Positions 1 through 64,000 of a stretch of 64,000 nucleotides of DNA are shown piece after piece; the stretch's first letter is position 1, and each line of letters begins with the position of its first letter. Source of the stretch: Mesorhizobium sp. ES1-1 (GTDB taxonomy: Bacteria > Pseudomonadota > Alphaproteobacteria > Rhizobiales > Rhizobiaceae). The notes under the pieces are model-generated. The model saw only the letters and a program-made list of their open reading frames with translations, made no database searches and had not been told where the DNA came from. The stretch is taken from assembly GCF_020164785.1 (NCBI RefSeq), contig NZ_JAIUGX010000013.1, forward strand, positions 124,001 through 188,000, given 5' to 3'. Position numbers and translations under genes: made by a program.

Positions 1-272
1 AGGCCGACCTTGGCCAAAGCCCGCGCGGCGGCGGGATCAAGGATTATCTCAACGCACGCGGCAAGCGCATCCTGGCGGCGCTGGACGCGGTATCCGCCAG
101 GCATTCAGCCAAACCGGCGGAAGTGGCGCTTGCCTGGGTGATCGCCCGGCCGGGCGTGACCGCCCCGATCGCCAGCGCCACCAAAGCCGATCAGATGGAC
201 AGCCTGATCAAGGCCGCGTCATTGAAGCTCAGCACGGACGACATGGCCGAACTCGACAGGGCAAGCGCCTAG
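1..272 (+). CDS. aldo/keto reductase, C-terminal part
   Basis: The reading frame is open from base 3 to a TAG at 270-272 and gives the last 89 or so residues of an aldo/keto reductase; the start lies before the window. The visible part has the motif ALAWVIARPGV followed by PIASATKADQ, which in this family is the end of the barrel and the NADPH-phosphate/adenine-binding segment, and then the usual C-terminal helix ending ELDRASA. The enzyme would be a cytosolic NADPH-dependent carbonyl reductase; its substrate cannot be inferred. It converges on the plsC gene with 4 bases between the stop codons. The family call is secure, the specificity is not. Confidence 0.85.
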   Translation, partial: ADLGQSPRGGGIKDYLNARGKRILAALDAVSARHSAKPAEVALAWVIARPGVTAPIASATKADQMDSLIKAASLKLSTDDMAELDRASA

Positions 273-276
273 CCGC

Positions 277-1059
277 TCAGGCGCCCAATTCGCGCAGCCT
301 TTTCACAGCCGTCGGCGGCAGCGCCGGCGGGTGCGGCGCGCGCGCCGCATCGATCAGGAACTCGTCGCAGGCAGCTTCGGTGTCGCCGATCAGCCGCGCC
401 ATGAATTCGTCCTTGGCAAGCCCGGGTGGAATGGGCGGCAGGAAGCGCGCCTTTATGGTGCCGGGATAGCGCAGGAACTTCCGGCGCGGCCAGTAAAGGC
501 CGGCGACATGGGCGACCGGAACCACCGGGACGCCGAGCTGAGCGTAGATCTCAACGATGCCATATTTGTAGGCCGGATCGTCCCCGGGCGCGCGCCTCGT
601 GCCTTCCGGGTAGATGATGAGCTGGCGCGGATTGCGCGCCATTTCCTGCTTGGTCGCGGCGACCACCGCCTTCAGGGCCTTCGAGCGGCTGCCGCGATCG
701 ACCGGAATCATGCGCATCTTCATAATGTACCAGCCGAAGAAGGGGATCCAGGTCAGTTCCCGCTTGAGGATGTAGAGCGGGTCGTTGAGGAACGGGAAGA
801 AGGCGATCGCGTCCCAGAACGACTGATGCTTGGGGGCCAGGATGAACGAACCCTCAGGCAGATTTTCCAGTCCGGTGATTTCGCTCCTGGTTCCGGCGAT
901 CTTGTCATAGAGCCACATCGAGGTGCGCGACCAGAATTTCGGCACGAACCAGGCGCGGTGACGGGGCGACAGGAAGTAGAAAGGCGTCCAGACGAGCATC
1001 TGAACGATCAGATTGACATAGAAAGCGAAGTTGAACGCCAGCGATCGGACATAGAGCAT
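277..1059 (-). CDS. plsC: 1-acyl-sn-glycerol-3-phosphate acyltransferase (PlsC family)
   Basis: This gene encodes a 260-residue membrane-associated acyltransferase that would transfer an acyl chain to lysophosphatidic acid, giving phosphatidic acid for phospholipid synthesis. Residues 8-30 form a hydrophobic N-terminal anchor. The HX4D catalytic box is seen as HQSFWD (H78, D83) and the substrate-binding PEGTR at 151-155. An open frame continues upstream to 1251, but the ATG at 1059 is preferred because the extra residues are Arg/Pro-rich, resemble no part of the family and overlap the LysR gene. In related rhizobia plsC usually sits beside ydcF-ftsX-ftsE; here a LysR cassette separates them. 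Acyl preference is not predictable. Confidence 0.9.
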   Translation of the reverse strand: MLYVRSLAFNFAFYVNLIVQMLVWTPFYFLSPRHRAWFVPKFWSRTSMWLYDKIAGTRSEITGLENLPEGSFILAPKHQSFWDAIAFFPFLNDPLYILKRELTWIPFFGWYIMKMRMIPVDRGSRSKALKAVVAATKQEMARNPRQLIIYPEGTRRAPGDDPAYKYGIVEIYAQLGVPVVPVAHVAGLYWPRRKFLRYPGTIKARFLPPIPPGLAKDEFMARLIGDTEAACDEFLIDAARAPHPPALPPTAVKRLRELGA

Positions 1060-1136
1060 GGATGAGGCCCGGTGAGGAGGAGTGCGTTGGTTACACCAAG
1101 CGCGGCGAAAAAGGAAACTGCCGGACCGTACCCGCC

Positions 1137-2042
1137 CTACCACGCCGCCTGCGCCAGACGTTCCCTGAGGCGGGGCGCGGCGAAATCGAGGAAGGCGCGC
1201 AGTTTCACGGGCAGCCGGCCATGGCCGGCATGCACCAGGTTCACCGGCCAAGGCTCCGGTTCAAAAGCCCTGAGCACGGGGCCTAGGGTCCCGGAGCGTA
1301 GCGCATCGACGATCTGGTAGGAGAGCACCCGCGTCAGGCCGACGCCGGCAATCGCGGCGTCGATCGCCGCTTCGGCGGTGTTCACCCTCAAGCGGGAGCG
1401 GATCGCGACAGCACTATCGGGCTTCTCGGCCGCAAATGTCCATGCGGCGAGAGGGCCGAGACCCTCGAAGGTGATGCAGCTGTGGGTTTCGAGATCCTGC
1501 GGGGTTCTGGGCGTGCCGTGCTTGGCCAGATAGGCCGGACTTGCGCAGACCACATGCCGGATCGAGCCGACCACCATGGCAACCATGCGCGAGTCCGGCA
1601 ACCGGCCGATGCGGACGGCGAGATCGATGTGTTCCTCGGCCAGGTGGCTTATCCTGTCGCCCAGGGCCAGGCGGACGTTCACCTGCGGATAGGCAGCGAG
1701 GAACGCGGTGACGACCGGCAGCACGTGCAAGCGGCCGAGGACGATCGGCGCGGTGATGCTCAGTTCGCCGGTCGGCGCATTGTATTCGCCGCCGGCGATG
1801 CGCTCGGCCTCGCCGACCTCATCGAGAATACGCCGACAGGCAGCGAGGTAGGCGTCACCGGCTTCGGTCAGCGTTAACAGCCGGGTTGAACGGTTCAACA
1901 GGCGTGTCTTCAGGTGTCGCTCCAGATCGGAGACCTTGCGGCTGACTGTCGCCAAAGGAACACCCGAAAGGCGGGCGGCGGCGGACAGGCTGCCGGCCTC
2001 GGCCGCGGCGACAAACAGGGTCATGGCGTCGAGACGATCCAT
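1137..2042 (-). CDS. LysR-family transcriptional regulator
   Basis: This 301-residue protein has the typical LysR layout: an N-terminal winged helix-turn-helix (about residues 1-60, with AAARLSGVPLATVSRKVSDLE as turn and recognition helix) and a C-terminal effector-binding domain from about residue 90. It belongs to the CrgA/AaeR-like subgroup in which the first residues read MDRLDAMTLFV. It is divergent from the DUF1348 and PNPOx-like genes, with 120 bases between, so by the usual LysR rule it probably controls them and itself. The inverted repeat CCATC-N11-GATGG at 2082-2102 lies in that gap. The inducer is unknown. Confidence 0.9.
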   Translation of the reverse strand: MDRLDAMTLFVAAAEAGSLSAAARLSGVPLATVSRKVSDLERHLKTRLLNRSTRLLTLTEAGDAYLAACRRILDEVGEAERIAGGEYNAPTGELSITAPIVLGRLHVLPVVTAFLAAYPQVNVRLALGDRISHLAEEHIDLAVRIGRLPDSRMVAMVVGSIRHVVCASPAYLAKHGTPRTPQDLETHSCITFEGLGPLAAWTFAAEKPDSAVAIRSRLRVNTAEAAIDAAIAGVGLTRVLSYQIVDALRSGTLGPVLRAFEPEPWPVNLVHAGHGRLPVKLRAFLDFAAPRLRERLAQAAW

Positions 2043-2081
2043 CGCTTCTACCGGAAATTGGAAGGATAGATTGCAAATATG

Positions 2082-2102
2082 CCATCTGCAGCTGAATGAT
2101 GG
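2082..2102. promoter_or_regulatory. candidate LysR operator
   Basis: A perfect inverted repeat CCATC-N11-GATGG lies between the divergent LysR gene and the DUF1348 gene. LysR proteins bind dyads of this size between divergent genes. The spacing is not the exact T-N11-A consensus, so this is only a candidate. Confidence 0.3.
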
Positions 2103-2162
2103 AAGGCTTTATATCGTCTAGGTTGGTCGCGCCGAAGAGGCGATCGCCAGAAGGAAGGTGTC

Positions 2163-2629
2163 ATGTCGCATAATCGCCCGCTACCGCCATTCACCGCAGA
2201 GACCGCGGCGCAGAAAGCGCGCATGGCAGAGGATGCCTGGAACTCCCGCGATCCGGCGAGGGTTGCGCTCGCCTATACCCAGGACAGCCGCTGGCGCAAC
2301 CGCGCCGAGTTCCTACAAGGGCGCGATGCCATCGAGGCGTTCCTCACGCGCAAATGGAGCCGCGAGCTTGACTATCGTCTGATCAAGGAGGTGTGGGCTT
2401 CCACGACAACCGTGTCGCCGTCCGCTTCGCCTATGAATGGCACGACGACAGCGGCTCATGGTTCCGTAGCTACGGCAATGAGAACTGGGAATTCGACGCG
2501 CACGGACTGATGCGCCTGCGCATCGCCAGCATCAACGACCTGCCGATCAGCGCTGCCGACCGCAAATACCACTGGCCGCTCGGCCGCCGGCCGGACGACC
2601 ACCCGACGCTGTCGCAACTCGGGCTTTAG
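2163..2629 (+). pseudogene. DUF1348 (NTF2/SnoaL-like fold) gene with a -1 frameshift
   Basis: The first frame starts at ATG 2163 behind a good ribosome site (AAGGAAGG) and matches the DUF1348 family for about 78 residues, up to LIKEVW, then drifts into unrelated sequence and stops at 2510. The rest of the family sequence ([15 protein letters not shown], then NENWEFD and [12 protein letters not shown]) continues in the next frame from about 2393 to a TAG at 2629. One base appears to be missing near 2393-2402 (GTGTGGGCTTCCAC). Together both parts give the normal family length of about 155 residues. Either the gene is freshly inactivated or the sequence has a one-base error. Function of DUF1348 proteins is not established. 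Confidence 0.85.
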
Positions 2630-2651
2630 CATCTTTCCAAGGAGGTTCTCG

Positions 2652-3296
2652 ATGAACGCGCATGGTTTCACCAGCGACATCGCCTTCACGCCGACCGTCA
2701 AGGCGATCCAGGCGCGAAAGGGCTCGCGCCAGTCCTATGGGCGCGTGGAGGAACGGGGAGGCTGGCAAGCCGACATCACGCCGGACCTTGCCGCTTTCAT
2801 CGCGATGCAGACCAGCGTGTTCCTGTCGACGGCCAATGGCGGCGGCCAGCCCTATGTCCAGCATCGCGGCGGCCCGGCCGGATTTCTCAAGGTGCTCGAC
2901 GAAAAGACGATCGGCTTCACCGACTTCTCCGGCAACAAGCAGTTCATCACGCAGGGCAATCTGGCCGACAATCCGCAGGCCTTCCTGTTCCTGATCGATT
3001 ATATGAATCGCCAGCGCATCAAGATCTGGGGCACGGCGCGGGTCGTTGAGAACGATCAAGACTTGATCGCGCGGCTGATGCCGCAGGACTACAAGGCGCG
3101 TCCGGAACAGGTCATCCTGTTCACGGTTTCAGCGTGGGACGCCAATTGCCCGCAACACATCCCGCAACGGTTCGAAGCGGCGGATGTGGCGGCGGCTTTG
3201 GGCGAACGAGACCGGCGCATCGAGCGCCTCGAACAGGAGATCGCCGAGCTCAAGAGCCTGCGGACTTCGGCTACCCGGGACGCATCGGCGCAATAG
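2652..3296 (+). CDS. pyridoxamine 5'-phosphate oxidase-like flavin-binding protein
   Basis: This 214-residue protein has the split-barrel FMN-binding fold of the PNPOx-like family. Recognisable parts are the TSVFLSTAN strand, YVQHRGGPAGFLKVLD, the FMN-phosphate region around GFTDFSGNKQ, and KIWGTARVV. The C-terminus is an extension with a short predicted coiled coil (RDRRIERLEQEIAELKSL). A ribosome site AAGGAGG lies just before the ATG. It follows the DUF1348 gene by 22 bases and would be cotranscribed with it. Such proteins bind FMN or F420 and reduce or oxidise small molecules; the true vitamin B6 enzyme is a different subgroup, so no substrate is assigned. Confidence 0.85.
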   Translation: MNAHGFTSDIAFTPTVKAIQARKGSRQSYGRVEERGGWQADITPDLAAFIAMQTSVFLSTANGGGQPYVQHRGGPAGFLKVLDEKTIGFTDFSGNKQFITQGNLADNPQAFLFLIDYMNRQRIKIWGTARVVENDQDLIARLMPQDYKARPEQVILFTVSAWDANCPQHIPQRFEAADVAAALGERDRRIERLEQEIAELKSLRTSATRDASAQ

Positions 3297-3302
3297 GGGT
3301 GG

Positions 3303-4022
3303 TCAGCCGCCAACCGTCGTTTCGGCGAGCGAGATGCCGTCCGGTGTCGGCTTTACCGGGACGATGCCGCGGACCAGCGCCAGCAGATATTTGTTGTACT
3401 CGGTGAACAGCACGCGCAACGCCTGCGGCTTGGTCAGCCAGCCACCATTGTCGAGATTGGAATTGACGACCGGGTAGGGTTCGAGCCGGGCGCCATGCAG
3501 CAGGCGGCCCATTTCCAGCAGGCTGCGCGGCATGTGATAATTGTTGGTGACGAGGATCACGGTGCCATAGGCATGGCTCTCGACCCATTTGGCGCTCTCT
3601 TCGGCATTGCCGATCGTGTCGAGCGCGGCCCGATCAATGTCGACGCAACAGGAGAACAATTTCTTGTCGCCCCCGATAGCCACCTGCAATTGCCGGCGGG
3701 TTGCGGATGGATGCACGCCGCTGATCAGCAAGCGCTCGCCCTTGCCGGATGCCAGCAGATCCATCGCGGCGTCGAGACGGGACTGCCCGCCGGTCAGCAC
3801 GATGATCGCGTCGGCCTTGGCCGGGTCGGCTGGCGTCGTCAAATGGCTGACCTTGTTGGCGAACCAGCCAAAACCACCGGCAAACACGGCGGCGGCGAGA
3901 AGAACTGTGAGGGTGAGGGCGCGGAGGGCGAGCCTAAAACGGCCGAGGTTGGCATGATTGCGCACGCCAACAGCCACCACCGGCATCTGTCCAACCATTC
4001 CGGTCGAATCCCGCGTGCTCAT
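3303..4022 (-). CDS. YdcF/ElyC-like DUF218 membrane protein
   Basis: The product has 239 residues with one N-terminal membrane segment (about residues 30-53) followed by a DUF218 domain. The family signature is seen as ADAIIVLTGGQSRLDAAM and, later, VTNNYHMPRSLLEM. Proteins of this family (YdcF, SanA, ElyC) act at the cytoplasmic membrane and influence envelope integrity or lipid-carrier metabolism; the exact reaction is not known. It stands 132 bases downstream of ftsX on the same strand. A pair of cysteines (LFSCCVD) near the middle is unusual but may not be meaningful. The start is chosen as the first ATG after the gap and could be a few residues internal. Confidence 0.85.
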   Translation of the reverse strand: MSTRDSTGMVGQMPVVAVGVRNHANLGRFRLALRALTLTVLLAAAVFAGGFGWFANKVSHLTTPADPAKADAIIVLTGGQSRLDAAMDLLASGKGERLLISGVHPSATRRQLQVAIGGDKKLFSCCVDIDRAALDTIGNAEESAKWVESHAYGTVILVTNNYHMPRSLLEMGRLLHGARLEPYPVVNSNLDNGGWLTKPQALRVLFTEYNKYLLALVRGIVPVKPTPDGISLAETTVGG

Positions 4023-4154
4023 CGCCTATGGTTAACCCTCAAATGCGGCCTTGGGTAGGCAAAACTCGCACTTTGCGTTACGCGAATTCTTCAATCGTGA
4101 TCTGTGCTTTCTAATGATCTGCCCGGCCGGACCTGGCTCTTTAGTCGAAACGGT

Positions 4155-5144
4155 TCAGCCCCCATCCGGCTGACGGACATCGATGTCGCTGAGATAGGCG
4201 ACGACGGTGGCGTGGGAGGTTGCGGCCGTCAGCGCGCCTATCACCAGCACCATCATGACGACACCGAGATATCCAGCCGAGCCGATGGCGAAATTGCCGA
4301 ACAGCGCGGTGGCCTGGTCGGCCTGCGGGGTGGCCATGTTGCGCGAGGACCACCAGGAAAAAACGATGAAAACCAGCACGGCTGCGGCCCCGCCGGCGGC
4401 GGCACCCTTCATGCCTGTGACCAGGAAATGGCGACGAAATTCTCGAGCGATGAAGCGAGCCTCGGCGCCGACGAAATGCAGTACCTCGATGATGTGGCCG
4501 TTGCCAGCCATGGCGCCGCGCGTGGCGAAGACAACCGTCAGCACGGTCGCAGACAGCATGAGCGCCAGCACGGCGATACCGATGGTCACCGTGGTGTGGG
4601 CCATGGCGACAAGCCGGTCGACCCAGGTGCGATGATCATCGAGGGACGCACTCGGCAGCTTCGGGGTGATGGCGGCGCGCATGGCGGCGAAGTCGGGCGG
4701 GCTGTTTTCGTCGATGGTGACGATGATGAGGCGCGGCACGGGGAGCTCGTCGATGTTGAGGCCCGTGCCCAGCCACGGCTCCAGCAGACGCGCCGTCGCC
4801 TCGCGGTCGATGATCCGCGTGCTCTTCACGCCGGGAAATTCGCCGGCGATTTGCGAGGCCTGGACAAGCGCCGCCTCCATGTCCAGCCCGTCGACGGGTT
4901 TGATCTGGATCGTGGCTTCGCGGGAGATCTGGTTCTCCCAGACGGAGGCCGTGTCGCGCACCAGCGTCACGGCGCCGAAAGTCAGGCACGACAGGAAGGT
5001 CATGATGGCGATGACCAGCACCAGCGCCCGACCGGCAATGTTCTGTGCCGGCACGATCGGCGCCATACGGCGCTGTGCGCGCTGCCTTGGCTCCGCTGCC
5101 TCGGCCTCCGGATCGTCCAGATGCTCGGCGGAAAGGTCAGTCAT
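4155..5144 (-). CDS. ftsX: cell division ABC permease FtsX
   Basis: FtsX is the membrane part of the FtsEX complex, which sits at the divisome and activates septal peptidoglycan hydrolases. The 329-residue product begins with a cytoplasmic arm rich in Glu and Arg, then a membrane helix (about 40-60), a periplasmic domain (about 65-175) and three further helices in the FtsX fold, including the ATVLTVVFATRGAM segment. The ATG at 5144 lies inside the end of ftsE (8-base overlap), showing translational coupling. The likely promoter region, with a CtrA-type box, is upstream of ftsE. Confidence 0.93.
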   Translation of the reverse strand: MTDLSAEHLDDPEAEAAEPRQRAQRRMAPIVPAQNIAGRALVLVIAIMTFLSCLTFGAVTLVRDTASVWENQISREATIQIKPVDGLDMEAALVQASQIAGEFPGVKSTRIIDREATARLLEPWLGTGLNIDELPVPRLIIVTIDENSPPDFAAMRAAITPKLPSASLDDHRTWVDRLVAMAHTTVTIGIAVLALMLSATVLTVVFATRGAMAGNGHIIEVLHFVGAEARFIAREFRRHFLVTGMKGAAAGGAAAVLVFIVFSWWSSRNMATPQADQATALFGNFAIGSAGYLGVVMMVLVIGALTAATSHATVVAYLSDIDVRQPDGG

Positions 5145-5796
5145 AGATGTCCAGCCTTCCGCCGGCCAGGATCATGCGGCGTGCGTCGACCTGTTCCATC
5201 AGGCCGAGGTCGTGCGTCGCGATCACCACGGCGGTCCCGAGACGATTGAGTTCGATGAACAGCCGCAGCAGCCGGCGCGCCAGTGGCGGGTCGACATTGC
5301 CGGTCGGCTCGTCGGCCAGCAGGATCTCGGGTTGTTCGATAAGCGCCCGTGCGATCGCGGCGCGCTGCTTCTCGCCGCCCGACAGGACCGGCGGAAGCAC
5401 ATGCATGCGCTCCCCTAGCCCCACCCATTTCAACAGCTCGGTCACATCGGTGCGATAGCTTGCCTCATCGCGCCCGCGTACGCGCAGCGGCAAGGCGACA
5501 TTCTCGTAAGTGGTCATGTGATCAAGCAAGCGGAAATCCTGGAACACCACGCCGATGCGGCGCCGCAAATGCGGCAGCTCGTCACGCGAGATGCGTGAAC
5601 GGTCCTTGCCGAAAATGGTGATCAATCCGCGCGTCGGTTTTAGCGACATGAACAGCAGGCGCAGCAGCGAGGTCTTGCCGGCGCCCGACGGTCCGCTCAG
5701 GAACTGGAAGGAGCGCTCTGGAATGTGCAGGGAGATGTCGCGGAGGATTTCCGGACCCATGCCATAACGCAGACCGACATTTTCGAAGCGAATCAA
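5137..5796 (-). CDS. ftsE: cell division ATP-binding protein FtsE
   Basis: This 219-residue ABC ATPase has Walker A GPSGAGKTS, Q-loop GVVFQDFRLLDH, signature LSGGEKQR and Walker B ILLADEPTGNVD, all typical of FtsE. It drives FtsX conformational changes at the septum. The start used here is a TTG at 5794-5796, giving LIRFENVGLRYG as first residues and the family's usual length. The frame is open to an ATG at 5907, but that would add 37 residues unlike FtsE and encoded within a palindromic repeat relic. It overlaps ftsX by 8 bases. Confidence 0.92.
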   Translation of the reverse strand: MIRFENVGLRYGMGPEILRDISLHIPERSFQFLSGPSGAGKTSLLRLLFMSLKPTRGLITIFGKDRSRISRDELPHLRRRIGVVFQDFRLLDHMTTYENVALPLRVRGRDEASYRTDVTELLKWVGLGERMHVLPPVLSGGEKQRAAIARALIEQPEILLADEPTGNVDPPLARRLLRLFIELNRLGTAVVIATHDLGLMEQVDARRMILAGGRLDIYD

Positions 5797-5821
5797 TTTC
5801 GGCGACCCGAATTTCCTAGAC

Positions 5822-5864
5822 CATGATGCCGGAAAGCATGAGGCGGCTTCCGGGCGACAGCATG
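5822..5864. repeat. palindromic intergenic repeat relic (family also at 12528)
   Basis: The arms CATGATGCCGGAAAGC and GCTTCCGGGCGACAGCATG are imperfect inverted copies around a short AT-poor loop. The pattern (CATGAT..CCGGAAAGC and its inverse) resembles a short palindrome that recurs in intergenic regions of Mesorhizobium-type genomes. A related, more decayed copy is at 12528-12575. The family assignment rests on recall and on these two copies. Confidence 0.5.
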
Positions 5865-5979
5865 CCCTATCTCTCTGACTTAGAGGCGGATTCGGATTCC
5901 AGATCAATTCGAGCTGAAATCATCCGGCTCCGGCGGCGGCGACAGTGCCCGTCCCGCGAAAGACCTTCGGCGGGCATGG

Positions 5980-5994
5980 TTAACCGGCGGTTAA
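5980..5994. promoter_or_regulatory. CtrA-type box TTAA-N7-TTAA
   Basis: The sequence TTAA CCGGCGG TTAA is an exact match to the full CtrA consensus TTAA-N7-TTAA. It lies 184 bases upstream of the ftsE start and 127 bases upstream of the opposite gene. CtrA is the cell-cycle master regulator of alphaproteobacteria, so control of ftsEX by CtrA is a reasonable inference. Binding is not shown by sequence alone. Confidence 0.55.
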
Positions 5995-6120
5995 TTCCTG
6001 ACTGCTTTCCGTGCGTCATAGGGCTCCGATGGGGAAGCATTAACCAATTGTGTTTACGCAAAAGAAACGAAAAGCCAACGCGTGCTGCAACAGAACACAT
6101 GCCGCAACATCGGGGCCACA

Positions 6121-6759
6121 ATGGCTGAGGATCAAACCGCGCGCCCGGTTTCCGGCGAAATCATGACCGATGCCGTCGCGGTCGCTGCGGCGGGTCGGCT
6201 CACGCCCGCCGCCTCGGATGTCATCGACGCCGACTTCATGGTGATGACGCGTCTTGGCCCGTCAGCGGAGGAAACGGCCTCCCAGTCTCGGGCGATCGTC
6301 CCTCCCGCCATCGAGGGCATGGAAATGCTGCGCAAGCCGGACGCTCCGGCGGAGCGCGCGCCGCCTTCGCGCGGCGGTCCGATCTTCTGGATCGCCGGCG
6401 TGGGTGGCGCTCTGGCAGCGTTCTGGGTCTCCGGCGGCCACGCGCTGGTGCGCCAGGCGACGTTTGTCTCGGGTGCCAAAGTGTCGGCCCTGACGATCTC
6501 CGGCGTGACGTCACGCGTCGACACGTCCGGGCCAAATCCTGTGCTGGTCGTCGATGGCGAAGCGGCAAATGACGGTGCGAAACCGGCGCAATTGCCGCCA
6601 CTCGAAATTCGCGTGACTGGCAAGGACGGACATTTGACCCGCTATACGTTGGGGACATCGGGCCGTTCGCTGGCATCGGGTGAAAGATTCGGCTTTGCCA
6701 GCCGGCTGGACGTGCCTAAGAACGGCGTGAGGACCGTTCTGGTTACTTTCGCCGAGTAG
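6121..6759 (+). CDS. DUF3426-like single-pass membrane protein
   Basis: The 212-residue product has an Ala/Pro-rich cytoplasmic N-terminal half without cysteines, a single membrane segment (about 88-110, FWIAGVGGALAAFWV) and a periplasmic C-terminal domain of about 100 residues with a beta pattern similar to DUF3426 (LTISGVTSRVD..VLVVDGEAAND..LPPLEIRVTG). Related rhizobial genes next to ftsE-hpt often carry an N-terminal zinc ribbon; none is visible here. The ATG at 6121 is chosen over one at 6082 because it starts at a plausible hydrophilic N-terminus, but no strong ribosome site is seen for either. It is followed by hpt after 21 bases. Function is unknown. Confidence 0.7.
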   Translation: MAEDQTARPVSGEIMTDAVAVAAAGRLTPAASDVIDADFMVMTRLGPSAEETASQSRAIVPPAIEGMEMLRKPDAPAERAPPSRGGPIFWIAGVGGALAAFWVSGGHALVRQATFVSGAKVSALTISGVTSRVDTSGPNPVLVVDGEAANDGAKPAQLPPLEIRVTGKDGHLTRYTLGTSGRSLASGERFGFASRLDVPKNGVRTVLVTFAE

Positions 6760-6780
6760 GCGCGCACCGGGGATACCACA

Positions 6781-7323
6781 ATGCCAATCGTACGCGACAA
6801 GGACATCGAGGTCCTGTTTTCGGCCTCGGCGATCGCACGGCGCAATCTCGAACTCGCCAAGGAAATCGCCGGGCACGATTATCATGATCTGCTGGTGATT
6901 TCGGTGCTGAAAGGCTCGTTCATCTTCGCCGCCGATCTTATCCGCGCCATGCACGATGTCGGCCTGTCCCCAGAGGTCGAATTCATCTTCATTTCCAGCT
7001 ACGGCGCCGGCACGACCAGTGGCGAGGTGAGGGTGCTGCGCGACATCGACAATGAGGTCGCCGGCCGCGACGTGCTCCTCATCGACGACATTCTCGAATC
7101 CGGCAAGACGCTGACCTTCACCCGCGACCTCATGTTGTCGCGCGGCGCCAGGAGCTGTTCCATCGCAGTGCTGCTCGACAAGCGCATGCGCCGCCAGACG
7201 GCGCTGACCGCCGACTATGTCGGCTTCGACTGTCCCGACTATTTCGTCGTCGGATACGGCATGGACGTGGCGCACGCATTTCGCGAACTGCCGTTCGTCG
7301 GCGTCGTCAGGGGCGATGTCTGA
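6781..7323 (+). CDS. hpt: hypoxanthine phosphoribosyltransferase
   Basis: This 180-residue purine-salvage enzyme converts hypoxanthine or guanine with PRPP to the nucleotide. The PRPP-binding signature is VLLIDDILESGKTL (about residues 100-113). The flexible-loop sequence FISSYGAGTTSGEV and the base-binding segment YVGFDCPDYFVVGYGMD are both as in bacterial Hpt. The ATG has a GGGGATACCACA leader and lies 21 bases after the membrane-protein gene, so the two are likely cotranscribed. Length and motifs are complete. Confidence 0.95.
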   Translation: MPIVRDKDIEVLFSASAIARRNLELAKEIAGHDYHDLLVISVLKGSFIFAADLIRAMHDVGLSPEVEFIFISSYGAGTTSGEVRVLRDIDNEVAGRDVLLIDDILESGKTLTFTRDLMLSRGARSCSIAVLLDKRMRRQTALTADYVGFDCPDYFVVGYGMDVAHAFRELPFVGVVRGDV

Positions 7324-7397
7324 CCGTCTTTCATGAAGCGTGCCGACTGCTCGCGCCTTCAGGAAAAGTCAACTTTTCATGGCCAAACATGCTGGCC

Positions 7398-7769
7398 ATG
7401 GCAAAGCTTCTGATCGTCGAGGACGACGAGTCCGTACGCACTCTGGCAGCTCGCGCGCTCGAACGCGCCGGGCACACGATCGACGTAGCAGCAGATGGTG
7501 GGCAGGGGCTGTCGCTCATCAAGGCAATGCAGGGCGGCTACGATCTCGTCGTCTCGGACATCCGCATGCCGGAGATGGACGGCATCGAAATGGCGGTCGC
7601 GGCGGCAGCCCTTTTCCCGTCGATGAAAATCATGCTGATGACCGGCTATGCCGACCAGCGCGAGCGGGCCGAGGAGTTGGACGGCATCATCCTCGATGTC
7701 GTGCAGAAGCCCTTCACCCTGGCCGAAATCCGCTCGCGTGTCGAACGCGCACTGGTCTGCTTCGCCTGA
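7398..7769 (+). CDS. cpdR: CpdR-type single-domain response regulator
   Basis: The product has 123 residues and is only a receiver domain: acidic pair D9/D10, phosphoacceptor D54 in VVSDIRMP, the MTGYADQRERA segment and K104 in VQKPFT. The MTGYADQRERA and VQKPFTLAEIR stretches are characteristic of CpdR, which when unphosphorylated primes ClpXP for degradation of CtrA-pathway proteins and is phosphorylated through CckA-ChpT. The start at 7398 is used; an in-frame ATG at 7389 adds only three residues. It converges on a DMT transporter with three bases between stop codons, and both stops sit in a small hairpin (7764-7778). Confidence 0.85.
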   Translation: MAKLLIVEDDESVRTLAARALERAGHTIDVAADGGQGLSLIKAMQGGYDLVVSDIRMPEMDGIEMAVAAAALFPSMKIMLMTGYADQRERAEELDGIILDVVQKPFTLAEIRSRVERALVCFA

Positions 7770-7778
7770 TCATCAGGC
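7764..7778. terminator. hairpin spanning the convergent stop codons of cpdR and the DMT gene
   Basis: GCCTGA-TCA-TCAGGC is a perfect 6-bp inverted repeat. Its left arm contains the cpdR stop TGA and its right arm the reverse-complement stop of the transporter. There is no T-run, so it is only a weak bidirectional terminator candidate. Three of the six pairs arise simply because two TGA stops face each other. Confidence 0.3.
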
Positions 7779-8723
7779 AGGATCGGTGGCTGCCATCGCC
7801 GGTGCCGGCTTCTTTTGGCGCCGTTCGGTGTTCAGCGCCAGCAGGCCGGCACCGATGATCAGAACCGCGCCGAAGACGGTCGTCGAGCGCGGCACTTCGG
7901 CGAAAAAAAGGAAACCCCACAGCGGCGACCACAGGATTCCAGTGTATTCAAACGTGGCAACGCGGTTGGCCGCCGCCAGCCTGTAGCCCTGCGACAGCAG
8001 AATCATGCCGGCCGAGGCCACGAAACCGCAGGCAGCCATCTTGAGGAAGTCCGGCAGCGCCGGCCATATCCACGGACGGACCAGGAACTCGACGCTGGGG
8101 TGGATGGCGTGGGTTATCCCGGCAAGATGGAATGTGCCGGCGACCAAGGCGGCGCCGACGAGGTATGCGCCGTTCTGGTAGAAGGCCATCACCGTGGACG
8201 ATTCGGTATCGCCGATCTTGCGCGCCATGAGCTGGGAGAAACCGTAAAGCGCCGCCGAACCCAACGACAGCAACGCCGCCCAATCGAACAGCCCGGCTCC
8301 GGGGCGCACCATGATGACGACGCCGAGCATGCCGATCAGCACGGTCGCCAACGTCCGCCACGAGACGCTTTCGCCGAGATAGGGGCCGGCCAGCGCCATG
8401 ATGAAAAGCGGAGCCATGAAATAAAGCGCAACGGCATCGGCCAGCGGCAAAGCGGCAATGGCCAGGTAATACACGGTATAAGATGTGAACTGGATAAAGG
8501 CGCGGATCGTCAGCAGGCCGAATCTTCTCGACAGGATGGCTCGCAAGCCGACATCGGCTTGGACGAGGATGATCAGGATGGGCAGCGCGACGATCGAGCG
8601 GATCGCCATCACCTCGGTCACCGGATAGGAGCTCGACACGGCCTTGACGAGCGGATCCTGCAGCGAGAACACTAAAACCCCCAGGCAGAGGCTCAGGATG
8701 CCTTGCACCATCCTATTTTGCAT
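7773..8723 (-). CDS. EamA/DMT-superfamily transporter
   Basis: This 316-residue inner-membrane protein has about ten hydrophobic helices in two EamA repeats, with the family-typical starts LCLGVLVFSLQDPLVKAVSS and, in the second half, ALYGFSQLMARKIG. It would be a metabolite exporter of the drug/metabolite transporter superfamily; the substrate is not predictable. The basic tail (RRQKKPAPA) faces the cytoplasm. It diverges from the LysR gene at 8922, with 198 bases between, so regulation by that LysR is likely. A second in-frame ATG four codons on (MVQGIL) is an alternative start. Confidence 0.9.
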   Translation of the reverse strand: MQNRMVQGILSLCLGVLVFSLQDPLVKAVSSSYPVTEVMAIRSIVALPILIILVQADVGLRAILSRRFGLLTIRAFIQFTSYTVYYLAIAALPLADAVALYFMAPLFIMALAGPYLGESVSWRTLATVLIGMLGVVIMVRPGAGLFDWAALLSLGSAALYGFSQLMARKIGDTESSTVMAFYQNGAYLVGAALVAGTFHLAGITHAIHPSVEFLVRPWIWPALPDFLKMAACGFVASAGMILLSQGYRLAAANRVATFEYTGILWSPLWGFLFFAEVPRSTTVFGAVLIIGAGLLALNTERRQKKPAPAMAATDPA

Positions 8724-8897
8724 CCGTCTGGGCTCCAGTTTTCGACACGCAAGCGCATGTCAGGTTAAAAAGAACCCGCCACCGTTTCGGGCAGCGGGCG
8801 GAGTGAGGACTGTTGATTGGTCCGCGGCGACGCAGCCGCATATCCAATGGGTGAGCAACTATCCTCCGGCGTTTGACATGTTGCAAACGAATTGGAA

Positions 8898-8912
8898 TGA
8901 TATCAACGATCA
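8898..8912. promoter_or_regulatory. candidate LysR dyad TGAT-N7-ATCA
   Basis: A short perfect dyad TGAT-ATCAACG-ATCA lies just upstream of the LysR start (8922), in the region shared with the divergent DMT gene. This is the location where LysR autoregulatory sites normally lie. It is short and could be chance. Confidence 0.25.
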
Positions 8913-8921
8913 GCTTTTCTT

Positions 8922-9815
8922 ATGACGGATATCATGCGCCCGACCCTCGACAGCGATCTCCTGCGAACGTTCGTGGCCATTGCCGAATCCGGCAACTTCA
9001 CCAGGGCGGCCGAGCAAGCCGGCCGTACGCAGTCGGCCATTTCGATGCAGATGAAAAAGCTCGAAGAGCTTGTCGGCGACACCCTGTTCGAGCGCGGGTC
9101 GCGTGGAGTCGCGCTGACGCGGCGCGGCGGGGAACTCATCGTCAATGCGCGCCGCATCGTCTCGCTGCTCGACGAAACGGCAGCGTCGATGTCGGCCGCG
9201 CCGCTCGGCGGGCCGGTCCGGATAGGCATTCCCGAGGAATATGGCCACGCCATCCTGTCGCGCGCGCTCGGGGCATTTTCGAAGCGCCACACCAAGGTCG
9301 AGGTCACCGTCCAATACGCGCATTCAGGCGCGCAGCTGGCGGCGCTCGCCGCTGGCGAACTGGATTTATGCGTGGTGTTCGAATGGCAGGATTCCGCCGG
9401 CGGCGAAGTGCTGATGCATGATCCGACCGTATGGGTCACATCAAACCGCCACAACATGCACGAGGAGCGCCCGGTGCCGATCGCCCTCTACAATCGCGCC
9501 GGCTGGTGCAAGGATTTCGCTATCAAGTCGCTGGAGCAGCGTGGCCTTGCCTATCGCGTCGCCTACACCAGCGACACCACTGGCGGCCTGAAGCTCGCGG
9601 TGACATCGGGATTGGCGATCGCGCCGATTTCGCGCAGCAACATTCCGGCCGATTGCCGCGAACTGACGTCCACCGACGGATTCGGTGACATCGATTCCTC
9701 GAATGTGGTGATGCATCGGAACCCGAATGCGTCGGGCGAGGCGATCGACGGCATGCAGGAGGCAATACGAGAGGCCTTCGTCAACAGGCAGGGTCTGCCT
9801 GCAGGTCATTCATAG
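8922..9815 (+). CDS. LysR-family transcriptional regulator
   Basis: The 297-residue product has a LysR winged helix (about residues 6-65: LLRTFVAIAESGNFTRAAEQAGRTQSAISMQMKKLE) and a periplasmic-binding-protein-like effector domain (about 90-290). Two ATG codons, 8922 and 8934, could start it; the second gives MRPTLDSDLLRTF, very typical of the family. It is divergent from the DMT transporter at 7773-8723 and probably controls it. It converges on the TIGR02302 gene, with 79 bases between. Confidence 0.92.
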   Translation: MTDIMRPTLDSDLLRTFVAIAESGNFTRAAEQAGRTQSAISMQMKKLEELVGDTLFERGSRGVALTRRGGELIVNARRIVSLLDETAASMSAAPLGGPVRIGIPEEYGHAILSRALGAFSKRHTKVEVTVQYAHSGAQLAALAAGELDLCVVFEWQDSAGGEVLMHDPTVWVTSNRHNMHEERPVPIALYNRAGWCKDFAIKSLEQRGLAYRVAYTSDTTGGLKLAVTSGLAIAPISRSNIPADCRELTSTDGFGDIDSSNVVMHRNPNASGEAIDGMQEAIREAFVNRQGLPAGHS

Positions 9816-9894
9816 AACCAAACCGGTTGCTGGCGCTTATTCGTGAACGCGTCGTCTCATGCACACAATCGAGTTCACGCTGGCGCGAGATGCC

Positions 9895-12468
9895 TTACTT
9901 CAACTCAAGCAGCCGCTCCAGATAGCTGCGCTCGATATCGGGGCTGAGCGCGTTGCCAAGCCGCTTGCGAATCGCCTCCAGGATCTGGCGCGCCCGCTGC
10001 ACGTCGATCTCATCCGGTACCTTGACGGAGTCGCCGAAGTCGGGGCCTTTGCTGGAGCGCTGACGGCCGAGCGGATCGCGGTCGGCATTCTGCTGGCGAC
10101 CGCCTTCCTCGCTGCCGCCTTCGTCGCCCTGCATGGCCTGCATCTGTTTCATCATGTCCTTGGCGCCCTTGCGCAGCGCCTCCAGCGCCCGGCCCTGATG
10201 GCCGACCGCTTCGTCGCCCTCGCCTTCGCCCAAGGCCTGCTCGGCGTTGCCCATGGACTTGCCTGCGTCGCCAAATCCTTTGTTGGGTTCCATGCCCATG
10301 CCCTCGAGCCCCTTCTTCAGTTGCTCGAGATCGCTCTTCAGCTGGCGCTGGGCGTCCTGCATCTGCTTCAAGGCATCGGCGAATTCCTGCGGCGTCATCG
10401 GTTTTGGCCGGGCGAGCGGGTCGCGGTCCTCGCCGACGCCTGGCATGTCCTCGTCCTGGCCGCCACCAGACTGGTCGTTAGGGTTGCCGCCACGCTGCAT
10501 CTGCTCCATGCGGAAGGTGTCGTTCATCATCTCCTGCTGGCGCCGCAGGATGTCGCCCAGCTTGTCCATCTGCTGGCGCATCTCGCTGTCCTGCTGGTTG
10601 CCTTGCTGCTGACGGCCGGCCTGGAGATTGTTCATCATGTCCTGCAATTGCGACAGCAATTGCTGGGCGCTGTCGCGGTCTCCCGATTTCGCCAGATTCT
10701 CGATCTGGTCCATCATGCGGTCGATATCGCTCTGGCGCAGTTCCCTCCCGTTCTGCTGCATCTGCGGCGCATCCGGGTTCTGCCTGGCGCGTTCGGCAAA
10801 TTCCTGCAGGAACTCGTTCATCGCCTCGCGCAGTTCCTTCATCGCCTTCTCGATCTCGGCGTCGCTGGCGCCATTCTTGATGGCCTCCTGCAGCGCCTGC
10901 TGCGCCTGGCGAAGGCGCTTTTCCGCCGCCGACAGATTGCCCTCCTCGATGCCGAGCGCGATTTCCCAGAGATAGGAGACCTCGTCGCGCAGCTGCTCGT
11001 CGCTGCCGGCCATGTCGAGGCGGCTGCGAGCACTCATGATGGCGAGGTAGTGAGACATGTTGTCGAACGTGTCTTCCGGCCGCAACGTGATGGCGTCCAT
11101 CAGGTCGAGAACGCGCGGCTTGGCGTTGGCGTCCAGCCCCAGCAGGCCGCGATGCTCGATCACGGCGCGCGCCAGCGGATTGGCGAACGGGCGCTGCGGC
11201 ATGACCAGGGTCTTGGTCTCGCTCGACGCGGTATGGCCCGCGTTGTCGGTGGCAAGCAGAGTAAGCTTGATGCTGCTGCCCGCCCAGACATGCTCGGTCA
11301 GGTCCTTCGACGTCCTGGCGGCGTTCGACTTGCCGCCCCGGCGCGGCAGGGATAGCGGCAGGTCCGGCGGACCATAGAGCGGACGCGCGTCGGGTGCCTG
11401 TGGATCGGCGAGCGTGAAGACGGCCTTGGCGCTGGCGGCGCCATAATCGTCGTCGATCTGGTAGTTGAGTTCCAAGGCGCCGTTGACCGCGCGCTTGGGC
11501 TCGCCGATGAAGCGGATGCGGGGCGGCTGATCGGGCACGACCGCGAAGGCCCAGCGGCCAAGCTGATCCTCGCCAGCCTTAAGCGTCAGCGTGCCGTCGC
11601 CGGTCAGCTTACCGGTGAACTGGCGCACCTTCGACGGAGTTGCCTGGTTCGCCGCCGCCTTGGACCCGGCGGCGCTCGCACCGGCCGGACCGATTTCGCG
11701 GGAATTGCCGTCCTTGCCGGCATATGCAAGCGTTTCCTCGCCCGACCCGCCGGTGACGCGCAGCGAGACGTCGCTGCCTTCAGGGACGGAAAATGACGGC
11801 GTCGCCTGGTTGGCGTTGGCAGTCAGGAAGATCGGCGGTTTGCCCGTATAGGCCGGTGGGGTCACCCATGCGTCGATGCGCGGCGGGACGGCATCATGCG
11901 CGCCGTGCGCATTGAAGCCATCGCTCAGCCTGCCGCCCGCCGGGCCGAACGAATAGGCAAAGGCGGTAACGAAAAGCAGCGCGGCCACCGTGCGCAACGC
12001 CCACGGATCGCGTTCCGGCACACGCGTGCGCGGCAGGTCGACACCGAGACCGTCGAGCTTGCCTGCCATGCGCTTTTGATGTTCGCGCCACAGCGCCTGA
12101 GAAAAGCTGCTTTCCCTGCCGCTTGGCCGGTCGGTCTGCACCAGAACCGGGCTGTGCAGCAAGTCATTGGCGGCCTCGATGCGGCGGTCAACCTCGGCGG
12201 CGCCAGGCATGCGGAAGAAGCGCAGCGGATAGAGCGAGGCGAGTGCCGCAATGGTGAATGCTACGACCGCAGCGATGCGCGCGATGTCCGGCAAGCGCGA
12301 GAAGAGACCAAGCCAGGAGACGCTCAGGAACAGGCTGGCGACGATGACCAGAGGCAGCAGCAGCGGCCAACCGCGCTCGACCAGCATCGAGACCCGCGTC
12401 GCAAACCGGCTGAACGCAAGGCGCCCTGCCAGGCCGTGATCGCTTTTGAAGGTGGGTCGTTCTGTCAT
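9895..12468 (-). CDS. TIGR02302 family large membrane protein
   Basis: The 857-residue protein matches the alphaproteobacterial TIGR02302 family (DUF4175-like). Two hydrophobic segments near residues 33-50 and 57-78 and a third near 155-175 anchor it; a long region of beta character follows (about 200-430). The last 350 residues are helical and extremely rich in Gln, Met, Glu and Arg (QQQGNQQDSEMRQQMDKLGD), suggesting an extended coiled coil or low-complexity arm. It ends with RQILEAIRKRLG..ERSYLERLLELK, the most conserved part. Its function is not established. It follows lysA and a dehydratase gene on the same strand, a neighbourhood often seen in Rhizobiales. Confidence 0.88.
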   Translation of the reverse strand: MTERPTFKSDHGLAGRLAFSRFATRVSMLVERGWPLLLPLVIVASLFLSVSWLGLFSRLPDIARIAAVVAFTIAALASLYPLRFFRMPGAAEVDRRIEAANDLLHSPVLVQTDRPSGRESSFSQALWREHQKRMAGKLDGLGVDLPRTRVPERDPWALRTVAALLFVTAFAYSFGPAGGRLSDGFNAHGAHDAVPPRIDAWVTPPAYTGKPPIFLTANANQATPSFSVPEGSDVSLRVTGGSGEETLAYAGKDGNSREIGPAGASAAGSKAAANQATPSKVRQFTGKLTGDGTLTLKAGEDQLGRWAFAVVPDQPPRIRFIGEPKRAVNGALELNYQIDDDYGAASAKAVFTLADPQAPDARPLYGPPDLPLSLPRRGGKSNAARTSKDLTEHVWAGSSIKLTLLATDNAGHTASSETKTLVMPQRPFANPLARAVIEHRGLLGLDANAKPRVLDLMDAITLRPEDTFDNMSHYLAIMSARSRLDMAGSDEQLRDEVSYLWEIALGIEEGNLSAAEKRLRQAQQALQEAIKNGASDAEIEKAMKELREAMNEFLQEFAERARQNPDAPQMQQNGRELRQSDIDRMMDQIENLAKSGDRDSAQQLLSQLQDMMNNLQAGRQQQGNQQDSEMRQQMDKLGDILRRQQEMMNDTFRMEQMQRGGNPNDQSGGGQDEDMPGVGEDRDPLARPKPMTPQEFADALKQMQDAQRQLKSDLEQLKKGLEGMGMEPNKGFGDAGKSMGNAEQALGEGEGDEAVGHQGRALEALRKGAKDMMKQMQAMQGDEGGSEEGGRQQNADRDPLGRQRSSKGPDFGDSVKVPDEIDVQRARQILEAIRKRLGNALSPDIERSYLERLLELK

Positions 12469-12527
12469 CGGCCCTTCCTGGAGCCAGTTCCATCCCGGAA
12501 AGAAGCGGGAGGGGGCTCGATTTCTAT

Positions 12528-12575
12528 GAGCATGACCTGTTCAGAAAACGGGGTTCCGCTTTCGCGATCATCCTG
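12528..12575. repeat. palindromic intergenic repeat relic
   Basis: GAGCATGACCTGTTCAGAAA and the opposite arm GCTTTCGCGATCATCCTGC surround a GC-rich centre. The block GCTTTC-CG-ATCAT is shared, in inverse orientation, with the copy at 5822-5864. It resembles the GAGCATGATC..GATCATGCTC palindromes common in Mesorhizobium intergenic DNA, here degenerate. A 6-bp hairpin ATGGGC-A6-GCCCAT follows at 12580-12597. Confidence 0.5.
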
Positions 12576-12680
12576 CGGAATGGGCAAAAAAGCCCATGCC
12601 TCACGACTCCAAGGATACCAGCAAACACGGCAAAGGCGAGGCAGTTCGGAATAACGTGAAGACTGCCGGCTTAGTTGCGC

Positions 12681-13622
12681 TTAGAAGGTCGCGGGATTCG
12701 TATTCGCGCCGCAGACCAGCACGGCGACCCGTTCGCCGGATCCCGGCGAATAACGTCCGGACAGAAGAGCCGCAAAAGCGGCGGCGCCACCCGGCTCGGA
12801 GATGATGCGCACGCGGCTCCAGAGCGCCTTCTGCGCGGCGATGATGTCGTCATCGCTGACGAGGATGGAACGCTCGACAAAGGCCTCGGCGATCGGGAAC
12901 ATCATCTCGCCGACGCGCTTGGGCGCCAGCGAATCCGCGGCGATGCCCTCGGCGGGGGCGTCGACGGGTCGTCCGGCCTCGAACGCGCGGTGAAGCGTCG
13001 GCGCTCCTTCCGGCTCGACGGCGATGATGCGGATGCGGCCGGCGAACCAGGTCGCGATGCCGCCGATCAGGCCACCGCCGCCTACGGCAACCAGCAGCGT
13101 GTCGATGTCGGGCAGGTCGCTTTCTATCTCCAGCCCGAGCGTGCCCTGGCCGACAAGTGTTTCCTCCTGGTTGAAGGCATGGATCTGCAAGGCGCCGGTC
13201 GCCTCGGCGAAACGCTCGCTGGCAGCCAGCGCTTCGGCATAGCGCGCGCCGCCGACGACCAGGTCAGCGCCGTAGCTGCGGATCCGTTCCAGCTTGGCCG
13301 GCGGGCTAACCTCGGGAACGAAGATGCTTGCCTTGTGGCCAAGCCGCATGGCGGCATAGGCAACCGCGGCGCCATGGTTGCCGCCCGATGCGGCGACCAC
13401 GCCCGCCTCGGGAACCGGCCTTTCCAGGAGGTTGGTGAAGGCGCCGCGCGCCTTGAAAGAGCCGGAATGCTGCAGGCATTCGAGCTTGAGGTCGACCGCC
13501 AGCGGGGCGCGATCGAAGTCGGCCATGTCGACACGCAGCACCGGCGTGTGCCTGATATAGGGGCGGATGCGCGGTTCAACCGCCGCGATGCGTTCTCTTG
13601 TGACCGTATTGCCCTGCGACAT
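12681..13622 (-). CDS. PLP-dependent threonine/serine dehydratase
   Basis: This 313-residue fold-type II PLP enzyme has the lysine motif SGSFKARGAF (K57), the phosphate-binding glycine loop VGGGGLIGG and the asparagine motif AASGGNHG. These are shared by threonine ammonia-lyases and related serine/threonine dehydratases. No C-terminal ACT regulatory domain is present, so it is the short, catabolic-type form and not full-length biosynthetic IlvA. It would deaminate L-threonine or L-serine in the cytosol, but racemase or hydroxy-aspartate activity cannot be ruled out. It follows lysA by 29 bases on the same strand. Confidence 0.88.
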   Translation of the reverse strand: MSQGNTVTRERIAAVEPRIRPYIRHTPVLRVDMADFDRAPLAVDLKLECLQHSGSFKARGAFTNLLERPVPEAGVVAASGGNHGAAVAYAAMRLGHKASIFVPEVSPPAKLERIRSYGADLVVGGARYAEALAASERFAEATGALQIHAFNQEETLVGQGTLGLEIESDLPDIDTLLVAVGGGGLIGGIATWFAGRIRIIAVEPEGAPTLHRAFEAGRPVDAPAEGIAADSLAPKRVGEMMFPIAEAFVERSILVSDDDIIAAQKALWSRVRIISEPGGAAAFAALLSGRYSPGSGERVAVLVCGANTNPATF

Positions 13623-13651
13623 GGCTTGCTCCTCGGGTAACGCGACCAGCT

Positions 13652-14920
13652 CTATGCCAGCCAGTCCGGCACCGAATCCAGTCCGATCAGCTCGTCATAG
13701 GTCTGGCGTGGCCGTACGACATGGAACCGGTCGCCGTCGACCAGAACCTCGGGCACTAGCAGGCGCGTGTTGTAGGTGCCGGCCTGCACAGCGCCATAGG
13801 CCCCGGCTGTGAACACCGCGATGCGGTCGCCTGCCTTAAACTGGGGCAGGTCGCGGTCGAGGCCGAGATAATCGCCGGTTTCGCAGACCGGGCCAACGAC
13901 ATCGACCATCATGCGCGGCGTGTCCGCGGGCGGCTGCACCACCGGCCTGATATCGTGGAAGGCGTCGTAGAGTGTCGGCCGGATCAGGTCGTTCATGGCT
14001 GCGTCAACGACGAGGAAGTTCTTTGCGTCGCCTTCCTTCACGAAGATCACCTCCGAGACGAGGATGCCGGCATTGCCTGATATCAGCCGCCCTGGCTCGA
14101 ACATGACTTTGAGCCCGAGCTTGCTGACGTGCTTCCTGACGATATGGGCGTAGGCGTCAGGCAGCGGCGGCGGGTTGTTGTCGATGCGGTAGGGGATGCC
14201 GAGGCCGCCACCCAGATCGATATGCTCGATGGCATGGCCGTCGGCGCGCAGCGCGCCGACCAGGTCGACAAGCAGCGCGAAGGCGTCGTCGAAGGGCTGC
14301 AAATCGGTGATCTGGCTGCCGATATGGGTGTCGATGCCGGTGACCTTGATGCCAGGAAGCCGTGCGGCGCGGCCATAGACCTGACGCGCCTTCTGCCACG
14401 GAATACCGAACTTGTTCTCGGCCTTGCCGGTGGAGATCTTCTTGTGGGTCTTGGCGTCGACATCAGGGTTGATGCGCAGCGAGATCGCCGCGACCTTGCG
14501 GAGAGCCTGGGCCCTGGTCGACAAGAGTTCGAGCTCCGGCTCGGATTCGACGTTGAAGCACAATATGCCCGCCTTGAGCGCGAAGTCCATTTCGCGCGCG
14601 GTCTTGCCGACCCCGGAGAACACGATCTTGCTGGCCGGAATATTGGCCGCCAGCGCACGGCGCAGTTCGCCTTCCGAGACCACGTCGGCACCCGCGCCGA
14701 GACCGGCCAGCGTCCGCAGAACCGCCTGGTTGGAATTGGCCTTCATGGCGTAGCAGACGAGCGCGTCGATCCCGGCGAAGGCCTGGGCGAAGACCCGGTA
14801 GTGCCTGGTCAGGGTAGCGGTCGAATAACAGTAGAACGGCGTGCCGATTTGCGCCGCGATATCAGGGATCGCCACATCCTCGGCATGCAGCACGCCGTCG
14901 CGGTAATCGAAATGGTTCAC
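13652..14920 (-). CDS. lysA: diaminopimelate decarboxylase
   Basis: LysA catalyses the last step of lysine synthesis, decarboxylating meso-diaminopimelate with PLP. The 422-residue product has the PLP lysine in VCYAMKANSN (K60), the glycine-rich phosphate loop HIDLGGGLGIPY, the EPGRLISGNAG substrate segment and the dimer-interface cysteine in CETGDYLG. It lies downstream of lptM in the argH-lptM-lysA order also known in other proteobacteria (E. coli yifL-dapF is a similar link). With lysC at 58033 the window holds both ends of the lysine pathway. Confidence 0.96.
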   Translation of the reverse strand: MNHFDYRDGVLHAEDVAIPDIAAQIGTPFYCYSTATLTRHYRVFAQAFAGIDALVCYAMKANSNQAVLRTLAGLGAGADVVSEGELRRALAANIPASKIVFSGVGKTAREMDFALKAGILCFNVESEPELELLSTRAQALRKVAAISLRINPDVDAKTHKKISTGKAENKFGIPWQKARQVYGRAARLPGIKVTGIDTHIGSQITDLQPFDDAFALLVDLVGALRADGHAIEHIDLGGGLGIPYRIDNNPPPLPDAYAHIVRKHVSKLGLKVMFEPGRLISGNAGILVSEVIFVKEGDAKNFLVVDAAMNDLIRPTLYDAFHDIRPVVQPPADTPRMMVDVVGPVCETGDYLGLDRDLPQFKAGDRIAVFTAGAYGAVQAGTYNTRLLVPEVLVDGDRFHVVRPRQTYDELIGLDSVPDWLA

Positions 14921-14986
14921 GAGAATACTTCCGGAAAGTTGGAGCCGACGGAGTGAGGTCCGGAAAGACCGGTCCCGTCGTCGGCG

Positions 14987-15193
14987 TCAGATCAGCGGGT
15001 CGAGGAGGAATTTCTTGTCCTCGACCGGTTTTTCCGGCTCCGGCGGAAGGGGCTGCTTGGCTTTCTCGGCATCCTTGCGCGCCTGGACGGCTGCTTCGTA
15101 AGGCGTGTCGAGCGCGCCCCTGCGGCCGCAAGCCGTAACAGCGGTAAGCGCCGCAAGCAGCGTCAGCGTCACCAAAGTCCTGCTTCCGGTCAT
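14987..15193 (-). CDS. lptM: small lipoprotein LptM (YifL-like)
   Basis: The product is 68 residues: a short signal peptide with lipobox VTAC (C22), followed by GRRGALDTP, then a charged Lys/Pro-rich tail. This CG(R/Q)xGxL pattern right after the lipidated cysteine is the signature of LptM/YifL, an outer-membrane lipoprotein that helps assemble the LptDE LPS translocon. The open frame runs upstream to 15322, but the ATG at 15193 is the only one giving a signal peptide. It lies between argH and lysA, as in many relatives. A block of short repeats is just upstream. Confidence 0.85.
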   Translation of the reverse strand: MTGSRTLVTLTLLAALTAVTACGRRGALDTPYEAAVQARKDAEKAKQPLPPEPEKPVEDKKFLLDPLI

Positions 15194-15259
15194 CGATCCA
15201 TCCGTCCGAAACGTTTGCCAGCCGCCGCTTTTAGCGGAGTTCTCGACGCATTGCACCCC

Positions 15260-15370
15260 GATATTGCTACGGCAAATCCCGGGATATTGCCTATGGCAAA
15301 TCCTGAGACATTGCGATGGCAAATCCTGAGATATTGCGATGGCAAATCTGGTCGATTGCCATCGCGGTAT
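15260..15370. repeat. four direct copies plus one inverted copy of a 23-24 bp unit
   Basis: Copies begin at 15260, 15283, 15307 and 15330, each reading close to GATATTGCGATGGCAAATC; an inverted copy follows at 15354-15370. Each unit contains an inverted repeat ATTGC-N4-GCAAAT, so every copy could fold or bind a dimer. The block lies between argH and lptM. No spacers separate the copies, so it is not a CRISPR. Confidence 0.8.
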
Positions 15371-15376
15371 AGGGCA

Positions 15377-16777
15377 TCACGCTGCCGCCAGCCGCTTCTT
15401 CCAGGCACGAATTTGTTTTTTCACCTCGGACGGCGCGGTTCCGCCGTAACTGGTCCGGCTCTTGATCGAGTTCTGCACCGCCAGCACCGAGAATATGTCC
15501 GGGGTGATGCCCGGATGGATCGACCGCAGATCCTCCAACGGCAGCTTCTCCAGCCCGACTTTCCTCTCTTCGGCCAGCGCTACGGCGCGGCCAGTGACGT
15601 GATGCGCTTCGCGGAACGGCAGGCCGAGCGTGCGCACCAGCCAGTCTGCGAAGTCGGTGGCGGTGGCGTGGCCGGAGCCGGCGGCCTTCTTCATCGCCGC
15701 GGTGTTGATCGTCATGTCCGAAACCATGCCGGTCATGGCCGCCAGCATCAGGTCGAGCGTCTCGGCGGCGTCGAACACCGATTCCTTGTCCTCCTGCATG
15801 TCCTTGCCATAGGTCAGCGGCATGCCCTTCATTACCGTCAACAGGCCAACAAGATGACCGGTGACGCGCCCAGTCTTGCCGCGCACCAGTTCGGCTGCGT
15901 CAGGGTTCTTCTTCTGCGGCATGATCGACGAGCCGGTGGAGAAGGAATCCGACAGCCTGACGAAGCCGAATTGCGGCGTCGACCAGATGATTATTTCCTC
16001 GGCGAGACGCGACAGGTGGGTCGCGCAGATCGCGGCCATGGCGAGGAACTCCAGCGCGAAATCGCGATCCGAGACGCTGTCGAGCGAATTGCGCATCGGC
16101 TCGCGGAAGCCCAGGGCCCTGGCAGTCCGGTGGCGATCGATCGGGAAGCTGGTGCCGGCAAGCGCCGCCGCCCCAAGCGGGCTTTCGTCCATTCGTTCGA
16201 TGGCGTCGCGCACGCGCGACAGGTCGCGTGAAAACATCTCCACATAGGCCATGCAATGATGGCCGAAGGTCACCGGCTGCGCTGCCTGCATGTGGGTAAA
16301 GCCCGGCATCACGGTCGCCGCATGCTCCTCGGCCCGCTCGAGCAGCGACGCGATCAACCCCTTCAATGCCTCGGCCACACGGAAGCACTCGTCCTTGACC
16401 CAAAGCCTCAGGTCTACCGCCACCTGGTCGTTGCGCGACCGTGCGGTGTGCAGGCGGCCCGCCGCCGGACCAATGAGATCGGCGAGGCGCGCCTCGATGT
16501 TCATGTGGATGTCTTCGAGCCGGGTCGAGAACTCGAACGTGCCGGCTTCGATCTCTTTCAGGATCGTGTTCAGCCCGTGAGCGATTTTTTCTTGATCGGC
16601 CGCCGAAATAATGCCCGTTTGCGCCAGCATCTCGCTGTGGGCGATCGAGCCTCTGATGTCCTGCGCATAGAGCTTGCGGTCGAACGAGATCGACGCGTTG
16701 ATCGCCTCCATGATCGCGGCCGGGCCCGAGGCAAAACGTCCGCCCCACATCTGGTTGCTGGTCTTCTTGTCGCTCAT
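15377..16777 (-). CDS. argH: argininosuccinate lyase
   Basis: ArgH splits argininosuccinate into arginine and fumarate, the last step of arginine synthesis. The 466-residue product starts with [10 protein letters not shown] a few residues in, and has the fumarase/aspartase superfamily signature [12 protein letters not shown] and the catalytic histidine region [16 protein letters not shown]. It is divergent from tlpA with only 35 bases between start codons. Downstream lie the repeat block and lptM. ArgJ, another arginine enzyme, is encoded at 46894. Confidence 0.97.
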
Positions 16778-16812
16778 CGCTATAACCTGTGCTTCGGAGC
16801 AGTATTGAGAAA

Positions 16813-17499
16813 ATGGCAGACGGTAATAGATTTTTCCCGGCCCCCCGCCTGATCCTCGCCGCCCTGGTGGCGGGCGTGCTGGCGGGCGCGGTCGCGGTAT
16901 ATGTCAGCGAGAGCCGGTCTGGCAACAATGCCGCGAGCCAGGTCGCGGTCGGCGACAACAAGGACGATGTCGTCTGCACCGCCAAGAGCGAGCGCGCCAA
17001 GAAAGTCGCGGCGGCTGCCACCGGCGAAGTGGCCGCGCTGTTGCCGGCCGATCCGCCGCAATCCCTCAAGAGCCTCGCCTTCAACGGCCCGGACGGCAAG
17101 CCGATGACGATCGCCGACCATGCCGGCAAGACCGTGCTGCTCAATCTGTGGGCGACGTGGTGCGCGCCATGCCGCGCTGAAATGCCGGCGCTCGACGCGC
17201 TGCAAAAGAAGAAGGGCAGCGACGCCTTCCAGGTGGTTGCCGTCAATGTCGATGCCGGCGACGATGTGAAGCCGAAGAAGTTCCTTAGCGATACCGGCGT
17301 CGAGACACTGGGTTACTACAGGGACTCGACGATGGCCCTGTTCAATGACCTCAAGAAACGCGGTCTGGCGCTCGGCCTGCCTGTCACCATGCTGGTCGAT
17401 GGCGAAGGCTGCCTGATCGCCCACATGAACGGCCCGGCCGAATGGGCCGGACCGGACGCCACACGGCTGATCGAAACCGCGCTCGGCACGCCGGGCTGA
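16813..17499 (+). CDS. tlpA: membrane-anchored thiol:disulfide reductase TlpA
   Basis: The 228-residue protein has an N-terminal membrane anchor (about residues 12-32) and a periplasmic thioredoxin-like domain with the active site WCAPC (C117, C120). Additional cysteines at 55 (DDVVC) and near 200 (EGC) match those of rhizobial TlpA, where they form a structural disulfide. TlpA keeps cytochrome oxidase copper chaperones and subunit II reduced. The ATG at 16813 is used because upstream residues would overlap argH promoter sequence. Divergence from argH is also seen in relatives. Confidence 0.88.
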
Positions 17500-17631
17500 G
17501 GGCTTCCGTCACTGCCGAGCTTAGCTAATCTTCGCGGCCGGGACGGCCCGAGGGTCGCCCCTTTTGGCGGTGTCGAACAATCCAAGGGTTCATTAGTTGA
17601 AGATGAAGTTCACCGAACTGCAATAAAAGCG

Positions 17632-17660
17632 TTGTCCTGATGTCGTGACCGACACATATT
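17632..17660 (+). promoter_or_regulatory. candidate promoter of the ugp operon
   Basis: TTGTCC (17632-17637), a 17-base spacer and CATATT (17655-17660) resemble the alphaproteobacterial housekeeping promoter. Within the spacer the dyad TGTCG-N4-CGACA (17641-17654) could be an operator. It ends 48 bases before the ugpB start. Confidence 0.4.
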
Positions 17661-17708
17661 GCCTTTGCGGGAGCGAGCCTTTCGCCAATGACAATCGGGA
17701 GATGACGC

Positions 17709-19019
17709 ATGAGATTGCTGGGCTTCGCGGCCAGTGTTGCCGCCACCTTGACGTTGCTTTCAACGAGTTCCGCCTTTGCAGTGACGCAGATCAGCTGGTG
17801 GCATGCAATGACCGGCGCCAATGCCGAGGTCGTCGACAAGATATCCAAGGATTTCAACGCGAGTCAGAGCGAATATCAGGTCGTCCCGGTCTTCAAGGGA
17901 ACCTATCCCGAAACGCTGAACGCAGGAATCGCCGCCTTCCGGGCCGGCCAGGCGCCGGACATCATCCAGGTCTTCGACGTCGGAACCGGGGTCATGATGG
18001 CCGCCGAAGGCGCCATCATGCCGGTGGCCGATGTGCTCACAGGCGCCGGTATGGCGTTTGACAAGAGCCAGTATCTGCCAGGCATCGTGGCCTACTACTC
18101 GAAGCCCGACGGCACGATGCTCTCGTTTCCCTATAATTCGTCTTCGCCGATCCTCTATTACAACAAGGACATATTCCAGAAAGCCGGCCTCGATGTGAAC
18201 AATCCGCCCAAGACCTGGAACGAGGTGTGGGAGGACGCCAAGAAGATCAAGGCAAGCGGCGCTGCGGCGTGCGGTTATACCACGACCTGGCTGACCTGGA
18301 TTCACCTGGAGGCCTTTGCCGCGTGGAACGATGTTTCCTACGGCACAAATCAGAACGGTCTGGCGGGGACCGATGTCGAGCTCAAATTCAATGCGCCGAT
18401 CTTCGTCAACCATTTCCAGGCGATCGCCGACCTCGCCAAGGACGGCACGTTCAAGTATGGCGGGCGCACATCGGAGGCCAAGCAGGTGTTCCTGGCTGGA
18501 GAGTGCGGTATTCTCACCGAATCCTCTGGCGGACTGGGCGACATCGTCAAGTCGGGCATGAACTACGGTATCGGCCAATTGCCTTATGACAGCGACGCCA
18601 AGGGTGCGCCGCAGAACACGACGCCGGGCGGCGCCAGCCTTTGGGTCTTCGCCAACAAGTCGGAGGAAGAATACAAGGGCGTGGCCGCGTTTTTCTCCTA
18701 CCTGTCCAAGACCGAGGTCCAGGAATATTTGCATCAGAAATCGGGCTACCTGCCGGTGACCCTGGCTGCCTATGAAGCGACCAAGAAATCGGGGTTTTAC
18801 GACAAGAACCCGGGGCGCGAGACGCCGATCCTGCAGATGATGGGCAAGGCGCCGACGGAGAATTCCAAGGGCGTCCGCCTGATCAATCTGCCTCAGGTCC
18901 GCGACATTGAAAACGAAGAGCTGGAAAAGATGCTCGCCGGCCAGCAGACCGCGCAGCAAGCCCTGGACAATGCCGTGACGCGGGGCAACGCCGCGATCCA
19001 GGAAGCGATCGGGAACTGA
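17709..19019 (+). CDS. ugpB: sn-glycerol-3-phosphate ABC transporter, substrate-binding protein
   Basis: UgpB is the periplasmic receptor that captures sn-glycerol-3-phosphate (and glycerophosphodiesters). The 436-residue product has a signal peptide cleaved near SAFAV, then the family start TQISWWHAMTGANAEVVDKI, the FKGTYPETLNAGIAAFRAGQAPDIIQVFDVGT region and a binding-site part PYNSSSPILYYNKDIF. It is the first gene of a four-gene operon ugpBAEC. A hairpin after the stop may favour ugpB over downstream gene expression. In related bacteria this operon answers to phosphate starvation through PhoB; no clear Pho box was found here. Confidence 0.93.
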   Translation: MRLLGFAASVAATLTLLSTSSAFAVTQISWWHAMTGANAEVVDKISKDFNASQSEYQVVPVFKGTYPETLNAGIAAFRAGQAPDIIQVFDVGTGVMMAAEGAIMPVADVLTGAGMAFDKSQYLPGIVAYYSKPDGTMLSFPYNSSSPILYYNKDIFQKAGLDVNNPPKTWNEVWEDAKKIKASGAAACGYTTTWLTWIHLEAFAAWNDVSYGTNQNGLAGTDVELKFNAPIFVNHFQAIADLAKDGTFKYGGRTSEAKQVFLAGECGILTESSGGLGDIVKSGMNYGIGQLPYDSDAKGAPQNTTPGGASLWVFANKSEEEYKGVAAFFSYLSKTEVQEYLHQKSGYLPVTLAAYEATKKSGFYDKNPGRETPILQMMGKAPTENSKGVRLINLPQVRDIENEELEKMLAGQQTAQQALDNAVTRGNAAIQEAIGN

Positions 19020-19046
19020 CCCGCGTCACTGCGGTCTAACGGCGTC

Positions 19047-19063
19047 CGCCCGCGAAGCGGGCG
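19047..19063 (+). terminator. intercistronic hairpin after ugpB
   Basis: CGCCCGC-GAA-GCGGGCG is a perfect 7-bp stem with a 3-base loop between ugpB and ugpA and no T-run. Such hairpins after binding-protein genes protect the upstream mRNA or attenuate read-through, giving more receptor than permease. Confidence 0.5.
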
Positions 19064-19085
19064 CCTGAACAGCAGGAGAACAAGC

Positions 19086-19970
19086 CTGTCCCAGCGCGTC
19101 GTGTTTCCCAACAAGATCCTGCCGTATCTCCTGGTGGCGCCGCAGCTCGCCATAACGCTGGCGTTCTTTTATTGGCCGGCGGGGCAGGCGCTTTATCAAT
19201 CGATGCTGCGCCAGGATCCTTTCGGCCTGAAGAGCAAGTTCGTGTGGTTCGCCAATTTCCGAAAGGTCTTGGCCGACCCCGCCTACCTCAATTCTCTCAA
19301 GGTCACGGTGGTGTTTTCGCTGTCGACCGCCATCGTGGCGATGGGGGTGGCCTTGCTGCTGGCCGTCATGGCCGAGAAAGTGGTGCGCGGCAGAGGCCTT
19401 TACCGCACCCTGCTGATATGGCCCTACGCCGTCGCGCCGGCGATCGCCGGAATGCTATGGCTGTTCCTGTTCAACCCTTCCATAGGGTCTTTGGCGTATC
19501 TGCTGAGAAGCCTGGGCATTGCCTGGGACCCGCTGCTCAATGGGACCCAGGCCATGATCCTGCTGGTCTCGGCTGCCGCGTGGAAGCAGATCAGCTACAA
19601 TTTCCTGTTCTTCGTCGCCGGCTTGCAGGCGGTGCCCAAGACGCTGATCGAAGCGGCGGCCATCGATGGAGCCGGCGAGACCAAGCGCTTCTGGACCATC
19701 GTGTTTCCCCTGCTAGCGCCCACCACCTTTTTCCTGCTCGTGGTGAACACTGTCTATGCCTTGTTCGACACATTCGGCATCGTCCATGCCGTGACCGGCG
19801 GCGGTCCGGGCAAGTCCACTGAAACGCTGGTTTACAAGGTGTACAATGACGGCTTCGTCAATCTGATCCTGGGCGATTCAGCCGCGCAATCGGTCATCCT
19901 GATGGTCATCGTCATCGCGCTCACGGCCATCCAGTTCCGCTATGTGGAACGCAGAGTCCATTACGGCTGA
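19086..19970 (+). CDS. ugpA: sn-glycerol-3-phosphate ABC transporter, permease UgpA
   Basis: This is one of the two membrane subunits of the glycerol-3-phosphate importer, with six predicted helices and the EAA loop [20 protein letters not shown] that docks on the ATPase. No ATG is available at the start. A CTG at 19086 lies 7 bases after AGGAG and gives 294 residues, the usual family length, beginning [22 protein letters not shown] at 19101 is the other option, but has no ribosome site at the right distance. UgpE follows with its start 8 bases after the ugpA stop. Confidence 0.9.
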
Positions 19971-19977
19971 GGCAGGG

Positions 19978-20826
19978 ATGATCGGTCAGTCGCCACTTCG
20001 CATCTTCATCGCCCACGCCATGCTCCTTCTCGGCATCGTGGTCGTCGCCTTTCCGATCTATTACACATTCGTTGCTTCGACCCAGACGCTGCAGACAATC
20101 CTGAAGCCTCCGCTGCCCATGCTGCCGGGGGACCAGTTCTGGAACAATTACGGTGAAGCGCTGTTCGGCGGGGTGGGGCGGATGGGAGGCGTGAGCGTCG
20201 GCCGGCTGCTTCTGAACACGACCATCATGGCACTGGGCATAGCGGTCGGCAAAATCTTCATCTCGATCCTGTCGGCCTATGCGATCGTGTTCTTCCGCTT
20301 CCCTATGCGCATGGTCTTTTTCTGGCTGATCTTCATCACCCTGATGCTGCCTGTCGAGGTTCGCATCCTGCCAACCTACAAGGTGATGGTCGAACTGGGC
20401 CTGATCGACACTTACGCGGGGCTGATCATACCCCTCATCGCGTCGGCCACCGCGACCCTGCTGTTTCGCCAGTTCTTCATGACCATTCCAGGCGAACTGC
20501 TCGAGGCGGCGCGCGTCGACGGAGCCGGCCCGTGGCGGTTCTTCTTCGATATACTGCTGCCGCTATCGCGCACCAACATCGCGGCGCTGTTCGTCATTCT
20601 CTTCATCTACGGCTGGACGCAGTATTTGTGGCCGCTCCTCGTCACCAACAGCAATGATATGAACACGATTGTCATCGCTCTTAGGAAGATGGTGTCTTTC
20701 GCCGACGCCGACACGCAATGGCATCTGGTCATGGTCACGGCGATGCTGGCTATCGTACCGCCGATCCTGGTGGTCGTTGTGATGCAGCGCTGGTTCGTGC
20801 GCGGCCTGGTCGAATCCGAAAAGTGA
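19978..20826 (+). CDS. ugpE: sn-glycerol-3-phosphate ABC transporter, permease UgpE
   Basis: UgpE is the second permease subunit. The 282-residue product has six membrane helices and the EAA motif [22 protein letters not shown] near residue 180. The ATG at 19978 is chosen, with GGCAGGG just before it; the open frame extends into the end of ugpA without family similarity. The C-terminus ([13 protein letters not shown]) is typical for MalG-type permeases. UgpC starts 7 bases after the stop. Confidence 0.93.
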
Positions 20827-20833
20827 GAAACCG

Positions 20834-21895
20834 ATGGCGACCGTCGATCTGAACGAGGTGAAAAAGGTCTATCCAGGCGGGGTCGAAGCCGTGAAGGGCG
20901 TGTCGATCGCAATTCCCGACAAGGCGCTCTGCGTGCTTGTCGGCCCATCGGGTTGTGGCAAGTCAACGCTGCTGCGGATGATTGCGGGGCTGGAGACCAT
21001 CTCGGCAGGGACGGTCGCCTTCGATGGCAAAGTGGTCAACACGATCGGCCCGACGGAACGCGACATCGCCATGGTGTTCCAGAACTACGCGCTCTACCCG
21101 CATATGAAGGTCTACGACAACATGGCCTACGGATTGCGCAATCGTGGCACGCCGAGGGACGAAATCGATCGCCGCGTCCGCTCGACCGCAGAGATGCTGG
21201 AACTGTCGGGGCTGCTCGATCGGCGGCCGCGCGAATTGTCTGGGGGCCAACGGCAACGCGTCGCCATGGGGCGCGCCGTCGTGCGCGATCCCAAAGTGTT
21301 CCTCTTCGACGAGCCCCTCTCAAATCTCGACGCCAAGCTGCGTGGCCAGATGCGGGTCGAGATCAAGAATCTGCAGAGGAGCCTGGGCGTGACCTCCGTT
21401 TACGTCACGCATGACCAGCTGGAGGCGATGACACTCGCCGATGTGTTGGTCGTCATGAATGGCGGCCTGGTGGAACAGTCCGGCGCAGCGCTCGACATAT
21501 ACGAAAGGCCGGCATCGACTTTCGTGGCCTCATTCATCGGCGCACCGCCAATGAACCTGCTGCCCCTTGTCGGAGGGCAGGCGGGACCGGCTCTTGGCGA
21601 CGGCACGACCGTCGGCTTGGCGCCGGCCGGTGCCGCTACAATCGGCTTCAGGCCAGAAGATGCCGACATCGAATTCGGCACCGACCTGCCTTCGGATGCA
21701 CTGGTGTTGCCGGCTTCCGTCGAAGCCGTCGAGCCCGTCGGCGCGGAGAGCTTTCTGCATTGCCAGGCAGGCGGTGGCCGGATCGTGGTGCGGGTCGCGG
21801 GGCGTACCAGGGTCAGCGTTGGGGATCGGTTGCGGGTTGTCTGCGTGGCCGCGAAGCTGCACTGGTTCGATCAGGCGGGCAGACGCGTCGGTTGA
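20834..21895 (+). CDS. ugpC: sn-glycerol-3-phosphate ABC transporter, ATP-binding protein UgpC
   Basis: The 353-residue ATPase powers the UgpBAE importer. It shows Walker [11 protein letters not shown]-loop [13 protein letters not shown], signature LSGGQRQR, Walker [16 protein letters not shown] and the switch histidine [10 protein letters not shown], followed by a C-terminal TOBE/OB regulatory domain of the MalK type (from about residue 240: [11 protein letters not shown]). The gene ends the operon and converges on the ferric transporter genes with 21 bases between stops; the two stop regions are loosely complementary. Confidence 0.94.
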
Positions 21896-21916
21896 CAGCG
21901 CTCGCCGAAGGCCGCT

Positions 21917-22999
21917 TCAGGCAAAAACATGCGCCTTGCCCGATACGGTCAGCCGCACGATCTCGCCGACCGCCGGCGCGTCCATGCCAGGCTTGCGCAG
22001 GATCAGCGGCGTGTTGCCGATCGCAGCGGCATCGGGCGGGTCGGCATTGTTCAGGAGCCGCACCGCGATCGTGCACATGGAGCCGGCGAACTCCGATTCC
22101 GTCACCTCGCCGAACGGCATGTCCGGTGTGCCCGACATGCCTTCGCGCGATGTTCGCTTCAGCCCGATCTGTTCAGGCCGCAACATGATGCGGGCGACAT
22201 CGCGCCGCTCCCTCGTGTCGACGGCGACGCGACCAAGCGGTGAGTTGGCGAAACCGTCCGCTATCTTGGCCGGCAGGATGATGGCGTCGCCGAGGAACTC
22301 GGCGATCATCCGGTCCTTGGGTCTGAGATAGAGGTCGCGCGGCGAGCCGACCTGAGAGAATTTGCCGTCGCGCATCACCGCCACCTGGCTGGCAAAGGAG
22401 AGCGCCTCTGCCTGATCATGCGTCACCAGGATTGTGGTGATGCCGGCCTCCTCCAGAAGTTCGGCCACGGCCTTGCGCATCGAGGCGCGCAGCGCGGTGT
22501 CCAGGGCGGAGAACGGCTCGTCGAGAAGCATCAGCCTGGGCTTCATCGCCATGGCTCGGGCGAGCGCCACGCGCTGCTGCTGGCCGCCGGAGAGTTCGTG
22601 GGGCCGGCGTTTGAGGACCACCTTGTCGAGGCCGACGATATAGGCGAGTTCGACGATGCGCTCGGCGCGCCTCTCATCGCCGCCGCCCATGCCGAAGCCG
22701 ATATTGTCGCCGATCGTCAGATGCGGGAACAGTGCGCCATCCTGTGCCACCACGCCGATGCCGCGGCGATAGGCCGGCACCGCGGCAGCGTCTCCGGCCA
22801 GCACCTCGCTACCGAGGGTGATGCGGCCCTGGTCGGGGATCTCAAAGCCGGCAATGAGGCGCAGCAGTGTTGTCTTGCCGCAACCGGACGGCCCGACGAT
22901 CGCGGTGCGGCTGCCGCTGGCGACGCTCAGGTCGAGGCCGGCCACTGCTGCCACCGGACCATAGCGCTTGTAGAGGCCCTTGAGTTCGAGGATGCTCAT
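21917..22999 (-). CDS. fbpC: ferric iron ABC transporter, ATP-binding protein
   Basis: The product is a 360-residue ATPase with Walker [10 protein letters not shown], signature LSGGQQQR, Walker [13 protein letters not shown] and a C-terminal regulatory part. The [17 protein letters not shown] region and the companion genes place it in the FbpC/SfuC ferric-importer group. Its ATG overlaps the stop of the permease gene by 4 bases (ATGA-type coupling). It is the last gene of a three-gene unit (receptor, permease, ATPase). The metal specificity is inferred from the receptor. Confidence 0.88.
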
Positions 23000-24588
23000 C
23001 GTCCGGCCATCCGTTTCGACTGGACGTAGAGCAGCCAGGTCAAGGGCATCGACATCGCCACCATGATGAGAGCATAGGGCGCGGCCGAGGCGTAATCGAT
23101 CTCGCCGCTATAGGACCAGAATGCCATCGCAAGGGTGCGGGTGCCGTTGGGTGCCAGCATTTGGGTAGCGGTCAGTTCATTCATGATGCCGAGCGCCACC
23201 AGCGCCATGCCGGCGGCCGCACCCGGCGCCGACAGGCGGATCGTCGTCGACCACAGCGCCTTGAGCGGCGGCCGGCCGAGGCTGGAGGCCGCGCGTTCGA
23301 GTTCGACCGGGGCCTGGGCGATCGAGGCCCGCAGGCTGACCAGGGCGCGCGGCAGGAACATCAGCGCATAGGCCACAAGGATTGTGAACAAGGTCTGGTA
23401 GAGCGGCAGGGCGACGCGGACCGTGATGGTGACCAGCGCCAGCGCGATGACGACGCCTGGCAGCGAACCCACAATGTAGTTGCAGCCTTCCAGCAGACGC
23501 TGCAGCGGTCCAGGCGCACGGATCGAGATCCACGCCATCGGCATGGCGGCCACCGTGGCCAGCAACGCGCCGGCGGCCGCCAGGAACAGGGTCTGGCCGA
23601 GCGCCAGGCCGATCTCGTCGAGGCGCCAGACCCCTGAGCCACCGGCGGCAAGCCAGCGGCCAATAGTGACGAACGGTACGCCAAGCGACAGCAGCGCGGT
23701 GGCGGCGAGCAGGAGCAGACAAGGAAGGGTGGCATGTCCGAGGCGCGAGCGTTGTTGGTGTCGCGCCGCGCCCGAGCCGACGCGCGCATAGCGTTCCTCG
23801 CCACGCAACAGCACTTCGAGACCGAGCAGCACCAGACAGCAACTGACCAGGACGCCGGCCAGCATGTTGGCGGCCGGCCCATTGAAAGTCGACTGGAACT
23901 GGTCGACGATCGCCGTGGTGAAGGTGTCGAAGCGGATGAAGACATAAAGCCCGTATTCGGCAAGCAGGTGCAGTCCGACCAGCAGCGAGCCGCCACAGAT
24001 GGCGAGCCGCAATTGCGGCAGCACGACACGCGCGAAGACCCGGCCTGGGCCGAGGCCTAGCGCGGCGGCTGCGTCCTCGAGCGCCGGATCGAGACGGCGC
24101 AACGCTGCCGACACCGGCAGATAGAGGAAGGGGAAATAGGCGATGACGGAAACCAGGACGCCTGCCCCTAGGCCGTGCAGCCCCGGCACCATGGTGATCC
24201 AGGCGTAGCTGTGGACGAAGGCAGGGATGGCGAGCGGCGCCACGCACAGCCAGGCCCAGACCCTTGCGCCAGGCAGGTCGCTGCGTTCAGTCAGCCATGC
24301 CAGCGCCACAGACAGTACAATGGTGATCGGCACGGCGATCAGCACCAGCAGGACTGTGTTGACCAGGAGTTCGCCAACACGCGGCCGAAAGACAAGTGCT
24401 GAGACCGTTTCCCAGCCGGTCTGCACCGCGATCCAGATGATGAAGGCAAGCGGCACTAGGGCCACCAACGAAACCAAGAGGGCCGCTAAGACAATCCACG
24501 GAGCCGCGCGTTGCCGCGACCTGCGGCCCGCGCCGGCAGGCAGGATCGAGCGCGCGAGATCGACCGCGGACGGCATCGGTTCAGACAT
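22996..24588 (-). CDS. fbpB: ferric iron ABC transporter, fused two-domain permease
   Basis: At 530 residues this permease is double the usual size and carries two permease domains in one chain, as in FbpB/SfuB. About twelve hydrophobic helices are visible, with two EAA loops: [20 protein letters not shown] in the first half and [20 protein letters not shown] in the second. It would form the whole inner-membrane channel for iron released by the receptor. It lies 159 bases after the receptor gene and overlaps the ATPase gene by 4 bases. Confidence 0.9.
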
Positions 24589-24747
24589 CGCGCCGTTGCC
24601 GTGCGGCTACGGCGATTGAAAGACCGCGTGCGCGGCCGGGAACACAGCGTGCCGTCATCGACGAATGCCATTTCGAAAACAAATCACTCCCGCGGAACGT
24701 GGATTCCCGCGGGAGCGTGGTGGCTGTCCTTTTAGGGAGAATGTCAA

Positions 24748-25755
24748 CTAAAGCAAGCCGGCGGCCGTCATCAGGTCGGTGACCTTCTTGGAATTGAGGG
24801 TCGTGGCGTCGACCTTTGGCGCCTGCAGATCGGCCAGCGGCACCAGCTTCGGATTGGACGCTGCACCCTTGCCGACCGCGTACTCGAATGAAGTGCCGGT
24901 CCTCAGCACCTCCTGGCCGCCCTTGCCGGTGACCCATTTCAGGAAGGCCTGGGCCTCTTTGGGATGCTTGCTCGATGCCAGCACGCCGCCGCCGGAAACG
25001 GAAACGAAGGCGCCGGGGTCCTGGTTCTTGAAATAGTGCAGGCCGACATTCTTGCTGTTCTCGCCGGTCTTGGCCTGATCGCCGAAATAGTAATAGTGAT
25101 AGATCACGCCGCCTTCGATCTCGCCGGCGTTAACCGCCTTCATGACCGTCCCGTTGCCCTTATAGGCGGTGAAATTCTCTTTCATCGCCTTCAGCCAATC
25201 CGCCGTGGCGGCTTCGCCCTTCAGCTGCAGCAGGGCGCTGACGATGGCCTGGAAATCGGCCCCGGATGGCGACGCGGCCCAGCGGCCTTTCCAGCTCGGA
25301 TCGGCCAGGTCAAGCAGCGACTTGGGCAGCTTGTCGGCGCCGAGCTTGGTCTTGTTGTAGGCAAAGACCGTGCTGCGCGCGGCGACGCCCACCCATTTTC
25401 CGCTGGCAGGCTGGAAATCCTGCGGCACCTGCGCCAGCGTGTCCGCGTCGACCGGAGCAAAAAGGCCGGCACTCTCGACCAGGACCATGGCCGGCGAATT
25501 CTCGGTAAGGAATACGTCGGCCGGCGAGGATGAACCTTCAGCCACGATCTGGTTGGAGAAGTCGCTGTCTCCGCCATTACGCACGGTGACCTTGATGCCC
25601 GTCTCCTTGGTGAAGCCCTCGGCCCACGCCTTGGTCAGGTTTTCGTGCTGAGCGTTGTAGACAATGATGCCATCGTCTTGCGCTAGCGCCGGGGCGGCCA
25701 TCAGGCCTATGGCCAGCACGGCGGCGCCGGCAAGGGGGAGAAGCGTGAATTTCAT
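24748..25755 (-). CDS. fbpA: ferric iron ABC transporter, substrate-binding protein
   Basis: The 335-residue product has a cleavable signal peptide (cut after APALAQ) and the FbpA/SfuA family pattern: start IIVYNAQHENLTKAWAEGFT, the ADVFLTENSPAMV segment and a tyrosine cluster in GVIYHYYYFGD that supplies iron-binding phenolates. It captures free Fe3+ in the periplasm and delivers it to FbpBC. The promoter region carries a RirA-type box (see 25797-25825), so iron repression is likely. The 159-base gap to fbpB suggests differential expression of the receptor. Confidence 0.9.
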   Translation of the reverse strand: MKFTLLPLAGAAVLAIGLMAAPALAQDDGIIVYNAQHENLTKAWAEGFTKETGIKVTVRNGGDSDFSNQIVAEGSSSPADVFLTENSPAMVLVESAGLFAPVDADTLAQVPQDFQPASGKWVGVAARSTVFAYNKTKLGADKLPKSLLDLADPSWKGRWAASPSGADFQAIVSALLQLKGEAATADWLKAMKENFTAYKGNGTVMKAVNAGEIEGGVIYHYYYFGDQAKTGENSKNVGLHYFKNQDPGAFVSVSGGGVLASSKHPKEAQAFLKWVTGKGGQEVLRTGTSFEYAVGKGAASNPKLVPLADLQAPKVDATTLNSKKVTDLMTAAGLL

Positions 25756-25796
25756 GGCACTGTCCTCGCTATCGGTATCCTGGGTAGTACGCCGGC

Positions 25797-25825
25797 ACCT
25801 ATCGATACCTGAATGGCTTAGTCAA
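25797..25825 (-). promoter_or_regulatory. fbpA promoter overlapped by a RirA-type iron box
   Basis: On the minus strand TTGACT (25825-25820), a 17-base spacer and ATAGGT/GATAGG resemble -35 and -10 elements. The sequence TGA-N9-TCA, the core of the rhizobial iron-responsive operator bound by RirA, lies at 25810-25824, covering the -35 end and spacer. This is an ideal position for a repressor. A 6-base core can occur by chance, so the position carries much of the weight. Confidence 0.5.
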
Positions 25826-25913
25826 CATTTTCTTGCCGATTTTGGCTGGACGCTTAGCCGCACAGTTTCGTGATGCGCCGGTAGTTTGCCTTGGACTTTA
25901 TTTCGTCCGACAC

Positions 25914-25939
25914 GTAACAAATTGCTGCCGAGGCGCGAA
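25914..25939 (+). promoter_or_regulatory. candidate ECF promoter of the sigma factor gene
   Basis: GTAACA, 16 bases, CGAA. This nearly matches the GTAACC-N16-CGAA promoter of Caulobacter SigF and related ECF sigma factors that are paired with NrsF-type anti-sigma proteins, and would allow autoregulation of the gene at 25958. The start point would fall very close to the ribosome site, which weakens the case. Confidence 0.4.
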
Positions 25940-25957
25940 TTTTGGGGGAGAACTCTT

Positions 25958-26509
25958 GTGACCGGCAAGGACGAGGCCGAGCTTTCCCGGCTCATGCGGG
26001 CCGCGATCGCAGGAGATGAAAGGGCTTACGCCGACTTGCTGCACCGTATTGCCGCGTTGGTTCGTGGTTTCGTCAGGCGCAAGATCGTGCAAGGCGGAGT
26101 CGATCCCGAGGATGTCGTGCAGGAAACTTTGCTGGCCATTCATATGAAACGTCACACCTGGCGCCAGGACGCGCCGGTGTTGCCGTGGATCTATGCGATC
26201 GCCCGCTTCAAGCTCATCGACGCTTTCCGGCGGCGCGGTCGGCGTATCGAGATCGATGTCGACGACTTGGCTGAGACGCTGGCAGAGCCGGAGCCCGAGA
26301 CCGTCAGCGAACGCGACATCAACCGGGCATTGGGCGGCCTGTCGCCGGCGCAGCGTTCGGTGGTTTCGGCCATATCGGTGGAAGGCCGCTCAATCGGCGA
26401 GACGGCAGCGAAGTTCGGTATCAGCGAGACCGCGGTGCGCGTGTCGCTGCATCGAGGCCTTGCCGCGATAGCCAAGCGATTCGGTCAGGCGCGGTTCGGG
26501 CGGGAATGA
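25958..26509 (+). CDS. ECF RNA polymerase sigma factor, SigF-like
   Basis: This 183-residue ECF sigma factor has region 2 (LLHRIAALVRGFVRRKI..DPEDVVQETLLAIHMKRHTWRQDAPVLPWIYAIARFKLIDAFRRRGRR) and region 4 (SPAQRSVVSAISVEGRSIGETAAKFGISETAVRVSLHRGL). A GTG at 25958 behind GGGGGAG is chosen as start; the open frame begins earlier at 25886 without family match. The next gene, one base later, is an NrsF-type membrane anti-sigma factor, so this belongs to the SigF-NrsF group that responds to oxidative or metal stress in Caulobacter and Bradyrhizobium. The signal in this organism is inferred only. Confidence 0.88.
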   Translation: MTGKDEAELSRLMRAAIAGDERAYADLLHRIAALVRGFVRRKIVQGGVDPEDVVQETLLAIHMKRHTWRQDAPVLPWIYAIARFKLIDAFRRRGRRIEIDVDDLAETLAEPEPETVSERDINRALGGLSPAQRSVVSAISVEGRSIGETAAKFGISETAVRVSLHRGLAAIAKRFGQARFGRE

Positions 26510-26510
26510 C

Positions 26511-27149
26511 ATGAGGACGGACGATCTCATCAAGGCGCTTGATGCCGATGCGCGAGACAAGGCGATGCCGCTGCAGTCGGCCTGGTGGCTCGCCGCCGGA
26601 GCCGCCACCGTGGTTGCGGCGGTCGTATTCCTGCTGACCATCGGGCCGCGGCCCGATTTCATGGCTGCCGCGCATACATTGCGCTTCCTCTCCAAATTCG
26701 TCTTCACAATCGTGCTCGCGGTCAGCGCTTTCACCCTGATCCGTGCCCTGTCGACCCCTGGTGCCGTGACAGGGCGGGCGATGGCGGGCCTGGTCGTGGC
26801 TCCGCTGCTGGTCGGCGCCGCCGTGGTGCTGGAACTGTTCGCGGTGCCGCAGACCGAGTGGGGGGCGCGCCTCATCGGCCACAACATGATGATCTGCATG
26901 GGCCTCATCCCGCTGATCGGCATCGGCCCGCTTGCGATCTTCCTGGCGATCCTGTGCTATGGCGCTCCGACACGGCCGGTGCTTGCCGGCGCGGTCGCGG
27001 GCCTGCTTGCCGGCGGGCTTGCTGCGACCTTCTACGCCGCCCACTGCTTCGACGACTCGCCGCTGTTCGTCGCTGCCTGGTACACGGTTGCGATTACGGC
27101 TCTGGCCTTGATGGGAGCGCTCGGCGGACGGTTCCTGGTGCGCTGGTAG
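26511..27149 (+). CDS. nrsF: NrsF (DUF1109) membrane anti-sigma factor
   Basis: The 212-residue product has a short cytoplasmic N-terminus (MRTDDLIKALDADA) followed by six hydrophobic helices, the DUF1109/NrsF layout. NrsF proteins hold the partner ECF sigma factor at the membrane and release it under stress. Cysteines in the membrane part (one in NMMICMGL, one in YAAHCFDDS, one in AILCYG) are candidate sensing residues, as cysteines are in Caulobacter NrsF. The ATG is one base after the sigma factor stop, so the pair is translated together. Confidence 0.85.
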   Translation: MRTDDLIKALDADARDKAMPLQSAWWLAAGAATVVAAVVFLLTIGPRPDFMAAAHTLRFLSKFVFTIVLAVSAFTLIRALSTPGAVTGRAMAGLVVAPLLVGAAVVLELFAVPQTEWGARLIGHNMMICMGLIPLIGIGPLAIFLAILCYGAPTRPVLAGAVAGLLAGGLAATFYAAHCFDDSPLFVAAWYTVAITALALMGALGGRFLVRW

Positions 27150-27260
27150 TCGGCGTGCCGCGCCACAATGCCGTGCTTGCTACAGCAAGGGACCGGTATT
27201 GCAGTTCATCTACCCTTGATGAGATGCTGGAGCGTTGGTCCGGCATGCGGGGAGTGCGAG

Positions 27261-27662
27261 ATGCAGACTGTAGCGATCGAGATCAGGAACGTGGAGGGCA
27301 CGCAAGCCGCCATGGGCTGGGCGGGGAGCCACACGCTCGTCATCGATCGAGCCATGGGCAAAGCAGGCGGCCTTGGACTGGGGTTCAATGGCGCCGAACT
27401 GCTGGGCCTCACGATCGGCGGATGCTTCGCCAATGACCTGCGATACGTCGCCGCTGAGAGAGACCTGAAGATCAAGGAGATCAGCATCTCCGTAGAGGTG
27501 ACGTTACAAGGCGACCCGATCATCGCCACCGACGCAATGTTGCACGTCAGGGTTCAGGCGGCGGACGGTTCGGATTGCACCGACCTAATCCGCCGAACGA
27601 GCGAGATATCGATGGCCATGAATTCCCTGAACCGCGGAATATCGGTGACGCTCGGAGACTAG
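27261..27662 (+). CDS. OsmC/Ohr-family peroxidase-like protein
   Basis: This 133-residue protein has the OsmC fold, with two redox cysteines at C55 (GGCFAND) and C106 (GSDCTDL), the positions used by OsmC and Ohr for reducing organic hydroperoxides. The ATG at 27261 has GGGGAG upstream and gives a proper N-terminus (MQTVAIEIRN); the frame is open further upstream without similarity. It follows the sigma factor/NrsF pair on the same strand, 111 bases on, and a link to the same oxidative stress response is plausible but not shown. The stop codon lies in a hairpin shared with hbd. Confidence 0.85.
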   Translation: MQTVAIEIRNVEGTQAAMGWAGSHTLVIDRAMGKAGGLGLGFNGAELLGLTIGGCFANDLRYVAAERDLKIKEISISVEVTLQGDPIIATDAMLHVRVQAADGSDCTDLIRRTSEISMAMNSLNRGISVTLGD

Positions 27663-27679
27663 AGCAATTACTGCTCTAG
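27659..27679. terminator. perfect hairpin containing both convergent stop codons
   Basis: CTAGAGCA-ATTAC-TGCTCTAG is a perfect 8-bp stem. The TAG stop of the OsmC gene is in the left arm and the TAG stop of hbd (opposite strand) at the mirrored position in the right arm. It probably acts as a bidirectional transcription end, although no T-run follows. Confidence 0.55.
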
Positions 27680-28554
27680 CGCGTCGGGACGGGATGCTCG
27701 CCGCGATAGTCATAGAAACCGCGCCCGGTCTTGCGGCCGAGCCAGCCGGCCTCGACATATTTCACCAGCAGCGGGCAGGGTCGGTATTTGGAGTCCGACA
27801 GACCGTCATGCAGCACCTGCATGATCGACAAGCAGGTGTCCAGGCCGATGAAGTCCGCAAGTTGCAGCGGGCCCATCGGATGGTTGGCGCCGAGGCGCAT
27901 GGCGGTGTCTATGGCGTCGACAGAGCCGACACCCTCGTAGAGCGTATAGATCGCCTCGTTGATCATCGGCAGCAGGATGCGGTTGACGATGAAGGCCGGA
28001 AAATCCTCCGAAACCGTAATCGTCTTGTCGAGCTGCTTCACATAGGCCTTGGCCGCCTCGAAGGTCTGATCCTCCGTGGCGATGCCGCGCACGAGTTCGA
28101 CCAGCTTCATCAGCGGCACTGGGTTCATGAAATGTATGCCAATGAAGCGCTCGGGCCGGTCGGTCTGCGCCGCGAGCCGGGTTATCGAGATCGACGAGGT
28201 GTTGGTCGCCAGTATGGCTTCGGGATTGAGCTGCGGACAGAGCTGGGCGTAAATCTTGCGCTTGACGGTCTCGTCCTCGGTGGCCGCCTCGATCACCAGA
28301 TCGGCCGCGGCGAGGTCGGCCATGGCCGGCGCCGAACCGATGCGCGCCATCGCCTCGTTGCGCAGCTTTTCTTCGAGTTTGCCGGCCCCCACCTGTCGGG
28401 CCATGTTGCCGCTGATGGTGGCGATGCCCTTCTCGATGCGGTCGGCCGATATGTCGTAGATAAGCACCTTGTAGCCCGCGAGCGCGGACACATGGGCGAT
28501 GCCCCCGCCCATCTGGCCTGCGCCGATGATGCCGATCGTCTCGATCTTGCTCAT
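27676..28554 (-). CDS. hbd: 3-hydroxybutyryl-CoA dehydrogenase
   Basis: The 292-residue enzyme reduces acetoacetyl-CoA or oxidises 3-hydroxybutyryl-CoA with NAD(P), in butyrate/polyhydroxybutyrate metabolism and beta-oxidation. The dinucleotide motif [15 protein letters not shown] is at the N-terminus; the catalytic histidine is in [12 protein letters not shown] and the C-terminal domain has [17 protein letters not shown]. The ATG at 28554 is used rather than one 51 bases upstream because it immediately precedes the Rossmann strand. It follows etfBA, which would take the electrons of acyl-CoA dehydrogenases, but a terminator lies between. Confidence 0.94.
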
Positions 28555-28570
28555 TACACCGATCCCGTCA

Positions 28571-28606
28571 AAAGGCCTTTGCAGCCTGCTTTTTGTGCGG
28601 TGCAAA
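28571..28606. promoter_or_regulatory. palindromes upstream of hbd
   Basis: A perfect palindrome AAAGGCCTTT (28571-28580) and the dyad TTTGTGCGGTGCAAA (28592-28606) lie 17-52 bases upstream of the hbd start. The TGC/GCA-rich dyad resembles PhaR-type sites near polyhydroxybutyrate genes. This is a candidate operator region only. Confidence 0.35.
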
Positions 28607-28642
28607 CTAAAAGGGCGGGGAGACTTCGTCTACCCCACCCTT
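28605..28642 (-). terminator. terminator after etfA
   Basis: On the minus strand AAGGGTGGGGTAGAC pairs with GTCTCCCCGCCCTT (one bulge) around a short GAA loop, followed by TTTTAGTTT. It lies 28 bases after the etfA stop and before hbd, so etfBA messages should end here. Confidence 0.7.
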
Positions 28643-28670
28643 CACTATTAATACGCTTTGGCTGGAAGCG

Positions 28671-29600
28671 TCAAAGCGCCTTTTGCAGTTCGGGCAGGAG
28701 CGCGAAAAGATCGCCGACAAGGCCGTAGTCCGCGACCTGGAAGATCGGTGCCTCCTCGTCCTTGTTGATGGCGACGATGACTTTCGAATCCTTCATGCCG
28801 GCAAGGTGCTGGATGGCGCCGGAGATGCCGACCGCAATGTAAAGGTCGGGTGCGACGACCTTGCCGGTCTGGCCGACCTGCCAATCGTTCGGTGCATAGC
28901 CGGCGTCGACAGCGGCGCGCGAGGCGCCGACCGCGGCACCCAGCTTGTCGGCGACCGGCAGGATGACCTCCTGGAACTTCTCCGAGGAGCCGAGCGCCCG
29001 GCCGCCCGAGATGATGATCCGGGCCGAGGTCAGTTCCGGGCGGTCGGTTTCCGACAGCCTGTTTTCGACAAAGGTGGAGAGGCCGGGATTGGCGGTTGCC
29101 TGGATCGTCTCCACCGCGGCGGAACCGCCTTCGGGCGCTGCCTGGAAGGAAGCGGTGCGCACTGTGATGACTTTCTTGGCGTCCGTGGACTGCACCGTCT
29201 GGATGGCATTGCCGGCATAGATGGGCCGCTTGAACGTATCGGGCGACACCACTTCGATGATCTCGGACAACTGCGCGACATCGAGCAGGGCGGCGACGCG
29301 CGGCGCGACGTTCTTGCCCGACGAGGTGGCCGGCGCGATGATCGTGTCATAGGCGCCTGCCAGCGAAACGACGAGTGCCGCCGTCGGCTCGGCGAGACGC
29401 TCGGCAAGTTCGTCAGCCTCGGCCAGCAGCACCTTGCCGACGCCCTTGAGCTTGGCGGCGGCGTCCGCCGCGCCTCTGGCGCCCTTGCCGGCCACCAGCA
29501 CATGCACGTCCGAACCGATCTGCAGGGCCGCCGAAAGGGCTTTGGCGGTCTGTTCGGAGAGGGTGGCGTTGTCGTGTTCAGCGATGAGAAGAATTGCCAT
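28671..29600 (-). CDS. etfA: electron transfer flavoprotein, alpha subunit
   Basis: The 309-residue subunit binds FAD: the C-terminal domain has [17 protein letters not shown], then [53 protein letters not shown], the standard EtfA signature. With EtfB it passes electrons from acyl-CoA and other dehydrogenases to ETF-ubiquinone oxidoreductase. It lies 23 bases after etfB and ends at a terminator. Confidence 0.97.
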
Positions 29601-29623
29601 TTGTCTGTTCCTTTCCCGACCGC

Positions 29624-30373
29624 TTACAAAACGCCGGCTTCGTTCCTGAGCTTGTCGACGAGCTCGGCGACGCTCTTGACCTTGACGCCCGCCTTGCGGC
29701 CGCTCGGCTCCTCTGTCTTGATCACCTTGAGCCGCGGCTTGACGTCGGCGCCGTAGTCGGCCGGGCTCTTTTCGTCGAGCTGCTTCTTCTTGGCCTTCAT
29801 GATGTTGGGCAGCGAGGCGTAGCGCGGCTGGTTGAGGCGAAGGTCGGCGGTGACGATCGCTGGCATCTTCAGTTCAACGGTCTGCAGGCCGCCATCGACT
29901 TCGCGCGTGACCTTGGCCTTGTCGCCGTCGAGCACGATCTTGGAGGCGAAAGTGCCCTGCGCCCAGCCGAGCAGCGCCGCCAGCATCTGGCCGGTCTGGT
30001 TCGAGTCGTCGTCGATCGCCTGCTTGCCGAGGATGACGAGGCCGGGCTGTTCGGCGTCGACGACGCCCTTCAGTACCTTGGCGACGCCGAGCGGCTCGGT
30101 CTGTTCGTCGGTCTTCACCAGGATGGCCCGATCGGCGCCCATGGCCAGTGCGGTCCGCAGGGTTTCCTGCGACTGCTGCGGGCCGATCGACACGACGATG
30201 ATCTCGTCGGCCTTGCCGGCTTCCTTGAGCCGGATCGCCTCTTCCACCGCGATCTCGCAAAATGGGTTCATCGCCATCTTGACGTTGGCGAGTTCCACGG
30301 CCGAACCGTCGGCCTTCACGCGAACCTTCACATTCGCATCCACAACCCGCTTCACGGGCACAAGGATCTTCAT
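29624..30373 (-). CDS. etfB: electron transfer flavoprotein, beta subunit
   Basis: The 249-residue product is the AMP-binding beta subunit of ETF. It begins [19 protein letters not shown], has the [19 protein letters not shown] helix, [23 protein letters not shown] and the recognition loop [20 protein letters not shown], which docks to partner dehydrogenases. It is the first gene of the etfBA pair; 192 bases separate it from the rhomboid gene upstream, which may hold its own promoter. Confidence 0.97.
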
Positions 30374-30484
30374 CTGCCTGTCACCTCTCTAGAGACAATT
30401 GGGCGCGCTATAACAGCCCGCGCTCACTCCGAGTTGTCGAAAGCCGACATTCCGGATGGAAATTCTGGTCTTTGACCGCCTTGG

Positions 30485-30515
30485 GCCGCAACGGAGACGT
30501 CTCCGTAGTTGCGGC
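30485..30515. terminator. hairpin between rhomboid and etfB genes
   Basis: GCCGCAAC-GGAGAC and GTCTCC-GTA-GTTGCGGC form a nearly perfect palindrome with one three-base bulge, 50 bases after the rhomboid stop. No T-run follows, so it may be a weak terminator or a structure in the etfB leader. Confidence 0.35.
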
Positions 30516-30565
30516 GGCACCGCACGTCAATATGCCGAAACATGGTGGCTGGCATTCAAATCGGT

Positions 30566-31354
30566 TCAGTCGGGAGCGGAAGCGCCGCCGCGTCCCCAGC
30601 GTTGCGTAAGCGTGGGCGGTTCCGCCGTTACAACGGGTTGCTGGGCAGGAACTGCGACCGCGGCATCCTCGTCGGCGCCGGCAAACAGCGGCACGCCGCG
30701 ACGGCGCAGGACCAGCACCAGGACGATGCCGGCAATGATCCCGCCAATATGGCAGGCCCAGGAAATCTGGTCCTCGCCGCCGCGCGCGAACATCACCACC
30801 TGGAAAAGCACCCACAGGAGAAGCGGGATGAAGGCGGGGATGCGAAGCGGAATACGGGCAAAGGCCAGCACCCAGACTTTTACCCTCGGGTAGAGGATCA
30901 GGTAGGCGACCACGACGCCCGCAATGGCCCCGGAAGCGCCGATAAGCGGCACCTGCGAGTCCCAGGCGATGAGCCCTTGGAAGACGGCTCCTGCGACGGC
31001 GCACAAGAGGTAGAAGACGAGGAAGCGGATGTGCCCGAGCGCATCCTCTACGTTGTCGCCGAACACCCACAGGAACAGCATGTTGCCGCCAAGGTGCAGG
31101 ATGTCGTTGTGCAGGAAGGAATAGGTGAGGTAGCTCAGCTTCTCGGGGATGACGATGAAGCGGGGATCCAGTTCGGCGGTGTCGTGAACGACCGAGGGGA
31201 TGAAGCCAAGCCCAAGCACGGCGGCATTGTTGAACGTCTCGCCGCCTAGCGATGTGATCAGGTAGACTACGGCATTGACCGCGATCAGGCCGATCGTCAC
31301 GTATTGATACCGGATATGACGCAGCCTGTTAGTGTCGTAAAGCGGGATGAACAT
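30566..31354 (-). CDS. rhomboid-family intramembrane serine protease
   Basis: The 262-residue protein has about six membrane helices. The catalytic serine is in the GxSG motif IGASGAIAG (S141) and the catalytic histidine in WACHIGG (H202), so the protease should be active; HN-rich segment LHLGGNMLFLWVFGDNVED matches the oxyanion region. It would cut membrane proteins within or near the bilayer. The ATG at 31354 gives MFIPLYDTN, the standard start for this subfamily. It lies 31 bases after the cobalamin adenosyltransferase gene, in a minus-strand run SDR-HIG1-pduO-rhomboid. The substrate is unknown. Confidence 0.9.
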   Translation of the reverse strand: MFIPLYDTNRLRHIRYQYVTIGLIAVNAVVYLITSLGGETFNNAAVLGLGFIPSVVHDTAELDPRFIVIPEKLSYLTYSFLHNDILHLGGNMLFLWVFGDNVEDALGHIRFLVFYLLCAVAGAVFQGLIAWDSQVPLIGASGAIAGVVVAYLILYPRVKVWVLAFARIPLRIPAFIPLLLWVLFQVVMFARGGEDQISWACHIGGIIAGIVLVLVLRRRGVPLFAGADEDAAVAVPAQQPVVTAEPPTLTQRWGRGGASAPD

Positions 31355-31385
31355 CGTCCCTGTGCCCTCGCGCCTTTCGAACAGT

Positions 31386-31967
31386 TCAGCGGTTCTTGCC
31401 CGGAATCCATAGCACGTCGGCATTCCCATTGTCATTGACCGACCGGGCGGCGACAAAGAGGAAATCCGAGACGCGGTTGATGTATTTGAGCCCGTCGCGG
31501 TTGACGTGTTCGCGCTGGTCCTGGGCGAGCGCCACCATCAACCGTTCGGCTCGCCGCGCTACCGTGCGGGCAAGATGCAGGGCCGCCGCGGCCGGCGTGC
31601 CGCCGTTCAGGACGAAGGAGCGCAGCGGCTCGAGGTCCTTGTTGAGGAGATCGATATCGTTTTCGACGCGGTCCGTCTGCGTGGCCGTGATCCGCAAGGG
31701 CTCGTAGCCGAGGGGCTTGCCGTCGTCGGGCACCGCAAGGTCGGCGCCGAGGTCGAACAGATCGTTCTGGATGCGGCCAAGCATGGCGTCTATCGCCGGA
31801 TGGGACGAGACTGTGTGGACCCGCGCCATGCCGATACAGGCATTGGCTTCGTCGACCGTGCCGTAGGCCTCCACCCGAATGTCGGATTTCAGGCGCCGTT
31901 CGCCGGTGCCAAGGCCGGTGGTACCGTCGTCGCCGGTGCGGGTGTAGATCTTGTTGAGCTTGACCAC
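31386..31967 (-). CDS. cob(I)alamin/cob(I)yrinate adenosyltransferase, PduO type
   Basis: The 193-residue enzyme transfers the adenosyl group from ATP to cobalamin, forming coenzyme B12. The ATP-binding N-terminus TRTGDDGTTGLGTG, the VEAYGTVDEANACIGMAR stretch, FVLNGGTPAAAALHLARTVARRAER and the C-terminal YINRVSDFLFVAAR are all as in PduO-type enzymes. It is part of a compact minus-strand group and is commonly found next to etfBA in rhizobia. It may supply adenosylcobalamin for methylmalonyl-CoA mutase or ribonucleotide reductase. Confidence 0.93.
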   Translation of the reverse strand: MVKLNKIYTRTGDDGTTGLGTGERRLKSDIRVEAYGTVDEANACIGMARVHTVSSHPAIDAMLGRIQNDLFDLGADLAVPDDGKPLGYEPLRITATQTDRVENDIDLLNKDLEPLRSFVLNGGTPAAAALHLARTVARRAERLMVALAQDQREHVNRDGLKYINRVSDFLFVAARSVNDNGNADVLWIPGKNR

Positions 31968-31989
31968 ATCGTCTCCCGCTGCGGTATCG

Positions 31990-32181
31990 TCACTTGCGGG
32001 TGAAATACACCGCCAGCAGAATCAGCGCCAGCGCCACGGCTTGCAACATGACGCGTGCCTGCATCAGCTTGTTTGACGTGACGCTGGAGCCGCCGCGCAT
32101 CATGTTGATCAGGCCTCTGATCAGCACAATCGCCACGGCGACCATGACAAGAATGCCCAGAATGTTGAAGACGGTAGCCAT
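31990..32181 (-). CDS. small two-helix membrane protein (HIG1-domain-like)
   Basis: This 63-residue protein has two membrane helices (about 5-25 and 43-60) joined by a short basic loop MMRGGSSVTSNKLMQARVMLQ, the HIG1/twin-transmembrane pattern. HIG1 proteins associate with respiratory complexes in mitochondria; bacterial function is not settled. An open frame extends to 32469, but this overlaps the SDR gene and is not similar to anything; the ATG at 32181 is used. It lies between the SDR and pduO genes with gaps of 26 and 22 bases. Confidence 0.85.
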   Translation of the reverse strand: MATVFNILGILVMVAVAIVLIRGLINMMRGGSSVTSNKLMQARVMLQAVALALILLAVYFTRK

Positions 32182-32207
32182 TGTGCGTTTCCAATTGTTT
32201 TTCGCGG

Positions 32208-33074
32208 TCAGGCGCGTTTGGCCATCAGGCGATAGAGCATCGACGCCGGCAGGATGCGTTTGAGCGCCACGCCGATCTTGGCCGGCACCGTTACCACATA
32301 GTGCGGGCGCGGGCTCCGCGACAGAAGTGCATGGCGAAGAACCTTGTGAACCACTTCCGGCCCCGGCTTCAGCCGCGAGCGGCTGCCGCCGGCGCGCAAC
32401 CTTTCCATCTGCGCCTCGTAGGCGGCGCGGTGCACGGACTTCTGGTGGTCTATGTTCCGGAGGAACCATGGCAGGCCGTTGATCGGCAGCCGCGAGCGCA
32501 CGGGGCCCGGCTCGATCAGCGAAACATGGACACCGCTGCCGGCCAGTTCCTGGCGCTGGCAGAGCATCAAGGCCTCAAGCGCGTATTTGGAGGCCGCATA
32601 GGCGCCGCGAAAGGGCACCGGCACCAGGCCGAGGATCGAGGAGCAATGTACGATTCGACCATGGCCCTGGCGCCGCATGACGGGCACGACGCGGCTGGTG
32701 AGGTCGTGCCAGCCAAAAAAGTTGGCTTCGAACTGGTCTTTCAGCACCTCGACCGCCAGATCCTCGACCGCGCCGGCCTGGGCGTAGGCGCCATTGTTGA
32801 ACAGGGCGTCGAGCCGACCGCCGGTGCGGTCGAGCACGGCGCCCAAAAGTGCGGCGATGGACGCCGGCTCGGTGTAGTCCATGTAGAAGGCCTCGATGCC
32901 ATCGGCCTCGAGGGTGGCGAGGTCTTCCGGCTTGCGTGCCGTGGCGAATACCCGCCAACCGTCCGCCTTCAACGCGCGGGCGCAATGGGCGCCTATTCCG
33001 GAAGATGCACCGGTGACGATGATCGCGCGCAACTCTGGGGCCGGACTTATCGTGGTTTCGCCAAGGGTTGCCAT
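32208..33074 (-). CDS. short-chain dehydrogenase/reductase
   Basis: This 288-residue SDR has the NAD(P) motif TGASSGIGAHCA, the NNGAYAQ segment (NNAG equivalent), the catalytic serine in HCSSILGLV and the YxxxK pair in YAASKYALEAL. Family members reduce or oxidise alcohols and ketones; no substrate can be given. The ATG at 33074 is selected over one at 33134, which lies in the shared promoter region. It is divergent from the BrkB-like gene with 59 bases between and heads the group SDR-HIG1-pduO-rhomboid. Confidence 0.9.
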   Translation of the reverse strand: MATLGETTISPAPELRAIIVTGASSGIGAHCARALKADGWRVFATARKPEDLATLEADGIEAFYMDYTEPASIAALLGAVLDRTGGRLDALFNNGAYAQAGAVEDLAVEVLKDQFEANFFGWHDLTSRVVPVMRRQGHGRIVHCSSILGLVPVPFRGAYAASKYALEALMLCQRQELAGSGVHVSLIEPGPVRSRLPINGLPWFLRNIDHQKSVHRAAYEAQMERLRAGGSRSRLKPGPEVVHKVLRHALLSRSPRPHYVVTVPAKIGVALKRILPASMLYRLMAKRA

Positions 33075-33133
33075 TTGCCGCAATCCCTTCCCATATTCGC
33101 GGCGTGCAGACAATTGGAGGGACGCGGTTCTCA

Positions 33134-33982
33134 ATGCGGAAGATCGTAGCCCTCAAGCGCGTTCTCTACGACGCGCTCGGCCATTTCAACACCGACGACG
33201 GCTGGGCGATGGCCAGCCATCTGGCTATTACCTCGCTGATGGCGCTCTTCCCGTTCCTGATCTTTGCCACCACTCTGGCGAGCTTCCTTGGCGCGCAGGC
33301 GTTCGCCGACACCGCCGTTCACCTGGTCTTCGACACCTGGCCCGAACAGATCGCCAAGCCGATCGCGCGCGAAGTGCTCAATGTGCTGACTGTCCGGCGC
33401 ACCGACCTTCTGACCTATGGCGTGCTGCTGGCTGCCTATTTCGCGTCGAACGGCATCGAGGCGCTGCGCACGTCGCTCAACCGGGCCTATCGCGTCTCGG
33501 AAACGCGCGGCATCATCTACCGACGGGTGCAGAGCATCCTGTTCGTGCTGATCGCGACGGCCGGTTTCCTGGCGATCAGCGTGCTTCTGGTGTTCGCGCC
33601 GCTGCTGGCACGCCTGGCCGAAGCCCGTATCGAAGGCATCCAGCCCTATATGGGCACGATCACGCTCTGGCGATACGTCATCGCTTCCGCGGTCATCATC
33701 AGCGGATTGTTCGCCGTGCACATCTGGCTACCGGCCGGCAAAAGGCGCTTCGTTTCCATCGTGCCGGGTATCATTTTCACGCTGGTGGCCTGGCTCATAG
33801 GCTCGACGGTCTTTGCCGTCTATCTCGACCATTTCTCGTCTTACGTGACGACCTATGCCGGCCTCGCCTCGATCATGATCGCCGTGGTTTTCCTCTACAT
33901 GCTGTCGGCGATCTTTATCCTGGGCGGTGAGCTCAATGCCGCGATCAGCCGCTATCTGGAGGCGCGCGCCCGTGTGGGGTGA
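33134..33982 (+). CDS. YihY/BrkB-family inner-membrane protein
   Basis: The 282-residue product has six hydrophobic helices and the family signature MASHLAITSLMALFPFLIF near the N-terminus, RTSLNRAYRVSETRG in the middle, and SIMIAVVFLYMLSAIFILGGELNAAI near the end. It was once called ribonuclease BN, wrongly; its role is not known, but related proteins affect envelope or ion balance. The ATG at 33134 follows a GGAGGGACGC leader. It converges on a DMT gene through the 8-bp repeat region. Confidence 0.9.
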   Translation: MRKIVALKRVLYDALGHFNTDDGWAMASHLAITSLMALFPFLIFATTLASFLGAQAFADTAVHLVFDTWPEQIAKPIAREVLNVLTVRRTDLLTYGVLLAAYFASNGIEALRTSLNRAYRVSETRGIIYRRVQSILFVLIATAGFLAISVLLVFAPLLARLAEARIEGIQPYMGTITLWRYVIASAVIISGLFAVHIWLPAGKRRFVSIVPGIIFTLVAWLIGSTVFAVYLDHFSSYVTTYAGLASIMIAVVFLYMLSAIFILGGELNAAISRYLEARARVG

Positions 33983-33987
33983 GGGGT

Positions 33988-34140
33988 GCAGAATTGAGGA
34001 ATAGCAGAAGTGAAGAATTGAAGAGTTGAAGAGTTGCAGACGGGCGCCCGAGAGGGCAGCAATTCCTCAATTCCTCAATTCCTCAATTCCTCAATTCCTC
34101 AATTCCTCAATTCCTCAATTCCTCAATTCCTCAATTCCTC
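33988..34140. repeat. 8-bp tandem array with an opposed degenerate array
   Basis: CAATTCCT is repeated ten times without a mismatch from 34060 to 34139. To its left (33988-34035) about six degenerate 8-mers of AAGAATTG/AAGAGTTG type read as the reverse complement of the same unit. A 10-bp palindrome CGGGCGCCCG (34041-34050) separates the two. The whole could form one long hairpin between the convergent BrkB-like and DMT genes. The right array supplies the last codons and stop of the DMT gene. Confidence 0.95.
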
Positions 34141-35008
34141 TGCCCGGCCGAGCCGTCGCCAGGCCAACGCCGAAAGTCGTGATCGCCATGCCGACAATCT
34201 GCAACGCGTTGAGCTGCTCGTTGAACAGGGCCCAGGCGATGACAGCGGTCACCGCCGGCACCAGGTAGAAAAGCGAGGCGACCTTCGACATCTCGCCGTC
34301 GCGGATCATCACCATCAGCAGGAAGATGGCGCCGAGCGACAGCACCAAAACCAGCCAGGCGGTGGCGAAGATCAGTTCGCCGTTGATGACGACCGCGTGC
34401 GTCTCGAAGGCGAGGGCGGCGAGCATCATCAGCGCCGCCCCGCCGACATATTGCCACATGGTCGCCGCCACGAGGTCGCCGCCGGAGGCGAAGCGCTTTT
34501 GCCAGATCGTGCCGGCGCTCATGCCCAGCACAGAAATCAGGGACGCCGCCAATGTCGCCGTCGTCACGCCACCGCCGAGCGCGCCGAGCTTCGGCCACAG
34601 CACGGTGACGATGCCGATGAGGCCGATGCCAAGGCCGAGCCAATGGCGCGGCAAGATCGCCTCGCCGAGGAGCTTGCCTGCAAGCACTGCCGTGATCAGC
34701 GGCTGGAGGCCGACGATCAGGGCCGAGAATCCGGCCGGCATGCCGCGATGGATGGCCCAGAAGACGGCGCCCAGATAGACGCCATGCATCAGGACGCCCG
34801 CGCCGGCCGCATGCAGGGCTTCTTCGCGCGTGGCCCGTTTCGAGCCCAGCACCAGCATCAGCAGCGCCAGCAGGATCGCGGCCAGCACGAAACGGGCGGC
34901 GAGGAATGTGAACGGCTCGACCCATGGCATGGCGTAGCGCGCGCCGATGAAGCCGGTTGCCCACAGGACGACGAAGGTGGCGGGGATGAACCGCTTGATG
35001 CCGTGCAT
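34115..35008 (-). CDS. EamA/DMT-superfamily transporter
   Basis: The 297-residue membrane protein has ten predicted helices in two EamA repeats, starting KRFIPATFVVLWATGFIGARYAMPWVEP. It is probably an exporter of a small metabolite. The last residues (GIEELRN) and the TGA are encoded by the first 8-bp units of the tandem array, not by conserved sequence, so the natural C-terminus has been overwritten. A perfect 14-bp dyad TGAACC-AC-GGTTCA at 35091-35104 is upstream. No regulator gene is adjacent. Confidence 0.9.
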   Translation of the reverse strand: MHGIKRFIPATFVVLWATGFIGARYAMPWVEPFTFLAARFVLAAILLALLMLVLGSKRATREEALHAAGAGVLMHGVYLGAVFWAIHRGMPAGFSALIVGLQPLITAVLAGKLLGEAILPRHWLGLGIGLIGIVTVLWPKLGALGGGVTTATLAASLISVLGMSAGTIWQKRFASGGDLVAATMWQYVGGAALMMLAALAFETHAVVINGELIFATAWLVLVLSLGAIFLLMVMIRDGEMSKVASLFYLVPAVTAVIAWALFNEQLNALQIVGMAITTFGVGLATARPGRGIEELRN

Positions 35009-35090
35009 TTTCAGAAAGCCGCCGCGCCGGGGAGAGTTGATCGTGGCGATGCTCTAGTCCCGTTCAGGAGAGCGCGCAAAACGAAACCGT

Positions 35091-35104
35091 TGAACCACGG
35101 TTCA
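35091..35104. promoter_or_regulatory. perfect dyad upstream of the DMT gene
   Basis: TGAACC-AC-GGTTCA is a perfect inverted repeat 83 bases upstream of the DMT start and 46 bases before the end of gluQ. Its size fits a dimeric repressor site. The binding protein is unknown. Confidence 0.35.
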
Positions 35105-35149
35105 CGAGAATTCAAAGGACGTCGAATGCAGCGTTTAACGGAACTGGCC

Positions 35150-36025
35150 TCAGAGACCGACCATCCGCCTGACGTCATTGGGTGAAGCGCCTGTTGCGCG
35201 CAGAGCGCCAAGGCCGGTGTCACCGAAGCTTTTGGAGAGTTTTCGGCCGTCCGGGCCGAGAATGAGCCGATGATGGAAATAGGCAGGTTGCGGCAGGCCG
35301 AGCAATTCCTGCAACATACGCTGCACGCCGGTAGCGGAAAACAGGTCCTGGCCGCGCACGACATGGCTGACGCCCTGCAACGCATCATCGACGACGACGG
35401 CGAGGTGATAGCTGGTCGGAATGTCGCGGCGCGCCACGATCACGTCGCCCCAGTCCAAAGGGCGGGCTTCGACGGAGCTGGTGTCGGATAGCGTCTCGTC
35501 GGTGAATTCCGCCCACGAGAGTTCCTTGCCGAGCCGCGCCACGGCGGCGCCGACATCCAGCCGCCAGGCAAAGGTCGCCTTTTCGGCGATCCGCCGCTTG
35601 CGTTCGTGCACCGGCAGCGCCTTGTCGACCGGTGGATAGAGTGGCACCCCGTCCGGGTCGCGCGGCCAGTCTCGCCCGCGCCGTTCGCTTTCGGCGATGT
35701 AGGCGCGGATCTCCCCTCGGCTCATAAAGGCAGGATAGACGAGGTCCTCGCGGATCAGCCGGTCAAGCATCGACGCGTATTCGCCGAAATGCTCGGACTG
35801 GCGGCGCACCGGCTTTTCCCATTCGAACCCCAGCCATTTCAAGTCGGCAAGCATGGCGGCCTCGAATTGCGGCGTGCAGCGCACCGTGTCGATATCCTCG
35901 ATGCGCAGCAGCAGGCGGCCGCGGCTGCGCTTGGCAAGTCGCTGATTGAGGAGCGCCGAATAGGCGTGGCCCAGATGCAGCTCGCCATTGGGGCTGGGCG
36001 CGAAGCGGAATGTCAGGAGCGTCAT
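35150..36025 (-). CDS. gluQ: glutamyl-queuosine tRNA(Asp) synthetase
   Basis: GluQRS is a truncated glutamyl-tRNA synthetase that attaches glutamate to queuosine in the anticodon of tRNA-Asp. The 291-residue product has the HIGH-like RFAPSPNGELHLGHAYSA, the KMSKS-like KLSKSFGD and lacks the anticodon-binding domain, as expected. The zinc-binding region of the E. coli enzyme (C-x-C) is replaced here by YPAFMSRGEIRAY with no cysteines. It is divergent from alkA, 75 bases between starts. Confidence 0.9.
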   Translation of the reverse strand: MTLLTFRFAPSPNGELHLGHAYSALLNQRLAKRSRGRLLLRIEDIDTVRCTPQFEAAMLADLKWLGFEWEKPVRRQSEHFGEYASMLDRLIREDLVYPAFMSRGEIRAYIAESERRGRDWPRDPDGVPLYPPVDKALPVHERKRRIAEKATFAWRLDVGAAVARLGKELSWAEFTDETLSDTSSVEARPLDWGDVIVARRDIPTSYHLAVVVDDALQGVSHVVRGQDLFSATGVQRMLQELLGLPQPAYFHHRLILGPDGRKLSKSFGDTGLGALRATGASPNDVRRMVGL

Positions 36026-36100
36026 GTCTTGAACGGCGATCGGGTTGTGCTGCGGTTCTGGCGGTTGCTAGTTTGCCGTACATCGGCAGACAAGGATATC

Positions 36101-36742
36101 ATGCGGCGCATCGCGACACTGGACGACATCGCGCGAGGGCTGGATGCGCTCTGCGTGATCGACCCGCGCCTGGAAAAGGTGCGCGGCATGGCCGGCAACG
36201 TACCGCTTCGGCTTTCCGAGCCCGGCTTCAAGAGTCTCGCCTCCATCATCGTCTCGCAGCAAGTGTCCCGCGCCAGCGCCGATGCGATCTTCGGCCGGCT
36301 GACCAGACTGGTCGATCCGCTAACGCCGCAAGCGATCCTTGCCGCCGGCGAGGACATGTTCCGCGAGGCGGGCCTGTCGCGGCCGAAGCAGCGCGGACTG
36401 ATCGCGGTTGCCGAAGCGGTGGCCGAGGGTCTCGACCTCCACCATCTCTGCTCGCTTGATGCCGACGAGGCCATCGCGACCATGACGGCGGTACCCGGGG
36501 TCGGCCCGTGGACGGCGCAAGTCTACCTTCTGTTCGCAGCCGGGCATGCCGATATCTTTCCCGCAAGGGACGTCGCCTTGCAAAGCGCGGTGGGTCACGC
36601 GCTCGGCATCGATCCGCGTCCGCCGGAGAAAACGCTGATTGCCTTGGCCGAATCATGGAGCCCGTGGCGCGGTGTCGCGTCGCGGCTTTTCTGGTCCTAT
36701 TATCGCGAAACGCGGGGCAGGGATGCCACGCCACCCGCCTGA
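36101..36742 (+). CDS. alkA: DNA-3-methyladenine glycosylase II
   Basis: The 213-residue helix-hairpin-helix glycosylase removes alkylated bases from DNA. The HhH is MTAVPGVGPWTAQVYLL and the catalytic aspartate follows in DIFPARDVALQ. It lacks the N-terminal domain of E. coli AlkA, so it is the short form common in rhizobia. The ATG at 36101 is used because the frame upstream overlaps gluQ and shows no similarity. It stands alone, with the HNH gene 128 bases on. Confidence 0.92.
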   Translation: MRRIATLDDIARGLDALCVIDPRLEKVRGMAGNVPLRLSEPGFKSLASIIVSQQVSRASADAIFGRLTRLVDPLTPQAILAAGEDMFREAGLSRPKQRGLIAVAEAVAEGLDLHHLCSLDADEAIATMTAVPGVGPWTAQVYLLFAAGHADIFPARDVALQSAVGHALGIDPRPPEKTLIALAESWSPWRGVASRLFWSYYRETRGRDATPPA

Positions 36743-36870
36743 AACTTCAAAAAGGCATAGGAATCATGTGTTTTTGAGGCTTCGACGACATGACAATCCG
36801 CTTCACATCCCTGTCATGTCGGGCTTACAGTATCCGCGCCGTTCGGGTCTTGAACCAAGGAGGTGAACAC

Positions 36871-37428
36871 GTGACGGTTGCCGTATCTCCGGATGGGCTT
36901 CCAGCACTGGTGCTGAATGCGGACTACCGTCCGCTCAGCTACTATCCCCTTTCGCTCTGGTCCTGGCAGGATGCCATCAAGGCGGTGTTCCTCGACCGGG
37001 TGAACATCGTCGCCGAATACGAGCACGCGGTGTCGTCGCCGACCTTCTCGATGCGGCTGCCCAGCGTCGTCAGCCTGAAGGCCTATGTGAAGCCGTCGCG
37101 GCACCCGGCCTTCACCCGGTTCAACGTCTTCCTGCGGGACCGCTTCCAGTGCCAATATTGCGGCACGCCCGAGGATCTGACCTTCGACCACGTCATCCCC
37201 CGCCATCGCGGCGGCGCCACGACATGGGAAAATGTCGTCGCCGCCTGTTCGCCCTGCAACCTCAGGAAGGGCGGCATGATGCCGGCGCACGCCAAGATGT
37301 GGCCGCTGCAGAAACCCTACCAGCCGACGGTGCACGACCTGCACAACAATGGTCGCCTGTTCCCGCCGAACCATCTGCATGAGAGCTGGATGGATTATCT
37401 GTACTGGGATGTCGAGCTGGAGCCTTGA
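36871..37428 (+). CDS. HNH endonuclease domain protein
   Basis: The 185-residue protein has a central HNH nuclease motif: CQYCGTPEDLTFDHVIPRHRGG, then NVVAACSPCNLRKG, with two CxxC pairs for zinc. The start is a GTG at 36871 directly after an exceptionally strong ribosome site AAGGAGGTGA (36857-36866). This small HNH protein is conserved as a single gene in Rhizobiales, next to ordinary genes and with no methylase, so it is unlikely to be a restriction enzyme. Its role is unknown. Its stop codon forms the first bases of a 142-bp palindrome. Confidence 0.88.
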   Translation: MTVAVSPDGLPALVLNADYRPLSYYPLSLWSWQDAIKAVFLDRVNIVAEYEHAVSSPTFSMRLPSVVSLKAYVKPSRHPAFTRFNVFLRDRFQCQYCGTPEDLTFDHVIPRHRGGATTWENVVAACSPCNLRKGGMMPAHAKMWPLQKPYQPTVHDLHNNGRLFPPNHLHESWMDYLYWDVELEP

Positions 37429-37568
37429 GATCGTTCGAGAATTCGGGAGGCTGTCCGTCTGAAGCAAGCGTCTGCGCTTCCGGTGCTCACGTACTGTAAG
37501 TACGCTCCGCTCCGGTTCTCGACGCTCACTTCATACGACTCATCCTGCCGAATTCTGTAAACGATCTC
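37427..37568. repeat. 142-bp imperfect palindrome
   Basis: The arms GAGATCGTT..GAATTCGG and CCGAATTCTG..AACGATCTC are mirrored at the ends, with further matched blocks (TGAAGC/GCGTC and TCATAC/GACGC) and an exact centre GTACT-GTA-AGTAC at 37491-37503. The midpoint of the element falls on this centre. It resembles the mosaic intergenic elements of rhizobia (RIME type). It sits between the convergent HNH and dsbB genes and probably serves as a bidirectional terminator. Confidence 0.85.
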
Positions 37569-37592
37569 GCGCGCCGACGCTTTGGTGCCGGC

Positions 37593-38111
37593 TCAGTCCC
37601 GCGACAGCGCGCCGCGGAAGGCGACGGCGGCGAGGATGAGGCTGGCAATGGCGTTCCAGCCGGCCAGCGACAGGCCGAGGATGCGCAGCGCGGCCTTGTC
37701 GCAGGAGGGCGGCACGTATTTATCGAGCGCGTCGAGCACGCCCTTCCCGCCGGTGTCGACCGGGCCGGCGCCCGCGGTGCAGTCGGTCGGGCCGGCCCAC
37801 CACTGCCATTCGACGCCGGAGTGGTAGACGCCGAGATAGAGGCCGTAGAGCATCAGCAGGCCGCCGAGCGCCAGCAGGCCGCGCGACAGCCAGGAGGGCG
37901 CACCCAGAGCCGATGCGACCACCGCCAGCACCATCAGCGGTACGCCGACATAATAGGGGGTGCGCTGTTCCAGGCAGAGGTGGCAAGGAATGTAGCCGCC
38001 TATATACTGGAAGGCGAGCGCGGAACCGACGGTCGCGGCCATGGCGACAGCAAGAAACAAGGCTGTGCGCGTCCGCTGTCGTCCGGTGTCGGCATTCATG
38101 GTCGCAGTCAT
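37593..38111 (-). CDS. disulfide bond formation protein DsbB-like
   Basis: The 172-residue membrane protein has four helices and the first DsbB cysteine pair in GGYIPCHLCLEQR. The second periplasmic pair is seen as DCTAGAG and PPSCDKAA. It would reoxidise a DsbA-type protein and pass electrons to quinone. Two ATG codons (start and M5) are possible. It lies downstream of the YqaA-like gene on the same strand with 64 bases between. Confidence 0.88.
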   Translation of the reverse strand: MTATMNADTGRQRTRTALFLAVAMAATVGSALAFQYIGGYIPCHLCLEQRTPYYVGVPLMVLAVVASALGAPSWLSRGLLALGGLLMLYGLYLGVYHSGVEWQWWAGPTDCTAGAGPVDTGGKGVLDALDKYVPPSCDKAALRILGLSLAGWNAIASLILAAVAFRGALSRD

Positions 38112-38175
38112 TGGTCTTCCGCCTGTTAACTCGCTGCCTGCCCGCTGCCTCCTGCGGAGGCACCCTGGCCTTGGA

Positions 38176-38775
38176 TTAGAGCGCGTATTTGATGAGGATA
38201 TAGAGCAAAATCAGGGCGAGTGCTGCGGCGCCGGCGATCAGGCCAAGGCGCCTCTCGATGAACTCGCGGATCGGCTCGCCATAGCGGCGCAGCAGCCAGG
38301 CCAGCAGCAGGAAACGCCCCCCGCGCGCGACGATCGCCAGCACGATGAACAGCAGCAGATTGACGCCAAGGGCACCCGACAGGATCGTCACGACCTTGAT
38401 CGGCGGCAGATGCGCGGCGCCCGATGTGATCAGCATCAGGACGATAAGCTCGATGCCGACGCCGGCCGTGGTCCGCAAATGTTCGAACTCGTCATACTTG
38501 CCGTAGAATTGCAGGATCGGCCTCGCCACGGCATCATAGGCGTAGTGGCCGATGAACCATCCGGCGATGCCGCCGAGCACCGAGGCCACGGTGGCGATCA
38601 GCGCGTAGCGATAGGCGCGATCGGGCCGCGACAGCGCCATCGGCAGATAGAGCACGTCGGCCGGCACAAGGAAGACGGAGCTTTCGACGAACGCGATGAA
38701 GGCCAGCCACCATTCGGCGGATTTGCGCGCCGCCAGCGACAGCGTCCAGTCATAGAGTCCGCGAAGCATAGGCAC
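38176..38775 (-). CDS. YqaA/DedA-family membrane protein
   Basis: The 199-residue protein has the DedA/SNARE-associated pattern: an amphipathic start, FVESSVFLVPADVLYLPMALSRPDRA, the GGIAGWFIGHYAYDAVAR glycine helix, a central basic loop and GALGVNLLLFIVLAIVARGGRFLLLAWLLRRYGEPI. DedA proteins act as lipid scramblases or flippases in the inner membrane, but the YqaA branch has no set role. An ATG two codons later is possible. It precedes dsbB on the same strand, so a shared operon is likely. Confidence 0.85.
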   Translation of the reverse strand: MPMLRGLYDWTLSLAARKSAEWWLAFIAFVESSVFLVPADVLYLPMALSRPDRAYRYALIATVASVLGGIAGWFIGHYAYDAVARPILQFYGKYDEFEHLRTTAGVGIELIVLMLITSGAAHLPPIKVVTILSGALGVNLLLFIVLAIVARGGRFLLLAWLLRRYGEPIREFIERRLGLIAGAAALALILLYILIKYAL

Positions 38776-38972
38776 TCCTCACGCATGTCGCCAAAGCGCG
38801 CCGTGTCCGGCCGACGGCGAAAACGCAGACCCCGGCGTGCCGTCGGTCCGACCGCCCGCCCAAGCCCCTTGATGCGCCGCCTGTCTAGAAACATTTTCCG
38901 GGCCGCACAATGGCAGCGCCGCACGAATTGGAAAAGGTGAGGTTTGGTCGCGGGGCTGAGAAAATGGCCAGT

Positions 38973-39000
38973 TGACGAACCGGCCTCCGACCGTATAGTC
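38973..39000 (+). promoter_or_regulatory. promoter of tRNA-Leu
   Basis: TTGACG (38973-38978), 16 bases, TATAGT (38995-39000). This is a good sigma-70 type promoter and ends 27 bases before the tRNA 5' end, giving a short leader. Confidence 0.65.
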
Positions 39001-39027
39001 CCGCGCCATCCAGGCCACCCGGCCCGG

Positions 39028-39112
39028 GCCCCTATGGCGGAATTGGTAGACGCGCTCGACTCAAAATCGAGTTCCGCAAGGAGTGCTGGTTCGATCCCGG
39101 CTAGGGGCACCA
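39028..39112 (+). tRNA. tRNA-Leu (anticodon CAA)
   Basis: The acceptor stem GCCCCTA pairs with TAGGGGC, followed by A and an encoded CCA. The anticodon arm CTCGA-CTCAAAA-TCGAG places CAA at positions 34-36, reading UUG codons. A long variable arm of class II type lies between anticodon stem and the T arm (GGTTCGATCCC). All arms are intact over 85 bases. No integrase or duplicated 3' end is nearby. Confidence 0.96.
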
Positions 39113-39263
39113 CGGTCTTTCTCGCGCCACTGGCACTGAAATCCCGCCTACCGAACTCCGTCGACTATCAGTCAGGCCTCAAACGCCGATTGCCGGTCAT
39201 CGAGCACCCGCGCTCGCAGAAGTTTCGGCAAGGATAGAATGGCCGCGAGCAGTCTTAGGTGCG

Positions 39264-40544
39264 CTACCGCCTCTTAAGCAAGCTCTTCATGCGGTCGCGA
39301 AGCAGGCGGGCCATGTTGCGGGTCTCGCGGTAGAGATGCAGCTGCGACGCGGCCTGGCGGGTGAGACGGTCGGCATCCGGCTGCAGGCCGATGACGAGGG
39401 TTCCCATCGGCTTGCGCTCGCTCCACAGCCGGCTCATCACCGGATGGTCGGGCACCGCGCAGGAATCGGTTATCATGATGTTGGGATCGTCCAGGTGCTG
39501 CTTGGTCACTTCGATCATCAGCAGCGTGCCGGGCGAATAGGCCGACAGCGTCTCGTCATAGGCGGTCTTCCAGGTGTAGGCGACGCCGCTTTCGACGAAG
39601 ACGATCAGGCAGGCTATGGTGCGGCCGTCGAGCGTCAGCGAATGGATGCGGCACATGTCCTGTTCGGCCAGCCGGTGCACGGCCTCGCGGGCGAAGGCGG
39701 CGCGGTAGCGGTCGATCGCCATGGCCGTGCGCTCGCGTCCTTTCCAGCCCGCTGCTTCCAGCGTCAGGAAACTCTCGATCGCATGGCGGATCTCGTCTTG
39801 ACCGCGGGCCACGACATGCTCAAGCGCGCCGAGATCCGCAAGGCGCCGCTTCAGGCGGCGGAACTCGCGATAATGGTGCGAGCGCAGCGAGGCCTTCAAA
39901 TAATCGTCGCCGTCGAGCCCGCTCTCCAGCGCCGGGCGCAGGGTTTGCCCGGTGGTGACCAGCGTCAGGCCGCGCGTCTCGGCCACGGTGGCGAACAGGC
40001 TGGCAGCCGGACCGTCGAGCCTTATGTCGGGCAGGACGAACACTCTCGGCAGCTTGAGGTGCGGCCGCGACAGCATGGAGAAGAAGTCCTCGACGACGCC
40101 GACCGGATCGTCGCGGTCGACCAGGGGCGTGCCAAGCGGTCCGAAGGGACTTGACCATGTGCGCATGACCGGCACGCCGAGCGGCATAACCGGGCGTTCG
40201 ACCGAGAACGGCACCAGCAGGCGCAGCCGGTTGCGGTATTCGCTGCCGTCGCGGATCACGGCCAGCTGAACCTCGCGATCTTCCAGCCGGGGCATTGCAG
40301 GCGCCAGGAAGCGCGGATTGAAGAAGACGTTCGGTTCGATCGTGCGGGTGCACAGATAATCCAGTTCCTCGACCAGGTCGAAACCGGCCGATGCCGGATA
40401 GATGGCCAGCTTGCGCTCCGGGCGGTTGTTGGCGAGGATCTCGATATGGGCCGGGTCGGCATCGCGCGCCAGCCCGGCAAGCCCCGACACCATGGCGCCG
40501 GCGGTACCGCCGCTGGTTTCCTCAAGCAACGGGACGGCGGCCAT
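39264..40544 (-). CDS. BioF2-like GNAT acyltransferase (CelD/BcsL type)
   Basis: The 426-residue protein has a double GNAT fold with the BioF2-like domain: SLRSHHYREFRRLKRRLADLG, then ESFLTLEAAGWKGRERTAM, and LDGRTIACLIVFVESGVAYTWKTAYDE. Such proteins transfer acyl groups to sugars or polysaccharides, and are often linked to cellulose or exopolysaccharide synthesis, but no such genes are near. It is preceded by 272 bases of gap to the end of secA. The C-terminus is Arg-rich. The exact acceptor is unknown. Confidence 0.82.
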   Translation of the reverse strand: MAAVPLLEETSGGTAGAMVSGLAGLARDADPAHIEILANNRPERKLAIYPASAGFDLVEELDYLCTRTIEPNVFFNPRFLAPAMPRLEDREVQLAVIRDGSEYRNRLRLLVPFSVERPVMPLGVPVMRTWSSPFGPLGTPLVDRDDPVGVVEDFFSMLSRPHLKLPRVFVLPDIRLDGPAASLFATVAETRGLTLVTTGQTLRPALESGLDGDDYLKASLRSHHYREFRRLKRRLADLGALEHVVARGQDEIRHAIESFLTLEAAGWKGRERTAMAIDRYRAAFAREAVHRLAEQDMCRIHSLTLDGRTIACLIVFVESGVAYTWKTAYDETLSAYSPGTLLMIEVTKQHLDDPNIMITDSCAVPDHPVMSRLWSERKPMGTLVIGLQPDADRLTRQAASQLHLYRETRNMARLLRDRMKSLLKRR

Positions 40545-40723
40545 TACGCGGCTCCCTTGGCTGCTACGGAGATGGGCATGACGATGCCGAGGCGCAGCGC
40601 CAAGCGCTGCGGCAGGTAACGCCCGGCAATCGTCGCCGCGGAAAAGCGCACCCGATACTCTCCGTTTTCCGCCTCTTTTTCAGGGGTTGGTGTAACGGAG
40701 ACACCTTAAGAAAACGTGGGCGG

Positions 40724-40740
40724 GAGGGCGCTCGGCCCTC
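40724..40740 (-). terminator. weak hairpin downstream of secA
   Basis: On the minus strand GAGGGC-CGAGC-GCCCTC forms a 6-bp stem 77 bases after the secA stop, with TTTTC about ten bases on. A second small stem (GGTGT/ACACC) lies at 40688-40704. Either could end secA transcription. Confidence 0.3.
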
Positions 40741-40816
40741 AGCCAGCCTGACAGGACCCGTAACCGGCTGCGGTTGAAAATTGGCGACCTGTTAAAACGC
40801 CCTGGCGGCCCGTCCC

Positions 40817-43549
<2,733 letters not shown>

Positions 43550-43673
43550 CCAATGGTCCTTTCGATAGAATTCTCATCTTGAGATGGGCGCCGGCCGGCC
43601 CCATCACTTCCACGTGAATGTGGACAAACACAAAAAGCGCCCGGAAAACGGTTCTGGACGCAAAGTCGTTGGA

Positions 43674-43702
43674 CAGATAAGAGGGGGCTCAACTGATGTC
43701 AA
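43674..43702 (-). promoter_or_regulatory. promoter of secA
   Basis: On the minus strand TTGACA, 17 bases, TATCTG. It would start transcription near 43667, leaving a leader of about 118 bases before the secA ATG. No SecM-like leader gene was seen. Confidence 0.6.
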
Positions 43703-43798
43703 CGCCGTGCTGGCCCTGCCAGTCGCGCCAAATTCCGCCACAATCTGGCTGATCTGGAAGCCACCCCGCTCTCACAATCCTCCACCGGAGTCATCTTC

Positions 43799-44722
43799 AT
43801 GTCCTTATCGTTCCGCCGCGCGTCGCTCGCCAGCCTTGGCCTGGCATTCGGCCTGTCGGCCTTTTGCCTTTCGCCGGTTGTTGCGCAGGAAACCGCCCCC
43901 GCGGCCGCGCCGGCCGAGGCGACTCCGCCTGCCGCAGCGAAGGTAGACCCGAACGCGGTGGTCGCCACGATCAACGGCCAGCCCCTGACCGAGGCCGACC
44001 TGGTTCTCGCCGAAGGCGAGCTGTCGCAGCAATTCGCGCAGCTGCCGCCCGAGCAGCGCCGCGCAGCCGCACTTTCGGCGGCGATCGAAATCCGCGTCAT
44101 GGCCGCCCAGGCCGTCACCACGGGTCTCGATAAGGACCCGGACTTCCAGCGCCGCATGGCCTTCCTGCAGCAGCGCGCTCTGCATGGCGAGATGGTGGAG
44201 AAGGGCGTCGTCGACAAGGTCACCGACGCCGAGGTTCGCGCCCGCTACGACCAGGAAATCGCCAACACGCCGCCTACCAATGAGGTGCATGCCCGTCACA
44301 TCCTCGTGAAGACGAAGGAAGAGGCCGAGGCCATCATCAAGCAGCTCGACGGCGGCGCGGACTTCCAGAAGCTCGCCAACGAACACACCAGCGATCCCTC
44401 GGGCAAGACAAGCGGCGGCGATCTCGGCTGGTTCGGACCTGGCCAGATGGTGCCCGAGTTCGACAAGGCCGCCTTCGCGCTGGACGTCGGCAAGTACACC
44501 GAGCAGCCGGTACAGTCGCAGTTCGGCTGGCACGTCATCAAGCTCGAGGACAAGCGTACGAAGCAGCCGCCGGCCTTCGAGGATGTCAAGGACCAGGCCA
44601 AGCAGGCCGTCATCCGCGACAAGTATTTCGCGCTGGTCAAGTCGCTGCGTTCGGCCGCCAAGGTCGAAATTCCGGATGCGAATTTGAAGAAGGCGGTCGA
44701 CACGCTGGAAAGCGCCAAGTAA
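43799..44722 (+). CDS. periplasmic parvulin-type peptidyl-prolyl isomerase
   Basis: The 307-residue protein has a signal peptide (cut near SPVVAQ), an Ala/Pro-rich linker, an N-terminal chaperone helix part (DPNAVVATINGQPLTEADL..LSQQFAQLPPEQR) and a parvulin domain (about 155-250: EVHARHILVKTKEEAEAII, GGDLGWFGPGQMVPEFDKAAFAL, QSQFGWHVIKLEDKR). It resembles PpiC/SurA/PrsA folding factors that help envelope proteins exported by SecA. It ends in a strong terminator. Confidence 0.92.
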   Translation: MSLSFRRASLASLGLAFGLSAFCLSPVVAQETAPAAAPAEATPPAAAKVDPNAVVATINGQPLTEADLVLAEGELSQQFAQLPPEQRRAAALSAAIEIRVMAAQAVTTGLDKDPDFQRRMAFLQQRALHGEMVEKGVVDKVTDAEVRARYDQEIANTPPTNEVHARHILVKTKEEAEAIIKQLDGGADFQKLANEHTSDPSGKTSGGDLGWFGPGQMVPEFDKAAFALDVGKYTEQPVQSQFGWHVIKLEDKRTKQPPAFEDVKDQAKQAVIRDKYFALVKSLRSAAKVEIPDANLKKAVDTLESAK

Positions 44723-44740
44723 GCCTCGACCAATCGGGAC

Positions 44741-44779
44741 AAGGGCGCGGCAGCCAAGGGTTGCCGCGCCCTTCTTTTT
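44741..44779 (+). terminator. intrinsic terminator of the parvulin gene
   Basis: AAGGGCGCGGCA and TGCCGCGCCCTT form a perfect 12-bp stem with a 9-base loop, followed by CTTTTT. It starts 18 bases after the stop and is the clearest terminator in the window. Confidence 0.92.
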
Positions 44780-44796
44780 GCCGGCGCGTGGAGTGG

Positions 44797-45396
44797 CTAA
44801 TTGCCGGGCGCCGCGATGCCTCTCAGCACATAGCCAACTGCCTTGCGTATCGACTGCTCGTCTTGGTCCAGCCGGTTGGTCAACAGGTGCCTCCAGGCGT
44901 AGGAGGAGATCAGGTCGGCGACCGGCGCTGAATCCACTCCCTCCGCGACCTCGCCCCTTTGCCTGGCACGTTCGACGATCTGGACGGTATGGGACGGCCT
45001 GCCCAGCGCGTACTCGGCAAGCGCCGCAGACGCGGTCTCGTCCGACTGCGCCTCCGCGATCAGCGACCGAAAGATGCTGCCCGACGATGTCTCACGCCAA
45101 TGCTTGAACAGGTTCTGCAGGAAGCCGACGAGATCCTCTTCCAGCCGTCCGGTGTCGGGAATGTCGACGCGCTTCTGGCGCTTATAGACTTCGAGCAGCA
45201 ATGCCGCCTTGCTTGGCCACCAGCGGTAGATGGTCGGTTTTCCAGCACGCGCCCGCCGCGCCACGGCCTCGATCGAGAAGCCGGAATAGCCGGCTTCGAC
45301 CAGGACCGCCTCTGCGGCTTCGAGAATGGCGCCAGCGCTATCGGGGTTGCGGCGTGCGCCGATCGATCTGCGCGCCGGATCGGCGTCCTCGGCCAT
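44797..45396 (-). CDS. TetR/AcrR-family transcriptional regulator
   Basis: The 199-residue protein has a TetR DNA-binding domain (about 20-65: AILEAAEAVLVEAGYSGFSIEAVARRARAGKPTIYRWWPSKAALLLEVY) and a helical effector domain. An ATG at 45429 would add 11 residues. The C-terminal half (SSGSIFRSLIAEAQSDETASAAL) resembles the TetR_C_11 type. Its neighbours are unrelated: a parvulin on one side and a caspase-like peptidase gene upstream on the same strand with 107 bases between. The target genes are not evident. Confidence 0.88.
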   Translation of the reverse strand: MAEDADPARRSIGARRNPDSAGAILEAAEAVLVEAGYSGFSIEAVARRARAGKPTIYRWWPSKAALLLEVYKRQKRVDIPDTGRLEEDLVGFLQNLFKHWRETSSGSIFRSLIAEAQSDETASAALAEYALGRPSHTVQIVERARQRGEVAEGVDSAPVADLISSYAWRHLLTNRLDQDEQSIRKAVGYVLRGIAAPGN

Positions 45397-45503
45397 TCTG
45401 TCATCCTCGCAAACAATCCATCTCATCATAGGCGAGGCCGGACTGAAACGAAACGCCCCGTTTCACCGCATCCAAGTTTATGACGGTCTGACCCCTGACA
45501 ATG

Positions 45504-46733
45504 TCACTGGATCGCCTGCGAGGTTTCGGATTCGATGCGCCAATCCTCCCCTGCCTTGACCAGTCCGAGGGTCACACGTGCCTTGCCGGTCAGCCGCGCC
45601 GCGGCCTTGTCGGTCGGCACATAGTCATAGCGCATGGCAAAGACGGCGTCGGCACGGCCCTCGCCACGAGGGGTGATCTCCAGGCTGCCGGGCACCAGGC
45701 CCAACGACCAAGAAGCCCATTGCGCGAACCAGTCGGTCTTGAGCTTGATGATGGCATCGGCGTCGTAGCGTGTGCCGAAGATGGTGGCTGACGGGCCGTA
45801 AAGCCGCTTGACGGTTTCGGTCATCGCCTTGGTGTCGGGCGTCAGATAGTCCTGCCGCAGGAATTGTTCGATCGTTCCCTTGTCGTCGCCCACGGACCGT
45901 TCGAGCGCCGCGGTCCGGGAGACCGGCTCGGGCGCGGTCACCGCCTTGGAGGGGGCGGGAGTGCCGTCCGGCACGAACTCGAAGCGTTCGAGCAGCGAGC
46001 CCTGCTCCCACGGACGCTGGGCCTCGCGTGTCTGAGAAACAACGTCACGGCGCACCGCGATCATCAGGTCGTTGATGCTCTGGCCGGGTTCGGCGATGTG
46101 ACGCAGCAGGGCAGCGGCGAAAGGCGAGTTGCGCCCGGTTCCATCCATGGCGACCGCTCCAGGGGCGGTCGAGAAAGCGATGAAGGAGCCGCGTGTCGAA
46201 TCGAACTGCGCCAGCCCTGCCAGGGCCGTCGCCGAACGGGTGGTGGCGGCACGGCTCAAGCTGCGGGCGAACGGGTTGTTGCGGCAGGCGTCGAGAAACA
46301 CGAGGCTGACCGTGGTCTGCTGTTCCATGATGTCGAGAACCTCGTCGATCGGCACGGCTTCGAGCCGCAGCTTCACCGGCATGTCCAGCCTGGCGTCGAC
46401 CGGAACGATATAGTTGCGACCGTCGACCTGCAGGCCGTGGCCGGCATAGTAGAACAGCCCGACGCTGGCACCTTCTAGCGCATCGGAGAACTCGCCGATG
46501 CCGCGCTCGAGTTCGCGCTTGCCGAGATCGTTGCCTTCGATGACCTCGAAACCGATGGAACGCAGCTTGTCGGCAATGTCGAGCGCGTCATTGACCGGGT
46601 TGGCCAGCGTGCCGGCTTCGGCATAGGTGCCGTTGCCGATCACCAACGCCACGCGCCGTTGCGGCTGGGCGTCCGCGCCCAGCAGCAACAGTCCCATAAA
46701 CGCCAATGCGAGGATCCCAAGCCTGCCCATCAA
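45504..46733 (-). CDS. secreted caspase-like peptidase (metacaspase, C14)
   Basis: The 409-residue product has a signal peptide (LALAFMGLLLLGADA) and a caspase p20 domain beginning RRVALVIGNGTYAEAGTLANPVNDA. The catalytic dyad is complete: histidine in GLFYYAGHG (H99) and cysteine in LVFLDACRNNP (C150). A C-terminal domain of about 120 residues (from TIEQFLRQDYLTPDT) has a pattern similar to an NTF2-like fold. Such bacterial metacaspases cleave after Arg or Lys; their role in rhizobia is unknown. It lies between a TetR gene and argJ, in a place where relatives usually have secA-ppiC-argJ without it. Confidence 0.88.
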   Translation of the reverse strand: MMGRLGILALAFMGLLLLGADAQPQRRVALVIGNGTYAEAGTLANPVNDALDIADKLRSIGFEVIEGNDLGKRELERGIGEFSDALEGASVGLFYYAGHGLQVDGRNYIVPVDARLDMPVKLRLEAVPIDEVLDIMEQQTTVSLVFLDACRNNPFARSLSRAATTRSATALAGLAQFDSTRGSFIAFSTAPGAVAMDGTGRNSPFAAALLRHIAEPGQSINDLMIAVRRDVVSQTREAQRPWEQGSLLERFEFVPDGTPAPSKAVTAPEPVSRTAALERSVGDDKGTIEQFLRQDYLTPDTKAMTETVKRLYGPSATIFGTRYDADAIIKLKTDWFAQWASWSLGLVPGSLEITPRGEGRADAVFAMRYDYVPTDKAAARLTGKARVTLGLVKAGEDWRIESETSQAIQ

Positions 46734-46893
46734 GCGGGATCATAACGCGATAAGACCTCGCCACGCCAACAGATTTGAAACGCAAGCTTAATCGCGGCTG
46801 GGTCCGCCCGCGCGGGCGACGATACGCCCTTGCGCACGCGCGGCGTATGAGGCAAACCGGCCTTCCCTTGCGATTGTTGCCGCCCGAGGTCCC

Positions 46894-48135
46894 ATGTCCA
46901 CGACGATTTCGCCGCTCGCGCCGAAGAAATACCCCAAGATGCCTTCCATCGAGGGCGTGCGCATCGCCACCGCCGAGGCGGGCATCAAATACAAGAATCG
47001 CACCGACCTGCTGGCCATGGTCTTCGATGCCGGCACGACGGTGGCCGGCGTGTTCACCAAGTCGAAATGCCCGTCGGCGCCGGTCGATTTCTGCCGGCAG
47101 AATCTCGCTGCCGGCAAGGCGCGCGTGCTGGTCGTCAATTCCGGCAACGCCAACGCCTTCACCGGCAGGAAGGGCCGCGAGGCCACCGGGCTGACGGGTG
47201 AAGCGGCGGCCAAGGCGGCCGGCTGCACTTCCGCAGAGGTGTTCCTAGCCTCGACCGGTGTCATCGGCGAGCCGCTCGACACCGGCAAGTTCGCTCATCT
47301 GCTCAAGGGGCTGGTCAGCAATGGCAAGCCGGATCTGTGGACCGAGGCGGCGAAGGCCATCATGACGACGGACACCTATCCGAAAGTGGCGACCGCAACC
47401 ATCAAGCTGGGCGACACCGACGTCACGATCAACGGCATCGCCAAGGGCGCGGGCATGATCGCACCGGACATGGCGACGATGCTGTCCTTCATCGCCACCG
47501 ATGCGCCGATCGCAGCGCCCGTGCTGCAGGATCTGTTGTCGCGCGGCACGGCCAAGACCTTCAACGCGGTGACGGTCGACAGCGACACTTCAACCAGCGA
47601 CACATTGCTGATCTTCGCCACGGGCAAGGCCGCCGGGCGCGGTGCGCCGACGATTGATGACCCCAGGGACGCGCGCCTCGGGGCGTTTCGCCGGGCGCTC
47701 GGCAAGGTGCTGAAATCCCTCGCGCTGCAAGTGGTGCGTGACGGCGAGGGCGCCCGCAAGCAGGTCGAGGTCACAGTTACCGGCGCCAAGTCGGCGCGGT
47801 CGGCCAAGCGGATCGCGTTGTCGATCGCCAATTCGCCGCTGGTCAAGACCGCGGTTGCCGGCGAGGACGCCAATTGGGGTCGCGTCGTCATGGCCGTCGG
47901 CAAGGCCGGCGAGCCTGCCGACCGCGACCGGCTGTCGATCTGGTTCGGCGACAACAGGCTGGCGCATGAGGGCGAGCGCGACCCCGGCTATTCCGAGGAG
48001 GCGACGTCGGCCTATATGAAGCGCGACGAAATCCGCATCCGCGCCGATATCGGCATCGGTCGCGGCAAGGCGACGGTGTGGACCTGCGACCTCACCAAGG
48101 AATATGTCGCCATCAACGGCGACTATCGGAGCTGA
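46894..48135 (+). CDS. argJ: bifunctional glutamate N-acetyltransferase / acetylglutamate synthase
   Basis: ArgJ recycles the acetyl group in arginine synthesis, moving it from N-acetylornithine to glutamate, and can use acetyl-CoA. The 413-residue precursor has the self-cleavage site in [19 protein letters not shown] (cut before T), which gives the two subunits, and the C-terminal SxxYVxINGDYRS-like end ([11 protein letters not shown]). It starts 160 bases from the divergent metacaspase and is followed by a GNAT gene, as in other rhizobia. Confidence 0.96.
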
Positions 48136-48140
48136 CGGCT

Positions 48141-48917
48141 TTGCCCTCCAGGCATCCGGCCAGCATGCTGGCGACCGTGCGCCGCTACGAGGCGGCCGGT
48201 TTCCGCGCCTGGCCAGCGGCGGCCGTCCATTATGACGGAACCTGGGTGGTGCGGCTGACCGCCGGCCATCCGGCCAAGCGGCTGAACTCGGTCAACCCGC
48301 TCGATCCGGGCGATATCCAGCACATCGCCGACCGCATCGGCCGCGCCAGCCGTCGTTTCGATGCTTATGGCCGGCCGCTCACATTCCGCATGTCGCCGTT
48401 GTCGGGGCCCGATCTGGCCAGTCATCTCGACAAGGAGGGCTGGAGCCGGTTCGACGAATCGCTCGTCATGCGGCTGCCGCTTGCCGATGCGCGGCTGGAT
48501 GGCGCCATGGACCAGATTCCGCTGAAGGATATCAGCCGCTTCATCGGTGCGGCGCTGAAGGTCAGCGGCTCCGACGTCTCGTTGCGGCCCGGACTTTCGG
48601 AAATCATCGGCGCCATCCAGCCGGAGGCGGGGCTGTTCGCGCTCGAAGAGGGAGCCGAGCCGCTGGCGACGCTGATCTGCGTGCATGATGGCGACCTTGC
48701 CGGCCTGTTCGAGGTCGCTACCCATAGGTCGGCGCGCAACAGGGGCCACGGCCGCAACCTGATCCTGTCGGCGTTGAAATGGGCGCGCTTGCGTGGCGCG
48801 CGGGAAGCCTGGCTGCAGGTCGAAGCCGACAACGTCCCGGCGCTGGCGCTTTACCGTTCCCTCGGCTTCGACGAAGTCTATCGCTATCACTACCGTCGGC
48901 CGCCAGAACATGGGTGA
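48141..48917 (+). CDS. GNAT-family N-acetyltransferase
   Basis: This 258-residue protein has a C-terminal GNAT acetyl-CoA fold (about 150-250: LFEVATHRSARNRGHGRNLILSALKWARLRGAREAWLQVEADNVPALALYRSLGFDEVYRYHYR). The RNRGHG loop is the pyrophosphate-binding motif. The start is not certain: TTG at 48141 with GGAG nine bases before, or ATG at 48165. The upstream gene argJ ends 5 bases before, so it is in the same operon. The substrate is unknown; the argJ-linked position may only be historical. Confidence 0.86.
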   Translation: MPSRHPASMLATVRRYEAAGFRAWPAAAVHYDGTWVVRLTAGHPAKRLNSVNPLDPGDIQHIADRIGRASRRFDAYGRPLTFRMSPLSGPDLASHLDKEGWSRFDESLVMRLPLADARLDGAMDQIPLKDISRFIGAALKVSGSDVSLRPGLSEIIGAIQPEAGLFALEEGAEPLATLICVHDGDLAGLFEVATHRSARNRGHGRNLILSALKWARLRGAREAWLQVEADNVPALALYRSLGFDEVYRYHYRRPPEHG

Positions 48918-48941
48918 AAGTTGGCATGGGCGAAGACCGGC

Positions 48942-49364
48942 ATGAATGATGTCACGATCGCCGGCAAACGCCTGCTTCTGGTCGCGGCCTGCGCGCTTAT
49001 CGATGCCGATGGCCGGGTGTTGCTGGCACAGCGGCCCGAGGGCAAGCAACTTGCCGGCCTGTGGGAATTCCCCGGCGGCAAGGTCGAGCCCGGCGAAACA
49101 CCTGAACAATGCATCATCCGCGAGTTGCAGGAGGAAATCGGCATCGAAACCGACATGCCCTGCCTCGCGCCGCTGACCTTCGCCAGCCATTCCTATGATG
49201 ATTTCCATTTGCTGATGCCATTGTACGTCTGCCGCCGCTTCCGGGGCATCGCGCGGCCAAGGGAAGGGCAGGCGTTGAAATGGGTGCGGCCAAAGCAGAT
49301 GCGAGACTATCCGATGCCGCCGGCCGACGCGCCTTTGATTCCGTTCCTCATCGATCTTCTCTGA
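48942..49364 (+). CDS. mutT: 8-oxo-dGTP diphosphatase MutT
   Basis: The 140-residue Nudix enzyme hydrolyses 8-oxo-dGTP and so prevents A:T to C:G mutation. The Nudix box GKVEPGETPEQCIIRELQEEIGI is complete, with the MutT-type RPEGKQLAGLWEFPGG before it and HSYDDFHLLMPLYVC after. An ATG at 48942 is used; the in-frame one at 48921 overlaps the gap after the GNAT gene. It is the last gene of argJ-GNAT-mutT. Confidence 0.93.
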   Translation: MNDVTIAGKRLLLVAACALIDADGRVLLAQRPEGKQLAGLWEFPGGKVEPGETPEQCIIRELQEEIGIETDMPCLAPLTFASHSYDDFHLLMPLYVCRRFRGIARPREGQALKWVRPKQMRDYPMPPADAPLIPFLIDLL

Positions 49365-49590
49365 GAGCTCTCACGGCGCGACAGGGGCGTTACGCTGATG
49401 ACGGCCTGAACGGCATCGTTAATGGATGATTTATCTTGCCGTGAAAGATTGAGGCAAGTCGCTGCGTGCCGCCGATTCGCCAAGACTTTCACCGGTCGAG
49501 GAAACGGCGAGCCGCTCCGCCTCTTTGTTTGAGGAATCCGGTTGGAAACCGCCTCCGATTGTTCGCGGAATTGATCCAGGGGACCATGGC

Positions 49591-49908
49591 ATGAGCCTAG
49601 ACAGGGATTGGGATTCCATCCGGCCGGACCGCGGTTTGCGCGCAGCGGAAGCGGGCATGGGCCTGTTGCGGATCACACTGCTGTTCGGTTCGGCCATCGT
49701 CGCACTGGCATTGGTCGCCGCGACCTTGCTAGACAGTGAAACGCGTTCGCTGTTGTCGGCCCGCGATGATGCCGCGGGGCTCGACATGGCCGCCACCGGC
49801 TCGATCGATCATCGCGTCACCTATACGGTGCGACGCAGCGTTCTGCAGTCACTACCCGGTTCAGTCTGCATCATAAGGTCGGATGGCACGAGCAGCGGCG
49901 ACTGCTGA
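49591..49908 (+). CDS. small membrane protein with C-terminal cysteines, unknown function
   Basis: The 105-residue product has a polar start, one membrane helix (about 24-47: LLRITLLFGSAIVALALVAATLL) and an extracytoplasmic tail. It ends VCIIRSDGTSSGDC, with cysteines at 93 and 105 that could form a disulfide loop. The ATG at 49591 follows CCAGGGGACC. I recognise no family. It lies directly before an orphan Flp pilin gene on the same strand, with 106 bases between, so a shared role at the cell surface is possible. Confidence 0.6.
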   Translation: MSLDRDWDSIRPDRGLRAAEAGMGLLRITLLFGSAIVALALVAATLLDSETRSLLSARDDAAGLDMAATGSIDHRVTYTVRRSVLQSLPGSVCIIRSDGTSSGDC

Positions 49909-49944
49909 GACCTCAACGCTTCTTCTGAAACGTGGTTTCACCGG

Positions 49945-49978
49945 CTGTTAAGCCTGTGCCGTTAACGTTTCTTAACAG
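49945..49978. promoter_or_regulatory. CTGTTAAG-N18-CTTAACAG dyad before the pilin gene
   Basis: A perfect 8-bp inverted repeat with a central GTTAAC (49961-49966) lies 37-70 bases upstream of the pilin ATG. It contains three TTAA tetramers. The spacing (10 and 6) does not match CtrA, but the symmetry suggests an operator. Confidence 0.4.
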
Positions 49979-50014
49979 GTAGACGTTAGGGTTCCGGCAA
50001 GAGGGGCCCAACTC

Positions 50015-50194
50015 ATGACACCAGTGCTGCTGCGCTTTCTGAAAAACGACAACGGAGCGACGGCGGTCGAATATTGCCTGATCCTCACCGTGCTGTCGCT
50101 GGCGATCGTGGGCGGCGTCAGCCAGGCCTTTAATGCCGTCAATTGGCTGTTGAGCGACGATAGCCACAAGCTGTCAGACGCGTTCGCGCGCTGA
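50015..50194 (+). CDS. Flp/Fap-family type IVb pilin
   Basis: The 59-residue product has the Flp pilin pattern: RFLKNDNGATAVEYCLILTVLSLAIVGG. The prepilin peptidase would cut before ATAVEY (after the Gly), with the conserved Glu-Tyr at positions 5-6 of the mature protein, then a hydrophobic helix. No tad/cpa secretion genes lie in the window, so this is an orphan pilin gene that would rely on machinery elsewhere. It is too short to show up in many gene searches. The cysteine after EY is uncommon. Confidence 0.85.
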   Translation: MTPVLLRFLKNDNGATAVEYCLILTVLSLAIVGGVSQAFNAVNWLLSDDSHKLSDAFAR

Positions 50195-50215
50195 CGGGGC
50201 TCGCTTCGCAAGCGA

Positions 50216-51136
50216 TCATTCGCCTTTGGGCGCTTCCAGTATCTTCTTGAGCGAGACAGTGGCCGAGCCGGGCTTCAGCGGCTTTTGCTGCGAGACGTCC
50301 GGTGCCCAGCCCGACATCCAGACAATCGAAAAACTTGCCCTTACCCGGCCGTCCGGGTCGGAAAATCGTTCCGCATAGATCTCCGCCGCGCGGGCAAGGA
50401 AGCTCCGCACCGCCGGCCGCCTGCTGCGATCGACGAGTGCGCTGGTCTCGCCCATGGCGCTAAGATCCGCCATCAGGCCAAACATGCTCTCATAACGGAC
50501 CGTCACGGTCTCGACATCGGCGACAGGCAGGGCGAGGCCGGCCCGTTGCAGCAGCGCGCCGGCGTCGCGCACGTCGGTGAACGGAGCGACACGCGGACTG
50601 GCGCCGCCATGAAGCTCGGTCTCCGCAGTAATGAGGCTCTCGCGCAACTCGGCAAGCGTGCCGGCGCCGGCGAAGGCGCCAAGGAAAAGTCCGTCGGGCC
50701 GCAACGCGCGGCGGACCTGGACCAGCATGCCGGGAATGTCGTTCATGGCCTGCATCGATAGCAGCGAGACCGCCAGATCAAGGCTTTCCGGATCGAAGGG
50801 CACGGTCTCCAACGGTGCCACGAGGCCGGAGGCGCCATTCAGGAAAGCAGCGTGCGCCTCGACCCGGACGATGTCGGCGACTTTGCCGCTCGCTTCGAGC
50901 ACCTCGGCCGCGGCCGGCGTCTGGCAAAACAGCGCCGCCGCCCTGCCGAAGCTTCGCCCGACGGCGCCCAGCCGGTCGGCCAGGTCTTCGGCGGCGCGGC
51001 GCATCAGGAAATCGGCTCCGTCGGCTGGATGGGCGAGGGCGCGCCGCTTGCGCGCCAGCCAGAGAGAACTATCCACTATGGGCTGCAAACCGGGGTTCCT
51101 TGCTTGGCTAGGCGCCGATGTGATTGATATGGTCAC
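50216..51136 (-). CDS. SAM-dependent methyltransferase (BioC/NDUFAF5-like)
   Basis: The 306-residue protein has a class I methyltransferase fold. Motifs visible are ADIVRVEAHAAFL (degenerate motif II), FDPESLDLAVSLLSMQAMNDIPGMLVQVRRALRPDGLFLGAFAGAGTLAELRESL, and a C-terminal helical part. It resembles the BioC/NDUFAF5 group; NDUFAF5 hydroxylates or modifies complex I. The glycine-rich motif I is weak here, so activity is uncertain. It is divergent from comF and the starts overlap or nearly touch. Exact start is unclear (ATG 51136 or internal). Confidence 0.8.
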   Translation of the reverse strand: MTISITSAPSQARNPGLQPIVDSSLWLARKRRALAHPADGADFLMRRAAEDLADRLGAVGRSFGRAAALFCQTPAAAEVLEASGKVADIVRVEAHAAFLNGASGLVAPLETVPFDPESLDLAVSLLSMQAMNDIPGMLVQVRRALRPDGLFLGAFAGAGTLAELRESLITAETELHGGASPRVAPFTDVRDAGALLQRAGLALPVADVETVTVRYESMFGLMADLSAMGETSALVDRSRRPAVRSFLARAAEIYAERFSDPDGRVRASFSIVWMSGWAPDVSQQKPLKPGSATVSLKKILEAPKGE

Positions 51137-51150
51137 CAGGAACCAATCAC

Positions 51151-51951
51151 GTGGCCGATCCGATGCCCAAGATCAAGCCCATCGAGATCCGGAGCCTGGC
51201 CCGATCAGCCCTGGCTTGGCCGGCGCGCATTCTGTTTCCGCCGGTTTGCTCCGGTTGCCGCCGGCTTGTCTCGCGGCCAGGCGTGCTGTGCGGAGCGTGC
51301 TGGCCGAAGCTGCGGCTGCTGGAACGGCCCTGGTGCCCGGTCATGGGCACGCCATTCACTCACAATATGGGCGACGGTTTTCTCTCCGCCGAGGCGATTG
51401 CCGACCCGCCGCCCTTCGAGCGGGCTCGGGCCGCCGTCGCCTATTCCGGGGTTGCCCGCCAGATGGTGCAGGGGCTCAAATACCAGGATCGGACCGATCT
51501 CGCGCCATGGATGGCGGGCTGGATGGTGCGGGCCGGCGCAGATCTCATCGCCGAGGCGGATGTGGTGGTGCCGGTGCCGCTCCACTGGCGGCGTTTCTTC
51601 AGGCGGCGCTTCAACCAGTCGGCGGAACTGGCGAGAGCCGTGGCGCTGCTCAGCGACCTGCCCTTCGCGCCCTCGGCGGTGCGCCGCGTCAAGCTCACGC
51701 GCCAGCAGGTCGGGCTGGAGCGTGCGGAACGCGAAGAGAATGTGCGAGCCGCCTTTCGCGTGCCGGCGGAGGCCGAAATCGAGATTGCCGGCCGCAGGGT
51801 CCTGCTGATCGACGATGTCTACACCACGGGCGCCACAGTGCGCGCCGCAACGAAAGCATTGAAAAGAGGTGGCGCCGCCGCCGTCGATGTGCTGACCTTC
51901 GCGCGTGTGTTGCCGGGGGACTTTCGGGCGGACGAGTCCGCGACTATATAA
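51151..51951 (+). CDS. comF: ComF-family phosphoribosyltransferase-like protein
   Basis: The 266-residue product has a zinc-finger N-terminus (CSGCRRLVSRPGVLCGACW), a middle part AAVAYSGVARQMVQGLKYQDRTDL and the phosphoribosyltransferase PRPP motif RVLLIDDVYTTGATVRA. ComF is needed for DNA uptake in competent bacteria, while in rhizobia the role is not proven. GTG 51151 follows AGGAA; ATG 51163 is an alternative. It precedes grxC by 26 bases. Confidence 0.88.
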   Translation: MADPMPKIKPIEIRSLARSALAWPARILFPPVCSGCRRLVSRPGVLCGACWPKLRLLERPWCPVMGTPFTHNMGDGFLSAEAIADPPPFERARAAVAYSGVARQMVQGLKYQDRTDLAPWMAGWMVRAGADLIAEADVVVPVPLHWRRFFRRRFNQSAELARAVALLSDLPFAPSAVRRVKLTRQQVGLERAEREENVRAAFRVPAEAEIEIAGRRVLLIDDVYTTGATVRAATKALKRGGAAAVDVLTFARVLPGDFRADESATI

Positions 51952-51977
51952 GTCGGCAACGAACAACGGAATTCGTC

Positions 51978-52247
51978 ATGGTCGACGTTACAATCTACAC
52001 AAGAATGATGTGCGGCTACTGCGTTGCGGCCAAGCGGCTGCTTGAACGCAAAGGCGTCGCCTATACCGAGCACGATGCGTCCTTCTCCCCCGAGCTGCGC
52101 CAGGAGATGATCTCGCGCGCGCATGGCCGTACGACCTTTCCGCAGATTTTCATCGGCGACACGCATGTCGGAGGCTGCGACGATCTCCACGAGTTGGAGG
52201 CCGATGGCAGGCTCGACAGGCTGCTTGCCAATGGCGCGGCGATTTGA
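51978..52247 (+). CDS. grxC: glutaredoxin 3
   Basis: The 89-residue dithiol glutaredoxin has the active site CGYC (C12, C15), the cis-proline loop TTFPQIF and the glutathione-binding GGCDDLHEL. It reduces disulfides with glutathione, for example in ribonucleotide reductase. It starts 26 bases after comF and its stop codon overlaps the ribosome site of the next gene (GAGGA), showing a tightly packed operon grxC-nitrilase-DUF1178. Confidence 0.94.
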   Translation: MVDVTIYTRMMCGYCVAAKRLLERKGVAYTEHDASFSPELRQEMISRAHGRTTFPQIFIGDTHVGGCDDLHELEADGRLDRLLANGAAI

Positions 52248-52257
52248 GGATATGACC

Positions 52258-53124
52258 ATGGGTGTTTTCAGGGCCGCCGCGATCCAGATGCGTTCAGGTG
52301 AAAGCCCCGAGCGCAATGCAGCGGATTTCGAACGGCTTGTGCGCGAGGCCGCGTTGCGCGGTGCCACCTACATCCAGACCCCTGAGATGACCGGGGCGCT
52401 GATCCGCGACAAGCAGGCGCGCGCCGCTTCCTTCACCTCCGAGGACAAGGACATCATCGTCTCCGCCGCGCGGATGCTGGCAAAGGAGCTTGGCGTGTTC
52501 GTGCATGTCGGCTCGACCGCCATCCTGCGCGCCGACGGCAAGCTGGCCAACCGGGCGCTGCTGTTCGGGCCGGATGGCGGCACGATTGCAACCTACGACA
52601 AGATTCATATGTTCGACGTCGATCTCGACAATGGCGAGAGCTGGCGTGAATCGGCCGCCTATGAACCCGGCACCGAGGCCGTTGTAGCCGACCTCGACGG
52701 CACAAAACTGGGGTTGGCGGTCTGCTACGATTTGCGATTCCCGCAACTGTTCCGTGCCGAGGCGATGGCTGGGGCGGAAGTGTTGAGCGTTCCCGCCGCC
52801 TTCACCCGCCAGACCGGCGAGGCGCACTGGCATGTTCTCCTCAGGGCACGCGCCATCGAGAACGGCGCCTATGTGGTGGCCGCGGCGCAAGGCGGCCTGC
52901 ATGAGGATGGGCGAGAAACCTATGGCCATTCGCTGATCGTCGATCCGTGGGGACGAGTCATCGCCGAAGCAGCGCATGACGAGCCGGCGGTCATCGTCGC
53001 CGAGATCGATCCGGGGCAGTCAAGCGCCGCGCGCAAGAAAATACCCAACCTCAGGAATGCCCGGGATTTCACCGTCAGTTCCGGCGTGGACGCGGCGCCG
53101 CTGCTGCGGGGTGCGGCGTCTTGA
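52258..53124 (+). CDS. carbon-nitrogen hydrolase (Nit2/omega-amidase-like)
   Basis: The 288-residue protein has the nitrilase superfamily triad: Glu in YIQTPEMTG, Lys in TYDKIHMFDVDL and Cys in GLAVCYDLRFPQLF. The pattern fits the Nit1/Nit2 branch, which deaminates glutathione or hydrolyses 2-oxoacid amides such as alpha-ketoglutaramate. The ATG at 52258 has GAGGA seven bases before; one at 52252 is too close. Its TGA overlaps the TTG start of the DUF1178 gene. The link with grxC suggests a role in glutathione metabolism (inference). Confidence 0.92.
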   Translation: MGVFRAAAIQMRSGESPERNAADFERLVREAALRGATYIQTPEMTGALIRDKQARAASFTSEDKDIIVSAARMLAKELGVFVHVGSTAILRADGKLANRALLFGPDGGTIATYDKIHMFDVDLDNGESWRESAAYEPGTEAVVADLDGTKLGLAVCYDLRFPQLFRAEAMAGAEVLSVPAAFTRQTGEAHWHVLLRARAIENGAYVVAAAQGGLHEDGRETYGHSLIVDPWGRVIAEAAHDEPAVIVAEIDPGQSSAARKKIPNLRNARDFTVSSGVDAAPLLRGAAS

Positions 53125-53546
53125 TCCGCTTTTCTCTGATCTGCGAGCACGAGCACGAATTCGAAGGCTGGTTCCGCGGTAACGACGATTTCGATACCCA
53201 GAAGAAGCGCGGCTTCGTCGATTGCCCGCTTTGCGGTTCGCACAAGGTCGAGAAGGCCCTGATGGCGCCTGCCGTCTCCACGGCGCGCAAGCAGGAAACG
53301 ATCGCGCTCGCCATGGGCGAGGCGCAGAAGCAGGCCCTGGCCCAGATGAAGGCGATGGCCGAGAAAGTGCGCCAGAATGCCGACTATGTCGGCGACAGGT
53401 TCGCCGAGGAAGCGCGCAAGATCCACTTCGGCGAAAGCGATGTGCGCGGCATCTACGGTGAGGCGACGATCGAGGAGGCGAGGAGCCTCGCCGACGATGG
53501 CATCGAATTCATGCCCATCCCGGTATTCCCCGACGATCGCAACTGA
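53121..53546 (+). CDS. DUF1178 family protein
   Basis: The 141-residue protein has an N-terminal zinc-ribbon-like part: MIRFSLICEHEHEFEGWF, then DCPLCGSHKVEKALMAP, followed by a helical Ala/Gln/Lys-rich middle and the conserved end DVRGIYGEATIEEARSLADDGIEFMPIPV. The start is a TTG overlapping the TGA of the preceding gene by 4 bases. The family is uncharacterised but strongly linked to the nit-grxC genes in alphaproteobacteria. Its stop lies in a small TGACC/GGTCA dyad with the MarR stop. Confidence 0.9.
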   Translation: MIRFSLICEHEHEFEGWFRGNDDFDTQKKRGFVDCPLCGSHKVEKALMAPAVSTARKQETIALAMGEAQKQALAQMKAMAEKVRQNADYVGDRFAEEARKIHFGESDVRGIYGEATIEEARSLADDGIEFMPIPVFPDDRN

Positions 53547-53550
53547 CCGC

Positions 53551-54090
53551 TCAGGTCACGGTCCCGATCAATTTCTCCAGCAGACGAGAAAGCGTTTCCC
53601 TTTCGGCCCGTGTCAGGCCGGACAGGATTTGATGTTCGTTGGCCACATGGGCGGTGACGGCCTCGTCGATCAAGGCGAGACCTTTTTCGGTCAGCCGCAC
53701 GACAATGCCCCGCCGATCGTTGGGGTGCGGGCCGCGCAGGATCAATCCGGAAGTTTCGAGCCGGTCGAGCCGGTTGGTCATGGCGCCTGACGTTACCATC
53801 GTCGCTTCGTAAAGAGCGGTTGGCGTCAGCGCGTAGGGGGAACCGGAGCGGCGCAGCGTCGCCAACACATCGAATTCCCCGGACTGCAATCCATAGCGGG
53901 CGAACAGTGGCCCGAGGCGTTCACGGGCGATCAGGGACGCGGCTTCGTTCAGCCGTCCAAGCACCGCCATCGGGGATACATCGAGATCGGGCCGCTCCCG
54001 TTCCCATTGTTCGATAGCCCTCGCTGCTCGATCCACTATCTCACCATCATGTATCTTGACGTAAAGAATCTTTGCATTATCATACCGCAT
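53551..54090 (-). CDS. MarR-family transcriptional regulator
   Basis: The product (179 residues from the ATG at 54090) has a MarR winged helix (ALTPTALYEATMVTSGAMTNRLDRLETSGLILRGPHPNDRRGIVVRLTEKGLALID). A GTG at 54036, with GGTGAG just before it, is another possible start and would leave the AAAGAATCTTT dyad outside the gene. It is divergent from a DMT transporter, which it likely represses. It and its partner interrupt the DUF1178-ubiG order seen in related genomes. Confidence 0.88.
   Translation of the reverse strand: MRYDNAKILYVKIHDGEIVDRAARAIEQWERERPDLDVSPMAVLGRLNEAASLIARERLGPLFARYGLQSGEFDVLATLRRSGSPYALTPTALYEATMVTSGAMTNRLDRLETSGLILRGPHPNDRRGIVVRLTEKGLALIDEAVTAHVANEHQILSGLTRAERETLSRLLEKLIGTVT
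54063..54073. promoter_or_regulatory. candidate MarR operator AAAGAATCTTT
   Basis: A perfect 11-base odd dyad in the region between the divergent MarR and DMT genes. MarR dimers bind such short AT-rich dyads. If the ATG at 54090 is right it would be inside the regulator gene. Confidence 0.3.
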
Positions 54091-54131
54091 GATGCACTGC
54101 TGGCCAAGGCCACGCACGACAGGGCTCGATC

Positions 54132-55022
54132 ATGAAAACACTGTGGCATTCCGCCCTCGGCCTCCTGGTCGTCACCGGCGGCCTGCTCGGCCTGACGCTA
54201 CCGTTTGGCAAGCTTGCCACGACAGCCGGCGTTCAAGCGATGGTCTGGGCTTTCGTCATCTCGCTAGGCGCCGGCGCCGTGCTTCTCGGCTCGTTGCTCC
54301 TGCGCGGCCAGCGTATGCGGCTCACCCGGCGAAAACTGCGCTACTTCTTCGTCACCGCGGCCATATCCTATGCCGTCCCCAATATATTGATGTTCTCGGC
54401 CATACCGCATCTTGGCGCCGGCTATACCGGCATCATGTTCACGCTGTCGCCGGTGATCACGCTGGTGTTCTCGATCCTGCTGCGCGTTCGGCGTCCCAAC
54501 ATGCTGGGGGTCGCCGGTATCGCTGTCGGCTTCGTCGGCGCCGTCATGGTGGCGGTGACACGCGGCGAGGCCGGTCAGCCGGCCGACCTGTTTTGGGTGG
54601 TGATGGGTCTGCTCATTCCGGTCAGCCTTGCCGCCGGCAACATTTACCGCACGGTCGACTGGCCGGAAGGCGCCGGCCCGATCGAGCTTGCCGTGGGCAG
54701 CCATCTGGCTGCGGCGGCACTGCTGCTCGCCGGCATTCTCGCCTTGCTTGGCGTAAGAGCCTTCGCACCGCTTGGCGCAGTGCCGCTGGTCGTCGTCGCA
54801 CAGGTTGCCTCGGCGTCGGCGATGTTCGCGTTCTTCTTTCGGCTGCAAGGGGTCGGCGGCCCGGTCTATCTCAGCCAGATCGGCTACGTGGCGGCAGCCG
54901 TAGGCCTGTTTGCCGGCACCATCTTCCTCGGCGAGCACTATCGGTTGCTGACCTGGGCGGGAGCGATCATCGTCACCGCCGGCGTATTCATCACAACCAG
55001 GGCGCAAAGTCAGAAAGCTTAG
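54132..55022 (+). CDS. EamA/DMT-superfamily transporter
   Basis: The 296-residue membrane protein has ten predicted helices in two EamA repeats (LGLLVVTGGLLGLTLPFGKLA near the start, VLLGGIL-type repeats and LAAGNIYRTVDWPEGA in the middle, FLGEHYRLLTWAGAIIVTAGVFI near the end). It is a small-molecule exporter of unknown substrate. It is divergent from the MarR regulator with 41 bases to the ATG at 54090, so a drug- or metabolite-induced export pair is likely. It converges on ubiG with 28 bases between stops. Confidence 0.9.
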   Translation: MKTLWHSALGLLVVTGGLLGLTLPFGKLATTAGVQAMVWAFVISLGAGAVLLGSLLLRGQRMRLTRRKLRYFFVTAAISYAVPNILMFSAIPHLGAGYTGIMFTLSPVITLVFSILLRVRRPNMLGVAGIAVGFVGAVMVAVTRGEAGQPADLFWVVMGLLIPVSLAAGNIYRTVDWPEGAGPIELAVGSHLAAAALLLAGILALLGVRAFAPLGAVPLVVVAQVASASAMFAFFFRLQGVGGPVYLSQIGYVAAAVGLFAGTIFLGEHYRLLTWAGAIIVTAGVFITTRAQSQKA

Positions 55023-55050
55023 GGCATCCAATGCCTGAACCGCTGGAGCG

Positions 55051-55800
55051 TCAGACCGACCCCTTTTCCGCCAGGACCATGTAGTTGACGTCCAAATCCT
55101 TCGATCGCGACCAGCGGTCGGCGAGCGGGTTGTAGGTCACGCCTGTCCGGTCGATGATGGTCAGGCCGGCATCGCGAAGCGCCTTTTCCAGCTCTTCCGG
55201 CCGCACCAACTTGCCGAATTGATGCGTACCGCGCGGCAGCCAGCGCAGCACATATTCAGCGCCGATGATGGCAAGGCCCAACGCCTTCAGCGTACGGTTG
55301 ATGGTGGCCACGAACATGATGCCGCCGGGCCGGACCATCTGCCCGCATTTGGCGACGAACAGGTCGATGTCGGCGACATGCTCGACCACCTCCATGTTGA
55401 GGATGACGTCGAATGTCTCGCCGGCATCAGCCAGATCCTCGGCCGTCGTGGCGCGATAGTCGACGCTCACATTGCTCTCGGCGGCATGCAGCTTAGCCAC
55501 TTCGATATTCGTTCTGGAGGCATCGGCCCCCACCACTTCGGCGCCGAGCCGTGCCATCGGCTCGCACAAGAGGCCGCCACCGCAGCCTATGTCGAGGATG
55601 CGCAGACCCTCGAAAGGTCTTGCCGCGCGTGGATCGCGTCCAAAACGCGTCGCCACCTGGTCGCGGATATAGGAGAGGCGAACAGGATTGAATTTGTGCA
55701 GGGGACGGAACTTGCCGTTCGGGTTCCACCATTCGGCGGCAAGGGCGGAAAAGCGTTCCACTTCTCCGGCATCGATCGTCGATCGTCGGGGCTCCGGCAT
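55051..55800 (-). CDS. ubiG: ubiquinone biosynthesis O-methyltransferase
   Basis: UbiG carries out both O-methylations in ubiquinone synthesis. The 249-residue product has [28 protein letters not shown], the SAM motif [28 protein letters not shown] and the signature [17 protein letters not shown], with the C-terminal [25 protein letters not shown] amphipathic segment. The ATG at 55800 gives the usual start. In relatives it is next to lysC; here a sensor kinase gene lies between. Confidence 0.96.
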
Positions 55801-55925
55801 CGATTGGTCTCCTAGAGCTCTTGGTTGACGCACAGCGCTAGGAAGTCGGGCGCGAGGAAGCGAATGTCAAGGCAACAATTCTCAATGCGGGGGGCGACCG
55901 TGCCTACGGGGCCGCTGCTGGCCTG

Positions 55926-57788
55926 CTAAGCGTCCAGCACCTCGCGCAGTTTCGCGGCGAGTTGCTCGATGGTGAAGGGTTTGGCCAGGAAGTGCACGTC
56001 ATGGTCGAGCACGCCGTTGTGCACCACGGCGTTCCTGGTGAAGCCGGTGGTGAAGATCACCTTCAGATGCGGCACGCGCTGCAGCGCTTCCTGCGCGAGC
56101 TTGCGGCCATTCATCACCGGCATCACAATGTCGGTGAAGAGCAGGGCGACGCTTGGGTTTTGCGCCAGTTTCTGCAACGCCTCGTGGCCGTCGGCGGCAT
56201 TGATGACGGTGTAGCCGAGTTCGCTCAAGGCATCCGTGGTGGAGGCGCGCACGCTTGGATCGTCTTCGACGACGAGGATCATTTCGGTGACGGGCGTGGC
56301 GGCCTTTTCGCCCCGTCCCGAGGGCGCGACCGTGTCCTCCGAGCCGAAGAATCGCGGCAGGTAGATCTTGATCGTCGTGCCTTCGCCAGGCTCGGAGTAG
56401 ATCTTGACGTGGCCGCCCGACTGCTTGACGAAGCCGAATACCTGGCTCAGCCCAAGACCGGTTCCCTTGTTGACCGGCTTGGTGGTGAAGAACGGCTCGA
56501 AGGCCCTCGCCATGACGTCCGGCGGCATGCCGACACCGGTGTCGCTGACGGCGATCATCACATACTGGCCAGCCGTGACCTCGGGGTGAGTGGCGGCGTA
56601 GTTGTCATCGAGATGGCTGTTGGCGGTTTCGATGGTCAGCTTGCCGTCATCACCCATGGCGTCGCGCGCGTTGACAGCCAGGTTGAGAATGGCATTCTCG
56701 ATCTGGCTCGGGTCGACATGGGTCTTCCACAGGCCGCCTGCCAGCACGGTCTCGATGCGGATGGCTTCGCCCAGGGCCCGCCGGAGCAGGTCCGACATTC
56801 CGGTGACCAGACGGTTGGTGTCGACAATCTGGGGCGCCAGCGGCTGCTGACGCGAGAAGGCAAGCAGTCGGGCCGTCAGGTTCGCCGCACGGGTTGCCGC
56901 ATCCGTCGCCGCTTCGATGAATTTCTCGATGTCATGCTCACCGCGCGCCAGCTTGCGCTGGGCAAGGTTCATGGCGCTGATGATCACGGCCAGCATGTTG
57001 TTGAAGTCGTGCGCGATACCGCCCGTCAACTGGCCGACCGCTTCCATCTTCTGCATCTGGCGGATTTGGGATTCGGCCTGTTCGCGCGTTGCGATTTCGT
57101 TGGTCAGCGCGACATTCTGCCGGTTCAGCTGGTCCTGGGCCAGGATGACATCGCGGAACCGGCGGCGCGACTCGCGGATCGTGTATGCGGCGAGCAGGAA
57201 GATCGCCAGCAGCGCCATAAACGAGCCAATGCGCAACCAGTATTCGACGCGATCGGTGCGGGCATAACGAGCCTGAAGTTCGGCGCCACCGGTTCGCTGG
57301 ATCGTTTCCAGGCGCTCGCGGATCTGATCCATGGCGGCCCTGCCCTGACCGCCGCGCACCACTTCGAGCGCCTTTGCCGCGTCGCCGGACTCATAGAGCC
57401 GAAGCGTCTGCTCCAACTCGTCGAGCTTCAATTTCAAGGCGTCCTTCAGTCCGGCCACCTGAAGGACGCGACTGTCGTCGCCGGCCGTCATCTCGTCGAT
57501 GCGGGCGAGCAGGCCCGTCAGGGAAGCCAAACCCTTCCGGTATGGTTCGAGGTAGGTCTTGTCCCCGGTAAGCAGATAACCGCGCTGGCTGCTTTCAGCA
57601 TCTTGCGCCAGCGAAAGCAGTCCTGAAAGCAACTGCTGATACTCTATCGCGTTGCGAGCGGCGATCCGGTTGGCCCTCTGGCCCTCGACCAGCAGGCTGC
57701 GGGCGCCGACGATCAACGCCAGCACCGCGAAGCCGGCGACAAGCGGAAGCGATTGCCACCGCGTGGCGCGTCGGAGACGAGCAATCAT
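55926..57788 (-). CDS. hybrid sensor histidine kinase with CHASE3 domain
   Basis: The 620-residue protein has a membrane helix (about 15-35), a periplasmic CHASE3 domain (about 38-180), a second helix (about 185-205), a coiled-coil linker, a HisKA domain with phospho-histidine in GGIAHDFNNML (H260), an HATPase_c domain (N box AILNLAVNARDAM, G boxes DTGVGMPPDV and GTGLGLS) and a C-terminal receiver domain (VVEDDPSVRAS, phosphoacceptor in LLFTDIVMP). No separate response regulator gene is nearby, so the output is unknown. It is divergent from lysC. The GGIAHDFNN group usually regulates stress or motility. Confidence 0.92.
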   Translation of the reverse strand: MIARLRRATRWQSLPLVAGFAVLALIVGARSLLVEGQRANRIAARNAIEYQQLLSGLLSLAQDAESSQRGYLLTGDKTYLEPYRKGLASLTGLLARIDEMTAGDDSRVLQVAGLKDALKLKLDELEQTLRLYESGDAAKALEVVRGGQGRAAMDQIRERLETIQRTGGAELQARYARTDRVEYWLRIGSFMALLAIFLLAAYTIRESRRRFRDVILAQDQLNRQNVALTNEIATREQAESQIRQMQKMEAVGQLTGGIAHDFNNMLAVIISAMNLAQRKLARGEHDIEKFIEAATDAATRAANLTARLLAFSRQQPLAPQIVDTNRLVTGMSDLLRRALGEAIRIETVLAGGLWKTHVDPSQIENAILNLAVNARDAMGDDGKLTIETANSHLDDNYAATHPEVTAGQYVMIAVSDTGVGMPPDVMARAFEPFFTTKPVNKGTGLGLSQVFGFVKQSGGHVKIYSEPGEGTTIKIYLPRFFGSEDTVAPSGRGEKAATPVTEMILVVEDDPSVRASTTDALSELGYTVINAADGHEALQKLAQNPSVALLFTDIVMPVMNGRKLAQEALQRVPHLKVIFTTGFTRNAVVHNGVLDHDVHFLAKPFTIEQLAAKLREVLDA

Positions 57789-57980
57789 CTGTTAAGCCGA
57801 ACCAAAAGGACTTTCCGCAGGCGACATTTCGTAAGCGGCGGCGACTGGGAAAGCAATATGTCTCCAGCGTCCGTGATCGCGTGTGGCAATCAGCCGGCAG
57901 CCTTGCGAAACCTTCGTCATTTGGCTAAGGAGGCCGCGCATTCAACTGCCGGCGTCAGCCGGACGTTGTTCCGCTTTTCG

Positions 57981-58004
57981 GGACCTCCGCTTCCGGCGGA
58001 GTCC
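57981..58004 (+). other. hairpin in the lysC leader
   Basis: GGACCTCCGC and GCGGAGTCC form a stem with one bulge around the loop TTCCG, ending 28 bases before the lysC ATG. It could influence translation or be a chance structure; no riboswitch was recognised. Confidence 0.3.
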
Positions 58005-58032
58005 GGCATCCAGTCAAAGGCATTTCGCTTCC

Positions 58033-59286
58033 ATGGCGCGCATCGTGATGAAATTCGGCGGAACCTCCGTCGCCGACATCGCCCGCATCCGCAATGTGGC
58101 GCGTCACGTCAAACGTGAGGTCGATGCCGGCCATGAGGTAGCGGTCGTGGTTTCAGCGATGGCAGGCAAGACCAACGAACTGGTCGCCTGGACGCGCGAG
58201 GCCTCGCCGATGCACGATGCGCGCGAATATGACGCGGTGGTCGCGTCCGGCGAGCAGGTCACCGCCGGCTTGCTGGCAATCACCTTGCAGAACATGGGCG
58301 TGCATGCCCGTTCCTGGCAGGGGTGGCAGATACCGATCAAGACCGACAATGCGCACGGTGCGGCGCGTATCCTCGACATTGACGGGGCATTCCTGATCAA
58401 GCGCTTCGGCGAGGGCCAGGTGGCGGTGATCGCCGGTTTCCAGGGCATAGGCCCGGACAACCGGATCGCCACGCTAGGCCGCGGCGGCTCCGACACCAGT
58501 GCGGTGGCAATCGCCGCGGCGGTCAAGGCCGACCGCTGCGACATCTATACCGATGTCGACGGGGTCTACACGACCGATCCGCGCATCGAGCCCAAGGCGC
58601 GGCGGCTGGCCAAGATCTCGTTCGAGGAAATGCTGGAAATGGCTTCGCTCGGCGCCAAGGTCCTGCAGGTGCGGTCGGTCGAGCTTGCCATGGTGCACAG
58701 GGTGCGTACCTTCGTGCGGTCGTCATTCGACGATCCGGATGCGCCCGGCATGGGGGATTTGCTCAATCCGCCCGGAACGCTCATTTGCGACGAGGAAGAG
58801 ATCGTGGAACAGCAGGTCGTCACCGGAATTGCCTATGCCAAGGACGAAGCGCAGATTTCGCTGCGCCGTGTCGGCGACCGCCCAGGCGTAGCCGCCGGCA
58901 TCTTCGGGCCGCTGGCCGAGGCCAACATCAATGTCGACATGATCGTCCAGAACATTTCCGAGGACGGCAAGTTCACCGACATGACCTTCACGGTGCCGTC
59001 GGGCGATGTGGACAAGGCGCTTGCCGTGCTCGAGCGCTTGCAAGCCGACATCGGCTATGATGTCGTGCAGTCGGAAGCGGGCATGTCGAAGGTCTCGGTC
59101 ATCGGCATCGGCATGAGGAGCCATGCCGGCGTCGCCGCCACCGCTTTCAAGGCGCTGGCCGACAAGGCGATCAACATCCGCGCCATCACGACCTCCGAGA
59201 TCAAGATTTCGATACTGATCGACGGTCCATACACCGAACTCGCGGTTCGTACTTTGCATTCCGTCTACGGTCTGGATAAGCAGTAG
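58033..59286 (+). CDS. lysC: aspartate kinase
   Basis: LysC phosphorylates aspartate, the first step to lysine, threonine and methionine. The 417-residue product has the KFGGTSVAD nucleotide motif, LGRGGSDTSAVA, DIYTDVDGVYTTDPRI and two C-terminal ACT domains (IAYAKDEAQISLRRVGDRPGVAAGIF and VSVIGIGMRSHAGVAATAFKALA), the feedback-control parts. It is a monofunctional lysine/threonine-type kinase. The ATG at 58033 is chosen, since upstream residues match nothing. Followed by ptsP, as in most Rhizobiales. Confidence 0.97.
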   Translation: MARIVMKFGGTSVADIARIRNVARHVKREVDAGHEVAVVVSAMAGKTNELVAWTREASPMHDAREYDAVVASGEQVTAGLLAITLQNMGVHARSWQGWQIPIKTDNAHGAARILDIDGAFLIKRFGEGQVAVIAGFQGIGPDNRIATLGRGGSDTSAVAIAAAVKADRCDIYTDVDGVYTTDPRIEPKARRLAKISFEEMLEMASLGAKVLQVRSVELAMVHRVRTFVRSSFDDPDAPGMGDLLNPPGTLICDEEEIVEQQVVTGIAYAKDEAQISLRRVGDRPGVAAGIFGPLAEANINVDMIVQNISEDGKFTDMTFTVPSGDVDKALAVLERLQADIGYDVVQSEAGMSKVSVIGIGMRSHAGVAATAFKALADKAINIRAITTSEIKISILIDGPYTELAVRTLHSVYGLDKQ

Positions 59287-59369
59287 CGAGAACGATTTGA
59301 GTTGTTGCGTGTGCGTCGGTCGCGGTGGAAACTGCGGCGGGCAAAAGACCCATTGGAGAAGAAGCCGCG

Positions 59370-61640
59370 ATGCGTGACCAGGCCAGTGGCCCGCGCGTTT
59401 TGCTGAAACGGCTCCGCGAGCTCATGCAGGAGCCGTTGGAGCCGCAGGAGCGGCTCGACCGGATTGTCCGCGACATCGCGTCCAACATGGTCGCGGAAGT
59501 GTGCTCGCTCTATGTGCTGCGCGCCGATTCGGTGCTCGAACTCTACGCCACCGAGGGCCTGAACCCGAACGCCGTCCATCTGGCGCAGCTCCGGCTGGGA
59601 CAGGGCCTTGTCGGCACGATCGCGGCCAGCGCGCGCCCGCTCAACCTGTCCAATGCGCAGGAACACCCGGCCTTCGCCTACCTGCCGGAAACCGGAGAAG
59701 AGATCTACAATTCCTTCCTCGGCGTGCCGGTGTTGCGGGCAGGGCGTACCCTGGGCGTGCTCGTCGTGCAGAACAAGACGATGCGGCACTACCGCGACGA
59801 CGAGGTCGAGGCGCTCGAAACCACCGCCATGGTCATCGCCGAGATGATCGCCACGGGCGACCTGGCGCGGCTGACGCGGCCGGGCCTCGAGCTCGACCTG
59901 CGCCGCCCGGTCAGCTTCACCGGCATGTCCTTCAATGAAGGTGTCGGGCTCGGCCATGTCGTGCTGCACGAGCCGCGAATCGTGGTCACGAATCTGTTCA
60001 ATGAGGACAGCGAGGAGGAGACCAGAAGGCTGGAGACCTCGCTCGGCTCGCTGCGGTTGTCCATCGACGATATGCTGGAACGGCGCGACGTCGCCTTCGA
60101 GGGCGAGCATCGCCAGGTGCTGGAAGCCTATCGCATGTTCGCCAATGATCGCGGCTGGGTCCGCCGGCTTGAGGAAGCAATCCGCAACGGCCTGACCGCC
60201 GAAGCTGCCGTTGAAAAGGTGCAGAGCGACATGCGGGCCCGCATGCTGCACATGACCGATCCCTATCTGCGCGAGCGGATGAGCGATTTCGACGACCTTG
60301 CCAACCGACTGCTGCGTCAGTTGATGGGACGCGGCCCCGACGATGTCGCCGCATCACTGCCGAAGGATGCCATCATCGTCGCCCGTTCGATGGGCGCTGC
60401 CGAGCTGCTGGATTATCCGAGGGAAAAGTTGCGCGGCCTGGTGCTCGAGGATGGTGCTGCCACCAGCCATGTCGTCATCGTCGCCCGGGCCATGGGCATT
60501 CCCGTGGCCGGGCAGATGAAGGGCGCCGTTTCCATGGCGGAAAACGGCGACGCCATCATCGTCGACGGCGAGGAAGGCACCATCCACCTGCGGCCGCAAT
60601 CCGATCTGGAAGCGGCCTACGCCGAGAAGGTGCGGTTCCGGGCCCGCCGCCAGGAGGTCTATCGCGAACTGCGCAAGAAGCCATCCACGACCAAGGATGG
60701 CGTCCAGGTCGACCTTCTGATGAATGCCGGGCTTGCCGTCGACCTGCCGCAGCTGGCGGAGGCAGGTGCCGCCGGCATCGGCCTGTTCCGCACCGAGCTG
60801 CAATTCATGGTCGCCTCGACATTTCCCCGCGCCGAGGCGCAGGAGCGGCTTTACCGCGATGTGCTGGAGGCCGCACGCGGCAAGCCGGTGACGTTCCGCA
60901 CCATCGATATCGGCGGCGATAAGGTGCTGCCCTATTTCAAGGGTTCCGTCCAGGAAGAGAATCCGGCGCTTGGCTGGCGGGCGATCCGTCTCACCCTCGA
61001 TCGGCCGGGGCTCCTGCGCACCCAGATCCGCGCACTGCTCAAAGCCAGCGGCGGTCGGGAACTCAAGCTGATGCTGCCAATGGTGACCGAGCTTGGCGAG
61101 ATCGTCCAGGCGCGTGAGATCATCGACCGCGAGGTGCGGCATCTGTCCCGGTTCGCCCATCATCTGCCGACCAGCCTCAAGGTGGGCGCCATGCTGGAAG
61201 TACCTTCGCTTCTGTTCCAGCTCGATGAATTGATGAATGCCGTCGACTTCGTCTCCGTCGGCTCGAACGACCTGTTCCAGTTCGTCATGGCCGTCGATCG
61301 CGGCAACACGCAATTGGCCAACCGCTTCGACACGCTGTCGACGCCGTTCCTGCGCGTGCTGAAGCAGATCGCCGACGCGGGCGTGCGCAACAACACGCCG
61401 GTTACGCTGTGTGGGGAACTCGCCGGCAAGCCGATATCGGCCATGGCGCTGATCGGCCTCGGCTTCCGTTCGATCTCGATGTCGCCGGCATCGATCGGCC
61501 CCGTCAAGGCGATGCTGACGGAATTGCCGCTCGACGAGTTGAAGGCCTTCTTCGACGACAATTTGATGGCGCCGGCGCAGGGGCTGCCGATGCGGGCGCT
61601 GCTGCAGGCCTTCGCCGACGACCGCGCGATCCCGTTGTAA
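59370..61640 (+). CDS. ptsP: PTS-Ntr phosphoenolpyruvate-protein phosphotransferase
   Basis: PtsP (EI-Ntr) takes phosphate from PEP and passes it to NPr and then EIIA-Ntr, linking carbon and nitrogen status to regulation. The 756-residue product has an N-terminal GAF domain (about 20-160, SNMVAEVCSLYVLRAD), the phosphohistidine site ATSHVVIVARAMGIPV and the PEP-binding TIM barrel (GIGLFRTELQFM, RTIDIGGDK, GAMLEVPSLLFQLDELMNAVDFVSVGSNDLFQ). The ATG at 59370 is used over the GTG at 59325. It is followed after 9 bases by prfA. Confidence 0.96.
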   Translation: MRDQASGPRVLLKRLRELMQEPLEPQERLDRIVRDIASNMVAEVCSLYVLRADSVLELYATEGLNPNAVHLAQLRLGQGLVGTIAASARPLNLSNAQEHPAFAYLPETGEEIYNSFLGVPVLRAGRTLGVLVVQNKTMRHYRDDEVEALETTAMVIAEMIATGDLARLTRPGLELDLRRPVSFTGMSFNEGVGLGHVVLHEPRIVVTNLFNEDSEEETRRLETSLGSLRLSIDDMLERRDVAFEGEHRQVLEAYRMFANDRGWVRRLEEAIRNGLTAEAAVEKVQSDMRARMLHMTDPYLRERMSDFDDLANRLLRQLMGRGPDDVAASLPKDAIIVARSMGAAELLDYPREKLRGLVLEDGAATSHVVIVARAMGIPVAGQMKGAVSMAENGDAIIVDGEEGTIHLRPQSDLEAAYAEKVRFRARRQEVYRELRKKPSTTKDGVQVDLLMNAGLAVDLPQLAEAGAAGIGLFRTELQFMVASTFPRAEAQERLYRDVLEAARGKPVTFRTIDIGGDKVLPYFKGSVQEENPALGWRAIRLTLDRPGLLRTQIRALLKASGGRELKLMLPMVTELGEIVQAREIIDREVRHLSRFAHHLPTSLKVGAMLEVPSLLFQLDELMNAVDFVSVGSNDLFQFVMAVDRGNTQLANRFDTLSTPFLRVLKQIADAGVRNNTPVTLCGELAGKPISAMALIGLGFRSISMSPASIGPVKAMLTELPLDELKAFFDDNLMAPAQGLPMRALLQAFADDRAIPL

Positions 61641-61649
61641 CATCAGATC

Positions 61650-62729
61650 ATGGTCAACCTGCCCCGCGATCGTATGGACCAAGTCGTCAAGCGTTTCGAA
61701 ATGCTCGAGGCGCAGATGTCGGCCGGACCGGCGCCGGATGCCTATGTGCGGATGGCGTCCGAATATGCGGAAATCCAGGACATGGTCGTCAAGGTCAGGG
61801 CGCTGCGCTCGGCCGAGCGCGAGCAGGCCGATCTGGAGGCGATGCTTGCCGACAGGGGCACCGACGCCGAGATGCGCGACCTCGCCGAGACCGATCTGCA
61901 CGAGGTCGAGAACCGCATCGAGCAGTTGCAGAAGGATATCCAGATCCTTCTGTTGCCGAGGGATGCCGCCGACGACAAGAACGCCATTCTCGAAATCCGG
62001 GCCGGCACCGGCGGCGACGAGGCCGCGCTTTTCGCCGGCGACCTGTTTCGTATGTATGAGCGCTATGCCGCCGAACGCGGCTGGCGTTTCGAGACCGTGT
62101 CGGCCAGCGACGGCGATGCCGGCGGCTTCAAGGAAATCATCGCCACGATCTCCGGCAAGGGTGTCTTCGCCCATCTGAAATTCGAATCCGGCGTGCATCG
62201 TGTGCAGCGCGTGCCCGCGACAGAGGCGAGCGGGCGCATCCACACTTCCGCCGCCACTGTGGCCGTCCTGCCGGAAGCCGAGGAGGTCGACATCGATATC
62301 AGGCCCGAAGACATCCGCATCGACACGATGCGGGCCTCCGGATCGGGCGGCCAGCATGTCAACACCACGGATTCGGCGGTGCGCATCACCCATCTGCCGA
62401 CCGGCATTATGGTGGTGCAAGCGGAAAAGTCGCAGCATCAGAACCGGGCGAAGGCCATGCAGATCCTGCGGGCGCGCCTGTATGACCTCGAGCGCGGCAA
62501 GGCCGACGAGGAACGTTCCGAATCCCGCAAGGCGCAGGTCGGTTCCGGCGACCGTTCGGAGCGGATCCGCACCTATAATTTTCCGCAAGGCCGGGTCACC
62601 GACCATCGCATCAACCTGACGCTCTACAAGCTCGACAGGGTGATGATGGGCGAACTCGACGAAGTGATCGACGCCCTGATCGCGGACCATCAGTCGAAAC
62701 TGCTCGCCGACATAGGCATCGATGGCTGA
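61650..62729 (+). CDS. prfA: peptide chain release factor 1
   Basis: RF1 ends translation at UAA and UAG. The 359-residue product has the codon-reading PAT motif (residues 189-191, [13 protein letters not shown]) and the catalytic GGQ (233-235, [10 protein letters not shown]), where the glutamine is methylated by PrmC, encoded by the next gene. The ATG at 61650 lies 9 bases after ptsP and the stop overlaps prmC by 8 bases, so the two are translationally coupled. Confidence 0.98.
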
Positions 62730-63600
62730 ACGGCGGCCCGAGGCGCTGGGGTCCCTGCTGCGGGAAGCGCGGACCCGGCTTGCCGCCGCCGCGGTCGAGG
62801 ACCCGGCGCTCGATGCAAGGCTGATCGTCGAGCACTTTTCCGGTACGAACCTCACTCAGGCGATGGCCGATCCGGATCGCACGGTCGACGGGAGCGCGGT
62901 CACGGCAATCGACGCCGCTTTGAGCCGGCGGGCAAGAGGCGAACCGGTGCACCGCATCCTGGGCTATCGCGAATTCTACGGCCTGCGTCTGTCACTGTCG
63001 CCGGAAACACTGGAGCCGCGGCCAGATACCGAAACGCTGGTCGACGCGTTGCTGCCCTTCGTCCGGGCGGTCGCGGCGCGCGAGGGCGGATGCCGCATTC
63101 TCGACCTCGGCACCGGGACGGGCGCCATCGCACTGGCGCTGCTCAATGCCGTGCCGGCTGCCACTGCCATTGGCGTCGACATATCGACGGATGCGTTGGA
63201 GACGGCGCGCCGCAATGCCGACCAACTGGGTCTTTCCGGGCGATTCGCCACGCTGCGGTCGGACTGGTTCGAAAAAGTTTCGGGCCGATACCATGTAATC
63301 GTCGCGAACCCACCCTATATACGGTCCCAAGACATCCGAAATCTGCAGGACGAAGTGCGCGATTTCGATCCGCTCCGGGCCCTAGATGGCGGCGAGGATG
63401 GTCTGGATCCCTACAGGATAATCGCTGCCGAGGCGGCAAGGTTTCTGGGATCTGAAAGCACAATCGCCGTCGAGATCGGCCACACGCAACGCGACGAGGT
63501 TGGCGAGATATTCCGTGCAGCCGGCTATGAGCCAGCGGGAGCATTTCGCGATCTGGGCGGAAATGACAGGGTTCTTGTCTTTCAGCTGGGAAAGCCTTGA
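62722..63600 (+). CDS. prmC: release factor glutamine methyltransferase
   Basis: PrmC methylates the GGQ glutamine of RF1 and RF2. The 292-residue product has the [33 protein letters not shown]-terminal/linker part, the SAM motif [16 protein letters not shown] and the glutamine-binding VANPPYIRS. The ATG lies inside the end of prfA. About 300 bases separate it from the DUF4167 gene. Confidence 0.97.
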
Positions 63601-63902
63601 AGCGGTGCGAAAAAAGCGCTTGGCAATACAAGGGAATGCGGCTAGGGTCGCCGCAACCGGATGAGACGAAGCAGGCAGTGCTCTTAGCGATTCGGTTTCC
63701 TTGGAAATAGCTGCCTTCTTGCGCAAACGACGCCCAAGCTTCGTGCGGGAATCGTCCGGCAAGTGATGCAACCGGAACAGGATGGCACGTGGCGCCAACG
63801 CAATCGATGCGGGCGAACGCCGGTGAAGAAACCAAACGGCTGGCCGCATGAGCGCCTCCGTTCGGGACGAGTTTTCAAAAATTTCAAAATGAAGAGAGTC
63901 TA
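63601..63902. other. intergenic region between prmC and the DUF4167 gene
   Basis: The 302-base gap shows no convincing gene. Open frames on the minus strand cross it but lack any family resemblance or ribosome site. It probably holds the end of prmC transcription and the promoter and leader of the DUF4167 gene; AT-rich sequence (TTTTCAAAAATTTCAAAATG) near 63872-63893 immediately precedes the ATG. No clear terminator was seen. Confidence 0.5.
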
Positions 63903-64000
63903 ATGAGGCCACAACAGCAGAACAGGCGCATGCGCGGTCGCAACAACAATGGCGGCGGCGGTGGCAACAACAATAATAACAACAATAATAACCGGAAGGG
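63903..64000 (+). CDS. DUF4167 domain protein, N-terminal part
   Basis: The first 32 codons read MRPQQQNRRMRGRNNNGGG followed by an uninterrupted run of nine asparagines, then RK, and the window ends. This start, basic and then Asn/Gly-rich, is characteristic of the DUF4167 family, whose conserved part (RNYESNGPDVKIRG-like) lies just after. The gene follows prfA-prmC in many Rhizobiales. The function is unknown; a nucleic-acid-binding role is suggested by the basic low-complexity tail but not shown. The end is outside the window. Confidence 0.85.
   Translation, partial: MRPQQQNRRMRGRNNNGGGGGNNNNNNNNNRK

Follow-up and report, generated by a model that had tools for sequence, protein, structure and literature searches.

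An octamer hairpin between convergent yihY and EamA genes of Mesorhizobium, most likely an orphan pair of arms from elements that carry an intervening sequence protein gene

The gap between the convergent YihY/BrkB and EamA genes of Mesorhizobium sp. ES1-1 holds a two-armed octamer hairpin that is most likely an orphan, gene-less pair of arms of what we term an ‘IVP element’, an arrangement of an arm, a PF05635/S23 four-helix-bundle gene and an inverted arm. We put the probability of the account as a whole at roughly two in three: a two-armed element, most likely of this descent, whose arms change by whole units and whose stem would act at the 3′ ends of mRNAs or through RNase III. The structure was studied in a 64,000-nucleotide stretch of DNA, which we call the window, where it is laid out as follows.

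33134..33982, + strand: YihY/BrkB gene (PF03631), which converges on the EamA gene; stop codon at 33980-33982, start codon taken by us as the ATG at 33134
33987..34040, + strand: left arm, a degenerate array reading GAAYTGRR on the + strand, sense for yihY
34041..34059, no strand: GC-rich spacer (loop) of 19 bp separating the arms
34060..34140, − strand: right arm, 10.1 perfect CAATTCCT copies; the − strand reads AGGAATTG, sense for the EamA gene
34115..35008, − strand: EamA transporter ORF (PF00892), for which the right arm supplies the final codons (IEELRN) and the TGA stop

As a sequence-only reading of the window had described, ten perfect CAATTCCT copies stand opposite a degenerate inverse array. 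Tandem Repeats Finder gives the right array (34060-34140) a period of 8 with 10.1 copies and 100% matches, and the left array (33987-34040) periods of 16 and 8 with 76% matches; the left units, GAATTGAG GAATAGCA GAAGTGAA GAATTGAA GAGTTGAA GAGTTGCA, are the inverted form of the right one. A 22-base pattern of three GAAYTGRR units, with 3 mismatches permitted, has 13 matches in the window, every one within or touching the two arrays, and none in 100 dinucleotide shuffles. Folded as RNA, the octamer region reaches z-scores of -4.7 on the + strand and -5.0 on the − strand, and none of 200 shuffles was equally stable on either strand. Because the GAAYTGRR unit includes a stop codon, the array shuts all three frames within 24 nt and such arrays can sit at gene ends; here the EamA ORF ends in GRGIEELRN, its last residues being encoded by the array. 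Two more loci with the window’s octamer unit bring the total in this 5.25 Mb genome to three. Elsewhere in the window there are also a 23-bp repeat, GATATTGCGATGGCAAATCCTGA, with 3.8 copies at 15260-15348, and 2.2 perfect copies of AACAACAATAAT at the window’s end (63966-63992).

What the sequence-only reading missed is that the structure is one of a set spread across the genus at conserved junctions, and most likely the gene-less arms of an IVP element. An exact run of three units is present in 11 of 101 relatives’ genomes, all 11 from one genus, and the octamer was found in 2 of 385 genomes of a class sample, namely the window’s own and one other; the relaxed unit GAAYTGRR is present in 37 of 61 genus genomes, recurring at a few conserved junctions. 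A scan for the hairpin shape (one genome per species, exact units, gap 20-50), biased to consensus arms and with IVP-bearing copies outside its reach, returned 107 stretches. Eight of these are from Bacteroidota, Rickettsiales and Ca. Desulfaltia, and 99 were treated as Mesorhizobium-type, meaning that the record is titled Mesorhizobium or is a Rhizobiales or Alphaproteobacteria record that we grouped with them. The main junctions of the 99 are GNAT/DUF2794 (33), YihY/EamA (24), LOG/HAD (13), LOG/LuxR (9) and LuxR/RcnB-like (8), where ‘LOG’ and ‘RcnB-like’ are names that we take to apply; Pfam gives ‘possible lysine decarboxylase’ for the former and no match for the latter. In 92 two-armed elements the ORFs on both sides could be called, and in 79 of these the flanking genes are convergent, with orientation judged from ORF length and GC3, and several of the 13 non-convergent calls fall at junctions that are otherwise convergent. 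Thirty loci located by a one-arm pattern tell the same way: both arms are present in 26, a + gene enters from the left in all 30 and a − gene lies on the right in 26, while the remaining 4 have a right-hand + gene and are, by coordinates, the co-directional tolB–pal junction. REP and MITE elements have fixed palindromic ends in many copies and a partner transposase; the window element has three loci in its host genome and variable ends. Carriage by phages was considered and rejected, as the hairpin pattern had no match among viral contigs. Rfam gave no match in the four loci searched (L082, L321, L404 and L340).

The history of the YihY–EamA junction was followed across 61 species: the octamer element occupies it in 26, a CATGATC-type palindrome in 7 and an unrelated long palindrome in 3, 24 have just a short gap, and 1 retains a decayed element (G050, classed as ‘other’); one species, G039, was placed among the short gaps by hand. 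In this last genome (locus L123) the EamA ORF beside yihY appears to be split by an insertion, with the match resuming about 1 kb further on. The CATGATC-type hairpins are those of L093, L097, L115, L117, L119, L128 and L130, and the long palindromes, of 150-200 nt and starting TGAGATGTG, those of L118, L121 and L124. A tree built from the flanking genes requires 14 changes of the octamer label, and well supported branches force no fewer than 8 of these. The 8 earliest-branching rows under the midpoint root are all of the short type, with genes that abut or overlap. The presence of a mere short gap in 24 of the 61 species indicates that the element is dispensable. A comparison of transporter C-termini among relatives, proposed in the sequence-only reading as a check on its claim that the right array had replaced the last codons of the exporter, settles that claim in its favour, as the tails differ where the element is absent. 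Without the element, the EamA tail is of TRARAS or LARAS type and antisense to the yihY end in 21 of 23 short junctions with data, whereas it is coded by the array in all 25 octamer-bearing junctions with data, often as ELRN followed by TGA (both judged by eye, leaving out G023 and G039).

The arms themselves differ between near relatives by whole units. Between M. ciceri WSM4083 and Mesorhizobium sp. M7A.T.Ca.US, two near relatives in a comparison set of one genome per species, the flanks are nearly identical and the array differs by 24 nt, exactly three units, consistent with the proposal that array length is variable. The predicted long hairpin likewise recurs, both strands folding with z < -2 at 22 of 25 octamer-bearing junctions. 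The left array had been called an older version of the right one; it is indeed the more degenerate in the window, but in relatives the perfect arm may be either of the two, and, given the lack of covariation between them, the arms seem to turn over independently. Loop pairs scoring at least 30 between species at this junction are in the same orientation in 23 cases and opposite in 20, which suggests inversion between the arms. Units vary mainly at positions 4, 7 and 8, the others being nearly fixed, in a parsing that leans to the consensus. Compensatory evolution of the arms was rejected: across 99 elements the C fraction of the left arm is unrelated to that of the right (rho 0.04, p 0.68) and swapping the arms does not worsen their pairing, two results that count against selection for an exact stem.

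The link to intervening sequence proteins comes from loci, in the window’s octamer family and in a second octamer family alike, where the facing arrays lie about 300-400 bp apart. The insert between such distant arms encodes a PF05635/TIGR02436 protein (‘23S rRNA-intervening sequence protein’, hereafter IVP, a four-helix bundle); the one at tolB–pal matches TIGR02436 at E 7e-30 and PF05635 at E 4e-31, and the nearest solved structure is 2gsc. PF05635 genes are present in 48 of 61 genus genomes and in none of 14 control genomes. We compared the flanks of IVP genes with shifted positions and with the rest of the window, using 50 of the 100 IVP matches listed (the 30 given as loci plus 20 of our own choice; one of the latter, L388, was already known to adjoin an array). 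The best period (7 or 8) was equal on both sides at 50 of 50 IVP loci, against 40 of 116 shifted positions and 294 of 1026 positions in the rest of the window. Both arms scored at least 9 at 41 of 50 loci (shifted, 0/116; rest of window, 1/1026), and at 39 of 50 the two arms were in addition the same unit inverted (0/116 and 0/1026); a scoring variant that lets masked bases match gave 49, 41 and 38 of 50 for the three criteria. Arm units differ by junction and include the heptamers AGGCAGT, AGTAGTG, GAATAGC and GTGAATG and the octamers AGGGSART and GAAYTGRR. IVP genes with arms of AGTAGTG type (L337, L343, L345, L350 and L352) lie between two genes that resemble nuoC and nuoD. The second octamer family (AGGGGAGT/AGGGGAAT/AGGGCAGT) is found in 31 of 61 genus genomes, also as facing arrays, and flanks IVP genes (L301/L323, L340, L347, L348 and L353-L355), AGGGCAGT being the arm unit in L340 and L348. 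Among units listed by hand, a stop codon is contained in 12 of 12 from Mesorhizobium and 11 of 17 from distant genomes, compared with 31-35% of random units. The window’s own genome has two IVP genes (L386 and L387), both heptamer-armed (GTGATTG/GAATGGT and GTAGGCA); its tolB–pal junction is empty and none of its IVP genes is armed with GAAYTGRR.

Outside the genus the signal of arms around IVP genes is weaker. In a sample of the window’s phylum, with a looser score limit of 7 in place of the 9 used for the genus and distant-genome tests, strict inverted pairs flank 10 of 24 IVP loci, or 8 of 20 once the 4 loci of the window’s own genus (which hold 2 of the 10 pairs) are left aside; the corresponding figures are 1 of 94 for shifted positions and 3 of 1045 for window positions. 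One of the 10 pairs, L406, repeats a distant-genome locus. In the distant genomes, at limit 9, strict inverted arms were present at 11 of 30 IVP loci. PF05635 genes are present in each of the 7 distant genomes to which the GAAYTGRR hairpin led, compared with 52 of 299 genomes of the window’s phylum; the rate among the 7 is biased by their choice through the hairpin, and 4 of them are Bacteroidota, which fall outside that base rate. Two Bacteroidota IVP genes (L362 and L377) have GAAYTGRR-like arms. Among Bacteroidota MAGs (L262-L285), one genome has 240 + 199 three-unit GAAYTGRR matches; the arrays of the Lewinella MAG are mostly single-armed, and in 15 of 20 loci, judged by eye, an array begins at most 17 bp from, or overlaps, the stop codon of a sense-strand ORF.

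The tolB–pal junction preserves the passage from full element to gene-less arrays. Across the 61 species, an IVP gene with GAAYTGRR arrays is present in 20, arrays without the gene in 13 and neither in 28, where G052 resembles a degenerate element but was scored as none and G039, with a partial IVP gene, was scored as IVP. Many of the species with neither show a plain GC hairpin with a T run. By the strict pattern, both arms are present in 15 of the 20 IVP rows, while the 13 gene-less copies have the left arm only in 11, the right only in 1 and both in 1. Two gene-less copies retain pieces of the gene: G032 has the first 11 IVP codons beside its left arm, in 62 bp that match G002 at 98% identity (E 1e-27), and G047 has the last 13 beside its right arm (89 bp, 89%, E 2e-30). 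These remnants indicate that IVP elements do lose their gene and so give rise to gene-less octamer structures. Placed on the YihY/EamA tree, which is only a proxy for tolB–pal, the states of this junction need 22 changes, and the octamer at YihY–EamA and the element at tolB–pal show no significant co-occurrence (17/9/16/19, p 0.19).

Taken together, the IVP genes between such arms, the presence of GAAYTGRR among the arm units and the gene-less copies at tolB–pal point to the window pair as most likely derived from an IVP element, and the same history would then apply at YihY–EamA. The window structure has facing arrays of a shared 7-8-nt unit, and that unit arms an IVP gene elsewhere, at tolB–pal; its 19-bp spacer holds no PF05635/TIGR02436 gene. 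As the defining gene is absent, we file it as orphan arms that work like, and are probably derived from, IVP elements and not as a full member. No IVP gene was seen at the YihY–EamA junction in the 61 species, and no IVP remnant was noticed in the loops. A further point against this origin is that the gene-less copies at tolB–pal are mostly one-armed, unlike the two-armed structure of the window. The two facing arrays of a purine-rich octamer, separated by a short loop, lie against the stops of two convergent genes. In the working that we propose, the arms would lengthen and shorten by whole units, each independently and presumably by slippage; and in RNA coming from either side they would pair into a long stem. 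Such a stem may give both mRNAs a hairpin 3′ end or, by analogy with the intervening sequences of 23S rRNA, may be cut by RNase III.

A hairpin of this kind could also have been selected as a bidirectional 3′ end, as terminator or mRNA stabiliser for both convergent genes, whatever its origin. The convergent placement of most two-armed elements and the stable folds on both strands would be expected from it, as would the unrelated palindromes that occupy the YihY–EamA gap in 10 of 61 species, and in 15 of 20 IVP rows at tolB–pal there is a TTTT run no more than 16 nt beyond the right arm, as in a terminator. Against this, 24 species manage with a short gap, swapped arms pair as well as native ones, and no intrinsic terminator, that is, no stem followed by a T run, was called between 33700 and 34400 in a scan restricted to loops of 3-8; we regard selection for such an end as on balance unlikely. 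Quite improbable, in our judgement, is a plain microsatellite without function or tie to IVP, in which slippage would have built up an octamer array where a gene ends, and template switching or a chance inversion would have produced the opposite arm. The whole-unit differences in copy number and the independence of the arms would suit it, and so would the absence of the element from many species and of IVP genes from YihY–EamA; against it, GAAYTGRR recurs at a few conserved junctions in 37 of 61 species and flanks the IVP genes of tolB–pal, and strict inverted arms stand at 39 of 50 IVP loci and at none of 116 shifted positions. Most doubtful of all is the octamer as a putative site at which a protein, possibly the IVP protein, binds DNA or RNA in a sequence-specific way, for although the unit differs from one kind of IVP locus to another and most unit positions are nearly fixed in our consensus-leaning parsing, no protein is known to bind the octamer, units at a single junction still vary at positions 4, 7 and 8, and the window’s genome has the GAAYTGRR unit without an IVP gene that bears it.

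The orphan-arm reading places the window structure among several repeats that have been described separately. In the available portions of its description, the intervening sequence of Coxiella burnetii 23S rRNA is a stem-loop element with an S23p ORF that is excised by RNase III and has been called selfish, its ORF being under reductive evolution (PMC4990558). On that account it resembles IVP elements in having complementary ends that form a stem and an S23-family ORF inside, whereas the Mesorhizobium elements lie between protein genes and have tandem 7-8-nt arrays as arms, and the window copy has no ORF; the window element itself lies between two protein genes and not inside a 23S rRNA gene. 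The HOOF-Print VNTRs of Brucella, as far as the excerpted reports go, have an 8-bp unit, AGGGCAGT, at eight loci with stepwise change in copy number (PMC7589603, PMC1183211). They share the octamer unit length with our arrays, and AGGGCAGT also arms Mesorhizobium IVP genes, but the unit in the window is GAATTGAG. For M. ciceri itself a satellite family (AGGGGAGT)2 has been reported (PMC6749651), octamers of the same genus that match our second family and that, in our data, face each other and adjoin IVP genes; the consulted part of that account makes no mention of facing arms, of IVP genes or of the CAATTCCT family (PMC6749651). TAACTGA heptamers, known as direct repeats from Beggiatoaceae, Cyanobacteria and Bacteroidetes with no evident mechanism of spread in the sections at hand, are similar in being short intergenic units that close every reading frame with a stop and that occur here and there in distant phyla; they differ in that, in the main species, most are direct repeats placed immediately before start codons (PMC4679880). 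The terms four-helix, S23, IVP, intervening and 23S are all absent from that text (PMC4679880). Among open-licence papers we found none linking IVP/S23 genes with tandem-repeat arms, and of six array strings searched there, one matched, in an unrelated goat study.

The finding joins subjects that are usually treated apart: the short tandem repeats by which strains are typed, the hairpins that lie between genes at their ends, and the S23/IVP proteins, known from rRNA intervening sequences. We consider it possible, at somewhat less than even odds, that many orphan 7-8-bp tandem repeats of bacteria, including HOOF-Print octamers, M. ciceri satellites and perhaps repeats of TAACTGA type, are arms or cast-off arms of one widespread selfish element. 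Such an element would have short-repeat arrays, inverted relative to each other, on the two sides of a PF05635 four-helix-bundle gene. It would settle at stop codons, often supply stops of its own along with a giant RNA stem, and leave slippage-prone repeats behind after loss of the gene, with the IVP protein acting on its own arms. If this is true, IVP proteins would gain a physical context in their own repeat arms, and orphan octamer and heptamer repeats, some variable bacterial repeats among them, would gain an origin. A single genus would then offer a natural series at one junction, from full element through gene-less element to empty site.
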